Below are positions 1 through 52,019 of a stretch of 52,019 nucleotides of DNA, one piece after another; within the stretch, counting starts at the first letter, position 1; every line of letters begins with the position of its first letter. Location: contig JADFQA010000023.1 of NCBI GenBank assembly GCA_022562055.1, positions 1-52,019 on the forward strand. The letters are read 5' to 3'. A program made the position numbers and the translations under genes. The stretch comes from Acidobacteriota bacterium (GTDB lineage: Bacteria > Actinomycetota > Acidimicrobiia > Spongiisociales > UBA5794). The notes beneath the pieces were generated by a model that saw only the letters and a list, made by a program, of their open reading frames with translations, ran no database searches and was not told the origin of the DNA.

Positions 1-1
1 A

Positions 2-1036
2 GAACGCCGTGACATTCCCCGCATGGGGTACCGGTTGTCAACGACGGGGTGGTTGACCAGGTTCTTGGTCATGTCTGGTCGTGAGGCGTCAGGTTTGGTG
101 AAAACCGCCCGCTCGTTGGCCAAAATGGGGTCAGCCAGGGTGAAGGCACTCGGTGGGGAGCTAAGTTCGGGTGCGGTGCGTCAGCTGGCGGTGGCCCGTG
201 ACCGGTACCCGGACGAGTGCTTACGCTCAGAGGATGTCCTGGTTAATGCCGGGGTGACGTTGGCACCACGTGAGTTGCAGCATCTCCTTTCGGTGTGGGG
301 TCAGCAAGTGAACCACGCTGACGCTCTCAAGGACACCTCGGAGCGTGTTGAGCGGCGGGGTTTGTTCTGGTCCCAAACGTTGGGTGGCATGTTTGATATT
401 GCGGGGGTTGCTGATCCGGTGTCTGGTCATGTGATCAACACCGCGTTGTGGTCCCTGATCAACCCGTCACTGTTGGTTGAGTCCGATACCAGGTCGATGC
501 CGCAGCGTCGCCTCGATGCCCTTGTTGATATCAGCCAATACTGGTTAGATCACAGTGATGTGCCGGGGACGTCGGGTGGGTCGAAACCCCATGTCACGGT
601 CACCATTGACTACCAAGCGTTGATCAGCGGGCTCGATTCTGATGGGTTGTTGCCTGAGGTTGATGGCACACCGGTGCACCCTGATCAGGTTCGTCGTATT
701 TGTTGTGATGCGGGGATTGTTCGCATGGTTACCAGCGGTGAGTCTCAAGTGCTCGATGTTGGGCGGCGTACCCGCACGATCCCACCAGGGTTACGCAGGG
801 TCCTGGAGCGACGTGACAGGGGGTGTACGTGGTCGGGGTGTCACGCACCGTTGTCGTGGTGTGACGCACACCATATTGTGCATTGGGCTGATGGTGGTGA
901 AACAGTGTTGGAGAACCTGAGGTTGTTGTGTCGTCGTCATCACCGTGCCATCCACGAGAACGACCCCGAACCCGGCGACCGGCAAACCGTTGGTGCGGTG
1001 GTGGCCCGTAGCGGGTGCGACCCACCAGAACCATAG
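2..1036 (+). CDS. DUF222/13E12-type HNH endonuclease domain protein (5' truncated by window)
   Basis: The frame stays open from the first bases of the window (ERRDIPR precedes the first internal Met at 23), so the true start lies upstream. The N-terminal part resembles the helical DUF222 domain of actinobacterial 13E12-repeat proteins (GYRLSTTGWLTRFLVMSGRE, then a Leu/Arg-rich helix). The last 70 or so residues form an HNH nuclease module: a CTWSGCHAPLSWCDAHHIVHW stretch supplies Cys ligands and the catalytic His pair, followed by ENLRLLCRRHHRAIHE. These proteins occur in many diverged copies in actinobacterial genomes and their role is poorly known. DNA cleavage is inferred from the HNH fold only. 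No inverted repeats or integrase are visible nearby, so I do not call it a mobile element. Confidence 0.85.
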   Translation, partial: ERRDIPRMGYRLSTTGWLTRFLVMSGREASGLVKTARSLAKMGSARVKALGGELSSGAVRQLAVARDRYPDECLRSEDVLVNAGVTLAPRELQHLLSVWGQQVNHADALKDTSERVERRGLFWSQTLGGMFDIAGVADPVSGHVINTALWSLINPSLLVESDTRSMPQRRLDALVDISQYWLDHSDVPGTSGGSKPHVTVTIDYQALISGLDSDGLLPEVDGTPVHPDQVRRICCDAGIVRMVTSGESQVLDVGRRTRTIPPGLRRVLERRDRGCTWSGCHAPLSWCDAHHIVHWADGGETVLENLRLLCRRHHRAIHENDPEPGDRQTVGAVVARSGCDPPEP

Positions 1037-1243
1037 GTTCCTCGACGCTGGGGTGTAGTTGCCAGGTAGACGGCGGGTCGATGGCAGTCACCCGGATGAG
1101 AATGTGGACACATAATTGATACGCCACCGCGGGTGCCGACCGGATGGGGCCGGGTCGACGCGCCCCCGAAATGAAGCGGTCGTGGTTGCAGGCATAAGCC
1201 TCCGCGGTGGAATCGGCAACGGAGGTGTCTCAGGCTGTCGCTG

Positions 1244-1795
1244 CTAGGCGTCGGGAATCCAGGTTTCTAGGGGGACGCCTAGTCCGTGGGCCATTCGGTT
1301 CACGTATGCGAAGTAGCTAGTTACTTCTGCAATGTGGAGAATGTCGACGTCGCTGAACCCGCTGTCACGAAGAGCCCGGACATCGGTCTCGACCAAATCC
1401 GCAGGGTGCAGAGTGAGCTTGACTGCGTACGTCAGCATCGCAAGACGCGGCTCGCTGAGGTCCGACGCCGTCCAGTCAGCCTCGATACTTTTCAGCAGTT
1501 CGTCATCTTTGAGGAGGCGGCGCAGACCGCGCCGGTGGTGGGTTACTCAGTAGTGACACCCGTTTGTCTGGCTGATGACCAGCGCGATCAGTTCGCGCTC
1601 AACCTTGCGCAGCGTCTTTGTGCCAGACATCGCAGAGTTGTACAGGGCGAGGTGCGCATTGAGGCCCTTGGGGTCGAGCGAGTGGATCGCCATGATCTCG
1701 TCAACCCGACCGTAGGCCTTATCGACAACCGCGCCGTGCAACTCGCCGAGTTCGCCATCCCATTCGTCGTCGGGGATCGTCTCTATCCATGCCAC
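1244..1795 (-). CDS. AhpD-like peroxidase-related selenoprotein (CxxU), in-frame TGA read as Sec
   Basis: Two apparent fragments (ending at TGA 1549-1547 and restarting downstream) lie in the same frame, with 36 open codons between them. Read through, they give one 183-residue protein of the AhpD/carboxymuconolactone decarboxylase family, a normal length for peroxidase-related members. The TGA is codon 83, exactly where relatives have the second Cys of the redox motif: NGCHY-U-VTHH, with Cys80. A SECIS-like hairpin follows. I chose GTG 1795 (VAWIETIPDDEW...) because AGAAGGA lies about 8 bases upstream and this matches where the family begins; a longer GTG start exists at 1882. The family carries out thiol-based peroxide or disulfide chemistry; the physiological substrate is unknown. 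The gene is divergent from aconitase X. AhpD-like selenoproteins are known as a class, so decoding here is well supported, but selABCD lie outside the window. Confidence 0.85.
1518..1549 (-). promoter_or_regulatory. Candidate bacterial SECIS element with the UGA codon it recodes
   Basis: The UGA is at 1549-1547. After 18 bases comes the apical loop GGUCU (1528-1524), closed by a perfect 6-bp stem CGGCGC/GCGCCG (1534-1529 with 1523-1518). The E. coli fdhF SECIS, as I recall it, also has 18 bases between UGA and a GGUC(U) loop, and the loop G and U are what SelB contacts. The stem lacks an obvious bulged U on the 5' side, which differs from fdhF. The hairpin lies inside the coding sequence, as bacterial SECIS elements do. 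Confidence 0.8.
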
Positions 1796-1882
1796 TACTT
1801 GTTCCTTCTCTTCACGGTCGGATGGTACTTGTCGCCGAATTTCGGTGCCTGATGTGGTGATAATGACCGCTAAGGTCGACAC

Positions 1883-3151
1883 GTGGACCTTGTACTCACT
1901 GACTCCGACCGGGCAGCGCTAGCCGGTGAATTCGGACCGGGCAGAGCGTTAGCGATGCGGATTGTTACCCGGGTAGCGCATGCGATGGGTGCGGAAAAGC
2001 TGCTCGACATCACCGGTGCTCACATCGATTCGTGTCTTGATCATGGTCAGGCTGGCATCGACTTCGCGCAAGGGCTCACTGAAGGCGGTAGTCGCGTGCG
2101 CGTTCCGACAACGCTCAACGTCGCCTCGCTCGATCTGCTGCATCCTGACTTATACCGGGGTCCGATAGAGACTGCGACCCGAGCACGACGCCTGATGCAG
2201 TACTACGAGGACATGGGATGCCAGCCGACGTGGACATGCGCCCCCTACCAGCTCAGTGTGCGGCCGGTGTTCGGCGCCCATGTTGCCTGGGCCGAGTCGA
2301 ATGCGATCGTGTTCGCGAACTCGGTGCTTGGGGCTCGCACCCATCGGTATGGGGACTTTATCGACATCTGCGCGGCCATCACCGGTCGTGCCCCTGCTGC
2401 GGGTCTTCACCTCGATCAAAACCGTGTCGCCAACGTCATCATCGACGTGAGCGCACTGTCGCAGCGTCTGTTGAACGTCGACGTCTTCTACCAGGTGCTC
2501 GGCCAGCTAATAGGGGGACGAGTCGGGTCGCGGGTGCCTGTGATTGTTGGGTTGCCGCCCGGTGTTAGCGAGGACCGGCTCAAGGCGATCGGAGCGGCAG
2601 CCGCGTCATCGGGATCGGTTGGGATGTTCCACTGCGTCGGTAGCACACCCGAGGCCCCCGATCTGGCAACGGCTGGTGGAGGCAGAATTCCTCCGCAGCG
2701 GATAGTGGTGGATGCCGAGATGATCCGCAACTCCCGCGATGACCTGAGCACGTCGACCAGCACAAAGCTTGGAATTGTTAGCCTCGGAACGCCCCACTAC
2801 TCACTGGCAGAGTTTGAACGCTTGATCGAGCTTCTGGGTGACCGTCGAATCCATCCCTCGGTCGATTTTTATGTCTCGACGGGGCGTGAAGTGCTGGAAG
2901 ACGTGCAACGCAGGGGATGGCTCGATCGGCTTGAGGATGCCGGGGTCCAGCTTGTCACCGACACATGTACCTACGTGACATCCGTCATGGCCGAGCGGAG
3001 TGGCGTCGCCATGACAGACTCTGCAAAATGGGCGTACTACGCCCCGGGGAACATTGGTGTCGAAGTCGTGTTTGGTGCGACCAGCGATTGTGTTGAATCG
3101 GCGATTGCCGGTCGTGTCGTCCGCGACGACTCTGTGTGGGGACAGCGATGA
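1883..3151 (+). CDS. Aconitase X large (catalytic) subunit, DUF521
   Basis: This is a 422-residue AcnX/DUF521 protein. Family signatures are visible: Cys119 in CAPYQLSVRP, then HVAWAESNAIVFANSVLGAR with its conserved acid and Asn residues, AAITGRAP, the second Cys362 in DTCTYVTS, and the KWAYYAPGN loop at about 382-390. AcnX enzymes are [Fe-S] hydro-lyases. Characterised bacterial members include cis-3-hydroxy-L-proline dehydratases and archaeal ones mevalonate-5-phosphate dehydratases, so a dehydratase role is likely but the substrate is open. The GTG start at 1883 has a weak AAGG about seven bases upstream. It overlaps the small subunit by four bases (ATGA) and is divergent from the AhpD-like selenoprotein gene with an 87-base gap. 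Confidence 0.9.
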   Translation: MDLVLTDSDRAALAGEFGPGRALAMRIVTRVAHAMGAEKLLDITGAHIDSCLDHGQAGIDFAQGLTEGGSRVRVPTTLNVASLDLLHPDLYRGPIETATRARRLMQYYEDMGCQPTWTCAPYQLSVRPVFGAHVAWAESNAIVFANSVLGARTHRYGDFIDICAAITGRAPAAGLHLDQNRVANVIIDVSALSQRLLNVDVFYQVLGQLIGGRVGSRVPVIVGLPPGVSEDRLKAIGAAAASSGSVGMFHCVGSTPEAPDLATAGGGRIPPQRIVVDAEMIRNSRDDLSTSTSTKLGIVSLGTPHYSLAEFERLIELLGDRRIHPSVDFYVSTGREVLEDVQRRGWLDRLEDAGVQLVTDTCTYVTSVMAERSGVAMTDSAKWAYYAPGNIGVEVVFGATSDCVESAIAGRVVRDDSVWGQR

Positions 3152-3582
3152 CTCCGTCTCGATCGTCAATCCCGGGTCGGTCGTTGTCGCCGGGAACCGC
3201 GGAAGGAATCGTGCTCAGGCTTGACGAACCGCTGAGTTTTTGGGGCGGGCTTGATGCAGAGACAGGCGAGATCGTCGACCGACGACATCCTCAGGTCGGC
3301 GTCAACGTTACGGGGACCATTCTCGTGATGGAGCGCGGACGGGGATCAAGCTCAGGCTCATCGGTTTTCGCTGAGGCGATCAGAAACGGAACCGCTCCCT
3401 CTGCGATCGTGATGGCTGAACTGGATGAGATTGTCGCCCTCGGCGCGATAGTGGCCGACGAGATCTACGGAATCAAGGTCCCTGTAGTTGTAGTCAGTCC
3501 GAGCGATCACAGTCTGCTGATCGACGGCAGTGCGATTCGAGTCTCGGCATCCGTTGACACTGCCACGGTTCACGCACCGTGA
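3148..3582 (+). CDS. Aconitase X small (swivel) subunit, DUF126
   Basis: The 144-residue protein matches the DUF126 swivelling domain that completes the AcnX active site: an opening GRSLSPGTAEGIVLRLDEPLS strand region, a Gly/Ser-rich GRGSSSGSSVFAEAIRNGTAPSAIV segment, and a C-terminal IDGSAIRVSA. Split large/small subunits are common in bacteria and archaea. I place the start at ATG 3148, which overlaps the large-subunit stop as ATGA and implies translational coupling. A GTG at 3136 would add four residues. It must act with the preceding gene product, so it is a dehydratase subunit rather than an independent enzyme. Confidence 0.88.
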   Translation: MTPSRSSIPGRSLSPGTAEGIVLRLDEPLSFWGGLDAETGEIVDRRHPQVGVNVTGTILVMERGRGSSSGSSVFAEAIRNGTAPSAIVMAELDEIVALGAIVADEIYGIKVPVVVVSPSDHSLLIDGSAIRVSASVDTATVHAP

Positions 3583-3660
3583 TGGTCGAAGTGAGGAAGC
3601 ATGAGCTGTACCGTTCGTGGACGGTTTAGACGTTGAATTGTGATGCCGCCAGCGGCGAAA

Positions 3661-4356
3661 TCACACCTCGGTCACGCAGTCTTCGCCGAGAGCCGTGTGT
3701 GGGGTAACTGATGCGGAGGTTTTCATGTTGACCGCATCCATCAACCCGTTGACGATGCCCTCATCGAGCCTGCACACAAACTTTGGGTGGTTGATCGCGG
3801 TCATGCCGAACGGACACAGGCTCGTGATCAGCTTGTTCCCATCCACCACAGTGGTGTGGAACCCGGCGCCCATCATCGCCTTCGCCACGGCCTCGACAGC
3901 ACCCTGGTAGCCGATGTCGCTGGGGAGTCCGACCTCTAGGGCGAGCTGAGCTCCGTATTCGCGGCCGACCTCTTCAGCAGCCTTCGCCGCGGTCTCGGGT
4001 GCCACCCGTTCAAGGACCTGAGCAAGCAATTCGGAGAGAAGCTCGTAACGACGGCCAGGGAACTGCACCTGTACTTGTTTCTGAGTCGCCTCGTAGTACT
4101 TGGCCGGGCGTCCAGCTCCAGGTTCGGAACGTCCGTCGGGTCGTTTGCGCGTCACCTGGAGGTAGCCACCGGTAACGAGCCGGTCGAGGTGATGGCGTGC
4201 CACGTTGGGGTGGATGTCAAACAGTTCGGAGGTCTCGCTTGCAGTCACCGGGTCCGCGGCTTCGCGGATTGAGATGTAGATTCCGCGCCGGGTGGCATCG
4301 CCAAGCGATCCAGTCAATTCACTGATCTCTTTGTCAAAAACATCAGCGTTCAACAT
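3661..4356 (-). CDS. sufR: SufR-like Fe-S-sensing ArsR/MarR-type transcription regulator
   Basis: This 231-residue protein has an N-terminal winged helix-turn-helix (ATRRGIYISIREAADPVTASETSELFDIHPNVARHHLDRLV, with a GRPAKYYE wing) and a C-terminal domain with three cysteines: Cys181 (CPFGM), Cys195 (HPKFVC) and Cys227. Their spacing of 14 and 32 resembles the three Fe-S ligands of SufR, which represses suf genes when its cluster is intact. The ATG at 4356 is preceded by GGAGG. The gene is divergent from the Mrp Fe-S carrier, which fits control of Fe-S assembly. No suf operon lies next to it here, so the symbol rests on domain pattern. Confidence 0.72.
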   Translation of the reverse strand: MLNADVFDKEISELTGSLGDATRRGIYISIREAADPVTASETSELFDIHPNVARHHLDRLVTGGYLQVTRKRPDGRSEPGAGRPAKYYEATQKQVQVQFPGRRYELLSELLAQVLERVAPETAAKAAEEVGREYGAQLALEVGLPSDIGYQGAVEAVAKAMMGAGFHTTVVDGNKLITSLCPFGMTAINHPKFVCRLDEGIVNGLMDAVNMKTSASVTPHTALGEDCVTEV

Positions 4357-4388
4357 CGTGCACCTCCTTCGGGATCTCAGGGTAGCAA

Positions 4389-4410
4389 CGTTCACTATTC
4401 TATTCACTAC
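4389..4410. promoter_or_regulatory. Candidate SufR-type operator in the sufR/mrp divergent region
   Basis: The 65-77 base spacer between the two divergent starts contains a direct repeat TTCACTA (4391-4397 and 4402-4408) with an 11-base period, about one helix turn. It lies inside a wider weak inverted repeat, GGTAG (4381) with CTACC (4407). The position between the two genes suits a regulator that controls itself and mrp. Only the pattern supports this. Confidence 0.35.
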
Positions 4411-4433
4411 CGAGATAGGAGATGGAGGATGGC

Positions 4434-5549
4434 GTGGTCGATACCGAAGCGGTGAAGTCCGCTGTAGGCAGAGTTCAAGATCCCGAGATACACCACTCTC
4501 TCGATGCTCTAAAGATGATCCGATCGGTTGACGTGACAACCGGCGGTGATGTTCGGGTCACTGTTGCTCTCACGGGTTCTGGGTATGCAATGGAAGCTGA
4601 GCTCACGGCCGCGATCACAGGCGCGACCGCATCAGTTGAAGGTGTTGGAAAAGTCACGGTTAGCTTTGAATTCATGACCGACGCCGAACGTGCCGAGGTT
4701 GTCGCGCTCGTACGCGGTGGTTCCGCGTCTGAGACTCCGAGCGTCCGAGAGATCCCCTTTGCGAAGGCTGGCAACCGGACTCGGATTATCACCATCTCGT
4801 CCGGAAAAGGTGGTGTCGGAAAAAGTTCTGTCACAGCAAACCTTGCTGTTGCACTGTCCAAGCTTGGCAAGCGAGTCGGGATCATCGACGCTGATGTTTG
4901 GGGTTTCTCCATTCCGAAGATGCTCGGCATCGACCGGGCGCCCAACGTTGTAGACGACCTTCTTGTGCCCCCATCGGCGTATGGCGTTGCGGTCATGTCA
5001 ATGGACTATTTCGTCCCCGCCGACCAAGCCGTTATTTGGCGGGGGCCGATGCTGCACAAGGCAATGGAGCAGTTCTTGATGGATGTCGTGTGGGGGGACC
5101 CCGACTATCTGTTGATCGATCTGCCTCCGGGTACCGGCGATATCTCGATTTCTCTGTCGCAATTCTTGCCGCGTGCGACGGCGATCATCGTGACCACTCC
5201 GCAGGTCACCGCACAGCGTGTTGCAAAACGTGCGGGTCTCATGGCCAACAAAGTAAACCAAGAGATCATCGGCATCGTCGAGAACATGTCGTGGTTCATC
5301 GGTAATGACGGCGAGCGTTACGAGATCTTCGGCTCTGGAGGAGGAGAGGCGCTGGCGAAGGAGTTGGACGTACCGCTGCTCGCCAAGGTGCCGCTCGTAC
5401 TGGAAATGCGAATCGGCGCGGACGAAGGTAAGCCGGTGATGGTGGTCGATCCGGACGGCGAGGCCGCTGCGGCATTTGTGGCGCTTGCGAAAGAAGTCGA
5501 AGCTCGCCAGCCGCGGCTACGCTCGCATCCAGAACTGGTTATTTCGTAG
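4434..5549 (+). CDS. Mrp/ApbC-family Fe-S cluster carrier ATPase with N-terminal DUF59 domain
   Basis: The N-terminal 80 or so residues are a DUF59/MIP18 domain (VQDPEIHHSLDALKMIRSV). The rest is an Mrp/NBP35 ATPase with a deviant Walker A, SSGKGGVGKSSVTANLA (about 121-137), followed by GIIDADVWGFSIPKMLG, the switch region LIDLPPGTGDI and IVENMSW. The family transfers [4Fe-4S] clusters to apoproteins in the cytoplasm. The CxxC of many members is not obvious. GTG 4434 is preferred because GGAGG (4424-4428) lies five bases upstream; ATG 4422 in the same frame is the alternative. It is divergent from a SufR-like regulator and upstream of DUF3107. Confidence 0.9.
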   Translation: MVDTEAVKSAVGRVQDPEIHHSLDALKMIRSVDVTTGGDVRVTVALTGSGYAMEAELTAAITGATASVEGVGKVTVSFEFMTDAERAEVVALVRGGSASETPSVREIPFAKAGNRTRIITISSGKGGVGKSSVTANLAVALSKLGKRVGIIDADVWGFSIPKMLGIDRAPNVVDDLLVPPSAYGVAVMSMDYFVPADQAVIWRGPMLHKAMEQFLMDVVWGDPDYLLIDLPPGTGDISISLSQFLPRATAIIVTTPQVTAQRVAKRAGLMANKVNQEIIGIVENMSWFIGNDGERYEIFGSGGGEALAKELDVPLLAKVPLVLEMRIGADEGKPVMVVDPDGEAAAAFVALAKEVEARQPRLRSHPELVIS

Positions 5550-5597
5550 CGCTACCGCACTACCATTTCTCGTTGAAATACCACGGAGGCACAGACA

Positions 5598-5831
5598 ATG
5601 GCTGATACGACCAAGATCCGCATAGGGATTGCTTCCGCCCGCGAACTCGAAGTCGAGGTTGCTGACGCCGACGCCGTCGTCAAACAGTTGGAACAGGCAA
5701 TGGAGGCCGGTGAAGGTGTCGTCTGGGTTGAGGACACAACAGGACACAAACACGCCATCTCGGGCTCTTCGATCGCTTTCTTGGAAATTCGTTCGGAGAA
5801 GACCTCCGGTGGAGTCGGGTTCGGCAGCTGA
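5598..5831 (+). CDS. DUF3107 family protein
   Basis: This 77-residue acidic protein (IRIGIASARELEVEVADADA, then a short helix and WVEDTTGHKHAISGSSIAFLEI) matches DUF3107, a family largely restricted to Actinobacteria. Its function is unknown. The ATG has GGAGG about eight bases upstream. The gap of 48 bases after mrp suggests possible cotranscription. Confidence 0.85.
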   Translation: MADTTKIRIGIASARELEVEVADADAVVKQLEQAMEAGEGVVWVEDTTGHKHAISGSSIAFLEIRSEKTSGGVGFGS

Positions 5832-5864
5832 AGCCACCCGGTGGTTCACCATGTCAAACGGGTG

Positions 5865-6203
5865 TTAGTGGCCGCCCGTCGCCTTGGCCAACGTGCGTTG
5901 GGTTTTGGTGAGGCCGCCGAGCATCGTGTGATAGTGCGGCAGTCGGCTTGGCGCGCAGCATCCCACTTGGAGCCATCCGATCTGTGCGCCAGCGTCTGCG
6001 AGACGAGCCAGAGCCTCGCCTGACGCGTGATCCTCACGCCCGACCCGTTCGAGTTCAGCTCGGGCCGCGTCCAAGGTATCGGCGAGGGCTTTCATCCGCG
6101 GACTCCTCTCGGGCCTGCAGCACTTCGATTCGAGATTCGCCAGTGCCGCCTCGACTTCTTTAAGAGCCTCGAAGGCGGGTTTGAGTGTGATGTTCGTCGT
6201 CAT
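5865..6203 (-). CDS. Small hypothetical protein with predicted helical N-terminus
   Basis: The frame encodes 112 residues. The N-terminal two thirds are Ala/Glu/Leu-rich and look like one or two long helices (AFEALKEVEAALANLE, ADTLDAARAELERVG). The C-terminal part, RLADAGAQIGWLQVGCCAPSRLPHY, has a vicinal Cys pair and looks conserved-protein-like rather than random. No function is assigned. It converges with DUF3107, with 33 bases between the stops. The start codon ATG 6203 has only a weak ribosome site. Codon use looks coding, but the call is tentative. Confidence 0.55.
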   Translation of the reverse strand: MTTNITLKPAFEALKEVEAALANLESKCCRPERSPRMKALADTLDAARAELERVGREDHASGEALARLADAGAQIGWLQVGCCAPSRLPHYHTMLGGLTKTQRTLAKATGGH

Positions 6204-6322
6204 AGGACACCATGCTTCAAATCCTGGTATCGCCCGGCGGCGGAATGTCGACGTGTCTGTCGGCAGAGTTTCGTGGTGGTGGGCGTCTGTCAGGCTGGCC
6301 GATGGTGGGGATAGCCGTGTGA

Positions 6323-6369
6323 GTAACGCGTAGAGGGTCCCGTCGACGACGGGACCCTCTACGCGTTAC
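6323..6369. terminator. Perfect 22-bp inverted repeat (3-base loop), likely bidirectional terminator
   Basis: Bases 6323-6344 and 6348-6369 are exact reverse complements, separated by GAC. The hairpin lies 14 bases beyond the whiB stop on its transcript side and about 120 bases upstream of the leftward hypothetical gene. It has no clear T-run on either side, so if it terminates transcription it is an L-shaped or Rho-assisted type. Its length and perfection are unusual for a plain terminator. Confidence 0.6.
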
Positions 6370-6383
6370 ATCTAGATTGGCTT

Positions 6384-6656
6384 CTAGCTGGCCTGGCGTG
6401 CGCGGCGCCTCTCGGCTAGCCAACGCTTGCGCAAGCGACGACGTTCGTCCTCAGCGTATGCGCCCCACACTCCCGCTTCTTGGTTTGCCTCGAGCGCATA
6501 CTGGAGGCAGGCGGCCTCGACAGAGCAGCTTTCGCAGATCGCCTTGGCGCGCTCGATTTGGCCAACTGCTGGTCCGGTTGTGCCGACGGGAAAGAAGATG
6601 TCGGTATCCGAGTCACGGCAGGCGGCGAGTTCGCGCCAATCGGTCAATGTCAACAT
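6384..6656 (-). CDS. WhiB-family Fe-S transcription factor
   Basis: This 90-residue Wbl protein has the four cluster cysteines Cys13, Cys41, Cys44 and Cys50 in C-x27-C-x2-C-x5-C arrangement, the GVWGA turn (62-66, usually GVWGG) and a basic C-terminal tail (RRRLRKRWLAERRRARQAS) for DNA contact. Wbl proteins bind a [4Fe-4S] cluster and usually act with the main sigma factor. ATG 6656 is the natural start, with AAGGAG upstream; a longer frame to 6758 would read through the palindromic control region. The short length and C-terminal tail resemble WhiB1/WhiB2-type proteins, but I do not assign a paralogue. Confidence 0.92.
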   Translation of the reverse strand: MLTLTDWRELAACRDSDTDIFFPVGTTGPAVGQIERAKAICESCSVEAACLQYALEANQEAGVWGAYAEDERRRLRKRWLAERRRARQAS

Positions 6657-6679
6657 GGGGGGATCTACTCCTTGTGGGA

Positions 6680-6707
6680 CCTTGTGAAAGTGAACACTTT
6701 CACAAGG
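6680..6707. promoter_or_regulatory. 28-bp palindrome in the whiB leader, candidate CRP-type operator
   Basis: CCTTGTGAAAGTG (6680-6692) and CACTTTCACAAGG (6695-6707) are exact inverted arms around AA. Within it, AGTGA-N6-TCACA (6689-6704) is one mismatch from the CRP consensus TGTGA-N6-TCACA. It lies 24 bases upstream of the whiB start codon. In mycobacteria, whiB1 is known to be CRP-controlled, which makes this reading plausible. Confidence 0.55.
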
Positions 6708-6855
6708 TAGGTGCGTTTTGCTTAGAACGGGTTTTCGGTGTACTGCAAGTGTACGCAAGTTAGTCGGCCGCGCGCAAGTGATATTTCGAGTTTTTCTTTT
6801 CGCACGGTTTCGGGCGGGCAGCGTGTATTCTTGCTGCCCTCACGGAGGTACAGCG

Positions 6856-7311
6856 ATGAGCATCAGCGCAGAAATGACAGCAGAACTCAAGGATGCCATG
6901 AGGGCAAAGGACAAACAACGTCTTGCGGCGCTGCGCGCAGTGCAGACTGAAGCTACCACCGCGAAGGCAGCTCCAGGTTTTGATGGCGATGACGGCGACG
7001 AATTTTACTTGGCGATCATCTCCGCATTCGTAAAGCGGGCAGTCAAGTCGAAGAAGGAGTTCGAGGCTGCGGGGGAACGCGGGGCCGATCACGCGGCGGC
7101 ACTTGGTTATGAAGTTGAGTACCTGTCGAGGTGGCTGCCAGACACGGCTGACGCTGAAGCCGAGATCCGGTCGCTTGTTGACGCTGCCGTTGCAGAGTTC
7201 GGGAAGGACCCAAAGCTGACAGGCCGAATCATTGGGCAAGTCATGAAGGCAGGGGAGGGACTCGATGGGGGGCTTGTTGCTGAGTTGGTGAAACAGGCAC
7301 TTCAGGACTGA
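6856..7311 (+). CDS. GatB/YqeY domain-containing protein
   Basis: This 151-residue YqeY-type protein has the family's opening helices (AEMTAELKDAMRAKDKQRLAALRAV), a central FVKRAVKSKKEFEAAGERGAD region and a C-terminal GKDPKLTGRIIGQVMKAGEGLDGGLVAELVKQAL resembling the tRNA-contacting tail domain of GatB. Its exact role is unclear. ATG 6856 has GGAGG (6844-6848) upstream. It is divergent from whiB across about 200 bases that include the whiB palindrome. Confidence 0.9.
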   Translation: MSISAEMTAELKDAMRAKDKQRLAALRAVQTEATTAKAAPGFDGDDGDEFYLAIISAFVKRAVKSKKEFEAAGERGADHAAALGYEVEYLSRWLPDTADAEAEIRSLVDAAVAEFGKDPKLTGRIIGQVMKAGEGLDGGLVAELVKQALQD

Positions 7312-7644
7312 TCTTCGTCTCAGCCGGTGGCGCAGCGGTCGATGCGATCTCGGGGGTGTTGGTGTGACGGCACCGGAACCCTTCGGTGGAGAACGCGAAA
7401 ATAACCGGGTAAGTATTCGCGGGTTGCTGCCGTCTAACAAGTATGGCTGCTTCGCTGTTTCTCGCATTTCTCACCGCAAGCCTCCTCGGGCGAGCACACC
7501 AGCTCGTCGGCGACCTCAGGGCGCTTGACCAGCAGCTCAACGACGCCGAACTCTAGCTCCACCGCAGGATTCCCCTCCAGCCCTCTTCTGACCGTGGGCC
7601 GCGGGTCTTGTCGTGGCGGCCTGTATAGCTAAATCGAGTCGCCA
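7312..7644. other. Intergenic stretch without a recognised gene
   Basis: No convincing coding frame, tRNA or strong hairpin was seen in these 333 bases. A 37-codon frame (from ATG 7443) and leftward shadow frames lack ribosome sites and any family resemblance. It presumably holds the yqeY terminator and the promoter of the following membrane protein gene. Confidence 0.5.
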
Positions 7645-8427
7645 ATGGTCAGAGTCTTCGCTACCTGCGGGTTGATACAATCCCCCTTCGTGAAGCTCCG
7701 AGACCGCATCCCCGACGACATCCTCGCCACGTTCGACGACGAGGTAGATCGCGAGACGCTGATCGTGTTGCTCACCGCAACGGTCGTCCTGCTGATGTCG
7801 TTCTACTGGGGCCGTCCGAACTTCGCATGGCAGATAGAACTTCCGCAGCGGTTTGCGTCGTATGGTGGAGTCTTTGCAGACCGCAGCGGCACTGTCCCCT
7901 ACCTGTGGTGGGGGTTTGCGTCGACCGTGTTGCGGGTCGGGATTCCTTTAACGGTCATCGTCTTCGTTTTGAGACGGCGCCCCGTGGAGTTTGGTTTCCG
8001 GCTCAAGGGGATCGCTCGACACTTGCCACCGTACATCGCAATGTACCTGTTGATGTTGCCGGTTCTGCTGTGGGCTTCGCGGTGGGAGTCGTTCCAGAAT
8101 TACTATCCGTTTTACAAGCAGGCCAACGAACTCGGCTGGGGGCTTGTTCTGTACGAACTCGGGTACGGGTTGCAATTTGTTGGCCTGGAGGCGTTCTTTC
8201 GCGGATTCCTCACGTTCGGTCTGTACCGCCGATTCGGGTGGCTTGCGGTCCCGATGATGACCGTCCCCTACACGATGATCCACTTTTCCAAGCCGATGCC
8301 CGAGGCTACCGCGGCGATCATTGCGGGTCTCATCCTGGGCACGATGGCGATTCGATCAAAGAGCTTCGTGCCCGGTGTCATGTTGCACGTCGCAGTCGCC
8401 TACACAATGGACTTCCTAACGATGTAA
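7645..8427 (+). CDS. CPBP-family (Abi/CAAX-like) membrane protein, putative intramembrane glutamic protease
   Basis: This 260-residue polytopic protein has about six hydrophobic segments. Near residues 180-190 it has GLEAFFRGFL, which corresponds to the EExxxR motif of CPBP proteases with the first Glu replaced by Leu. It is followed by MIHFSKPMPEA and a C-terminal HVAVAYTMD, the expected His-containing helices. Such proteins act in membrane proteolysis or bacteriocin self-protection. The missing first Glu leaves activity uncertain, though single-Glu variants exist. The start is uncertain: ATG 7645 lacks a good ribosome site and GTG 7690 is an alternative. Confidence 0.75.
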   Translation: MVRVFATCGLIQSPFVKLRDRIPDDILATFDDEVDRETLIVLLTATVVLLMSFYWGRPNFAWQIELPQRFASYGGVFADRSGTVPYLWWGFASTVLRVGIPLTVIVFVLRRRPVEFGFRLKGIARHLPPYIAMYLLMLPVLLWASRWESFQNYYPFYKQANELGWGLVLYELGYGLQFVGLEAFFRGFLTFGLYRRFGWLAVPMMTVPYTMIHFSKPMPEATAAIIAGLILGTMAIRSKSFVPGVMLHVAVAYTMDFLTM

Positions 8428-8564
8428 GTGATGTAGCAGCTTGGCGATGTAGCAACGTGGGTATTTAGTAAAAGAGCGCAATCGGTGTGCAACATGGCCA
8501 TCGCGTCATACGTGCGCCTCCGGCAGTGTCGTGTTCAGAAGCTGTGTCATGCTCAGAACAATTG

Positions 8565-8636
8565 CGCTCCCGGCAGGATTCGAACCTGCGCTCCCGGCTC
8601 CGGAGGCCAGTGCTCTATCCCCTGAGCTACGGGAGC
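8565..8636 (-). tRNA. tRNA-Arg (anticodon CCG)
   Basis: The leftward strand folds as a complete cloverleaf: acceptor GCTCCCG/CGGGAGC (8636-8630 with 8572-8566), D arm GCTC/GAGC, anticodon stem CTGGC/GCCGG with loop CTCCGGA (anticodon CCG, reading CGG), variable loop, T arm with GGTTCGAATCC, and discriminator G. The 3' CCA is not encoded. It lies 31 bases beyond the end of the ygfK-like gene. Confidence 0.95.
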
Positions 8637-8667
8637 AAAGGGACCGCAAGTGTACCAGGAGGCGTTG

Positions 8668-10479
8668 TCATCCCATCTCGCCGGCACCCGCTGACATGAT
8701 GGTATCGAGCCGCAGGGGGTTGCCCTGGTCTGATTCGAGCAACGCGGTGAGGCGACCGACATGCTCTTCGAACCCGGCTTTTGCTGTGACCTTGAGGCCG
8801 CCGTTTGACCGTTCGAGCAGGAAGACCTGGCCGTCGGTCGCGTCGAACTTTGCCTCGGTTGTGACAAGACGGGGTTTGATCATTGCCGGGTCGCCGCGCT
8901 CGGGGCAGAACGTCATGCAGTTGCCACACTCATTGCATAGCTCGCTGAGAATGAAGTACTGCTGACGACCATCGATCTCGCCCTTGAGGGAGTCGATGGT
9001 GGCAATGCGGGTAACGGCGTCGTTTGGACACACGGTGACGCAGAAATTGCATGCAACACAACCCCACATCTGGAGGTCGGCGTCAACCTCGCGGGGTAGT
9101 TTCGCTTGGAACTCCGCCTGGTAGTACGCGCCGATTTCGGGGTCGAGGACGTTGGCAACGTGGGCCGCAATTGAATTGCGCTGCCCCGCCTCAAGCGCCG
9201 CAGCGGAGCGTTGCGCAATCAACTCGGGAAGCGAGTTTGCACCGACTTCATCCATATCCTTCACGAGCTCTTTGAGCATTGGAGCAATGCGGCCGTAACC
9301 GCCGGGTTTCAACAGGTCGGTGCAGATCGTTGTCGGTGACAACCCCAGACCCACCGAGTCGGTGATGTTCGACTTCGTGATGCCTGCCGAGAACGAAACC
9401 TGGACGTCGCCGCCTTCGTCCGCGACCGCAAACACTCCAGGCATGGCCTGTGTTAGCCGGTCGAGCAGCGTCGTTGCTAGGGCGTGCAGGGGTGGGCCCG
9501 ACATGTACATCTGTTCCTCGGGCATCCACTGTTTGTGGTTCTCAACGATCATCGTATTGGTGAGTTTGATGCCGAACCTGCGACCGCGTTCGCTGGCGAA
9601 CTGACGCAACTCCTCAATGAGTTCAACCGCACGATCGAATTGCAGGTCGTCGACGAACGACTGCGGGATTAGCTTCAGGTCTGTGTAGCCCAGCCGATCG
9701 TGAAGGATCTCGTTCACGATGGTTTCCCCAAGCAGCGTTGGGTTCAGCTTGACGATGACATCAAGACCGCACCCGTCGATCATGAACTTTGTAATCCGCT
9801 CGATCTCATCGGGTGGACATCCATGGAACGTCGAGAGTGTCACCGTGTCGGAAATCGTCTCTCCGAATGCAAGATCGCGGTACTCGGCGAACGGCTCGGG
9901 AATCAGCGGCCGGAGCGCATCGATGTGCTGTTTGGCGTGGTTCAAACCATCCATGAACCCGGTGACCTTGTCTGATTGGATGCCGGCAAGGTCGTACCCG
10001 ACTGACATGTCGAAAACGTGTGGTCCCGGGTTTGCGCCGAGTAACTCGGCGGTTGGTCCCCACAGCTTGAGGATATCGATCATCATCCAGGCCTTGACAT
10101 ACTCCTCAAGACTCTGCGGGACAAGAAGTTCCTGGCTCCATTCAATGTTGAAACCGATGGTCTGCACGTCGATGCACGGACGTGGAATGTCTAGCTCATC
10201 CATGACCTGCACGGTCTTCAACTCGAAGATTCTGGCGCCTGCCATGTATCCGAGAACTATGTTCTCCGCGAGTTGGCTATGCGGGCCGGCGGCGGGACCG
10301 ACCGGTGTTGCGCACGGCCGACCGAGGAACAAGGTGGATAGATTGGGGCCGTCGCCGTTTTTGTAGATTCGCGCCTTCATCAAATCAAAGATGCGTTGGC
10401 GGCTCTCCCATTCATGGGCGACCCTGGCGAGCAGGACATCGAGCGGCATTGGGGTCAGCGGCGGATCTATGACAGTCAT
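8668..10479 (-). CDS. YgfK-like DHOD-fold iron-sulfur oxidoreductase lacking the C-terminal flavin module
   Basis: This 603-residue protein begins with a YgfK-type dihydroorotate dehydrogenase-like TIM-barrel region (FLGRPCATPVGPAAGPHSQLAENI, FELKTVQVMDELDIPRPCID, STFHGCPPDEIERI, VKLNPTLLG). It then has two 4Fe-4S binding motifs, CVACNFCVTVCP at about 472 and CNECGNCMTFCP at about 513. E. coli YgfK is over 1000 residues and has an additional GltD-like FAD/NAD(P)H domain, which is absent here. Electrons must therefore come from another partner (inference). YgfK homologues belong to the purine/urate cluster of E. coli and gut bacteria, although databases often call them selenate reductase subunits. 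It is the last gene of a leftward operon after the ssnA-like gene, 9 bases downstream. Confidence 0.85.
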   Translation of the reverse strand: MTVIDPPLTPMPLDVLLARVAHEWESRQRIFDLMKARIYKNGDGPNLSTLFLGRPCATPVGPAAGPHSQLAENIVLGYMAGARIFELKTVQVMDELDIPRPCIDVQTIGFNIEWSQELLVPQSLEEYVKAWMMIDILKLWGPTAELLGANPGPHVFDMSVGYDLAGIQSDKVTGFMDGLNHAKQHIDALRPLIPEPFAEYRDLAFGETISDTVTLSTFHGCPPDEIERITKFMIDGCGLDVIVKLNPTLLGETIVNEILHDRLGYTDLKLIPQSFVDDLQFDRAVELIEELRQFASERGRRFGIKLTNTMIVENHKQWMPEEQMYMSGPPLHALATTLLDRLTQAMPGVFAVADEGGDVQVSFSAGITKSNITDSVGLGLSPTTICTDLLKPGGYGRIAPMLKELVKDMDEVGANSLPELIAQRSAAALEAGQRNSIAAHVANVLDPEIGAYYQAEFQAKLPREVDADLQMWGCVACNFCVTVCPNDAVTRIATIDSLKGEIDGRQQYFILSELCNECGNCMTFCPERGDPAMIKPRLVTTEAKFDATDGQVFLLERSNGGLKVTAKAGFEEHVGRLTALLESDQGNPLRLDTIMSAGAGEMG

Positions 10480-10488
10480 CGCGGGCTC

Positions 10489-11511
10489 CTAGAGTTTGGT
10501 GTGCAGACGTTTTGCTTGTTCGGTTGCTTTGCTTCGGATCTCGTGGGCATCAACCCTGGTTGGTGCCCCGTCGGCGAATACGGTCTCTCCCTGGATCACG
10601 ATCGATAGCGGACTCACTCCGCCCGGCGTGTATGCGAGGTGCCATGCGTCCATGGGGGCATAGGACCACATCACGACGTCGTCGCGCGCTTCAGGAAACA
10701 GATCCCAGCCGTTTTCGAGCCAACTCCACGCGGTTTCAGGTGTTGCGGTGACGTCGGTCTCTCTGTGACGGATGAAGGCAGCTCGAAACGACTGGATCAT
10801 GTTGCCACCGATTCCGTCGGTTCCCAGGGCTACTCGGTTGGGGAGACTCGCAGGGTCGCCGTATCCCACGGCGTTGTTCATATTCGATTCTGGGTTGTGG
10901 AGAATTGTCCCTTTGACGGGCCGGTCGAGGTGGACGGCGTGGGCTATCAGCCATTTGTCCGTTGCGAGGTTTTCGATTCGGCGGGGACCGTCCGCGTCTT
11001 CTGAGCCTTCGGCAACATGGATGTGGACTCCGACGCCCAGATCGTCGGCAAGACCGGCGACCGATTCGAGTGATTCGTCTGACAAGGTGAAACATGCGTG
11101 GGCGCCCACGTAGCCGCGGCCGCCCGCCTTGATGAAGCGCTCGTTTTCTTCAAGGCCGCGACGGGCACCGTCCAGACCGTGGCGGTCGGTGACCTCGTAT
11201 GCACATGCGACCCGTATCCCGACCTCGGCACACGCCTCGGCGATCACGTCGAGCGAGCCTTCAATCGCGTTCGGCGATGCGTGGTGGTCAACGATGCATG
11301 TCGTGCCGGCCTCGAGGGCCTCAAGAGCTCCGAGCATTGCGGACCATCGAATCATTTCGAGGTCGAGAGCGGCATCGAGCCGCCACCAGACCTGTTCAAG
11401 AATTCCCAGAAACGTAGTCGGCGTTTCTGGCGGGGCTGGCATACCGCGTGCTAACGCTGAATACAGATGATGATGGGCGCACACCAGACCAGGAGTGGTG
11501 TTATCGCTCAC
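10489..11511 (-). CDS. SsnA-like metal-dependent amidohydrolase, N-terminally short
   Basis: The 340-residue protein aligns with SsnA/TrzA-type amidohydrolases from the first metal motif onward: PGLVCAHHHLYSALARGM with the HxH ligands at residues 14-16, GTTCIVDHHASP, HIHVAEGSEDADG, IAHAVHL, HNPESNMNN and LGTDGIGG (metal Asp). The gene starts at GTG 11511, overlapping the xdhD-like stop as GTGA. It therefore lacks the roughly 60-residue N-terminal beta-sandwich strands found in family members of about 440 residues, and the C-terminal part is compact. It probably hydrolyses a C-N bond in a purine-derived ring or side product (inference from neighbours YgfK, XdhD and YgeX). Whether the short form is active alone is unclear. 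Confidence 0.82.
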   Translation of the reverse strand: MSDNTTPGLVCAHHHLYSALARGMPAPPETPTTFLGILEQVWWRLDAALDLEMIRWSAMLGALEALEAGTTCIVDHHASPNAIEGSLDVIAEACAEVGIRVACAYEVTDRHGLDGARRGLEENERFIKAGGRGYVGAHACFTLSDESLESVAGLADDLGVGVHIHVAEGSEDADGPRRIENLATDKWLIAHAVHLDRPVKGTILHNPESNMNNAVGYGDPASLPNRVALGTDGIGGNMIQSFRAAFIRHRETDVTATPETAWSWLENGWDLFPEARDDVVMWSYAPMDAWHLAYTPGGVSPLSIVIQGETVFADGAPTRVDAHEIRSKATEQAKRLHTKL

Positions 11512-14084
11512 GGCGAACCTGCGTCCGCAAAGCCGATCGGCTGGTGGGTACGAATCGGGAGCCGATTTCGCCATTGCCCATCGACCATTTTCATAGCTCC
11601 CGCTACAGCGCCGGCGGTCGGCACGAGACCGATTTCGCCGACACCTTTGATGCCGTATGGCGACCGCGGCTGGGGGACTTCAATGAGGATGGTCTCGACT
11701 TCTGGCATGTCTTTTGCTCTGAGGATGTTGAGGCTACGCAGCGTCATATTCGTTGGGCGGCCCAGTTCGTCAGTTGGGAAGTCTTCGCTCAGTGCGTAAC
11801 CGAGTCCCATGTGGACCGAGCCTTCGACCTGGCCTTTGCATAGTTGCGGGTTGATTGCTCGCCCGACATCGTGGGCGGCAACGACCTTCTCAATCTCGCC
11901 GGTCTCTCTGTCGGCAATAACGACTTGGGCGGCGTAGCCGAACGCCGAATGAATGATCGGATTCTCGAGTTTCTCTCCAAGCGAGTTTGTCCAGTCGACC
12001 CGATATTCACCCTCGTAGTCGACTCCGATTTCCCGGCCCCCGCCGATGGCTTCCTTGCATGCGGCTTCAATGGATCCAGCGGCCATCAGCGTTCCTCGCG
12101 ACCCAGTCGTCTGGCCGGCGCCGAGCTCGCGCGTTGTGTCAACGATGACACGAATTCTCTCGGGGTCGACTTCGAGTTCTTCGCTGGCGACTTGGAGAGC
12201 AATTGTGTTGACTCCCTGGCCCATTTCGGTCCAGCAATGTCGCACGTCAATGCTGCCATCCTCGTTGTATCTGATAACGGCCTTGGCGATCTCGATGAAG
12301 CCGTTACCGAGTCCGGAGTTCTTGAGCGCAACACCGATCCCGACTGCTTTGCCGGCCGCCATGGCTTCGTCGTAAGCAGGTTGCACGGCCTCGATACACG
12401 CAAGCACTCCAGCCGAGCCATCGTCCATGCGTTGTCCGGGACCCCAGATGGCGCCGGGGAAGATGGCGTTTCGTTTCCGAATCTCGAGCCGATCGATGCC
12501 GACCATTTCGGCGAGGCGGTCAAGGGCACCTTCCATGGCGAACTGCGCTTGGTTGGCGCCGAACCCGCGGAACGCGCCACACACCGGGTTGTTCGTCCTC
12601 ACCGCGACGGCGCGGACATCGATGTTGTCAACAACGTACGGCCCGGACGCATGGCCGGCGGCCCGCTCAAGCACCTTCATACCAACGGACGCATATGGTC
12701 CTGAGTCGCCGAGCATACGGGCCCGCAAAGCAGTGAGTCTCCCGTCTTCGTCGCACGAAACATCGAGATCGATAGTGATAGGATGACGCTTCGGATGCAT
12801 CCGCAGCGACTCCTCACGGGTCAGCGTGCACTTCACGGGACGCCCGAGGAGGTGCGCCGCCAACGCGGTTTGGCCCTGGTTGGACATGTCCTCCTTGCCG
12901 CCGAAGGCTCCGCCATTCGAAACCAGTTCGACAGTCACCTCCGATGTTTCAACGCCAAGGATGGCGGCGATCTGATTGCGGTCGTCCCAGACCCCTTGGC
13001 CCCCGGAGTACACTAGGAGACCCTCATCGCCAGGGACGGCCAGGGTCGATTCAGGCTCCAGGAACGCGTGTTCGACCCTCTGAGTGATGAACCTCTCAGA
13101 CATCTTGTGGGGGGACGCTTCGAAGGCTGACGCAAAGTCGCCGCGACTGTATTCGCTCACCGACAGCGTGTTTGTTGTTGATTTCCACACGGCGATGTCG
13201 TCGCTGTCGACAGCCACTGCCGGGTCGACGATCGGATCGAGGACGTTGTACTCGACTTCTACGAGAGCCGCTGCCTTGCGTGCGGTCCTGGCGGTATCTG
13301 CAACAATGATGGCGAGCACGTCCCCGTAGTAGGACGTTCTACCCCCTACTGGGATGAACACCGGCCAGTCTTGATAAATGATGCCGACGAAAAGCTCACC
13401 GGGAACGTCGGCCCCGGTAAACACCGCCTCTACCCCTTCGATGGCCAATGCAGCGCTCGTGTCAATCGAGAGCACGTCAGCGCGAGAGTGATCTGTGAGA
13501 CGGAGCGCGCCGTGCAGCATGCCGGGCACGAACATGTCGTCAACGTATCCTCGGTCGCCAAGGGCGAGTTCGGTCGCCTCATACTTGGCGCCGCTGCCGC
13601 CGATGTTGCTCGACAACGCGGGCATACCAATCTCACCGGCGGCGAGGTTGTCAATGGCGTCGAGAATCGAGTTGTACCCGGTGCACCGACAGAGATGTGC
13701 TCCCATCCGCGCTGCCGCGGACTTGCGTTCGAGCGCCGAACCTTTCTGGTCGAGTAGCGCCTTTGTCCTGACAAGGATGCCGGGCGTACAGAATCCGCAC
13801 TGCAACGCTCCGGCGCATGCAAAGGCGTTTGCAAGCCTCTCACGCTCTTCCGGGTCAAACCCCTCAAGGGTGAGAATTTCGGCACCCACAGCCTTTTCCA
13901 TTGAAGTCTGGCAGGCAACGCGGGCTTTGCCGTTGACGATGACTGTGCAGCATCCGCATTGTCCCGACGGTGCACATCCATCTTTGGCGGCGGTGAGGCC
14001 AAGTTCGTCGCGTAGGGCCGACAGCAGGTGGGGGTGGTCGTCTGCTACTTCAACTTCTGTCCCGTTCACGGTGAGCTGTATCAC
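11508..14084 (-). CDS. XdhD-like molybdenum hydroxylase: [2Fe-2S]2 domains fused to molybdopterin domain, no FAD domain
   Basis: The 858-residue protein starts with two 2Fe-2S motifs (CAPSGQCGCC; CGFCTPG with CRCTGY) in the first 150 residues. It continues into a xanthine dehydrogenase-type Mo domain with QGVWDDRNQ, GGAFGGKEDMS, AFRGFGANQAQFAMEG, EMGQGVNT and, near the C-terminus, GIKGVGEIGLVP with the catalytic-type Glu. The FAD domain is absent, the same layout as E. coli XdhD (about 950 residues). Hydroxylation or reductive dehydroxylation of a purine is likely. Electrons presumably pass to or from the YgfK-like protein or the FAD subunit encoded at 20825. It overlaps the D-carbamoylase-like gene (ATGA at 14081-14084) and the ssnA-like gene, so the four leftward genes form one translationally coupled operon. 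Confidence 0.88.
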   Translation of the reverse strand: MIQLTVNGTEVEVADDHPHLLSALRDELGLTAAKDGCAPSGQCGCCTVIVNGKARVACQTSMEKAVGAEILTLEGFDPEERERLANAFACAGALQCGFCTPGILVRTKALLDQKGSALERKSAAARMGAHLCRCTGYNSILDAIDNLAAGEIGMPALSSNIGGSGAKYEATELALGDRGYVDDMFVPGMLHGALRLTDHSRADVLSIDTSAALAIEGVEAVFTGADVPGELFVGIIYQDWPVFIPVGGRTSYYGDVLAIIVADTARTARKAAALVEVEYNVLDPIVDPAVAVDSDDIAVWKSTTNTLSVSEYSRGDFASAFEASPHKMSERFITQRVEHAFLEPESTLAVPGDEGLLVYSGGQGVWDDRNQIAAILGVETSEVTVELVSNGGAFGGKEDMSNQGQTALAAHLLGRPVKCTLTREESLRMHPKRHPITIDLDVSCDEDGRLTALRARMLGDSGPYASVGMKVLERAAGHASGPYVVDNIDVRAVAVRTNNPVCGAFRGFGANQAQFAMEGALDRLAEMVGIDRLEIRKRNAIFPGAIWGPGQRMDDGSAGVLACIEAVQPAYDEAMAAGKAVGIGVALKNSGLGNGFIEIAKAVIRYNEDGSIDVRHCWTEMGQGVNTIALQVASEELEVDPERIRVIVDTTRELGAGQTTGSRGTLMAAGSIEAACKEAIGGGREIGVDYEGEYRVDWTNSLGEKLENPIIHSAFGYAAQVVIADRETGEIEKVVAAHDVGRAINPQLCKGQVEGSVHMGLGYALSEDFPTDELGRPTNMTLRSLNILRAKDMPEVETILIEVPQPRSPYGIKGVGEIGLVPTAGAVAGAMKMVDGQWRNRLPIRTHQPIGFADAGSP

Positions 14085-15028
14085 GATGGGCTGCCTCCTG
14101 GTGGTATTGCACCGCGTTGGTTCGAGATTCGTTGGTAGAACTCGGGCATGCGGTATCGGTCAAAGTCGAACAGGGTTTCCTTGTAGGTGTTGCAGAAATC
14201 GAGGTCGCAGGCAGCGACTATGAGTTCGTCTCCCGTTGTCACGGCTTGTGCGATGATTTGTCCAGACGGGGCGATGATCACGGTGTGTGCGAGCGAGTCG
14301 ACGCCCTCCTCTATTCCACCCTTTGCGACACCGACGACAAATGTACCGTTTTGGTATGCACCCGATTGCATTACGAGATGATTGTGGAATCCTGCAAGCG
14401 CGTTCTGAGTGGTGTCCGGTGCGTAGTACAAGGGGGTGTTGTATCCGATAAGGATCATCTCGACATCCTGAAGACCCATCTCGCGATATGTCTCTGGCCA
14501 GCGACGATCGTTGCAAATCGCCATCCCGATGTAGCCCCCGAAGGCCTCCCACACGCCGAAACCCTCTTCTCCGGGTTCGAAGTAGAACCTCTCGAGATGT
14601 TGGAACGGACGCCACTCCTCAGATTTTTCGTGCCCAGGAATGTGCACCTTGGAAAACTTTGCGATCGGCTTGCCGTCCTTGCCGACGAGCAGGTAGATGT
14701 TTCGACGCGTGGTCGTCCCGGCGTTGTTGTGGCTTAACTCTGCGTAACCAAGACAGAAGCCGATGCCAAGTCTGGACGCTTCGTCAAATAGCGGTTGGGT
14801 AACCGGACTCGGCATCTCGGTTTCGTACCAGTGGTCGGCGTCGGTGATGTCGTCGATCGACCACCGCGGAAAGAAAGTCGTGAGCGCAAGTTCGGGAAAC
14901 ACGACAAGGTCACAGCCTCGTTCAGACGCTGCTCTCATGAGCGTCAGCAGTCGCCGAACCACCTCGGGTCGGGATTCGTCCTTAGCTATCGGGCCAAGCT
15001 GGGCAGCACCAACGATCACCTGTCGCAC
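14081..15028 (-). CDS. N-carbamoyl-D-amino acid hydrolase-like nitrilase
   Basis: The 315-residue nitrilase-superfamily protein has the Glu-Lys-Cys triad at Glu46 (VFPELALTTFF), Lys127 (KVHIPGHEKSEEWRPFQHLE) and Cys172 (AICNDRRWPETYREMGL). These are essentially the positions of the Agrobacterium D-carbamoylase, with near-identical surroundings (YETEMPSPV, YNTPLYYAPDTTQ). It should hydrolyse an N-carbamoyl group from an alpha-amino acid, giving CO2, NH3 and the free amine. GTG 15028 is chosen because AGGAG lies five bases upstream; an in-frame ATG at 15076 lacks this. It is the first gene of the leftward xdhD/ssnA/ygfK operon, with a palindromic operator about 55 bases upstream. No hydantoinase is nearby, so its substrate may be a ureido acid from purine breakdown. 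Confidence 0.88.
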   Translation of the reverse strand: MRQVIVGAAQLGPIAKDESRPEVVRRLLTLMRAASERGCDLVVFPELALTTFFPRWSIDDITDADHWYETEMPSPVTQPLFDEASRLGIGFCLGYAELSHNNAGTTTRRNIYLLVGKDGKPIAKFSKVHIPGHEKSEEWRPFQHLERFYFEPGEEGFGVWEAFGGYIGMAICNDRRWPETYREMGLQDVEMILIGYNTPLYYAPDTTQNALAGFHNHLVMQSGAYQNGTFVVGVAKGGIEEGVDSLAHTVIIAPSGQIIAQAVTTGDELIVAACDLDFCNTYKETLFDFDRYRMPEFYQRISNQRGAIPPGGSPS

Positions 15029-15082
15029 CCCAGCTCCTCTCGTAGTCGGTCGCAACCGCCGATTGGTTGCTGTCACAACGAG

Positions 15083-15099
15083 CTTAACAAAATGTCAAG
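15083..15099. promoter_or_regulatory. Island operator site A (palindrome)
   Basis: CTTAACAAAATGTCAAG fits CTTnACAnnnTGTnAAG with perfectly symmetric arms. Read leftward it is CTTGACATTTTGTTAAG and contains a TTGACA -35-like hexamer directed at the D-carbamoylase-like operon. Two related sites occur at 20154-20170 and 26140-26156, upstream of other genes of the same island. Confidence 0.6.
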
Positions 15100-15251
15100 C
15101 ACCCGCCACAAATTCTGTGTATGGTCATGCCGTCAGGCTGTAAAACGGAAGAACCTCCCCGATTCTGGCGAGGTGAGATGGGTTACCCTTTCGAGTTAAG
15201 ACAAGAGGACAGTTGCCAGCAAACGTTGGCGGAGTTTGAGAAGGTGTTCGG

Positions 15252-16379
15252 ATGAAGAGGAAGTTGTTCGCACTTGTGGCGACCTTAGCGCTGGTAGCTG
15301 CGGCATGCGGCAGTAGCAGCGATGACGCCACCACGACCACGGCTGGCGAGGCTTCGGCTACGACGGCTGCTACTACGGCGCCAGTGGATCCAATGAAGGT
15401 GGCGTTTGTGTACGTTGCGCCGATAGGTGACCTGGGCTGGACGTTCCAGCATGACTTGGGGCGGCAGGCTGTTGAGGCGAAGTTTGGAAGCGCGGTCGAA
15501 ACGACTTTCATTGAAAATGTGGCGGAGGGTCCCGACTCCGAGCGAGTCATCCGCGACTTTGCCACCAAGGGTTTCAATCTCATCATCACAACGTCATTCG
15601 GCTACATGGACCCGACGATCACCGTTGCCGGAGAATTCCCCGACACTCAGTTCGTTCATATTTCTGGATTCAAGAACGCGGACAACGTATCGACGCTGTT
15701 CGGTCGTATGTATCAACCGCGTTACTTGTCCGGAATGGCGGCAGGCGCGGCTACCGAGTCGAACATCATCGGTTACGTCGCTGCCTTCCCAATCCCCGAG
15801 GTCGTTCGCGGCATCGACGCGTTCACGCTCGGTGTGTTGTCGATGAACCCCGACGCCGAGGTGCGGGTCGTGTGGACAAATACTTGGTTTGATCCGCCGG
15901 TCGAGAAAGAGGCCGCTGAGGCGCTTCTCGCCGCCGGTGCCGACGTCATTGCACAGCATCAGGACACGACCGAACCGCAGAAGGCGGCCCAGTCGGCCGG
16001 CGCGGTGTCGGTGTCGTACAACTCCGACATCTCGACAGTTGTCGGCGACACAGTGCTTACCGGTCCGGTGTGGAACTGGGGTATCAAGTACATCTCAATC
16101 ATTGAAGACCTCTTGGCGGGCACTTACGACGGTAGCGAGTCGTACTGGGGCGGTCTCAGCGATGGCATTGTCGGCCTAGCGCCGTTCTCCGACAGGGTTC
16201 CGCAGGACGTTCAAGACGCTATCGCTGCAAAGATGGCTGAGTTCGTATCTGGCGCGACCGACGTGTTCTGTGGCCCGATCGAAGATAACCAGGGCAACGA
16301 GCAAGTCGCCGCCGGAACTTGCATGGACGACGGCTCGATGCTTGGTATGGAGTGGCTCGTCGCGGGAGTTGCTCCGTAG
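15252..16379 (+). CDS. BMP/PnrA-family substrate-binding lipoprotein of nucleoside-type ABC transporter
   Basis: A lipoprotein signal (LFALVATLALVAAAC, Cys19) and a Ser/Thr/Ala-rich linker precede a PnrA/BMP domain: KVAFVYVAPIGDLGWTFQHDLGR, FATKGFNLIITTSFGY, TNTWFDPPVEKEAAEALLAAGADVIAQHQ and WNWGIKYI. BMP proteins bind nucleosides or related purine compounds outside the membrane. It has 375 residues, a usual size. ATG 15252 has GAAGG upstream. It heads the transporter operon (ATPase and two permeases follow) and is divergent from the D-carbamoylase/xdhD operon, so the ligand is probably a purine, nucleoside or breakdown product such as a ureide. Confidence 0.9.
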   Translation: MKRKLFALVATLALVAAACGSSSDDATTTTAGEASATTAATTAPVDPMKVAFVYVAPIGDLGWTFQHDLGRQAVEAKFGSAVETTFIENVAEGPDSERVIRDFATKGFNLIITTSFGYMDPTITVAGEFPDTQFVHISGFKNADNVSTLFGRMYQPRYLSGMAAGAATESNIIGYVAAFPIPEVVRGIDAFTLGVLSMNPDAEVRVVWTNTWFDPPVEKEAAEALLAAGADVIAQHQDTTEPQKAAQSAGAVSVSYNSDISTVVGDTVLTGPVWNWGIKYISIIEDLLAGTYDGSESYWGGLSDGIVGLAPFSDRVPQDVQDAIAAKMAEFVSGATDVFCGPIEDNQGNEQVAAGTCMDDGSMLGMEWLVAGVAP

Positions 16380-16389
16380 TAGGTAACCC

Positions 16390-16418
16390 GGGGCTGGTCG
16401 ACTTGATCGGCCAGCCCC
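16390..16418 (+). terminator. Intercistronic hairpin between binding-protein and ATPase genes
   Basis: GGGGCTGGTCG (16390-16400) pairs with CGGCCAGCCCC (16408-16418), with one G-U wobble and a 7-base loop. There is no T-run. Such hairpins after binding-protein genes often stabilise the upstream message or partly terminate, giving more binding protein than transporter. Confidence 0.55.
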
Positions 16419-16433
16419 ACCCGAAATAGCTCG

Positions 16434-18008
16434 ATGACAGTCACGCAAGAACACGACCAGCAGGAACTCGTTGTCGCGATGCGCGACATAACCAAGAAGT
16501 TTCCGGGCGTTATTGCCAACGAGGATGTAACCCTCGAGATCAGGCGCGGCGAGATCCATGCGCTGCTCGGCGAGAATGGTGCCGGCAAAAGCACGCTGAT
16601 GAGCGTCCTCTGTGGTCTGTACCAGCCCGACGGCGGAGCGATCCATCTGGCCCTGCAGACAGATGACCTGCGCGAGACAGTGTTGCGGTCCCCGGGCCAC
16701 GCCATCCACGAAGGCATTGGCATGGTGTATCAGCACTTCAAGTTGATACCAAGTTTCTCAGTCGCGGAGAATGTCCTGCTCGGGGCGCAAGATACCGCGG
16801 CGGTCCTTGACCTAGCAGCGACCGGTGAGCGAATCACCGGGATCGGTGAGCGTTTCGGTTTGCCGGTGGACCCCGACGCCGGTGTGTGGCAACTGAGCGT
16901 TGGAGAGCAACAGCGCGTCGAGATTCTCAAGCAACTCTATCGCGGCGCCTCGTTGCTGATCCTCGACGAACCCACTGCGGTTCTCACCCCGCAGGAGTCC
17001 GATGCGCTTGGCGAGACGATGCGGTCGCTCGCTGCGAGCGGCGTGTCGATCATCTTCATTTCGCACAAGCTCGACGAAGTTATCAACTACGCCGACCGTG
17101 TGACGGTGTTACGCGGCGGTAAGACCGAGGCGACCGTCGATGTCGCCGACGTGACCAAGGCGGATCTGGCGAGAATGATGGTCGGCCGTGACGTATTGTT
17201 TTCAGTCGACAAGGCCGCGCCGGAGTTCGGCCAGGATGCTCTCGTCCTTATGGACGTTTCGGCGGCTGGCGATCGCGGAGTAGAGGCAGTCACCAAAGTA
17301 TCTTTCACAGTGCGTGGCGGTGAGATATTTGGTATTGCGGGAGTGGCCGGCAACGGTCAGCGTGAACTCGTTGAGGTGATGACGGGGCTGCGCACCCCGA
17401 CCAGCGGTTCAGTCACCGTGCGTGGCGTCGATCTCACCGGAAAAGGCGCGCTCGACTTCATCATGGGCGGTGTAGCGCACGTTCCCGGTGATCGACTCGG
17501 TCAAGGCCTCGCCGGAAATCTGCCCCTCACCGACAACGTAATCCTCAAAACGTTTCGCTCCGAGCCGATTTCACATCGGTCGTTTCTCAACAAGCCAGCG
17601 ATCCTCGAAATGAGCGAACGGCTCATCGAGTCGTTCAACGTGCTTCCGGGTGACCCTAACGCGTCTGCAAGCGGACTCTCGGGCGGCAATCAGCAGAAAC
17701 TGATTTTGGCACGTGAGATTGATGCGACGAACCGCCTCGCCGACAGCAAACTGCCTGCCGTGCTCGTCGCGGTGTATCCCACGAGAGGTTTGGACGTCGG
17801 TGCGATCGAGATCGTTCGCGCCGCACTCCTGGAGCAGCGATCGCTTGGTGCGGCCGTGATTATGGTCAGCGAGGATCTCGACGAATTGCGTACTTTATCC
17901 GACCGCATTGCGGTCCTCCACGGTGGGGAGATCATGGGAATTGTGGATCCGAAAACGACATCCAAGGACGACCTGGGTCTACTTATGGCAGGGGAGCGGA
18001 TGTCATGA
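16434..18008 (+). CDS. Nucleoside-type ABC transporter ATPase (duplicated NBD)
   Basis: The 524-residue protein carries two ABC domains. The first has Walker A GENGAGKST (about 47-55), a signature LSVGEQQRVEIL and Walker B LLILDEPTAVLTP. The second has a degenerate Walker A GVAGNGQRE, signature LSGGNQQKL and the GLDVGA region, as in sugar and BMP/Nup-type transporters. It energises uptake with the two permeases that follow. The stop overlaps the next start (ATGA, 18005-18008). The ATG at 16434 has only a weak ribosome site and follows the hairpin, which fits lower expression than the binding protein. Confidence 0.92.
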   Translation: MTVTQEHDQQELVVAMRDITKKFPGVIANEDVTLEIRRGEIHALLGENGAGKSTLMSVLCGLYQPDGGAIHLALQTDDLRETVLRSPGHAIHEGIGMVYQHFKLIPSFSVAENVLLGAQDTAAVLDLAATGERITGIGERFGLPVDPDAGVWQLSVGEQQRVEILKQLYRGASLLILDEPTAVLTPQESDALGETMRSLAASGVSIIFISHKLDEVINYADRVTVLRGGKTEATVDVADVTKADLARMMVGRDVLFSVDKAAPEFGQDALVLMDVSAAGDRGVEAVTKVSFTVRGGEIFGIAGVAGNGQRELVEVMTGLRTPTSGSVTVRGVDLTGKGALDFIMGGVAHVPGDRLGQGLAGNLPLTDNVILKTFRSEPISHRSFLNKPAILEMSERLIESFNVLPGDPNASASGLSGGNQQKLILAREIDATNRLADSKLPAVLVAVYPTRGLDVGAIEIVRAALLEQRSLGAAVIMVSEDLDELRTLSDRIAVLHGGEIMGIVDPKTTSKDDLGLLMAGERMS

Positions 18009-19174
18009 CGCTGCCGTGGAGGTTTGAACTCGAGCGCCGTCTCGAGATTTCGCGCAAGATCGCCTGGGGTGTGCCTGCCCTATCCGTTTTGCTCGCATTC
18101 ATCTTCGGTGCTCTCATCCTGGTACTCGCTGGTGCATCACCGATCGAGACCTACCGGGCAATGCTTGCAGGAGCGTTCGGGTCCATCAGCGAATGGACCG
18201 ACGGGAACTTCCTCCAAGTAACCGAAACGCTCGTCCGTGCCACACCGCTCATCTTCACGGGTCTGGCAGTCGCAATGGCGTTCCGGATGCTCTTCTGGAA
18301 CATCGGAACAGAGGGTCAGCTCGTCATGGGCGCAATCGCCGCGGCGTGGGTAGCCCTGTTCCTGCCTGACCTTTTGCCGTGGTTGCCACAGACACGATGG
18401 ATATACATTCCGATCGGTATTGTCGCTGCAATGTTCGCCGGCGCGCTGTGGGCATTCATTCCGGCGATGATGAAGGTGAAGCTCGGCGTGAATGAGATCA
18501 TTTCCACGTTGATGTTTAACTACATTGCGATCTTGTTGTACCAGCAGCTCTACACGGGGTCATGGAAGGACCCGGAGGGCTTCGGATTTCCTGGCACTGC
18601 GCTGTTTCCGGAGTTCAGCTGGTTTCCCAAGTTCTCTGAGATCCCGATTCTGAACGTGCTGAGTGGCCGCATTCATCTCGGGTTCCCGCTCGCAATCGTC
18701 GTTGCAGTCGTTCTGTGGGTAATCATGGACAAAACTAAACGCGGTTACGAGGTCAGGCTGCTCGGCGAAAACGTGGGTGCCGCGGAGTACGCCGGCATTT
18801 CAGTATTCAAGAACGTGCTGTTCGTTATGGTTCTATCCGGTGGTGTTGCGGGGTTGGCTGGGCTATCGCAGGTCGCCGGTCTGGGTCACCGGTTGCAGGC
18901 CGGTCTTGCGGTTGGCAACGGATTCACTGGAATCATCATTGCCTGGCTCGCCAAGCTGCGGCCGCTATCAGTCGTGATCGTCGCCGTCATGATGGCGGCA
19001 CTCTTTGTGGGTGGGGACCAGCTACAGATTTCCCTCGGCCTACCGTCGAGCATCGCGGCAGTGTTGCAAGGGGCGATCCTCATCTTTGTGCTCTCCGGTG
19101 ACGTGTTCACCCGCTACCGCCTCAAAGTGACCCGGGTTGCGCGACATGCCGGTGCTGTTGGAGAGGAGGTTTAG
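18005..19174 (+). CDS. ABC transporter permease 1 (NupP/YufP-like)
   Basis: The 389-residue integral membrane protein has eight or more hydrophobic helices, a GTEGQLVMGAIAAAW segment and the coupling-type loop LGENVGAAEYAGISV typical of the BPD_transp_2 family of nucleoside and branched-chain transporters. A long periplasmic loop (YTGSWKDPEGFGFPGTALFP) matches the first permease of BMP-type systems. It pairs with the next gene product to form the transmembrane channel. The stop codon directly abuts the next start. Confidence 0.92.
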   Translation: MTLPWRFELERRLEISRKIAWGVPALSVLLAFIFGALILVLAGASPIETYRAMLAGAFGSISEWTDGNFLQVTETLVRATPLIFTGLAVAMAFRMLFWNIGTEGQLVMGAIAAAWVALFLPDLLPWLPQTRWIYIPIGIVAAMFAGALWAFIPAMMKVKLGVNEIISTLMFNYIAILLYQQLYTGSWKDPEGFGFPGTALFPEFSWFPKFSEIPILNVLSGRIHLGFPLAIVVAVVLWVIMDKTKRGYEVRLLGENVGAAEYAGISVFKNVLFVMVLSGGVAGLAGLSQVAGLGHRLQAGLAVGNGFTGIIIAWLAKLRPLSVVIVAVMMAALFVGGDQLQISLGLPSSIAAVLQGAILIFVLSGDVFTRYRLKVTRVARHAGAVGEEV

Positions 19175-20131
19175 ATGGATATTGAATTGCTCACCTCGAT
19201 TCTTGCGATAGCGGCGTTTGCCGGCACGTCGCTGGTATTTGCAACGATCGGCGAGATCTTTACCGAGCGTGTTGGTATTCTGAATCTCGGCGTCGAGGGC
19301 ATGATGATCATGGGCGCTGTCACAGGCTTTGCAGCGGCGTACCACTCTGAGAGCGTGTGGGTCGGCTTCTTCATTGCGGCCATCGTTGGAGGTTTCATGG
19401 CCCTTGCTCACGCCTTTGCGACGATTACATTGCGCGCCGATCAGATTGTCTCAGGCCTCGCTCTCACCCTGTTTGGTACCGGCTTGGCTAGTTTTCTTGG
19501 ACAGATCCTCGGACCCGACGGCGGCGCTCTCGTCGGACTCAACGGCCCGAAACTTGCGAAGTTCGCGATACCCGGCCTGTCGAGTCTTCCGTTGGTGGGG
19601 GAGGGGCTTTTCACACAGGATCCTCTGGTTTACTCTCTGTTTTTCGTGGTACCCGCGGCGTGGTACTTTCTCTACAAGACGCGCCCCGGGCTTTATCTGC
19701 GAGCGGTCGGGGAGAGTGCAGCTACTTCGGACGCCGTCGGGGTCAGCGTGTTTCAACGCCGTTACGTGTACACGGTGTTCGGTGGCGCAATGGCCGGAGT
19801 TGCCGGCGCGCACCTTTCGCTCTCGTACACGCCGGGTTGGTCAGAAAACTTGACGGGCGGCCGCGGATGGATCGTCATTGCATTGGTCATATTTGCGACG
19901 TGGAACCCCGCCCGGGCGGTGTTTGGTGCTCTCCTGTTCGGAGGTGTGAACGCCGTGCAGTTCCGGTTGCAGGCCGAGGGCACGAATCTTCCGACGAACA
20001 TTCTCAACATGTCGCCGTACATTCTGACGATCGTTGTTCTGATCCTGATCACGCGATCCGACAAGGCTCGACAAACGATCGGTGCTCCTGTGGGGTTGGG
20101 AGTCCCGTATCACCGTGAGGAACGTGGCTGA
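19175..20131 (+). CDS. ABC transporter permease 2 (NupQ/YufQ-like)
   Basis: The 318-residue membrane protein of the BPD_transp_2 family has EIFTERVGILNLGVEGMMIMGAV near the N-terminus, the coupling loop AVGESAATSDAVGVSVF and a C-terminal WNPARAVFGALLFGGVNAV. Both sequence and order match the second permease of BMP-type nucleoside transporters. ATG 19175 follows the upstream stop without a gap and GAGAGGAGG lies just before it. It is the last gene of the transporter operon. Confidence 0.92.
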   Translation: MDIELLTSILAIAAFAGTSLVFATIGEIFTERVGILNLGVEGMMIMGAVTGFAAAYHSESVWVGFFIAAIVGGFMALAHAFATITLRADQIVSGLALTLFGTGLASFLGQILGPDGGALVGLNGPKLAKFAIPGLSSLPLVGEGLFTQDPLVYSLFFVVPAAWYFLYKTRPGLYLRAVGESAATSDAVGVSVFQRRYVYTVFGGAMAGVAGAHLSLSYTPGWSENLTGGRGWIVIALVIFATWNPARAVFGALLFGGVNAVQFRLQAEGTNLPTNILNMSPYILTIVVLILITRSDKARQTIGAPVGLGVPYHREERG

Positions 20132-20153
20132 CGAGGCACCATAGTCATTCCGG

Positions 20154-20170
20154 TTGTACAAAGTGTTAAG
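20154..20170 (+). promoter_or_regulatory. Island operator site B
   Basis: TTGTACAAAGTGTTAAG shares the core ACAAARTGT and right arm with sites A and C; the left arm has two deviations from the palindrome. It lies 31 bases upstream of the deaminase GTG start, in the 70-base gap after the transporter operon, which suggests that the deaminase/xdh genes have their own regulated promoter. Confidence 0.5.
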
Positions 20171-20201
20171 GTAGCGGGGAGGATGTAGCGAGGAGTTTCA
20201 T

Positions 20202-20828
20202 GTGGCAGCGGGTTCTCCCAAACGTGGGTCGGAGTCCTGGCCGTTCGTGACCGATGTGGCAATTTCGATGCCAGGCTGGCTTGCGAATGACGTTGCGAAC
20301 TATCGAGGTATCTACCTAACACGCGAGGATCGCATGGCCGTAGCTGTTGACGTTGCACGACGCAACGTGGCGGAGCAGACCGGTGGTCCGTTTGGTGCCG
20401 CTATTTTTGAAGAAGCGTCTGGAGTCCTTGTTTCCGTCGGTGTCAATCGTGTGATCGAGCAAACCGCAGCGTTTGCTCACGCTGAGATGCTCGCCTTCTT
20501 GATGGCTGGTCGCGCGGTTGAGAGTTTTGACTTGGGTTCCGAGCACCTCCCTGCAATGCAGCTCGTGACGAGCTGTGAGCCGTGCGCAATGTGTCTCGGC
20601 ACGATCCCATGGAGCGGTGTACGCAGCGTCATCTGCGGTGCCCGAGACTCGGACATTCGAAACATCGGGTTCGACGAGGGGTCCAAGCCGGCGAATTGGA
20701 TTGCGGATCTCAACGCACGCGGGATTGCGGTGACCATGGACGTTCTTCGACCTGAATCGGTCGAGGTCCTTGAGATGTATGCGGCCGCAGGAGCGGTGAT
20801 CTACAACGGCAGGGGTGCCGATTCGTGA
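20202..20828 (+). CDS. CDA-fold nucleoside/nucleobase deaminase, probable guanine deaminase
   Basis: The 208-residue zinc deaminase has FAHAEM (zinc His93, catalytic Glu95) and SCEPCAMC (zinc Cys128 and Cys131), preceded by GGPFGAAIF. This is the layout of GuaD/TadA-like cytidine-deaminase-fold enzymes. In this setting, upstream of xanthine dehydrogenase subunits, guanine to xanthine is the simplest role; adenine or another aminopurine is possible. GTG 20202 has AGGAG six bases upstream. The stop overlaps the next start (GTGA). About 35 N-terminal residues extend beyond the usual domain start. Confidence 0.85.
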   Translation: MAAGSPKRGSESWPFVTDVAISMPGWLANDVANYRGIYLTREDRMAVAVDVARRNVAEQTGGPFGAAIFEEASGVLVSVGVNRVIEQTAAFAHAEMLAFLMAGRAVESFDLGSEHLPAMQLVTSCEPCAMCLGTIPWSGVRSVICGARDSDIRNIGFDEGSKPANWIADLNARGIAVTMDVLRPESVEVLEMYAAAGAVIYNGRGADS

Positions 20829-22312
20829 CGACGCATCAACTCCATCCTGTGCAGCGCCAAGGCAGCCATCGCCTCTCAGAGTACCGCAGACCACCGACCT
20901 TGGAACAGGCCGTGCGCGTTCTCGAAACCCGTGGCGATGCAGCAAGGATCATCGCCGGAGGGACAGACCTTTTGTTGGAAATGGACCGTGGGTCGCGCAG
21001 CGGCATCGACACGCTGGTCGACCTCCGCGACATTCCGGGACTCGACGAAATCGCAGACGACGGCGACGACATCATTCTCGGCTGCCTCGTCACGCACGGC
21101 CAGGTTGTTACCAGCGCGTTCGTTGCTGAGCATGCCTTTCCACTCCTCCAAGCATGTTCTGAGATTGGTGCTCCTCAGCTCCGCAACCGAGCGACCGTTG
21201 TTGGGAACATCGTCACAGCGTCCCCGGCAAACGACACAATTACACCGTTGCGTGCACTCGATGCAACCATCGAGGTCATCGGACTATCTGGACGCCGCTC
21301 GATTCCTTTCGAGGAATTCCATCCCAGCTTTCGAGCAACCGCGCTACACCACACAGACATCGTCACCGCGATCCGCATACCCAAAATGAAGCCCACGGAA
21401 CGTGGCGTCTTCGGAAAGCTTGGATTGCGCAAGGCGCAGGCCATATCGGTGTTACACGCGACCGCAATCCTCGACTTCGACGGCGACGTGGTCACCGGGG
21501 CGAAGATTGCGTTTGGGAGCGCAACACCTGTCATTGTTCGGGCGAGCGAAGTCGAACAAGCGATCATCGGAGTCCCTCTTTCGGTCTTGTCGATCAGTGA
21601 CGCCGTTGCGCTGGTGCATGAGTCGATTGCGCCGATCGACGACATCCGAGCGGACGCCGTGTATCGCAGCGAACAGGCCGAGATCATGCTCAAGCGCATG
21701 TTGGTCGCGCTTGCGGACGGGACCGAGCGAGCACGATTCAACCAACCAGCCATCACGCTGTGGACTGGCCGAGACGACCACCGATGGTCGGCAACGGGTG
21801 GCGCCAACGAGGTCACTGCGCTCACCGAGATCGACGTCATCGTCAACGGCCGAACGGTGCGCGCAGGCGGCGCCGTGTCGATGACCCTTCTCAATTGGTT
21901 GCGCGATGTCGCCGGTGTGGTCACCGGGTCCCCCCTCACGGGCACAAAGGAAGGTTGTGCAGAAGGCGAGTGTGGCGCCTGCACGGTTCTGATGGACGGC
22001 AACGCCGTCGTTTCATGCCTCGTTCTTGCAGCCCAAGCCGACGGGCGGTCGGTGACGACGGTCGAAGGTCTCGCTGACAATGGGATACACGACACGATGC
22101 AGCAGGCGTTTCTCGAAAACGGCGCAGTGCAGTGCGGATACTGCATACCCGGCTTCGTTATGTCGGCGGAGGTTTTGGTTCAGGAGTCTTCTCCGCTCGA
22201 CCGAGAAAAGGCCGAGGCCGGGCTAGCCGGTAACCTGTGCCGCTGTACGGGCTACTACAAAATCATCGACGCAGTCATCGACGCTGCCGGGCAAACTCGG
22301 AGTGGAACATGA
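20825..22312 (+). CDS. Xanthine dehydrogenase-type FAD subunit fused to [2Fe-2S]2 subunit
   Basis: The 495-residue fusion has an N-terminal CoxM/XdhB-type FAD domain (RIIAGGTDLLLEM, the TVVGNIVTASPANDT loop, KLGLRKAQAISV) to about residue 290. After a linker comes an XdhC/CoxS-type domain with CAEGECGACTVL, then CGYCIPGF and CRCTGYYK. These parts are normally separate genes or in the opposite order in small-subunit fusions, so the FAD-then-FeS order is a useful marker. The frame overlaps both neighbours by four bases (GTGA and ATGA), giving a tightly coupled deaminase/FAD-FeS/Mo unit. It supplies electron transfer for the Mo subunit downstream and might also serve the FAD-less XdhD-like enzyme. 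Confidence 0.9.
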   Translation: MTTHQLHPVQRQGSHRLSEYRRPPTLEQAVRVLETRGDAARIIAGGTDLLLEMDRGSRSGIDTLVDLRDIPGLDEIADDGDDIILGCLVTHGQVVTSAFVAEHAFPLLQACSEIGAPQLRNRATVVGNIVTASPANDTITPLRALDATIEVIGLSGRRSIPFEEFHPSFRATALHHTDIVTAIRIPKMKPTERGVFGKLGLRKAQAISVLHATAILDFDGDVVTGAKIAFGSATPVIVRASEVEQAIIGVPLSVLSISDAVALVHESIAPIDDIRADAVYRSEQAEIMLKRMLVALADGTERARFNQPAITLWTGRDDHRWSATGGANEVTALTEIDVIVNGRTVRAGGAVSMTLLNWLRDVAGVVTGSPLTGTKEGCAEGECGACTVLMDGNAVVSCLVLAAQADGRSVTTVEGLADNGIHDTMQQAFLENGAVQCGYCIPGFVMSAEVLVQESSPLDREKAEAGLAGNLCRCTGYYKIIDAVIDAAGQTRSGT

Positions 22313-24546
22313 CGGTTGGCGCCAGCGTCCGACGATTCGATGGGCCATCGAAGGTCGATGGTTCTGCCCTCTACCCGGGCGATATCCCTCTCGACAACCC
22401 GCTACACGCCAAGGTCGTCTTCTCCAACAAGCCACACGCCAAAATGTTGTCAATGGACGTGACTCCAGCTCTGGCGATGCCAGGTGTCGTGACGATCATC
22501 ACCGCGGCGGACGTCCCTCTCAACGAATACGGCCTCACGATGAAGGACCAGGCTGTGCTCGTCGGAGTTGATGGCAACGGACGCAGCGATCTGCCACCAA
22601 ACATCTCACGCTGGGAGGCAGACCACATTGCTTTGATCGTTGCGGAAAGTGCTGATGAGGCAGCGGCTGCCGCCGCCGCGCTTGTCGTTGAATGGGCGGA
22701 CATGCCGGTCGTTGCCGACATCGACGCTGCGCTCAACGGCGAGACGCTTGTGCACCCTGAAAACGGCAAGCCTACGAATATTTTCTACTCCTACAAGACC
22801 AGGCTCGGGGATATGGATGCCGGTTGGGCAGCTGCCGATGTCGTGGTGGAAGCCACCTACGAACTACCTCACCAGGAACACGCCTACCTCCAGCCTGAGG
22901 CCGCGGTTTCATACATCGACGATGAAGGTCGGATCACTGTCAACATCGCCGGACAATGGGCGGTAGAGGATCAAGTGTCGATTGCATACTCACTTGATGT
23001 GCCTGTCGAAGAAATCCGCGTCATTTATCCTGCGATTGGGGGAGCGTTTGGGGGCAGAGAGGACATGTCGTTGCAGATCGTAATGGCCCTGGCGACGCGC
23101 AAGCTCCGCGCTATGGGTGTCGATCGTCCGCTGCGCACCGTGTGGAATCGGGAAGAAAGCATGTTGGGACACCACAAACGCCACCGTGCTCGCGTGGTCA
23201 CGAAATGGGGCGCGACACGCGACGGCAAGATCGTTGCCGTCGACACTGACGTGTACATGGACGCCGGGGCGTACAACTACACATCAAACAAGGTTCTCGG
23301 CACGTTCCACACCACGATTGCGGGGCCGTATGTCGTGCCGAACGTCCGCGTCGACTCTCGGGCTATCTACACGACTTCGGTTCCCGGTGGGGCGTTCCGC
23401 GGATTTGGGGCCCCCCAGGCCGGATTCGTTGCTGAGTCACAGATGAACAAGCTGGCAGTGAAACTTGGCATCGACCCGGCCGAGATACGCCGGCGCAACA
23501 CCCTGAGCGACGGTGACATCTCCATCACTCACCACCCCCTTCCGCTTGGAGTGACAATCGGTCAAGTGCTCGACACCTGCGCTGAAAGGCAACAGGCATG
23601 GGCAGAGGTGCCGGCGACCCCCGATCTGTCACCGTTCGCCTCGCTCGCATCGTCAGGCGATGCAGTGAAGGTCGGGGTTGGTTTGGCAATTGGATTCAAG
23701 AATGTTGGGTTCTCCTTCGGATTCCCCGAACGGTGCGAGGCCACCATTGAGCTTTACGGCGATGAGGACGAGTATGACTCAGCAATCTTGTATCACGGCG
23801 GCGCCGACGTCGGTCAGGGGGCCCACACGGTGTTTGTGCAGATGGCCGCCGAGGCTCTCGGGTTGCCGGTTGAGGCTGTCTCGGGCGTAATGTCAGACAC
23901 CGCGACATCTGGAGATTCGGGCTCTGCGTCTGCGTCCCGTCTCACCTGGATGGCCGGTCAATCTATTGGTGAAGCCGCTGCGGTCGCGCACAAGGCGTGG
24001 GTAGACGGCGACCGGCCCGCCCGTGGCTTTTACCGATATGAGCCACCGGCGACCGAGCCTCTCGACCCAGACACTGGGGCCGGCGCACCGTTTTTTACTT
24101 GCGGCTATGTTGCCGAGGCCGTCGAGTTGGCTATCGACGTCGAGACCGGTCACATCGAGATCCTCCGCATGGTGTGTGTGACCGACGCCGGTCGGGTTGT
24201 AAACCCGTTGTTGGCCGAAGGTCAGATCGAAGGTGCCGTGGTGCAGGCGCTCGGGTACGCCCTCAGCGAACGGTTGGTCGTTAAGGACGGACGCATGTTG
24301 AACCCGAGATTCAGTGGGTATCTTATCCCGGGTGTCTCTGAAATCCCTAAGACGCTAGAGGTCGTCAACCTTGAACTTGCAGACCCGCTGGGTCCGTGGG
24401 GCCTGCGGGGCATTGCAGAGATGCCGATGATCGCGTGTGTGCCGGCGATAACCGCGGCCATCCACGATGCGACCGGCGTGTGGATAGATGAGTTTCCATT
24501 GACCCCTGACCTGGTTCGCAAACATCTTCGAGCTGCAGGCCTATAA
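22309..24546 (+). CDS. Xanthine dehydrogenase-type molybdopterin-binding subunit
   Basis: The 745-residue protein carries the aldehyde/xanthine dehydrogenase Mo-binding domains: GASVRRFDGPSKVDGSALYPGD at the N-terminus, YPAIGGAFGGREDMS, GGAFRGFGAPQAGFV, HGGADVGQGAHTV, and GLRGIAEMPMI near the C-terminus with the Glu that corresponds to the catalytic base (GVGE in relatives). It should hydroxylate a purine or related N-heterocycle. ATG 22309 overlaps the upstream stop, which is preferred over a frame start at 22237 that would lie inside the previous gene. It ends 14 bases before the convergent regulator gene. Confidence 0.9.
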   Translation: MTVGASVRRFDGPSKVDGSALYPGDIPLDNPLHAKVVFSNKPHAKMLSMDVTPALAMPGVVTIITAADVPLNEYGLTMKDQAVLVGVDGNGRSDLPPNISRWEADHIALIVAESADEAAAAAAALVVEWADMPVVADIDAALNGETLVHPENGKPTNIFYSYKTRLGDMDAGWAAADVVVEATYELPHQEHAYLQPEAAVSYIDDEGRITVNIAGQWAVEDQVSIAYSLDVPVEEIRVIYPAIGGAFGGREDMSLQIVMALATRKLRAMGVDRPLRTVWNREESMLGHHKRHRARVVTKWGATRDGKIVAVDTDVYMDAGAYNYTSNKVLGTFHTTIAGPYVVPNVRVDSRAIYTTSVPGGAFRGFGAPQAGFVAESQMNKLAVKLGIDPAEIRRRNTLSDGDISITHHPLPLGVTIGQVLDTCAERQQAWAEVPATPDLSPFASLASSGDAVKVGVGLAIGFKNVGFSFGFPERCEATIELYGDEDEYDSAILYHGGADVGQGAHTVFVQMAAEALGLPVEAVSGVMSDTATSGDSGSASASRLTWMAGQSIGEAAAVAHKAWVDGDRPARGFYRYEPPATEPLDPDTGAGAPFFTCGYVAEAVELAIDVETGHIEILRMVCVTDAGRVVNPLLAEGQIEGAVVQALGYALSERLVVKDGRMLNPRFSGYLIPGVSEIPKTLEVVNLELADPLGPWGLRGIAEMPMIACVPAITAAIHDATGVWIDEFPLTPDLVRKHLRAAGL

Positions 24547-24560
24547 AATAAACGCGCCAG

Positions 24561-24938
24561 CTAGGTCTTGTTGACGGTGTTGAGATAGTTGTAGACGGTA
24601 ATTCGGCTCACCCGCATGCGGTCCGCCACGTCGTCAATCGCTTTGCGCATACGAAAAGCACCCCGTGAATCGAGGATACCGACGGCCCTCTGTTTCAGCT
24701 CGCGCGAAAGTTCGTCTAGTGGGCCGCCGAGTTCCAGCTCGATGCTGGCAATCATGTGCCCGAGAGCGCCTTCGAGACCCGCCAAACGAAGCACAGCAAC
24801 CGTTTCTCCCTCCCATTGCAAGGGGATATCGCCCGGCTGCGTCTCTGAAATCGCGAGGATTTCCGCGCCGAGCGCCTCTGCGATCGGCGCCACTGCGTCG
24901 ATGAGCGGATGGTCGCCTAGCGCGTGGTCCGCGATCAC
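24561..24938 (-). CDS. Helix-turn-helix regulator (DauR/YheO-type HTH), candidate island regulator
   Basis: The 125-residue protein ends in RGAFRMRKAIDDVADRMRVSRITVYNYLN, the helix-turn-helix typical of YheO/DauR-like regulators. The N-terminal 80 residues form a small alpha/beta domain that could bind a ligand or partner but lacks a full PAS domain. It overlaps the YkoF/MTH1187-like gene by four bases (ATGA), so the two products may work as a sensor and DNA-binding pair. It is the only transcription factor in the island and the best candidate to bind the three shared palindromes. Confidence 0.7.
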   Translation of the reverse strand: MIADHALGDHPLIDAVAPIAEALGAEILAISETQPGDIPLQWEGETVAVLRLAGLEGALGHMIASIELELGGPLDELSRELKQRAVGILDSRGAFRMRKAIDDVADRMRVSRITVYNYLNTVNKT

Positions 24939-25231
24939 GATTCGATTTCGACCGTCAGCTGCAAGCGCGTCGCCCCCGACCCGAGTGCAGCCGGCAGTAC
25001 TGCAGCAATGCTTTCAAGAACAGCTTTGCGGTCGCCGACCACAGTGGTGCCAAACGGTCCGATCGTGACTACGACCCCGGTACGTCGGGCCGCGTCAATC
25101 CCAGCCATCACATGCTCGCGAAGTTCGCCGGGCACGAACGGCTCGATGACGAACTCGGCTGTGAGCGTATCACCGGTGTTGTCAGTGGCCTCCATCGCCG
25201 CAATGATCGTCGCTGCGGGCATCCATCGCAA
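24935..25231 (-). CDS. YkoF/MTH1187-like (thiamine-binding-type fold) small protein
   Basis: The 98-residue protein (EFVIEPFVPGELREHVMAGIDAARRTGVVV, IGPFGTTVVGD, LPAALGSGATRLQL) resembles the MTH1187/YkoF family. Some members bind thiamine, HMP or other heterocycles in a ferredoxin-like fold. Here it sits between the beta-ureidopropionase and HTH genes, so binding of an island intermediate is a reasonable guess. The start is uncertain: ATG 25231 gives 98 residues, ATG 25195 gives 86. Confidence 0.65.
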   Translation of the reverse strand: MRWMPAATIIAAMEATDNTGDTLTAEFVIEPFVPGELREHVMAGIDAARRTGVVVTIGPFGTTVVGDRKAVLESIAAVLPAALGSGATRLQLTVEIES

Positions 25232-25251
25232 ACACCGCCGGCATCGAAGCC

Positions 25252-26094
25252 CTATCGGGCCGAGATTGCACCGTAGGTTTCGGGTCGACGATCGCGGTAG
25301 AACGCCCAGTGTCGGCGCACCTTCTCGATCAGGCTCATGTCAAGGTCACGCACCACTACCTCGTCCTGAGTGTCCGATGCGGCGTCCCCGACCATTTCTC
25401 CGCGTGGGTCGACGAAGTACGACGTGCCGTAGTAGTCGGTGTTTGTAAGGTCTTCTGCACCCACACGGTTGATCGCCCCAATGAAGTACTCATTGGCGAC
25501 CGCGGCTGCAGGTTGCTCGACCTGCCAAAGATATTTCGAGTGGCCTCGAGTTGTTGCCGACGGATTGAACACGATACGGGCACCATTCAGACCGAGGGCG
25601 CGCCACCCTTCTGGAAAGTGTCTGTCGTAACAAATATACGCAGCGATTCGTCCGACCGCGGTGTCGAACACCGGGTACCCCGAGTTGCCAGGACGAAAAT
25701 AGAACTTCTCCCAGAATCCCTCGACCTGGGGAATGTGCGTCTTGCGGTAGATACCGAGAAACTCTCCGTCCGGATTGATGAAAGCAGCAGTGTTGTAGAA
25801 CGTCCCCTCATCGACCTTTTCGAAGATTGGGACTATCACAACCATGCCGGTTTCCCGAGCGACGTTCGTCATCGTCTCTATGGTTGGTCCGTCAGGGATC
25901 GCTTCGGCAGAATCAAAGTGATGAGTCTCCTGGGTGTTACAGAAATACGGTGCGTTGAAGATTTCCTGGAAACAGATGACGTTGGCGCCCTGATTGGCAG
26001 CGTCGTGAGCATATTGGACGTTCTTGTCGACCATGGAGTCGCGGTCTCCGGTCCACTCAGATTGAACTAGAGCCGCGCGTACGATTTCGCTCAT
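25252..26094 (-). CDS. Beta-ureidopropionase-like nitrilase (N-carbamoyl-beta-amino acid hydrolase)
   Basis: The 280-residue nitrilase-superfamily protein has the triad Glu44 (CFQEIFNAPYF), Lys118 (YRKTHIPQVEGFWEKFYFRPG) and Cys155 (YICYDRHFPEGWRALGLNGA). It also has the beta-alanine-synthase-like segments IVFNPSATT and EYFIGAINRVG. Such enzymes hydrolyse N-carbamoyl-beta-alanine type ureido acids. ATG 26094 is the proper start; the longer frame to 26289 runs into the divergent ygeX. It heads a leftward set with the YkoF-like and HTH genes, 20 bases apart. Next to ygeX, the likely substrate is a 3-ureido group on a 2,3-diaminopropionate skeleton (inference). The family is confused with N-carbamoylputrescine amidase, which remains an alternative. 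Confidence 0.85.
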   Translation of the reverse strand: MSEIVRAALVQSEWTGDRDSMVDKNVQYAHDAANQGANVICFQEIFNAPYFCNTQETHHFDSAEAIPDGPTIETMTNVARETGMVVIVPIFEKVDEGTFYNTAAFINPDGEFLGIYRKTHIPQVEGFWEKFYFRPGNSGYPVFDTAVGRIAAYICYDRHFPEGWRALGLNGARIVFNPSATTRGHSKYLWQVEQPAAAVANEYFIGAINRVGAEDLTNTDYYGTSYFVDPRGEMVGDAASDTQDEVVVRDLDMSLIEKVRRHWAFYRDRRPETYGAISAR

Positions 26095-26139
26095 GTGGGT
26101 ACATCCGTTCTTCTGCCGCACGGTTGCCGTGCGCTGTCG

Positions 26140-26156
26140 TTTGACAAAGTGTAAAA
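26140..26156. promoter_or_regulatory. Island operator site C
   Basis: TTTGACAAAGTGTAAAA, with flanking G and C, gives GTTTnACAnnnTGTnAAAC, fully symmetric in its arms. It lies between the divergent beta-ureidopropionase-like and ygeX genes, 46 bases upstream of the first and 70 of the second, and contains TTGACA on the ygeX-directed strand. Confidence 0.6.
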
Positions 26157-26225
26157 CTACGTTGAGAGTGTCACAAGTTTCGTTACGCCTGTGCCCTGGG
26201 CGCGGCAATCTGTGAGAGGGAACCG

Positions 26226-27368
26226 ATGCTCTTGTCGAAGAACCAGCGCGTACTCGCCGTAGTGGAATCACCGTTTGAGGCAGATCCACGAATTCTCATG
26301 TTCCACCAGCGGCTCGACGGCTACGCCGCGACCGATCTCGTTTCACTTCCCGATTTGGCCGCCGAGCTTGGCATCGGCGCGCTTTTCGTGAAACACGAGG
26401 CGGAGCGCTACGGCCTCCCCGCGTTCAAGATGCTTGGCGCATCTTGGGCCGTGTACCGGGCGGTGTGCGACCTTGCTGGTGAAGAGCCGGAGTGGGACAC
26501 GTTCGATGAACTCGCCACAATGTGGCAACCCCTGCTGCCCCTTCGGCTCGCCGCCGCAACAGACGGAAATCACGGCCGTGCGGTTGCATCCATGGCGCGC
26601 CGGATGGGGTTTTCGGCTTCGATTTGGGTGCCGATCGGCACTGCCGCGGCTCGTATATCAAGTATCGAGGCCGAGGGGGCAACGGTCACGGTTGTCGACG
26701 GGACCTACGACGATGCTGTTGCAGTCGCAGCCCTCGAGGCAGACGAGCACACACTCGTCATATCCGATACGTCGTGGGAGGGTTACCGCCTCGTACCGAC
26801 ATGGGTGATCGACGGGTACTCCACCATTTTGAGGGAGATCGACGGTCAACTGAAGGACCTCGACGTCGAGCCGGACGTTGTGTTCGTGCAACTCGGCGTC
26901 GGGGCGCTCGGAGCTGCCTTCGTCACTCACTTCAAAGCGGCCGCCGGCGGGCCGATCATCATCGGGGTGGAACCTGACGACGCAAACTGTGTCATGGCCG
27001 CCATCGACGCAAACGAGATCGTTACCGTTCCCGGACCGCACACGTCACATATGGTCGGCCTCAACTGCGGCACGGCTTCGCCGTTGGCGTTTCCGGTGCT
27101 GAGAGACGGCCTAGACGCGGTTGTCGGGATTGGTGACAGCGACGCCTTCACCGCGATGCGAGCATACGCCGATAACGGTCTCGTGTCGGGAGAGACCGGG
27201 GCGTCCGGTCTCGGCGCGTTGATGGCGCTTGCCCGAGAGGGCCGACTTGCCGAGGTTGGCATCGGCCCAGACTCGACCGTTCTTGTGATCAATACCGAGA
27301 GCGCGACCGACCCTGAAAACTACCTTCGCGTCGTAGGTAAAGCACCAGAGCAAGTTGCGGCATCGTGA
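26226..27368 (+). CDS. ygeX: 2,3-diaminopropionate ammonia-lyase (YgeX family)
   Basis: This PLP fold-type II enzyme of 380 residues has FHQRLDGYAATDLVSLPDLAAELG at the N-terminus, Lys68 in GLPAFKMLGASWA as the Schiff-base lysine, ATDGNHGRAVA as the phosphate-contacting region, SDTSWEGY and a Gly-rich GVGALGAAF. These match diaminopropionate ammonia-lyase, which converts D- or L-2,3-diaminopropionate to pyruvate and two ammonia. ATG 26226 has GAGAGGGA upstream. The stop overlaps the mocA-like start. It is divergent from the beta-ureidopropionase-like gene across operator site C. In E. coli and gut bacteria, ygeX is the terminal step of the purine/urate cluster, which supports the same role here. 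Confidence 0.9.
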   Translation: MLLSKNQRVLAVVESPFEADPRILMFHQRLDGYAATDLVSLPDLAAELGIGALFVKHEAERYGLPAFKMLGASWAVYRAVCDLAGEEPEWDTFDELATMWQPLLPLRLAAATDGNHGRAVASMARRMGFSASIWVPIGTAAARISSIEAEGATVTVVDGTYDDAVAVAALEADEHTLVISDTSWEGYRLVPTWVIDGYSTILREIDGQLKDLDVEPDVVFVQLGVGALGAAFVTHFKAAAGGPIIIGVEPDDANCVMAAIDANEIVTVPGPHTSHMVGLNCGTASPLAFPVLRDGLDAVVGIGDSDAFTAMRAYADNGLVSGETGASGLGALMALAREGRLAEVGIGPDSTVLVINTESATDPENYLRVVGKAPEQVAAS

Positions 27369-27958
27369 CTTCCACCGTCGACGTCGACGTCGCCGTTCTA
27401 GTACTCGCCGCCGGCGCCTCGACTCGGTTCGGATCTCCGAAACCGCTCGCCGACGTTGGAGGAAGGCCGCTCCTAGCCCGAGCTATTTCAGAGATACAGC
27501 AGTGGGCACCCGGCAAGGTCGTTGTCGTGCTTGGCGCCGAGGCCGACCTTGTATGCAAAGTGATACCCGATGACATCGAAATCGTTGTGTGCGCCGATTG
27601 GGAGAGCGGCATGTCGGCCTCGTTGGCTGCGGGAATCGAAGCGGTGGCTGCCGACCCGTCGATAGCGCGTTGCGCCGTGATGATGGGAGACACACTAGGT
27701 GTGACAGCCTCGGATGCGGCTCGGGTGCTGGAAGTGTCTACCATGTACCCCGACATTGTTATGCAGGCGACTTTTGAGGGCGAGCCCTCGCACCCGGTTG
27801 TGTTTCCGAGGGAGCTTTTTGACTCCTTACTGGAGCTCTCCGGTGACAGTGGGGCGCGCGACTTGCTGGCGTCTGGAAACGTGGACGTTGTCGCCGTGCC
27901 ATTGGAGGCCTCAACGCCGATTGATGTTGATACGAGGGCCGATCTACCGGACGTGTAA
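27365..27958 (+). CDS. MocA/MobA-like nucleotidyltransferase (probable molybdenum cofactor cytidylyltransferase)
   Basis: The 197-residue protein has the NTP-transferase signature LAAGASTRFGSPKPLADVGGRPLLARA (about 15-39), WESGMSASLAAGI and a C-terminal IDVDTRADL, as in MocA/YgfJ. MocA adds CMP to the molybdenum cofactor of xanthine-oxidase-family enzymes, and two such enzymes are encoded in this island. Start GTG 27365 overlaps the ygeX stop (GTGA). E. coli also keeps a mocA homologue (ygfJ) in its ygeX/ygfK cluster. Substrate nucleotide cannot be read from the sequence. Confidence 0.82.
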   Translation: MTSTVDVDVAVLVLAAGASTRFGSPKPLADVGGRPLLARAISEIQQWAPGKVVVVLGAEADLVCKVIPDDIEIVVCADWESGMSASLAAGIEAVAADPSIARCAVMMGDTLGVTASDAARVLEVSTMYPDIVMQATFEGEPSHPVVFPRELFDSLLELSGDSGARDLLASGNVDVVAVPLEASTPIDVDTRADLPDV

Positions 27959-28027
27959 CCGGCGAACCAAGGCGGGTTTCTGAGCGCCTATCCTTGCCAA
28001 CACTCTGTTGCCAACAAGCTGATTCTG

Positions 28028-29791
28028 ATGTCGCTTCTGACCGAACTAACCGATCTCGTATCCCGTGCATTCTTGTCGGACGGACTCGACGGTGCTTATG
28101 GGGATGTCGTCGTGTCTCAACGGCCAGAACTTGCCCAATTTCAGTGCAACGGTGCCCTGTCCGCTGCAAAACCGGCTGGCCGCAGTCCCCGAGAAATCGC
28201 AGACCAGGTCGCCACCAAGATCGCCGAAGACGCTCGGATCAAAGATGTTTCTGTTGCAGGTCCGGGGTTTATAAACATCGTCCTCACCGATGCAGCCATC
28301 GCTGCTAGCGCTCAGGATGTGATTGACGCTGGTGACATGGGACTTCCCGAGATCGAACCCCGTGCGATTCTGGTCGATTACGGAGGGCCGAATGTCGCAA
28401 AGCCACTCCATGTCGGGCATCTGCGCCCGGCGATTATCGGCGAGGCGGTGAAGCGCCTATTTCGGCTCCAGGGGCATAACGTCGTCGGCGACGTCCATCT
28501 TGGCGACTGGGGCACACCGATGGGGCAACTTATCAACGAAATACGAATCCGAATGCCGGATCTGCCGTACTTCGACGAGACCTTCAGCGATCCCTATCCG
28601 CAGGATTCGCCTGTCACCGTTGCGGAACTTGAGGAGATTTATCCGGCGGCGTCGCAACGGTGCAAAGACGACCCGAACGAAGCCGAGAACGCCCGGCGCG
28701 CTACGTTGGCTTTGCAAAACGGACGTCCCGGCTATCGGGCGCTGTGGCAGCATTTCCGAACGGTGTCGGTTGCGGCGATTAAGGAGAACTACGACGAGCT
28801 CGGCGTCGAGTTCGATCTTTGGTACGGCGAGTCGGACGTCAACGACCTGCTCGCCCCCCTGATAGAGCGACTGGTCGTAAATGGCTACGCCGAAGAATCC
28901 AACGGATCGCTCATCGTTCGGGTACAGACTGAGGATGACAACCGGGAAATTCCGCCGCTTATCCTCGCCAAATCAGACGGCGCGACCCTGTATTCAACGT
29001 GGGATCTCGCTACCATCGAGGACCGCATACAGACCCTCGGGATCGTCGAGATCATCTACATCGTGGACCTGCGCCAGTCGTTGCATTTTGAGCAGGTCTT
29101 TCGTGTCGCTCGTCTGGCCGGTATTGCGGGAGATGATGTCATCCTCGAACACGCCGGGAACGGGACGGTCAACGGCAGCGACGGCACTCCGCTCAAGACC
29201 CGCACCGGTGGGGTGAAAACACTGCGGTCGCTGCTTGATGAGGCGACCGAGTCGGCGATGTCTCAGATGGATGACCGCGGTCTCGCTGCCGGGTACCCCG
29301 ACGAGGAGCGGCTAGCTATTGCGCACACGGTCGGCCTCGCCGCTGTGAAGTTCGGAGACCTCTCAAATCACCGCGAGTCCAACTACACGTTCGACATGAA
29401 CAGGTTTACTTCGTTCGACGGGAAGACAGGCCCCTACCTGTTGTACGGCTCGGTGCGAATGTCGTCGCTTCTCCGGCGAGCGGGAGCTGAAGGCGTTGAC
29501 GCGGGGGGCATCGTTCCACCGACGTATCAGGCCGAGAGAACGTTGTTGTTGGTTCTCGCCCGCTTCCCCGAGGTCATCGCACGCGCCGCGTCTCTGCGTG
29601 CACCGAACCATGTGGCAGAGTACGCGTACGACGTGGTGGCCGCTTACAACCGGTTTTATGAGCAATGCCACGTCCTCACAGAGAAGGACACTGACCGGCG
29701 GGCAGGATGGGTAGGTCTGGTCGCTCATTCCAGGGCGACTCTTGGCCAGCTACTGCACGTGCTGGGTATCGAAGTTCCGGAGCGCATGTGA
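28028..29791 (+). CDS. argS: Arginyl-tRNA synthetase
   Basis: The 587-residue class I synthetase has an N-terminal Add-1-type tRNA-binding domain (to about residue 110), the HIGH-type KPLHVGHLRPAIIGEA, and the KMSK-region counterpart GTPLKTRTGGVKT. The C-terminal DALR anticodon domain contains FSTFDGKTGPYLLY-like FTSFDGKTGPYLLYGSVR and ends VLGIEVPERM. It charges tRNA-Arg in the cytoplasm. ATG 28028 has no clear ribosome site. Its stop overlaps lysA by four bases, and the argS-lysA-hom order is typical of Actinobacteria. Confidence 0.95.
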   Translation: MSLLTELTDLVSRAFLSDGLDGAYGDVVVSQRPELAQFQCNGALSAAKPAGRSPREIADQVATKIAEDARIKDVSVAGPGFINIVLTDAAIAASAQDVIDAGDMGLPEIEPRAILVDYGGPNVAKPLHVGHLRPAIIGEAVKRLFRLQGHNVVGDVHLGDWGTPMGQLINEIRIRMPDLPYFDETFSDPYPQDSPVTVAELEEIYPAASQRCKDDPNEAENARRATLALQNGRPGYRALWQHFRTVSVAAIKENYDELGVEFDLWYGESDVNDLLAPLIERLVVNGYAEESNGSLIVRVQTEDDNREIPPLILAKSDGATLYSTWDLATIEDRIQTLGIVEIIYIVDLRQSLHFEQVFRVARLAGIAGDDVILEHAGNGTVNGSDGTPLKTRTGGVKTLRSLLDEATESAMSQMDDRGLAAGYPDEERLAIAHTVGLAAVKFGDLSNHRESNYTFDMNRFTSFDGKTGPYLLYGSVRMSSLLRRAGAEGVDAGGIVPPTYQAERTLLLVLARFPEVIARAASLRAPNHVAEYAYDVVAAYNRFYEQCHVLTEKDTDRRAGWVGLVAHSRATLGQLLHVLGIEVPERM

Positions 29792-31092
29792 TTTCTTCAC
29801 CGTGGCCGGCAAGTATGGACCGAGGCGCTGACGGCCACGTCTCGATCGGGGGAGTCCGAGTCGAAGATCTACTCGCCGAGTTCGGATCGCCGCTGCTCGT
29901 GATGGACGAAACCGACTTTCGAGCACGGTGCCGCGCCTACCGTCACGCATTCTCTGGAGCGACTGTTGCGTACGCGTCCAAGGCGTGGTGCACAACGGGT
30001 GTCATCCAAATCGCGGACGAAGAAGGCCTTTGGATTGATGTTGTCTCTGGCGGGGAATTGCATGCGGTGCTGCGGGCCGGTGTTGATCCTGAGCGCATCG
30101 TGTTTCATGGCAACAACAAATCAGTCTCAGAACTTGAGCACGCGGTTGTGGTCGGTGTGGCCCGCATTGTTGTTGATTCGGTTGAGGAACTCCACAGGAT
30201 TGAAGCTATCGGTGTCGCGAATGCAAAGCCGATTGCATGCTGGTTGCGTATCACACCAGGCATCGATGCCCATACCCACGAGTACGTGCGCACAGGTCAC
30301 GATGACTCCAAATTCGGGTTCTCGGTTGCTCTGGGGCTTGCGGACGAAGCTATCGAAATCGCGTTGACTCTTGAGCACGTCGACATCGTTGGTGTGCACG
30401 CCCACATCGGGTCGCAGATATTCGGTACGGATCCGTTCGTTGCCAACGTCGACACTCTGATCGAATTGCTCGCACATTGGAAGGCCGGCCACGACTTGAC
30501 CATTGCAGAGATGAACATCGGCGGTGGCATGGCTATCCGGTACACGCACGAGGACCACCCCGTCGGTGTGCAGCGCTACGGCGACGCCGTCATCGCCGCC
30601 GTGGCCGACGCATGCGGTAGGCACCACTTCCCACGACCGACGCTATTCGTGGAACCCGGCCGCGCTCTGGTAGGTCCGACCACGCTGACGCTGTACACCG
30701 TCGGGACCGTGAAGAAGTTGCCCGGTATCCGGACGTTTGTCTCGGTCGATGGCGGTATGAGCGACAATATCCGGCCAGCCCTCTACAAGGCTGAGCACGA
30801 GGTAATAGTCGTCAACCGCCATGGATCCGAAACGGTCGTTCCGATGACGGTTGTTGGCAAACATTGCGAGAGCGGAGACCTCGTGCGTGAACGCGCTCCG
30901 CTGCCCGACGACATCACCGCAGGGGATGTTCTCGCGGTCGCCGCAACCGGTGCTTACACCGCCTCGATGGCCTCGAACTACAACTTGCTTTCAAGACCCG
31001 CCGCGGTGCTTGTCTCCGACGGTGCGGTCCGACTGCTTATGCGCAGAGAGTCCATTGATGAGATCCTCGCGAGGGACGTCTCGATCAGGTAG
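29788..31092 (+). CDS. lysA: Diaminopimelate decarboxylase
   Basis: The 434-residue PLP fold-type III enzyme has VAYASKAWC with the PLP lysine, DVVSGGELHAVL, HGNNKS, HAHIGSQI, NIGGGMAIRY, VEPGRALVGP, and the C-terminal CESGDL and AVAATGAYTASMASNYN motifs contributed across the dimer. It makes lysine from meso-diaminopimelate. I start it at GTG 29788, overlapping the argS stop (GTGA); a longer frame to 29707 lies inside argS. Confidence 0.95.
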   Translation: MISSPWPASMDRGADGHVSIGGVRVEDLLAEFGSPLLVMDETDFRARCRAYRHAFSGATVAYASKAWCTTGVIQIADEEGLWIDVVSGGELHAVLRAGVDPERIVFHGNNKSVSELEHAVVVGVARIVVDSVEELHRIEAIGVANAKPIACWLRITPGIDAHTHEYVRTGHDDSKFGFSVALGLADEAIEIALTLEHVDIVGVHAHIGSQIFGTDPFVANVDTLIELLAHWKAGHDLTIAEMNIGGGMAIRYTHEDHPVGVQRYGDAVIAAVADACGRHHFPRPTLFVEPGRALVGPTTLTLYTVGTVKKLPGIRTFVSVDGGMSDNIRPALYKAEHEVIVVNRHGSETVVPMTVVGKHCESGDLVRERAPLPDDITAGDVLAVAATGAYTASMASNYNLLSRPAAVLVSDGAVRLLMRRESIDEILARDVSIR

Positions 31093-31135
31093 ACGGTCGC
31101 CGGGTCCCGCCAGCAACGCGGTACTATCTCGGGTC

Positions 31136-32431
31136 ATGGAAACTACCGTTGGTATCGGATTACTTGGCGCTGGCATCGTCGGCGGATCGCTCGTTCGTCG
31201 GCTTGTCGACGAGAACGACGCAATCAGGGCCAAAACCGGACTCGACCTTCGTATCGTGCGCATTGCAGTTGCCGACCTTTCCAAGGAACGCGACTTCACC
31301 GTCGACGAAGGTGTCCTGACCGACGACCCGATGGCTGTGATTGAAGATGAAAAAGTCAAACTTGTTGTCGAGGTAATGGGAGGTTTGGAGCCCGCCGGCG
31401 ACCTCATTCTTGCCGCGCTGGAGGCAAGTAAGCCAGTGATCACGGCAAACAAGGAACTCATTGCGGCTCGCGGCGCCGAACTCATCGCTGTTGCAGAACG
31501 CAACGGCGTGCCGTTTCTGTTCGAGGCCGCGGTCGGCGGTGGAATCCCCATTATCCGACCCCTTTCGGAGACCCTTGCTGGTGAACAAATCGACAAGATC
31601 ATGGGAATCGTCAACGGCACAACCAACTTCATCCTGACCCGGATGAGCGAAGACGGACAAGAATTCGACCAAGCTCTGAAAGAAGCGCAGAGGCTTGGGT
31701 ACGCCGAAGCTGACCCGACAGCGGATATTTCAGGAGCTGACGCCGCAGCAAAAGCAGCCATCCTGTCCAGTCTCGCTTTTGGTGTCTGGGTTGGGCAAGA
31801 GGATGTGTATCGCGAAGGGATCGATGGTATTTCGCTTGTCGATCTGCGCCACGCCGATGAACTCGGGTTTGTCGTCAAGCTGCTCGCGGTTGCGGAGAAA
31901 ACTACCGGGGGCATCTGCACTCGAGTGCATCCCGTCATGTTGCCAAAGTCGCATCCTTTGGCCTCCATCAGGGGTTCGGGCAACGCCATATTCATCAAGG
32001 GTCCACAAATCGATGAGTTGCTGTTCGCTGGCCCTGGCGCCGGCGGCGCCCCGACTGCGACAGCAGTACTTGGCGATGTGATCGATGCTGCCCGCGAGAT
32101 TTTGGCAGGTGCTCAGGTGTCGCCCGCCATCAGATTTGGTTCGGGGGAGATTCTCGACTTCGCCGACGTCCATACTGAATGGTATGTCAGGTTGATGGTG
32201 GACGATCAGCCCGGTGTTCTCGCGTCGATTGCCCATGAGTTCGGCGCCAACGATGTCAGCATAAAGTCCGTTTGGCAGGAGGGTGAGCACGGGGAAGCAA
32301 CCCTGCTGTTGATCACCCACCGAGCGAGGGAATCTAACCAACGCGCCGCCGTTGCGGCTGTTGAGGGTCTTGAAAGTGTTCGCCGGGTAGCGACAGTAAT
32401 GCGTGTAGAAGGCGCAGACACCGGCCGATAG
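31136..32431 (+). CDS. hom: Homoserine dehydrogenase with C-terminal ACT domain
   Basis: The 431-residue enzyme has the NAD(P)-binding GIGLLGAGIVGGSLV at the N-terminus, ANKELIAARG, AAVGGGIPIIRPL, MGIVNGTTNFILTRM and YAEADPTADISGADAAAK, followed by a C-terminal ACT domain (about 355-431: YVRLMVDDQPGVLASIAHEFG) that mediates threonine feedback in homologues. ATG 31136 fits the family start; the longer frame to 30851 overlaps lysA. It converts aspartate semialdehyde to homoserine. thrC and thrB are not directly downstream; rho follows. Confidence 0.95.
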   Translation: METTVGIGLLGAGIVGGSLVRRLVDENDAIRAKTGLDLRIVRIAVADLSKERDFTVDEGVLTDDPMAVIEDEKVKLVVEVMGGLEPAGDLILAALEASKPVITANKELIAARGAELIAVAERNGVPFLFEAAVGGGIPIIRPLSETLAGEQIDKIMGIVNGTTNFILTRMSEDGQEFDQALKEAQRLGYAEADPTADISGADAAAKAAILSSLAFGVWVGQEDVYREGIDGISLVDLRHADELGFVVKLLAVAEKTTGGICTRVHPVMLPKSHPLASIRGSGNAIFIKGPQIDELLFAGPGAGGAPTATAVLGDVIDAAREILAGAQVSPAIRFGSGEILDFADVHTEWYVRLMVDDQPGVLASIAHEFGANDVSIKSVWQEGEHGEATLLLITHRARESNQRAAVAAVEGLESVRRVATVMRVEGADTGR

Positions 32432-32454
32432 GACTACACAATGGCGGAGCGTAC

Positions 32455-32482
32455 TTGCGTACCGATGCCATTGCGTTATTAT
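32455..32482 (+). promoter_or_regulatory. Candidate sigma-70-type promoter for rho
   Basis: TTGCGT (32455-32460) and TATTAT (32477-32482) are separated by 16 bases, in the 221-base gap between hom and rho. This would give a rho leader of roughly 165 bases, consistent with the autoregulated leaders known for rho in other bacteria. Confidence 0.5.
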
Positions 32483-32652
32483 CACAACCGGACCGGATAT
32501 CTCCGGCCCATCTCCCACCAACCCGCCTCGGCGTTTCTGGGTGGGCAGACCTTGAACCATCGACAGGCGACTGTGTCGCTGTCTGCAACGCGCATTTCGA
32601 TTCGGCGGCACCGGAGATGGTTTTCATTCATGCCGAAAGGGGCATTTGTCAC

Positions 32653-34254
32653 ATGACAACAAGAGCCAGACTTCAAGAGCTTGGACTTCCTGCTCTCCGC
32701 TCTATGGCGGGTACCGTTGATGTCGACCACGAAGGACTCCAAAAGTCCAAGTTGATCACCGAAATCATGAGCGCAGGGGGGTTCAACGAGAGTCTGCTGC
32801 CAGCACCAAAAGAGATTTCCGACGACCGCGTCGACGCCGGTGAATCGAAGATCAGTGAGTCGGGTGCTCCCGAATCCAAAACGACAGACCAGGACACCCA
32901 AGACACCGACACGCGAGACGACTCGGTGGCTACCGACGACACACAGCCGCAAAACAACGGCGACCGCAAGCGTTCTGGAGGCGATCGTCAAAGAAATGAC
33001 GGCTCCCGGCAGCGCAACCAAGGTGGTCGCCAACGAGGCGACGGTCAGCGGCAGGGGCAAGGTCAGGGCGGAAACCGCAACCGCAGCCGTCGGCGCCGCG
33101 GCAGAGAACGCGACTACGAGCCAATTGATGAGTCCGAGCTCGAGGTCCGCGAAGGCATCCTCGACATCCTTCCCGAGGGGTACGGTTTCCTCCGGTGCAG
33201 CGGCTACCTGCCCGGTGACGACGACGTGTATGTTGCCGCCAACCTCGTACGACGCAGCCGGCTGCGCAAGGGTGATGTCATTTCCGGTCCCGTTCGTCCT
33301 GCCAGGGCTCAGGAGAAATTCGCAGCCCTTGTCCGCGCAATCTCCGTCAACGGCATCGATCCTGAGGAGGCCAAGGATCGTGTCAACTTTGCCAAGCTGA
33401 CTCCGCTGTTCCCCGATGTACGCCTTCGCCTTGAGGTGGACGACGAGCCTAATTCGATACTTCCGCGGATCGTCGATCTGATCGCTCCGATCGGCAAGGG
33501 CCAACGTGGGCTGATCGTATCGCCGCCAAAGGCTGGCAAAACAACGGTGCTCAAGGAAATTGCCAACTCGGTTTCGAAGAACAACCCGGAATGTCACCTG
33601 ATGGTTGTCTTGGTGGACGAGCGCCCCGAAGAAGTCACTGACATGCAGAGGTCTGTGAAGGGCGAGGTCATCTCTTCGACATTTGACCGCCCTGCGGAGG
33701 AGCACACCCAAGTTGCAGAACTTGCTATTGAGCGGGCGAAGCGTCTTGTCGAGCAAGGGCAGGACGTTGTTGTCTTGCTCGACTCGATCACTCGGCTTGC
33801 TCGGGCGTACAACCTTTCAATGCCTGCAAGCGGACGCATTCTCTCGGGTGGTGTCGATTCGGGTGCCCTGTACCCTCCGAAACGCTTTTTTGGCGCGGCC
33901 CGTAATATCGAAGAGGGTGGCTCGCTCACCATCATCGGTACCGCGCTTGTTGAGACCGGCTCTCGCATGGACGAGGTGATCTTTGAAGAGTTCAAAGGTA
34001 CCGGCAACATGGAGCTGCGGCTTGATCGGAAACTCGCCGACCGGCGGATTTATCCGGCTATCGACGTAGCGTCGTCGAGCACCCGGCGTGAGGATCTGTT
34101 AATGCATCCTGACGAGCTTCAGGAGGTGTGGAAGCTACGCCGAGTGCTGCTCGCACTCGATGGCGGCGCGGCGCTTGAACTGTTGATCGACCGTCTCAAG
34201 ACCACGCGCTCCAACGCCGAGTTTCTGCTGAGCATTTCGAAGGTCGGGAAGTAA
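32653..34254 (+). CDS. rho: Transcription termination factor Rho
   Basis: The 533-residue protein has an N-terminal Rho_N helix region (RARLQELGLPALRSMAG). A long polar insert of about 80 residues rich in Arg, Gln, Asn and Gly follows, as usual in Actinobacteria. Next are the OB-fold RNA site (GILDILPEGYGFLR), Walker A SPPKAGKTTVLKE, Walker B VVLLDSITRLARAYN, the Q/R-loop region and LMHPDELQEVWKLRRVL. It is a hexameric RNA-dependent ATPase that ends transcription. ATG 32653 has AAAGGGG nine bases upstream; the in-frame extension to 32455 would cover the promoter and leader. Confidence 0.95.
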   Translation: MTTRARLQELGLPALRSMAGTVDVDHEGLQKSKLITEIMSAGGFNESLLPAPKEISDDRVDAGESKISESGAPESKTTDQDTQDTDTRDDSVATDDTQPQNNGDRKRSGGDRQRNDGSRQRNQGGRQRGDGQRQGQGQGGNRNRSRRRRGRERDYEPIDESELEVREGILDILPEGYGFLRCSGYLPGDDDVYVAANLVRRSRLRKGDVISGPVRPARAQEKFAALVRAISVNGIDPEEAKDRVNFAKLTPLFPDVRLRLEVDDEPNSILPRIVDLIAPIGKGQRGLIVSPPKAGKTTVLKEIANSVSKNNPECHLMVVLVDERPEEVTDMQRSVKGEVISSTFDRPAEEHTQVAELAIERAKRLVEQGQDVVVLLDSITRLARAYNLSMPASGRILSGGVDSGALYPPKRFFGAARNIEEGGSLTIIGTALVETGSRMDEVIFEEFKGTGNMELRLDRKLADRRIYPAIDVASSSTRREDLLMHPDELQEVWKLRRVLLALDGGAALELLIDRLKTTRSNAEFLLSISKVGK

Positions 34255-34306
34255 CTTTCAGGGGTTCCCGTTCTACTAAAGTTTCCCCTTCACATAGGAG
34301 TTTGCC

Positions 34307-34615
34307 GTGAAGTCTGACATTCATCCCGGATACCGCGCTGTGGTGTTCCAGGACACATCATCGGAGTTTTCGTTCCTCACGCAGTCGACGATCGAAACCA
34401 AAGAGACCGTCGAGTGGGAAGACGGAAACACGTACCCGCTCGCCAAGGTCGAGATCTCCTCTGCGAGCCACCCGTTTTACACCGGTAAGCAAGTACTCAT
34501 TGATACGACCGGACGCGTCGAGCGTTTCCGGCGCCGCTACGCCAACGTTGGCATCAATACCGAGCAGAAAACTGCGGCGACAACGGGAGACGAAAAAGCC
34601 TCGACCGAGGCTTAG
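34307..34615 (+). CDS. rpmE2: 50S ribosomal protein L31 type B (Cys-free form)
   Basis: [35 protein letters not shown] and [12 protein letters not shown] are type B L31 signatures. The zinc-binding cysteines of type A are absent, so the protein is zinc-independent. At 102 residues it has a short extra tail ([18 protein letters not shown]). GTG 34307 has TAGGAG seven bases upstream. It lies between rho and the DUF1385 gene. Confidence 0.95.
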
Positions 34616-34617
34616 CC

Positions 34618-35565
34618 ATGAGCCAACCTCCAGCTGCCGTTGTCGGGGGCCAGGCGGTAATCGAAGGTGTCATGATGCGATCACCCACAGGGTGGGCGGT
34701 GGCTGTGCGTCGGCCAGACGGCATCATTGAGGCTGAAGGGCGTGACCTCCCGAAACTCTCTTCGCATTCCCGGCTCGCCAAGATGCCGTTCACTCGCGGC
34801 ATCATGGTGCTCGGTGAAAGCCTGTCGCTTGGTTTCAAGGCGCTGTCGTGGTCAGCGCAGAAGTCGGGCGAGGAGGAAGATGAGCTCAAGCGTTGGCAGG
34901 TTGTCCTGACAATGGTGATCGGCGTGGTTCTCGCTGTGGGTTTGCTCGTCATCGTCCCGGTTGTCGGAGCGAACTGGCTCAAGCGGTTCTTTGATGATTC
35001 GAGCCTGGCTTTTGTCGTGATGGACGGGCTGCTACGTATCGGGTTTCTGGTTGGATACATTGCGCTAATCGCCCGCTCTGACGACATCCAACGGGTGTTC
35101 CAATACCACGGTGCCGAGCACAAAACTATCCACGCTTACGAGGCAGGGGACCCTCTCACCATTGCGGAGATCCAGAAGTACAGCCCGCGGCATCCTCGAT
35201 GTGGGACGTCCTTCCTTGTCATTGTCGGGATGGTTGCTTTCTTCGTTTTTCTCGTGCTTGCGCCGCTGGCCTTGGTGTGGCAGATAGCGGCTCGCATCGT
35301 GTTGATCCCTGTTGTTGCCGGCGTGTCGTACGAGGTTCTCAAGGCGGGGGCGACGTCACGCTGGTTGGCCTGGGCGAATCGCCCCGGGATCTGGTTGCAA
35401 GCAATCACTACCAACGAACCGACCGGCGACCAGGTTGAGGTTGCGATCGCATCTCTGCTCGTTGCCGTTGATGAGGATGAGGCCGAACGGCTGATTGCCT
35501 TGGGAGGCATTCCCGACAGTGTGATCAACGCTGAGAGCACTCGTCTGGGAACGTCTAATGGATGA
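34618..35565 (+). CDS. DUF1385 (YqhQ-like) membrane protein
   Basis: This 315-residue protein has the DUF1385 opening VVGGQAVIEGVMMRSPTGWAVAVRRPDG, the central QYHGAEHKTIHAYEAGDPLT and SPRHPRCGTSFLVIV with conserved His and Cys, and about four to five transmembrane segments. Function is not established. It commonly lies between rpmE and prfA, as here. It starts two bases after the rpmE stop and overlaps prfA by eight bases. Confidence 0.92.
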   Translation: MSQPPAAVVGGQAVIEGVMMRSPTGWAVAVRRPDGIIEAEGRDLPKLSSHSRLAKMPFTRGIMVLGESLSLGFKALSWSAQKSGEEEDELKRWQVVLTMVIGVVLAVGLLVIVPVVGANWLKRFFDDSSLAFVVMDGLLRIGFLVGYIALIARSDDIQRVFQYHGAEHKTIHAYEAGDPLTIAEIQKYSPRHPRCGTSFLVIVGMVAFFVFLVLAPLALVWQIAARIVLIPVVAGVSYEVLKAGATSRWLAWANRPGIWLQAITTNEPTGDQVEVAIASLLVAVDEDEAERLIALGGIPDSVINAESTRLGTSNG

Positions 35566-36637
35566 CAACCTGCGTCAGAAACTTGTCGAGATCGAGGAGG
35601 CCTTCGAGGCGACGCTGCTCCAGCTCGCAGACAACATCATTCTTTCTGATCAGGATCGGTATCGCGAGGTCACCCAGCGTCATGCGGAGATCAAACCGAT
35701 CGTCGAGGCCTACCGTCGGTACGTTACTGCCGAGGGCGAGTTGGTTGAAGCTGCAGAACTCCGGGCTGACGAGGCCGACGCAGACATGGCGACCTACCTC
35801 GATGATGTTCAGGCTGAGTTGCGGACCGAAATGGATGGTCTCGAAGCCGATCTACGAATCTTGCTTGTCCCTAAGGACCCTGACGACGACCGTGACGTCA
35901 TCGTAGAAATCCGGTCTGCCGCCGGTGGTGACGAGGCTGCTCTGTGGGCTGGGGACCTCATGAGGATGTACGAACGGTTTGCGGAGCGGCTCGGGTGGAA
36001 ATTCGAAACGATCGACATGTCCGGTTCCGACGGGGGAGGCCTCAAGGAAGGGACCTTCTCAATCAAGGGGCACGGTGCGTTTGCCCGCTTCAAGTTCGAG
36101 GCTGGCCCACACAGGGTCCAGCGGGTTCCGAAAACTGAATCCCAGGGCCGTATACATACGTCCATGGCGACCGTTGCGGTCCTCCCCGAAGTAGAGGAAG
36201 TCGAGGTCGAGATCCACGAGAACGACCTGGAGATCAATGTGTTTCGCTCAACTGGGCCTGGCGGGCAATCGGTGAATACGACAGACTCGGCTGTGCGGAT
36301 CATCCACAAACCGACGGGCATTGTCGTGGTATGCCAGGACGAGAAATCACAGCTCCAGAACAAAATCAAAGCCCTTCGGGTGCTGCGGGCCAGGTTGTAC
36401 CAAGCAAAACTTGACGAACAGCTCGGCGAGCGGGCCTCAGAACGCAAGAGCCAAATCGGAACCGGGGACAGGTCCGAGAAGATTCGTACGTACAACTTCA
36501 AAGAGAACAGGGTCACCGATCATCGCGTCAGTCTCACGATCCACGCGTTAGGCGACGTTCTCGACGGCGATCTTGAGGCGTTTCATCAGGCACTCGCGGC
36601 CCGTGATGTGACCGAGCGGCTCGCCGCCGTTGAGTGA
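35558..36637 (+). CDS. prfA: Peptide chain release factor 1
   Basis: The 359-residue class I release factor has GGDEAALWAGDLMRMY, the codon-recognition PxT motif in HRVQRVPKTESQGRIHTS (RF2 would have SPF) and the GGQ loop RSTGPGGQSVNTTDSAVR. It ends translation at UAA and UAG, so it is not the factor that competes with selenocysteine insertion at UGA. It overlaps the DUF1385 gene and precedes prmC, whose product methylates the GGQ glutamine. Confidence 0.96.
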   Translation: MDDNLRQKLVEIEEAFEATLLQLADNIILSDQDRYREVTQRHAEIKPIVEAYRRYVTAEGELVEAAELRADEADADMATYLDDVQAELRTEMDGLEADLRILLVPKDPDDDRDVIVEIRSAAGGDEAALWAGDLMRMYERFAERLGWKFETIDMSGSDGGGLKEGTFSIKGHGAFARFKFEAGPHRVQRVPKTESQGRIHTSMATVAVLPEVEEVEVEIHENDLEINVFRSTGPGGQSVNTTDSAVRIIHKPTGIVVVCQDEKSQLQNKIKALRVLRARLYQAKLDEQLGERASERKSQIGTGDRSEKIRTYNFKENRVTDHRVSLTIHALGDVLDGDLEAFHQALAARDVTERLAAVE

Positions 36638-36699
36638 CATTCGCCGTTACGGTGCACAAGCCAATGGCGACACGGTGAGACATAGCGAGGGATTATGTG

Positions 36700-37512
36700 A
36701 TGGCAACGTCAACGCGTGACTTTCTTGCAACGGGGACGCTCCCGCAATACGAGACTGTGCGTCTTGCGATGCTCGTTGCGGGAGTCTCGCGTTTCGAGGT
36801 TCTCCAAGGGCGGGACCTGTCCGATACCGAGGCTCGACGTCTGAAGTCTCTCGTCGACAAACGAGCTTCTGGTGTTCCACTGCAACACCTTGAGGGCGTG
36901 GTTCAGTTCGGCCCAATCGACGTGTTGTGCGACTCCCGAGCGCTTGTCCCACGTCCCGAAACGGAGTACCTCTGGGAACTCGTTGTAGAACGAGTCAGCG
37001 GGCGCAGGGTTGACGTCGTAGTGGATCTGTGCACAGGTGGCGGCTGTCTTGCGCTCGCCCTCAAACACGAGCTACCCGCAGCGCGCGTGATCGGAACCGA
37101 CGTGGATTCGAGCGCGGTTTCGCTAGCGTCCGACAACGCGACGTTCACCGGCATCGAGATCGAGGTACGCGAGGGAGACCTGTTCGAGGCGCTGCCCAAA
37201 GAGATTTTCGGGCAGGTTGACCTTTTGGTAGTAAACCCGCCCTACGTTGCGGAGTCTGAGTTTGGCTCTCTACCGATCGATGTCCGAGTGTACGACCCCA
37301 AGGTTGCGTTGGTGGCTGGCGACACCGGCCTCGAAATTGTCGAACGAATTGCCGTAGATTGGGAGGCATGGATGCGACCCAGCGGGCTGCTTGCGCTCGA
37401 GATCGGCGAGCACCAAGGCGCTGCAGTGCGCGGATTGTTCCCTGCAGGGGACACGGAACTTGTTCCTGACCTCGCTGGGCGCACTCGGTTTTTCTTTGCG
37501 TACGCGCAGTAG
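36700..37512 (+). CDS. prmC: Release factor glutamine methyltransferase PrmC
   Basis: The 270-residue protein has an N-terminal helical substrate-binding region (QHLEGVVQFGPIDVLCDSRALVPRPETEYL) and a Rossmann methyltransferase domain with DLCTGGGCLALALK, GTDVDSSAV and the catalytic NPPYVAESE. It N5-methylates the GGQ glutamine of release factors using SAM. ATG 36700 or the adjacent GTG 36697 could start it; AGCGAGGG lies upstream. Confidence 0.94.
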   Translation: MATSTRDFLATGTLPQYETVRLAMLVAGVSRFEVLQGRDLSDTEARRLKSLVDKRASGVPLQHLEGVVQFGPIDVLCDSRALVPRPETEYLWELVVERVSGRRVDVVVDLCTGGGCLALALKHELPAARVIGTDVDSSAVSLASDNATFTGIEIEVREGDLFEALPKEIFGQVDLLVVNPPYVAESEFGSLPIDVRVYDPKVALVAGDTGLEIVERIAVDWEAWMRPSGLLALEIGEHQGAAVRGLFPAGDTELVPDLAGRTRFFFAYAQ

Positions 37513-37554
37513 CTAATTTAGACAGTGGCCCTTGACGAGAGGAGTGGACTGGAC

Positions 37555-38118
37555 ATGACGATTGATGGTGCGGTCGCGGCCCTTGCCCGTGGTGAAATTG
37601 TCGGGTTGCCGACTGACACGCTGTACGGACTAGCGGTGGATCCGTTCCGCGAAGAGGCCATCGAGGCCATGCATGTGCTCAAGGATAGGGACACCCGTAA
37701 GCCGCTGGCATTGTTAGTTGCGAGTATTGAACAGGCAATGCAAGTTGCTGAGCTCACTGATCGTGCACTCGAACTAGCTGACCAGCATTGGCCAGGTGGT
37801 TTGACCATGGTGCTGCGGAGGCTGAAGACCGCACCCGACTGGATCGGCGACTCCCATGCCCGCACTGTCGGGGTGCGGTGTCCCGATCACGAGGTCGCGC
37901 TGGAACTACTTCGCCGTACCGGGCCGCTTGCAGTCACGAGCGCCAATCTATCGGGAAGGCACAGCGCAGTCGATGAGTCAGAGGCCGAAGATCAGTTCGG
38001 GGATGCTGTTTCGGTGTACGTCGTCGGTACGGCCCCCGGCGGCCAAGCGTCGACAGTGATCGACCTCACCTCGCCGACACCTCTGATCCTGCGCGCCGGG
38101 CCGGTCAAAGACACGTGA
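37555..38118 (+). CDS. L-threonylcarbamoyladenylate synthase (Sua5/YrdC/TsaC)
   Basis: The 187-residue YrdC-domain protein has the KxR-type RNA/nucleotide site in VLKDRDTRKPLALLVAS, GLPTDTLYGLAVD at the N-terminus, HWPGGLTMVL, VGVRCPDH and the SANLSG motif. It makes threonylcarbamoyl-AMP for the t6A modification of ANN-decoding tRNAs. It is the short TsaC-like form without the Sua5 C-terminal domain. ATG 37555 has AGAGGAG ten bases upstream; GTG 37525 is an alternative. Its stop overlaps the next start (GTGA). Confidence 0.93.
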   Translation: MTIDGAVAALARGEIVGLPTDTLYGLAVDPFREEAIEAMHVLKDRDTRKPLALLVASIEQAMQVAELTDRALELADQHWPGGLTMVLRRLKTAPDWIGDSHARTVGVRCPDHEVALELLRRTGPLAVTSANLSGRHSAVDESEAEDQFGDAVSVYVVGTAPGGQASTVIDLTSPTPLILRAGPVKDT

Positions 38119-38624
38119 CTGATGAGTCCGTGCCAGCACAGCCGTCGCGTTGGCGAGCGGTGGCAGTTGCGATCGTCGTGTCGGTTGCAATCGCGCTTGT
38201 CGGGGTCGTCGGCGGACTTTTTGATTCATCGGTCGGTCTATGGACGTTGGGTCTTGCGGCCCCACTCGTTGGCGTAGTCCTCCTCAGCCGACTGAGCCGC
38301 GGTGCAGACCGCCGAGCAGTGTTCATATCGCTCGGCATTTTCGGTGCCGCGTTCGTGGTTGTTGGCGCCTTGGATTGGATCGGATTCCCGATTGGCGTGC
38401 CCGCTGCGATCACCCTGGCCACGGGGCTTGCCGCGAGTTACGCCTTGAAGTTTCGCTCAATAGAGACAATGCAGAGACGTACTTCGTGGGTCATCGGGGC
38501 GTTTGCTATCGCTTGGGCCCTGTCGCTGGGACTGTCCACCGCGGCTGCTGCAGTAGTGAGCGCGCCGTTGGCCTTCATCGCTGTTGGCATGGCCGACCTG
38601 AAGCTTGGCGCCGAGGCTACGTAG
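38115..38624 (+). CDS. Small polytopic membrane protein, unknown function
   Basis: The 169-residue protein has about five hydrophobic segments (AVAIVVSVAIALVGVVGGLF, LWTLGLAAPLVGVVLL, FISLGIFGAAFVVVGAL, AAITLATGLAASYALKF, then VIGAFAIAWALSLGLSTAAAAVV). No family is recognised and no catalytic motif is visible. The GTG start overlaps the sua5 stop, suggesting translational coupling. It converges with the dsbA-like gene, with nine bases between the stops. Confidence 0.7.
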   Translation: MTDESVPAQPSRWRAVAVAIVVSVAIALVGVVGGLFDSSVGLWTLGLAAPLVGVVLLSRLSRGADRRAVFISLGIFGAAFVVVGALDWIGFPIGVPAAITLATGLAASYALKFRSIETMQRRTSWVIGAFAIAWALSLGLSTAAAAVVSAPLAFIAVGMADLKLGAEAT

Positions 38625-38633
38625 CTGTGGGCT

Positions 38634-39347
38634 CTAACAGTCGGCGCCGTCGATTGCGCAGGCTTCGCCAACCGCGGTCAGCACGCCCTTGCCTCTGAAG
38701 AACCGCGTTATTGCCGGTTCGAGTGTCTCGAATGGTGCATACCCTCGCGTAACAATTGTCATGTCGGCGCCGATGCGGACAAGCAGTGTCGGGAACCCTT
38801 GGACTCCGTAGCTGCGTGACAGCGCAAAGTCCGCCCATGCACGCTGCTTCCAGTCAGCGGTTGCAATGTCGGCGGTGAACTCGTCGACGTCGACGTCGAA
38901 GTCTGCGAGGAGTGACCGGTAGGTCGAGGCGTCCGTGATATCGACTGCTTCTGCGTAGAACGCCTGCTGGAGCCGCGTGAAAAATCTCAATGTGTCGACG
39001 GGCTGGTTTTCCCTCATCCAGACGACGGCAATCGCGGGCAACTCGGTGTTGTACGTCCAGTTGTCGCGGTCAAGGCCGGTTTCATCGAACGGTTGTCCGG
39101 TTGCTTCAGCGACGTGGCGCCAGTGACCGAGGATGAAAGATCGCATTTCGTCGTCGAGGATGTCGGCGTCCGGGCCGGGCCGGAGACCTCCGACGATTGT
39201 CTCCATTTCGATGGAAAAGTGGTCAGAGAGTCTCTCAAGTGTTGGTGCAAATCCCCAACACCATGAGCACATTGGATCACCGACATATACAAAGCTCGGC
39301 CGGGTCTGAGTCGGTGTTGTGGCGTCCTGTTTGTTATCAATGTCCAT
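38634..39347 (-). CDS. DsbA-family thioredoxin-fold oxidoreductase (cytoplasmic type)
   Basis: The 237-residue protein has a thioredoxin-fold CxxC motif, YVGDPMCSWCWGFAP, a helical insert and the cis-Pro region YGVQGFPTLLVRIG. No signal peptide is present, so it resembles the FrnE/YwbO-like cytoplasmic DsbA group involved in thiol-disulfide exchange or detoxification rather than periplasmic folding. ATG 39347 is chosen; an ATG at 39377 is in frame but adds an unlikely MQPVERRYIT. It is divergent from glyA. Confidence 0.85.
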   Translation of the reverse strand: MDIDNKQDATTPTQTRPSFVYVGDPMCSWCWGFAPTLERLSDHFSIEMETIVGGLRPGPDADILDDEMRSFILGHWRHVAEATGQPFDETGLDRDNWTYNTELPAIAVVWMRENQPVDTLRFFTRLQQAFYAEAVDITDASTYRSLLADFDVDVDEFTADIATADWKQRAWADFALSRSYGVQGFPTLLVRIGADMTIVTRGYAPFETLEPAITRFFRGKGVLTAVGEACAIDGADC

Positions 39348-39420
39348 GGTGATGTAACGCCGCTCGACGGGTTGCAATTTCCGTTACCCTAGCTCTCGAT
39401 TGGACTGACCGGAGGAACAG

Positions 39421-40692
39421 ATGATCGACACCGCAAGCCTCGAAGAGGTGGATCCAAAACTCGCAGACATGATCGCTCGCGAGGCCGGACGTCAGCGTGC
39501 GAAAATTCACTTGATCGCTTCCGAGAACTTCGTGTCTGTTGCGATGATGCAGGCCGCCGGATCGGTACTGACGAACAACTACTCCGAGGGTTATCCGGGC
39601 CGGCGCTACTATGAGGGTTGTCAGGTGATCGACGAGATCGAGTCGTTGGCGATCGACAGGGCGATGTCATTGTTTGGTAGCGAGCACGCCAATGTGCAGT
39701 CACACTCTGGCTCGCAGGCGAACATGGCTGCCTATCTTGCAGTTATCGATCCTGGCGACACGGTTCTTGGTATGGCGCTGGATCAGGGAGGTCACCTTAC
39801 CCACGGCAGTCATGTCAACTTTTCGGGGAACCTGTTCAATTTCGTTTCGTATGGCATGGATCCTGAAACCGAACGTATCGACTTTGACGACGTGCGGCGC
39901 ATTGCTCTGCAACACAAGCCAAAATTGATCATCGGCGGATATACCTCGTACTCGCGTCTGCTCGATTGGTCCAAGTTCCGCGATATTGCAGACGAGGTTG
40001 GTGCGATCCTCGTCATCGACGCGGCCCACATTATCGGCCTCATTGCCGGGGGAGCGCACCCAGATCCGGTACCGCACGCCGACATTGTCACTGCAACCAC
40101 GCACAAAGCGCTGCGAGGCCCACGCGGGGGGCTGATTCTGTGCAAGGAGAAGTACGCAAAAGCGGTCGACAAGGCTGTGTTTCCGTACGCTCAGGGTGGT
40201 CCGAACAACTCGATGATCGCGGCAAAGGCGCTGTGTTTCGAACGTGCGGCCACACCCGAGTTTTCGGTGTACGCCCATCAGATCGTCAAGAACGCTGCCG
40301 CTTTGGCGGCGAACATCGCCGCCCAAGGAGTTCGCATCATTTCAGGTGGGACCGACAACCACATGTTTATGATCGATCTGCGCTCGATCGACGAGGACCT
40401 CACGGGCAAGGTCGCCGCACGATTGCTCGACGATGTTGGGATCACACTGAACCGCAACGCCATCCCGTTTGACCCTCGGTCGCCGTTCATCACCTCGGGG
40501 TTACGCATTGGACTTCCTTCGGCGACAACCGCCGGTATGAAGGAAGCAGACATGGAGACGCTCGGCGATCTCATGATTGGGGTGTTACGCGGCCGCGACG
40601 ATGAAGCGCTGTTGAGCAACCTTGAGCAGCGCATCGGCGCTCTCGCGGCGGCGTTCCCCAGCTACCCGGAGGACTTCTCGGGTCATGTTTAG
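39421..40692 (+). CDS. glyA: Serine hydroxymethyltransferase
   Basis: The 423-residue PLP enzyme has HLIASENFVS, NNYSEGYPGRRYYEGC, VNFSGNLFNFVSYG and the PLP lysine in TTTHKALRGPRGGLIL, and it matches the usual SHMT length. It interconverts serine and glycine with tetrahydrofolate. ATG 39421 has GGAGG about seven bases upstream. The atp operon begins about 95 bases downstream. Confidence 0.96.
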   Translation: MIDTASLEEVDPKLADMIAREAGRQRAKIHLIASENFVSVAMMQAAGSVLTNNYSEGYPGRRYYEGCQVIDEIESLAIDRAMSLFGSEHANVQSHSGSQANMAAYLAVIDPGDTVLGMALDQGGHLTHGSHVNFSGNLFNFVSYGMDPETERIDFDDVRRIALQHKPKLIIGGYTSYSRLLDWSKFRDIADEVGAILVIDAAHIIGLIAGGAHPDPVPHADIVTATTHKALRGPRGGLILCKEKYAKAVDKAVFPYAQGGPNNSMIAAKALCFERAATPEFSVYAHQIVKNAAALAANIAAQGVRIISGGTDNHMFMIDLRSIDEDLTGKVAARLLDDVGITLNRNAIPFDPRSPFITSGLRIGLPSATTAGMKEADMETLGDLMIGVLRGRDDEALLSNLEQRIGALAAAFPSYPEDFSGHV

Positions 40693-40756
40693 GCGGCGCA
40701 CGCAACACCGTATTTGGATCGGCAATCGCAGTGTTGCTAACGTGGCCGGACGACCT

Positions 40757-40772
40757 TGTGAAACGATTCACA
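40757..40772. promoter_or_regulatory. Perfect CRP-type palindrome upstream of the atp operon
   Basis: TGTGA-AACGAT-TCACA matches the CRP/GlxR consensus exactly. It ends 15 bases before the GTG start of the first atp gene, close to its ribosome site. A weak promoter-like pair (TTGGAT 40714, GCTAAC 40736) lies upstream. If those elements are real, a bound CRP-like protein would sit downstream of the start site and repress; a different promoter would allow activation. Confidence 0.6.
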
Positions 40773-40787
40773 AAGTGGAGATTCTTC

Positions 40788-41087
40788 GTGAGCGATGATA
40801 CCAAGCAGTCTGCTACAACCGATGGCCCCACCAGCGACGCGCCCCACGCACGGACCATAGGGCAGGGAGGTCGGTTCGACATGGTCCATGGCTTCGCTAG
40901 AGGCGGCGACTTCTTGTCGTCGATCATCGCCGGCATGTTGCTCGGACTAGGTGCTGACTACCTGTTGGGGACCAGGCCAGTGTTTGTTGTACTCGGCATT
41001 GTTGCCGGCTCGGTGACGGGTTTCTACAAGCTCTGGTTGGCGTCGGCGAACTTGCGGCAAGCGCCGGAGCGATTCCGTGGGCGTTGA
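40788..41087 (+). CDS. AtpZ/AtpI-like ATP synthase accessory membrane protein
   Basis: The 99-residue protein has a polar N-terminus and two transmembrane helices in the ATPase_gene1 pattern (FARGGDFLSSIIAGMLLGLGADYLLG, VVLGIVAGSVTGFYKLW). Such proteins help assembly or ion handling of F-ATPases. GTG 40788 has GTGGAG seven bases upstream; a longer in-frame GTG/ATG lies at 40731 but would span the CRP site. It overlaps atpI by 11 bases. Confidence 0.8.
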   Translation: MSDDTKQSATTDGPTSDAPHARTIGQGGRFDMVHGFARGGDFLSSIIAGMLLGLGADYLLGTRPVFVVLGIVAGSVTGFYKLWLASANLRQAPERFRGR

Positions 41088-41546
41088 GCTTTCGGGAAAC
41101 CTGGCCGACGACACGTCATCGGACGATGCTGCCGTGGCCAGGTTCGCGCCTGTCGGCCACGGAAACATGGTCGAGCAAAAGATTGCCATCTCAATGGTGC
41201 GACGGGTCGTCGTCGTTGCGCCGATTCTTGCTGTCATATTCGGGGTGTTCGCGGGCGCTGGCGCCGCAGTCGCGGCAGTCGTAGGCGTCGGTGTCGTGGC
41301 TGTGAATTTCCTCATCAGCGGCGCGATGATGTCGCGATCTGCGCGCATCTCTCTGAACCTGTATCATGCCGCCGCGTTGTTCGGATTTGTCGTGCGTCTC
41401 GGTCTGGTGATGGTCATGATGTTCACGCTTGCCGGTACAACGAACATTGACAAAACAGCGCTTGGTATATCTGTGGTGGTTAGCTACTTTGCCTTGCTGT
41501 CTTGGGAGGCGATCGTTTTGACCAGAGGTACGAAAGAGGAGTTTGA

Positions 41547-41559
<13 letters not shown>
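41077..41559 (+). CDS. atpI: ATP synthase protein I
   Basis: The 160-residue protein has four hydrophobic helices (VVVVAPILAVIFGVFAGAGAAVAAVVGVGVVAVNFLISGAMM, AAALFGFVVRLGLVMVMMFTL, ISVVVSYFALLSWEAIVL) and the AtpI-like pattern. AtpI is a nonessential assembly factor for the c-ring. It starts with GTG inside the preceding gene and overlaps atpB by 13 bases. Confidence 0.8.
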
Positions 41560-42630
<1,071 letters not shown>

Positions 42631-42639
42631 GAGATCGCG

Positions 42640-43200
42640 ATGTTGAAGCTATACGCAGCGCAACTGTTGCTCGCCACCGAGGCGGCCGAGGAGCCGTCCG
42701 GCACGGATCTTCTGATACCGGCAACAAACGAACTTATTGCCGGCATAATCGCGTTTTCGATCGTGTTCGCCATCGTCTGGAAGTTTGCGATCCCGGCGAT
42801 TACCGAGACGCTCGAAAAACGTCAAGCTGCGATCAAGGGAGAGCAGGAGGCGGCTGTCGCGGAGCACGCCGAGGCTTCTGGCATTCTTGAGCAGTACAAA
42901 AGCGATATGGCAAACGCACGAGATGAGGCAGGCCGCATCGTCGAGGAGGCTCGTCAAGCTGGTGAGTCTGTGAAGGCTGACATCATTGCAAAGGCCGAGA
43001 CGGAGGCCGAAGCGATTAAGGCTCGAGCCCGTGATGAGGCTGCCGGCGAGCGTGAGCGTGTTCAGAGCGCCATGCATCGCGAAGTTGCAACACTTTCACT
43101 CGATATCGCTGAAAAGGTGGTCGGGGCAAGTCTCGACCGGAGCGCTTCGCAGTCTCTTGTTGACGAGTTCATCGCCAGTCTTGACGGAGCGCAGGCGTAA
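42640..43200 (+). CDS. atpF: ATP synthase F0 subunit b
   Basis: This 186-residue peripheral-stalk subunit has one N-terminal membrane helix (LIAGIIAFSIVFAIVWKFAI) followed by a long charged coiled-coil region rich in Ala, Glu and Arg and a C-terminal AEKVVGASLDRSASQSLVDEFIASL that contacts delta. About 27 residues precede the membrane helix. Confidence 0.94.
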   Translation: MLKLYAAQLLLATEAAEEPSGTDLLIPATNELIAGIIAFSIVFAIVWKFAIPAITETLEKRQAAIKGEQEAAVAEHAEASGILEQYKSDMANARDEAGRIVEEARQAGESVKADIIAKAETEAEAIKARARDEAAGERERVQSAMHREVATLSLDIAEKVVGASLDRSASQSLVDEFIASLDGAQA

Positions 43201-43203
43201 CCG

Positions 43204-43746
43204 ATGGCCGAGGTGACACACACGAAACGGATCGATGGTTACGCCGCTTCGGTGCTTGACGTTGCCGCGGCGGAAGGCGACACCGGCCGCATTACGGACG
43301 AGTTGTTTCGCGTGGCGCAAGGAGTGGAGGCGAGTGACGAACTTAGGGAGACGCTCGCTGATCCCGCGATCCCGGTCGAACGCAAGATCGCAATTGTGAA
43401 CGATCTGCTCGACGGGCGCGCCGCAAAGACCACCGTGGCACTCGTCAACATGATTGTCGCGGCAGGTCACACTCGCGACTTGCTCGAGATCTCTAACCGC
43501 GTGGCGACTCTTGCAGCCGAACAGGAATCTGCGCTGCTCGCCGAGGTTCGCACCGCATTCGAGCTGGACGACGACACACTTAGTCGATTGACAGCGAGTC
43601 TTGAGAAGAGCGTTGGGCGACGCGTGCAGGTAAAAGTGATTGTTGACCCGGCAGTTGTTGGCGGTGTTGTGGTCAAAGTTGGTGAGACAGTATTCGACGG
43701 GTCGGTACGTAGCCGGCTCGACAGTCTTCGAGAGGCATGGGGATAG
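43204..43746 (+). CDS. atpH: ATP synthase F1 subunit delta
   Basis: The 180-residue subunit has an N-terminal helical bundle (KRIDGYAASVLDVAAAEGD) and the C-terminal VKVIVDPAVVGGVVVKVGETVFDGSVRSRL motif. It joins the b stalk to the alpha3beta3 head. It is a free gene, not fused to a b domain as in mycobacteria, which helps exclude that lineage. Confidence 0.95.
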   Translation: MAEVTHTKRIDGYAASVLDVAAAEGDTGRITDELFRVAQGVEASDELRETLADPAIPVERKIAIVNDLLDGRAAKTTVALVNMIVAAGHTRDLLEISNRVATLAAEQESALLAEVRTAFELDDDTLSRLTASLEKSVGRRVQVKVIVDPAVVGGVVVKVGETVFDGSVRSRLDSLREAWG

Positions 43747-43749
43747 TGA

Positions 43750-45276
43750 ATGGCTGAACTTACGCTGGATCCTGCAGAAATTAGCGCGGTTTTGCGCCGC
43801 AACCTGGAGGGTTGGGAACCCACTGTCGAGGCCCACACCATCGGATATGTCCTCTCGGTCGGTGATGGTGTCGCCCGTGTTGCAGGACTCCCTCATGCAA
43901 TGGCGTCCGAGCTCCTCGAATTTCCGAACGGACTCATCGGGATTGCGCTCAACCTGGATGAGGAATCAATAGGCTGCGTCATCATGGGCGACTCGGCGCT
44001 TATCGAAGAGGGCGACGAGGTTCGTTCGACTGGCCGGGTTCTTGCAGTACCGGTCGGTGATGCACTGTTGGGGCGTGTTGTCGACGCTCTTGGCGCCCCG
44101 CTTGACGGTAAGGGTCCGATTGAGACCACCGAGACTCGGCTTCTCGAAACCCAGGCGCCTTCGGTGGTTGAGCGTCAGCCAGTGAGCCAGCCGCTCCAGA
44201 CCGGACTGAAGGCGATCGACGCAATGACGCCGATCGGCCGCGGTCAGCGTCAGCTCATCGTCGGCGACCGCCAGACAGGCAAGACCGCCATCGCGATCGA
44301 CACGATCATCAACCAGGCGGGCCAAGACGTGAAATGCATCTACGTCGCCATTGGCCAGAAAGCCTCCACGGTCGTCGAGGTTGTTGCGAAGCTTGAATCC
44401 GCAGGTGCCATGGAGTACACGGTTGTGGTGAACGCCTCGGCGGCCGCGGCGGCCGCCCTCCAGATGTATGCGCCGTATGCGGGTTCTGCCATGGGTCAGT
44501 ACTGGATGTACAAGGGCGAACACGCCTTGATCGTGTTCGACGACCTCTCCAAACAGGCTGTTGCCTACCGCGAGATTTCCCTGTTGTTGCGTCGCCCACC
44601 GGGTCGCGAGGCGTACCCGGGTGACGTCTTCTACCTGCATAGCCGCCTTCTTGAGCGTTCAGCAAAAATGAGCGACGAGCTCGGTGGGGGATCGATGACG
44701 GCGTTGCCGATCATCGAGACGAAGGCCGGTGACGTTTCCGCGTTTATTCCGACCAACGTGATATCGATCACCGATGGCCAGATATTCCTCGAAACCGACC
44801 TGTTCTTTTCCGGTGTTCGACCCGCCATCAATGCCGGTATTTCGGTGTCACGGGTAGGAGGCGCTGCGCAGGTTAAGGCCATGAAGAAGGTCGCCGGACC
44901 GTTGCGCCTTAACCTGGCTCAGTTTCGAGAACTCGAGGCGTTCGCCCAATTTGGGTCAGAGCTCGATGCCGTATCTCTCGCTCAGCTATCTCGCGGCCAG
45001 CGCGTCGTCGAAGTGCTCAAACAAGGTCAGTACGCACCCGTGCCGGTCGAGGAGCAAGTTTGCATTATCTACGCCGTGACCGAAGGTCACTTTGATGGCG
45101 TTGACCTGGGCGATATCTCAGACGCCGAGGCCGGGCTCCTTAACTATCTCCGTAGTCGCCACAGTGGTCTGCTCGCCGGTATCGCCGATACCGGCGAACT
45201 TCCTGCCGACGACCTCGCTGCCGCAATCGATGCGTACTTGGCCACCCGTGGTGGTGCCGAAGACGGCGAGGGGTAA
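43750..45276 (+). CDS. atpA: ATP synthase F1 subunit alpha
   Basis: The 508-residue subunit has the P-loop [49 protein letters not shown] and the C-terminal helical domain. It forms the non-catalytic nucleotide sites of the F1 head. It starts three bases after atpH ends. Confidence 0.97.
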
Positions 45277-45280
45277 TTAG

Positions 45281-46174
45281 GTGGCTTCCGCCGAACTGCG
45301 GCTGATCCGCCGGCGCATCCGAAGTGTGCAATCGACTATGAAGATAACGCGCGCGATGGAGCTCATCGCGACCTCTCGGATTGCCAAAGCTCGCGTGCGT
45401 GTGAAGGAATCGAAGCCGTATATCGAGAAGATGGCCGACGTCATTGCAAACATCGCCGCAACGAGTGGCAGCCTAAGCCATGCTCTGCTTGAGGTTCGCA
45501 CCGTCGAAACTGCCGGTGTCGTGGTGGTCACGTCGGACCGTGGCTTGGCCGGTGGCTACAACTCGAATGTGCTCCGACTTGCAGAACGCGCAATCGCTGA
45601 CCACAAGACTGCCGGGCGTGCGGTCCGCGTGTACATGGTCGGTGGCAAGGCCTCCGGGTATTTCGGCTACCGGAAAGTTGCGAGCGCCTCGGAGTGGTCC
45701 GGGATTACTGATACGCCGTCGTACGGGCACGCGCGGCTCATCACCAATCGACTGCTTGAGGACTACGAGTCCGGCGCCGTTGACTCGGTCGAGGTCTATA
45801 CGACACGCTACGTCTCAGCCCTTACCCAGAACGCCGTCCTATGGCCGGTGCTTCCGGTCCAGCCGCCAGACAAGACCGACGCGGACGACCCAGACGGGGT
45901 TGATGGCGGGACGTCGTACGAGTACGAGCCAGACGCTGCGACAGTTCTCGACAAGCTGCTTCCTCGTTACGTCGAGGGGACGATTTTTGGCATCTTGCTC
46001 GAAGCTTCCGCATCGGAACACGCCGCAAGACGGCGTGCCATGAAGTCTGCAACCGAGAACGCTGAAGAACTCGTCCGTGTGTTGAGCCGTGAGGCCAACC
46101 AGGCGCGGCAGGCGGAAATCACGACTGAGATCAGTGAGATCGTCGGCGGCGCCGAAGCCATGGCAGGGAATTGA
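45281..46174 (+). CDS. atpG: ATP synthase F1 subunit gamma
   Basis: The 297-residue rotor-shaft subunit has RLIRRRIRSVQSTMKITRAMELIATSRIAKA at the N-terminus and AMKSATENAEELVRVLSREANQARQAEITTEISEIVGGAEAM at the C-terminus, the two helices of the shaft. GTG 45281 starts it. Confidence 0.95.
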   Translation: MASAELRLIRRRIRSVQSTMKITRAMELIATSRIAKARVRVKESKPYIEKMADVIANIAATSGSLSHALLEVRTVETAGVVVVTSDRGLAGGYNSNVLRLAERAIADHKTAGRAVRVYMVGGKASGYFGYRKVASASEWSGITDTPSYGHARLITNRLLEDYESGAVDSVEVYTTRYVSALTQNAVLWPVLPVQPPDKTDADDPDGVDGGTSYEYEPDAATVLDKLLPRYVEGTIFGILLEASASEHAARRRAMKSATENAEELVRVLSREANQARQAEITTEISEIVGGAEAMAGN

Positions 46175-46180
46175 ATAGAC

Positions 46181-47687
<1,507 letters not shown>

Positions 47688-47688
<1 letters not shown>

Positions 47689-48026
47689 TGGCCGACCATC
47701 CCCTGTTCACAGTCGACATAGTGACGCCTGAGGCGGTCATTTGGAGTGGCCAGGCTGAGTTTGTGTCGGCCATGACCACTGAAGGTGAGATCGGGGTGTT
47801 TGCGGGTCACGAGCCAACGATGGCTGCGTTATCGACGGGTGCAGTGGAGATCCACGGTGAAGACGGTGTGGTGATTGTGGGCATCCACGGAGGGTTTCTG
47901 CAGATCGCCCGCGACACCGTGACCCTGCTCACCGATCGTGCTGAAATGACCGACGGGGGACGCTCTGAAGCGATCCGACTTGCACAGGGCCTTCGAGACG
48001 ACACTCCGGGCGACGCCGGCCAGTAA
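47688..48026 (+). CDS. atpC: ATP synthase F1 subunit epsilon (short form)
   Basis: The 112-residue subunit has the N-terminal beta-sandwich (FTVDIVTPEAVIWSGQAEFVSAMTTEGEIGVFAGHEP) and only part of the C-terminal helical region (GGRSEAIRLAQGLRDDTP). Full-length bacterial epsilon subunits have about 130-140 residues, so the inhibitory helix pair is probably incomplete. Confidence 0.92.
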
Positions 48027-48029
48027 AAC

Positions 48030-48066
48030 CGCTCGAAGCTGCACCTCGCAGGTTGCGGGCCGAGCG
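48030..48066. terminator. Hairpin between convergent atpC and secreted-protein gene
   Basis: CGCTCG (48030-48035) pairs with CGAGCG (48061-48066), and an inner GCACCT/AGGTTGC pair adds stability. It sits between two convergent stops, fitting a bidirectional terminator of the atp operon, but no T-run is present. Confidence 0.45.
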
Positions 48067-48075
48067 TGTCGGCAC

Positions 48076-48453
48076 CTACCGGCGGGCCTCGATGTTTAGC
48101 GACACGCTGTCTCCGCTTTGCAGAGTTGGCAGCTGCCACCCGAATTCGGTGAATGTCCCCGCCTGTGGTGCCGCCGAGAGGATCTCCCATCCTTGGGGAG
48201 TGCTCGCAGGGACTAGCGTTTCGCCTGTCGCGGTAGGCGAAACGTTGACCACCACGAGGTCGTAACTCTGGGTTTCAGCGGCCAGGTCCAGCGTCGTTGC
48301 TGATATGAGCACCAAGCTGTCAGTGACTGGGGGAGCATCTTGTGCCAGGTCCTCATCGGTTGCAGACGCTGCACCCGGTGCGCCGACTAGGGCGACGACG
48401 AGTAATGTTCGAAGCGCTTTGCGCGGTGACGTCAATGGCTGCCAGTGCTGCAT
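48076..48453 (-). CDS. Secreted hypothetical protein with beta-rich domain
   Basis: From ATG 48453 the 125-residue protein has a typical Sec signal peptide (SPRKALRTLLVVALVGAPGAASA, cleavage likely after ASA), followed by a beta-rich region (SLVLISATTLDLAAETQSYDLVVVNVSP, WQLPTLQSGDSVSLNIEARR) that resembles DUF11/CARDB-like immunoglobulin-type folds only loosely. It is presumably extracytoplasmic. A longer start at 48474 is possible. No function is assigned. Confidence 0.6.
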   Translation of the reverse strand: MQHWQPLTSPRKALRTLLVVALVGAPGAASATDEDLAQDAPPVTDSLVLISATTLDLAAETQSYDLVVVNVSPTATGETLVPASTPQGWEILSAAPQAGTFTEFGWQLPTLQSGDSVSLNIEARR

Positions 48454-48514
48454 GGCGCAATGGTAATTAACCAATGGTGGGTCATCAATGCCCGATCTTG
48501 AGCGAGCGCAATGA

Positions 48515-48964
48515 CTAGATATCTGCTTGGGTTACCAGCCGGTGGGCGAAGTCTTCGACCTGGCCCGGCAGACCGTTTTCGATAGCTCGTGCAATAGCGG
48601 GGAAGAACAAGCTGGCGAGCAGACCTTCAGGTCGAGCAAATACAGTGACATCAAGCTGTGTCCCGTCTTCAACGCGACTGGTGACCATCGTAATTGTGCC
48701 GCTGACCTCGGTGCTCGAGATATCAATCCCGATAGTGTCGAGGTGCTTCCAGGTCGAGACCGTCGCGGTGCCGGGATATTTGCCTCCCGCGGCGTGTGTC
48801 ACCCACCGAAACGAAACAAGCTCGTCGTTCTCAACTACCGGGTCGGAAACATCCCCGACTGGTCCGATGCCCTCCCACGTCAATACGTTGACGAACTGTC
48901 TCCACACAGACTCTATGGGTTCGGATGTCACGGCTGTTGATGATGAGGAGGTGGTGGTCGGCAT
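48515..48964 (-). CDS. SRPBCC (START-like) family protein
   Basis: The 149-residue protein has the Bet v1/SRPBCC pattern: TSEPIESVWRQFVNVLTWEGIGP near the N-terminus, alternating beta strands in the middle and a long C-terminal helix (LASLFFPAIARAIENGLPGQVEDFAHRL). Members bind small hydrophobic molecules; the ligand is unknown. ATG 48964 is chosen over 49018 because the longer form adds an unrelated basic tail. Confidence 0.75.
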   Translation of the reverse strand: MPTTTSSSSTAVTSEPIESVWRQFVNVLTWEGIGPVGDVSDPVVENDELVSFRWVTHAAGGKYPGTATVSTWKHLDTIGIDISSTEVSGTITMVTSRVEDGTQLDVTVFARPEGLLASLFFPAIARAIENGLPGQVEDFAHRLVTQADI

Positions 48965-49043
48965 GGGTTGAGAATAGGGGATCCGACGCCGGTGGAGGAA
49001 AAATTGCGTTTTGTTCACAGCACAGCGCTAGTGTGGTCCGTCT

Positions 49044-50327
49044 ATGCGGCGCAAGTTTCTTTTGGGGATCTTCGGGAGTGATCTGGTGGCTTTGCTGACC
49101 GCTATCTCGATCTCATCTTGGTTTGTGTTCGGCACCCCGGTTTTGTGGAACGCTCGTGAACTCGCCGGTCGCAGCGCGTGGACGTACGGGGTGTTACTTG
49201 TGCTCGGGTTGGCGGTCGGCTCGTACTCAAGTATGCGGACTTGGACCACTCGGGCGCCGCGTCCAACGTACGGCCGTGCAGTCGCGATCGTTTCGACGAC
49301 GGGGGCGTTTACCGCGATCGGCTTGTCCTTGTTGCGTCCATATTTTTCTCGGCCGCATTTCGTCACGACGATGGTTACGTTTCTCGTGTTTAGCGTTGCG
49401 CACCGTGTTGTCCGGCGTCGTCGGCCTTGGACCGAACATTTCGTAGTCGTGACGAACGAGAAGAATCTCGCAACCGAAATCGACATGACCGCTCACGCGA
49501 TTGTCGAGCTGGTGTTGTCGCCGCAGGAGCAACCTCCGACGGAACCGATCGAGCCGGGAACGACGCTGGTTGTTGACCTACGGGCGGTGCTCTCGGACGA
49601 GATGGCGCAGTACGTATCGTCGCTTTCAATGGCGGGGTATCCGGTGCGTGGCCTCCTCAACGTCTACGAGGAGCACACCGAGCGTCTTCCGATGGTGCAC
49701 CTTGCCGAGGGATGGGAGTTGACTGCGCCGGTTGCCCGCAACGCATACGCACCAGTGAAGCGTCTTGTCGACACGCTGGTCACGTTCGTGACCGCGCCGC
49801 TTTGGCTGCTGATCATGGGGGTCGTCGCGATCGTCGTCAGGCTGGACTCGCCGGGGCCGGTGATCTTCAAGCAACAGCGCGTCGGCCTGTCTGGTGAGAA
49901 TTTCATTCTCTACAAGTTTCGAACAATGCAGGTCGATGCTGAGAAGGACGGACCGCGTTTTGCCTCGGTCGGTGACCCGCGCATCACCCGCTCTGGTCGA
50001 TTCCTCCGCAAGTCGCGACTCGACGAGCTGCCGCAACTCGTCAACGTGCTTCGTGGCGAGTTGAGCCTCGTGGGTCCGCGCCCCGAACGTCCCGTGTTCG
50101 TACGCGACTTTTCTCGCAGAATTCCCTTTTATACCTCACGCACGCTGGTGCGCCCCGGTGTGACCGGATGGGCACAGGTGAACTACGGCTACGCAGACGA
50201 TGTTGCCGACACGATTGAGAAGCTCACGTTCGATCTCTACTACGTCAAGCACATGTCGGCGTGGCTCGACGTGCAGATACTTGGCCAGAGCATTTGGACG
50301 GTGCTGACAGGCAACGGCGCCCGGTAG
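49044..50327 (+). CDS. Polyprenyl-phosphate sugar-phosphate transferase (WcaJ/WbaP type)
   Basis: The 427-residue protein has about four N-terminal membrane helices, a middle cytoplasmic domain and a C-terminal bacterial sugar transferase domain: KRLVDTLVTFVTAPLWLLIMGVVAIVVRLDSPGPVIFKQQRVGLSG, LYKFRTMQVDAE, RKSRLDELPQLVNVLRGELSLVGPRPERP and RPGVTGWAQVNYGYADD. It transfers a hexose-1-phosphate to undecaprenyl phosphate, the first step of exopolysaccharide or glycan repeat assembly. It is convergent with the glycosyltransferase gene downstream. Confidence 0.9.
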   Translation: MRRKFLLGIFGSDLVALLTAISISSWFVFGTPVLWNARELAGRSAWTYGVLLVLGLAVGSYSSMRTWTTRAPRPTYGRAVAIVSTTGAFTAIGLSLLRPYFSRPHFVTTMVTFLVFSVAHRVVRRRRPWTEHFVVVTNEKNLATEIDMTAHAIVELVLSPQEQPPTEPIEPGTTLVVDLRAVLSDEMAQYVSSLSMAGYPVRGLLNVYEEHTERLPMVHLAEGWELTAPVARNAYAPVKRLVDTLVTFVTAPLWLLIMGVVAIVVRLDSPGPVIFKQQRVGLSGENFILYKFRTMQVDAEKDGPRFASVGDPRITRSGRFLRKSRLDELPQLVNVLRGELSLVGPRPERPVFVRDFSRRIPFYTSRTLVRPGVTGWAQVNYGYADDVADTIEKLTFDLYYVKHMSAWLDVQILGQSIWTVLTGNGAR

Positions 50328-50357
50328 CGATAGGGCGTGGGCGCCTGGAACGACCGG

Positions 50358-51080
50358 CTACGTGATTGCACCGAACCAGAGACGCCAGCGGATACTGATG
50401 AGTTCGCCGAGAGTCGAAAAGTACGAACCGCCCGTTACCCGGCTGTCCTCGCGGTGCTCCCACACAACCGGGATCTCCACGATCGTGTAACCACGTCTCT
50501 TTGCAATGGCCAACGTCTCGACGTCGAAGAGCCAGCCGTCCACGATCGCGTCGGTGAACGCGGCGGCGGTTGCGTGATCGGTGAACAATTTGAAACCGCG
50601 TTGGGTGTCCTTGATGCCGGGGAGCACCGTTGCTTGGATGATGAGGTTTGCGATTCGTCCTGCAATGCCGCGCGGAAACGGTTGTGGGCGAGTGATAACA
50701 GCGCCCTTCACACCAATGGAGGCAATTGCGATAGTACGACCCGTTGGGTCCCCCTGTACGGCCTCTAGACACGGTTTCAGCGAGTCAAGGGCCGTCGAGC
50801 CGTCGGCGTCCATGAAGAGGCGTAGGGGGCGCGATGCGGCGAGCATGCCGATGCGCACGGCGTGTCCCTTCCCGCGGTTCGGTGAGGTGACAATCACCTT
50901 GCCGGCGGGGAAGTTCTTGAGCGCCGCTTCGGCGACCTCCGCGGTGTTGTCGCTTGATCCGTCATCGACCACGATGATCTCGCCATCAATGCCCTGACCC
51001 TCAAGATGGTCGATGAGCTCGCGAATCGTGGGAGCGATCCGTGCGGCCTCGTTGTAGGCAGGTATAACAACGGATATCAT
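50358..51080 (-). CDS. Family 2 glycosyltransferase (dolichyl/polyprenyl-phosphate glucosyltransferase-like)
   Basis: The 240-residue GT2 protein has SVVIPAYNEAARI, VVDDGSSDNTAEVAE, NRGKGHAVRIGMLAA, the metal-binding MDADGSTALDSL and DTQRGFKLFTDHAT with GWLFDVETLAIAKRRGYTIVEIPV, which match ALG5/DPM-like enzymes that charge a polyprenyl phosphate with a sugar. It lacks membrane helices. ATGA at 51077-51080 couples it to the upstream membrane protein gene. Confidence 0.9.
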   Translation of the reverse strand: MISVVIPAYNEAARIAPTIRELIDHLEGQGIDGEIIVVDDGSSDNTAEVAEAALKNFPAGKVIVTSPNRGKGHAVRIGMLAASRPLRLFMDADGSTALDSLKPCLEAVQGDPTGRTIAIASIGVKGAVITRPQPFPRGIAGRIANLIIQATVLPGIKDTQRGFKLFTDHATAAAFTDAIVDGWLFDVETLAIAKRRGYTIVEIPVVWEHREDSRVTGGSYFSTLGELISIRWRLWFGAIT

Positions 51081-52019
51081 TTCTGTTCTTCGATGCGGTA
51101 CACCGTGGCGTCTCCGATGCGGTCCGTGAGAGATTGGATCGGTTCAACTGAGACCACAGTAAAGCGTTGCAGGAGGGTTGCGAGATATTCCCCTTCAGGT
51201 TGGCGCTTCCCATTCTCGAACGTGACGAGATAGCTCGGTCCACTCAAGCGAGGGACGAACGCGTCTTGGACCGCTGAGTCGAAGGTGATCGTAACGCAGC
51301 GGCTCATCCACGTGAGCTGGGGGACGTACGACGCAATAATCACGCACGAATCACCGGATTCAACGACACCCGCCACCATGGTTAGAACCGCACGGTCATC
51401 TGCGATTTTGTCGGCTCGTATTCGAGCTTCGAACACGCCAGTCCCCAAGCTGACTAGCAATACTGCTGCAAGGGCTACTGAGGAGAAGCGCCGCATGTCG
51501 TCTGACCAGCTGTGGGCGTGTCGGAGTAGGGAACTCCATCCAACGAACGAGAGGAGGAGGACATTGAGAAACACGTACCGTAGTTCTCCATGAACGGTGA
51601 TTCCCACGGCGATGCCGCTCAAGAGCGAAACCGACACGATAAATCTGTCGAGGCGGTCATGGGTGTCGTTGAATCGTCGGCGATGGAACGTGTGCACTAC
51701 GCCGACGAGCATGACGACTGCTAGCGCGGCGCCCGTCAGTTTCGCCGGGAACCAGGCGATGTAGCGCACCAGCCCATCGCCGAGGTAGTCTCGCCCGGCC
51801 GCCTCGCTGCTGAACTTCAGGACGCCGAGAAGTGACCCGGTTGCGGACAGCGAGTACACGAGATGAGGCACTATTAAGGTCGCCAACACCATCGCTGCGA
51901 TCGCCACGCTACGAGCCTGTTCACGAACCTGGGAGCGGAACATCAACCCCGCCACGGCCACGATGATGACCACCACTACTGCGGACCCGTATCGTAGGTA
52001 GAACGCCGCCGCAGAAAGC
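51077..52019 (-). CDS. Polytopic membrane protein, GT39-like glycosyltransferase C-terminal part (5' truncated by window)
   Basis: The frame remains open to the right edge (LSAAAFYLRYGSAVVVVI precedes the first internal start), so the N-terminus lies outside the window. About seven hydrophobic segments are followed by a C-terminal soluble domain (CVIIASYVPQLTWMSRCVTITFD). The pattern resembles ArnT/PMT-like membrane glycosyltransferases, which take sugar from a lipid carrier. This agrees with the coupled GT2 gene, but the catalytic N-terminal Asp motif cannot be seen, so the family is tentative. Confidence 0.6.
   Translation of the reverse strand, partial: LSAAAFYLRYGSAVVVVIIVAVAGLMFRSQVREQARSVAIAAMVLATLIVPHLVYSLSATGSLLGVLKFSSEAAGRDYLGDGLVRYIAWFPAKLTGAALAVVMLVGVVHTFHRRRFNDTHDRLDRFIVSVSLLSGIAVGITVHGELRYVFLNVLLLSFVGWSSLLRHAHSWSDDMRRFSSVALAAVLLVSLGTGVFEARIRADKIADDRAVLTMVAGVVESGDSCVIIASYVPQLTWMSRCVTITFDSAVQDAFVPRLSGPSYLVTFENGKRQPEGEYLATLLQRFTVVSVEPIQSLTDRIGDATVYRIEEQK

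Follow-up and report, generated by a model that had tools for sequence, protein, structure and literature searches.

The window, as we call the whole stretch of 52,019 nt analyzed here, belongs to a draft genome of 2.93 Mb (97% complete, 83 contigs) and contains the following features around an AhpD-like gene interrupted by an in-frame TGA:

1244–1795, minus strand: gene for a predicted AhpD-like (TIGR01926) selenoprotein of 183 aa, with GTG start and TAG stop, delimited by translation, profile scores and alignment of the start with those of relatives.
1547–1549, minus strand: in-frame TGA, predicted selenocysteine (Sec, U) at residue 83, second position of the CxxU motif (C80-H-Y-U83); TGA in 63 of the 64 closest orthologue loci and TTA in one.
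1518–1534, minus strand: SECIS-type hairpin CGGCGC-GGUCU-GCGCCG, with a 6 bp stem and the loop GGUCU at 1528–1524, supported by a synonymous null, covariation and a covariance model.
1803–1807, minus strand: AAGGA, likely ribosome-binding site 7 nt before the GTG start, from inspection of the sequence.
1883–3582, plus strand: aconitase X large subunit (1883–3151) and swivel (3136–3582) genes, divergent neighbours of the AhpD-like gene, identified by Pfam and synteny.
3661–4539, minus strand: HTH_20 (ArsR-like) regulator, identified by Pfam and synteny, with a provisional start codon.
4422–5549, plus strand: Mrp/ApbC-type Fe-S carrier P-loop ATPase, divergent from the HTH_20 regulator, identified by domain search and synteny.

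Translation of the minus strand from 1795 to 1244 with TGA read as U produced 183 residues, with a sole in-frame TGA at codon 83 (1549–1547) and a terminal TAG, and the GTG start at 1795 lines up with the ATG or GTG starts of relatives. A mechanical ORF caller (table 11) splits this gene into two frames, 1882–1547 (111 aa) and 1438–1244 (64 aa). This is the outcome foreseen in the first-pass annotation, which had joined two such fragments through the TGA into one full-length AhpD-family protein and placed the TGA at the second cysteine of the redox CxxC; the continuous translation, its match to TIGR01926 and the motif C80-H-Y-U83 bear this out. The word "hidden" used there is a fair one as regards an ordinary gene caller; the family itself is already catalogued as a selenoprotein family, which makes the gene less surprising than that annotation held.

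The deduced product matched TIGR01926 (AhpD-like, peroxidase-related) over nearly its whole length and across the TGA with 136.8 bits (curated cut-off, 81.8), as well as TIGR00778, the AhpD core domain (43.4 bits; cut-off, 27.8), and the Pfam family CMD (51.8 bits; cut-off, 23). It contains the active-site pattern E-x11-C-x2-C/U-x3-H, formed by E68, C80, U83 and H87. An AlphaFold2 model obtained from 19 sequences, with C substituted for U, showed a confident, all-helical AhpD fold (pLDDT 92.8, pTM 0.88). The best PDB match by Foldseek was 3c1l (TM 0.80–0.84), and the solved structures matched best were 3c1l, 2prr, 2pfx, 6k40 and 2oyo (TM about 0.8–0.87), to which sequence comparison also points.

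We compared the gene across a set of 149 genomes, its own included, taking homologs with 53% identity or more as the closest orthologue group. Members of this group with exactly one TGA, at the equivalent of codon 83, were found in 59 genomes spread over several families, and one more genome has TTA (Leu) at this position; distant homologs have TGC or TGT (Cys), or else Sec accompanied by other hairpins. Divergence to either side of the TGA falls mostly at third codon positions. In a tree of 106 homologs, a single branch (SH-aLRT 98) set off the orthologue group, whose 66 rows comprise 65 Sec and 1 Leu. Elsewhere in the phylum, a close match (E up to 1e-25) was retrieved from only 11 of 396 genomes, three of which the first set had included. 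The TTA, at the equivalent of window positions 1549–1547 in genome G029 (locus L029; 79% complete), is accompanied by an intact hairpin and a tRNA-Sec, selA not being found in this genome, and may be either an assembly error or a natural loss of Sec to Leu.

The stem of the hairpin is encoded in the window by Arg-Arg-Gly-Leu-Arg-Arg codons, and the loop begins at offset 21, counted from the U of the UGA, which leaves 18 nt between the UGA and the loop. The likeness to Escherichia coli fdhF noted in the first-pass annotation is exact in this respect, with GGTCT at the identical offset 21 in annotated fdhF genes, whereas the stem sequence and the host protein differ. The consensus model for bacterial SECIS elements (bSECIS) specifies an upper stem of 4–16 bp, a loop of 3–9 nt with a G in its first two bases, a spacing of 16–37 nt and an MFE of at most −7.5 (PMC13188914), and the window hairpin agrees with every one of these rules (6 bp, 5 nt, GG, 18 nt and −11.4 kcal/mol). 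The region had no Rfam match, even with E values up to 1 admitted; according to published work, bacterial SECIS elements share little sequence similarity (PMC13188914). A covariance model, specific to the closest orthologue group and hence uninformative on other selenoproteins, matched positions 1549–1513 with 60 bits, the window sequence being part of its training set; when the window's own genome was scanned with it, only the AhpD-like locus was convincing (next match, 18.4 bits, E 0.08). Since folding of the 71-nt region is no more favourable than that of its dinucleotide shuffles (z −0.22), it is through conservation alone that the hairpin is persuasive.

This conservation is pronounced, the loop being GGUCU in 62 of the 64 orthologue loci and GGGCU in the other two. 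When the synonymous codons of the window gene were redrawn, 2% of draws contained the complete stem together with GGUCU; of the 64 orthologues, 53 have this combination, whereas 2000 simulations that kept the protein averaged 1.2 such genes and never exceeded 5, and the hairpin is therefore not a by-product of an Arg-rich peptide. Among 59 distinct TGA sequences, 97.5% of the stem cells were paired, and sliding the register lowered pairing to 18–58%. Cells changed on both sides numbered 17 versus 3.1 in shuffles, with a covariation score of 0.193 versus 0.058; the pair at offsets 17–29 appears among orthologues as G-C, C-G, G-U, U-A and A-U, and that at offsets 20–26 as C-G, U-G and U-A. For the main co-varying pair, parsimony on the tree inferred 8 changes at the 5′ base and 13 at the 3′ base, and an independent-pairs test of these bases on the starred branches yielded two pairs only, both agreeing in most draws but too few to reach significance.

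Other Sec groups of AhpD-like proteins have other hairpins, such as the HLHDLR proteins, with GACCUCC/GGAGGUC-type stems, and L109, L111 and L112, with GGAGCC/GGCUCC. Separate AhpD-like groups are formed by L089–L099, L101–L108, L110 and L135, by L109, L111 and L112, and by L134, L136, L137 and L139; in all of them TGA occupies the same position and the hairpin sequences are unrelated, several genomes hold two, and L137 lacks the first Cys (TAHYU). Two further homologs, L054 (from a record titled Gemmatimonadetes) and L057 (titled proteobacterium), contain TGA, each with its own hairpin, and planctomycete and other homologs (L056, L058, L100, L113–L118 and L138) have Cys.

The genome harbours a complete set of genes for selenocysteine synthesis and insertion, all above curated cut-offs: selA (423.5 bits) and selB (343.2 bits) are adjacent on contig 10, selD is on contig 35 (395 bits) and the tRNA-Sec gene, selC, with a UCA anticodon, on contig 24 (70.7 bits). 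This selD itself contains an in-frame TGA (GAG*GCK), at a position that we take to be the Sec site of SelD selenoproteins. The presence of selA in 118 of the 149 genomes (114 over the curated cut-off) shows that this order of Actinomycetota commonly uses selenocysteine. Among the 65 genomes with a Sec-AhpD gene, 59 had selA, a larger share than the 59 of 84 in the rest (Fisher p 0.002, relatedness ignored). Only G001, G078, G112 and G135 contained the Sec-AhpD gene and neither selA nor tRNA-Sec; all four are draft genomes, and the completeness shown for three of them is 72, 56 and 72%.

Another in-frame TGA was seen on contig 12 of genome G000, which carries two nearly identical tuf (EF-Tu) genes, L004 (54628–55506, minus strand) and L003 (77769–78650, minus strand), with six nucleotide differences over the gene. 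One copy reads VEQ*WLKIAS where the other has VEQGLLKIGS; gene decay or an artefact of assembly is the probable cause, and nothing suggests that this copy encodes a selenoprotein.

Throughout the genus of the window, the AhpD-like gene is divergent from aconitase X: both other genomes likewise have the large-subunit gene next to it, and no such gene was seen at the remaining loci examined. Among these loci, it is in this genus only that the aconitase X genes stand between the AhpD-like gene and the HTH/Mrp pair. Several further genera of the family have the HTH_20 regulator directly upstream of the AhpD-like gene, on the same strand, and divergent from the Mrp-type ATPase. In the window, regulator and ATPase are 2–4 kb from the AhpD-like gene, which is consistent with an insertion of aconitase X between the gene and this pair. 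The regulator/Mrp neighbourhood was not seen in the loci from the order's other families, where flanks were short. The regulator at 3661–4539, which had no NCBIfam match, contains a C-terminal CPFG...C motif that presumably resembles that of SufR-type Fe-S regulators; that the AhpD-like gene has to do with metal or Fe-S stress is no more than a lead.

Together, these results make us highly confident that this is a genuine bacterial selenoprotein gene, in which the UGA at codon 83 would be decoded as Sec. Sec insertion had been proposed in the first-pass annotation, which named the sel genes, the residue at position 83 in homologs and a covariance search of the hairpin among the points to examine; these three agree with the proposal, given that selA, selB, selC and selD are all present, that close homologs keep TGA and distant ones have TGC or TGT, and that compensatory changes preserve the hairpin. 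SelA and SelD would generate Sec-tRNA-Sec, and SelB would bind the GGUCU hairpin just 3′ of the UGA and deliver Sec to codon 83. The product would be an all-helical AhpD-like CxxU redox protein in which the U83 selenol stands where the AhpD CxxC has its second Cys; C80 would be its redox partner, and E68 and H87 would serve as proton relay. Most likely, the protein acts as a peroxidase or reductase of the antioxidant (peroxidase-related) type.

The selenoprotein could instead carry out another reaction, such as a reductive dehalogenation like that of Bmp8, or act as a disulfide adaptor like AhpD in the AhpC system. The Foldseek matches include the debrominase Bmp8 (6ohi/6ohj, TM 0.73–0.80) and AhpD proteins, and in part of the family the neighbours are the HTH regulator and the Mrp Fe-S carrier, not ahpC. 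However, the best structural matches (3c1l, 2prr, 2pfx and 6k40) are peroxidase-related, and none of the neighbouring genes seen is a halogen-pathway gene. We consider these reactions rather unlikely. It is more speculative, and in our view quite improbable, that the orthologue group constitutes a lineage-wide, nearly always Sec-dependent enzyme with its own substrate and partner, and not a generic peroxidase, with G029 as perhaps a natural replacement of Sec by Leu; an example, suggested by the HTH/Mrp neighbourhood of some family members, could be a reductase linked to Fe-S or metal stress.

Explanations that dispense with selenocysteine fared far worse. A Cys-type AhpD gene turned pseudogene by a nonsense mutation, or a sequencing error, might be suspected in a draft assembly where the ORF caller yields two pieces, but independent genomes with the same TGA refute it in practice. 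The same single TGA occurs in 59 genomes across several families, and the protein-type selection on codons downstream of the TGA and the co-varying hairpin also speak against it. Decoding of UGA as another amino acid (e.g., Trp in a variant code) or general stop readthrough would also explain why the frame remains open past the TGA, and is hardly credible when TGA is an ordinary stop in the window (terminating 13 of 28 long open frames), homologs have Cys and not Trp, and the genome offers a SECIS along with the complete Sec machinery. GC-rich genes often have open antisense frames, and the uninterrupted one at 1286–1852 (plus strand, 188 aa), open in many relatives as well, is most improbably the real gene, since it has no Pfam match, whereas the sense frame fits TIGR01926 nearly end to end and has the substitutions at its third codon positions.

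The preferred reading, an AhpD-like selenoprotein, places the window gene within a known family. AhpD-like CxxU selenoproteins were described in 2005 from the Sargasso Sea metagenome (27 sequences, COG2128; PMC1088965) and later from the GOS data as "AhpD-like 1" (299 sequences; PMC2398784), and are catalogued under COG2128 (PMC9312934) and, in a 2026 review, under TIGR01926 (PMC13188914; table entry MCB9421940.1); we assigned the window protein to this family, MCB9421940.1 included, by profile score and motif. In the partial literature collection searched, the few papers that mention selenocysteine together with Acidimicrobi* use either term only one to four times. Recognition of the Sec codon mends the split call of a gene that 59 of the 149 searched genomes contain, and changes no principle.

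In M. tuberculosis AhpD, the proton relay consists of Glu118, Cys130, Cys133 and His137 (PMC3141380), with the same spacing as E68, C80, U83 and H87; the whole-chain fold match to this protein is weak (TM about 0.5), and the window protein scored 19.2 against TIGR00777, AhpD proper, below the cut-off of 191.95. NF041238 (AhpD_rel_CFYUT) is likewise an AhpD-type CxxU selenoprotein family, of which the window protein, far below the cut-off (40.9 versus 175 bits), is not a member. It shares instead family and CxxU motif with the known AhpD-like selenoproteins of COG2128/TIGR01926, whose Cys homologs are widespread, and, its TGA being almost certainly read as Sec, is a well-supported but ordinary further example of them. 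What the present analysis adds is the genome context, with a partly conserved regulator/Mrp neighbourhood and all the Sec machinery, the existence of additional Sec groups, and the deep conservation of the gene throughout an order of Actinomycetota.
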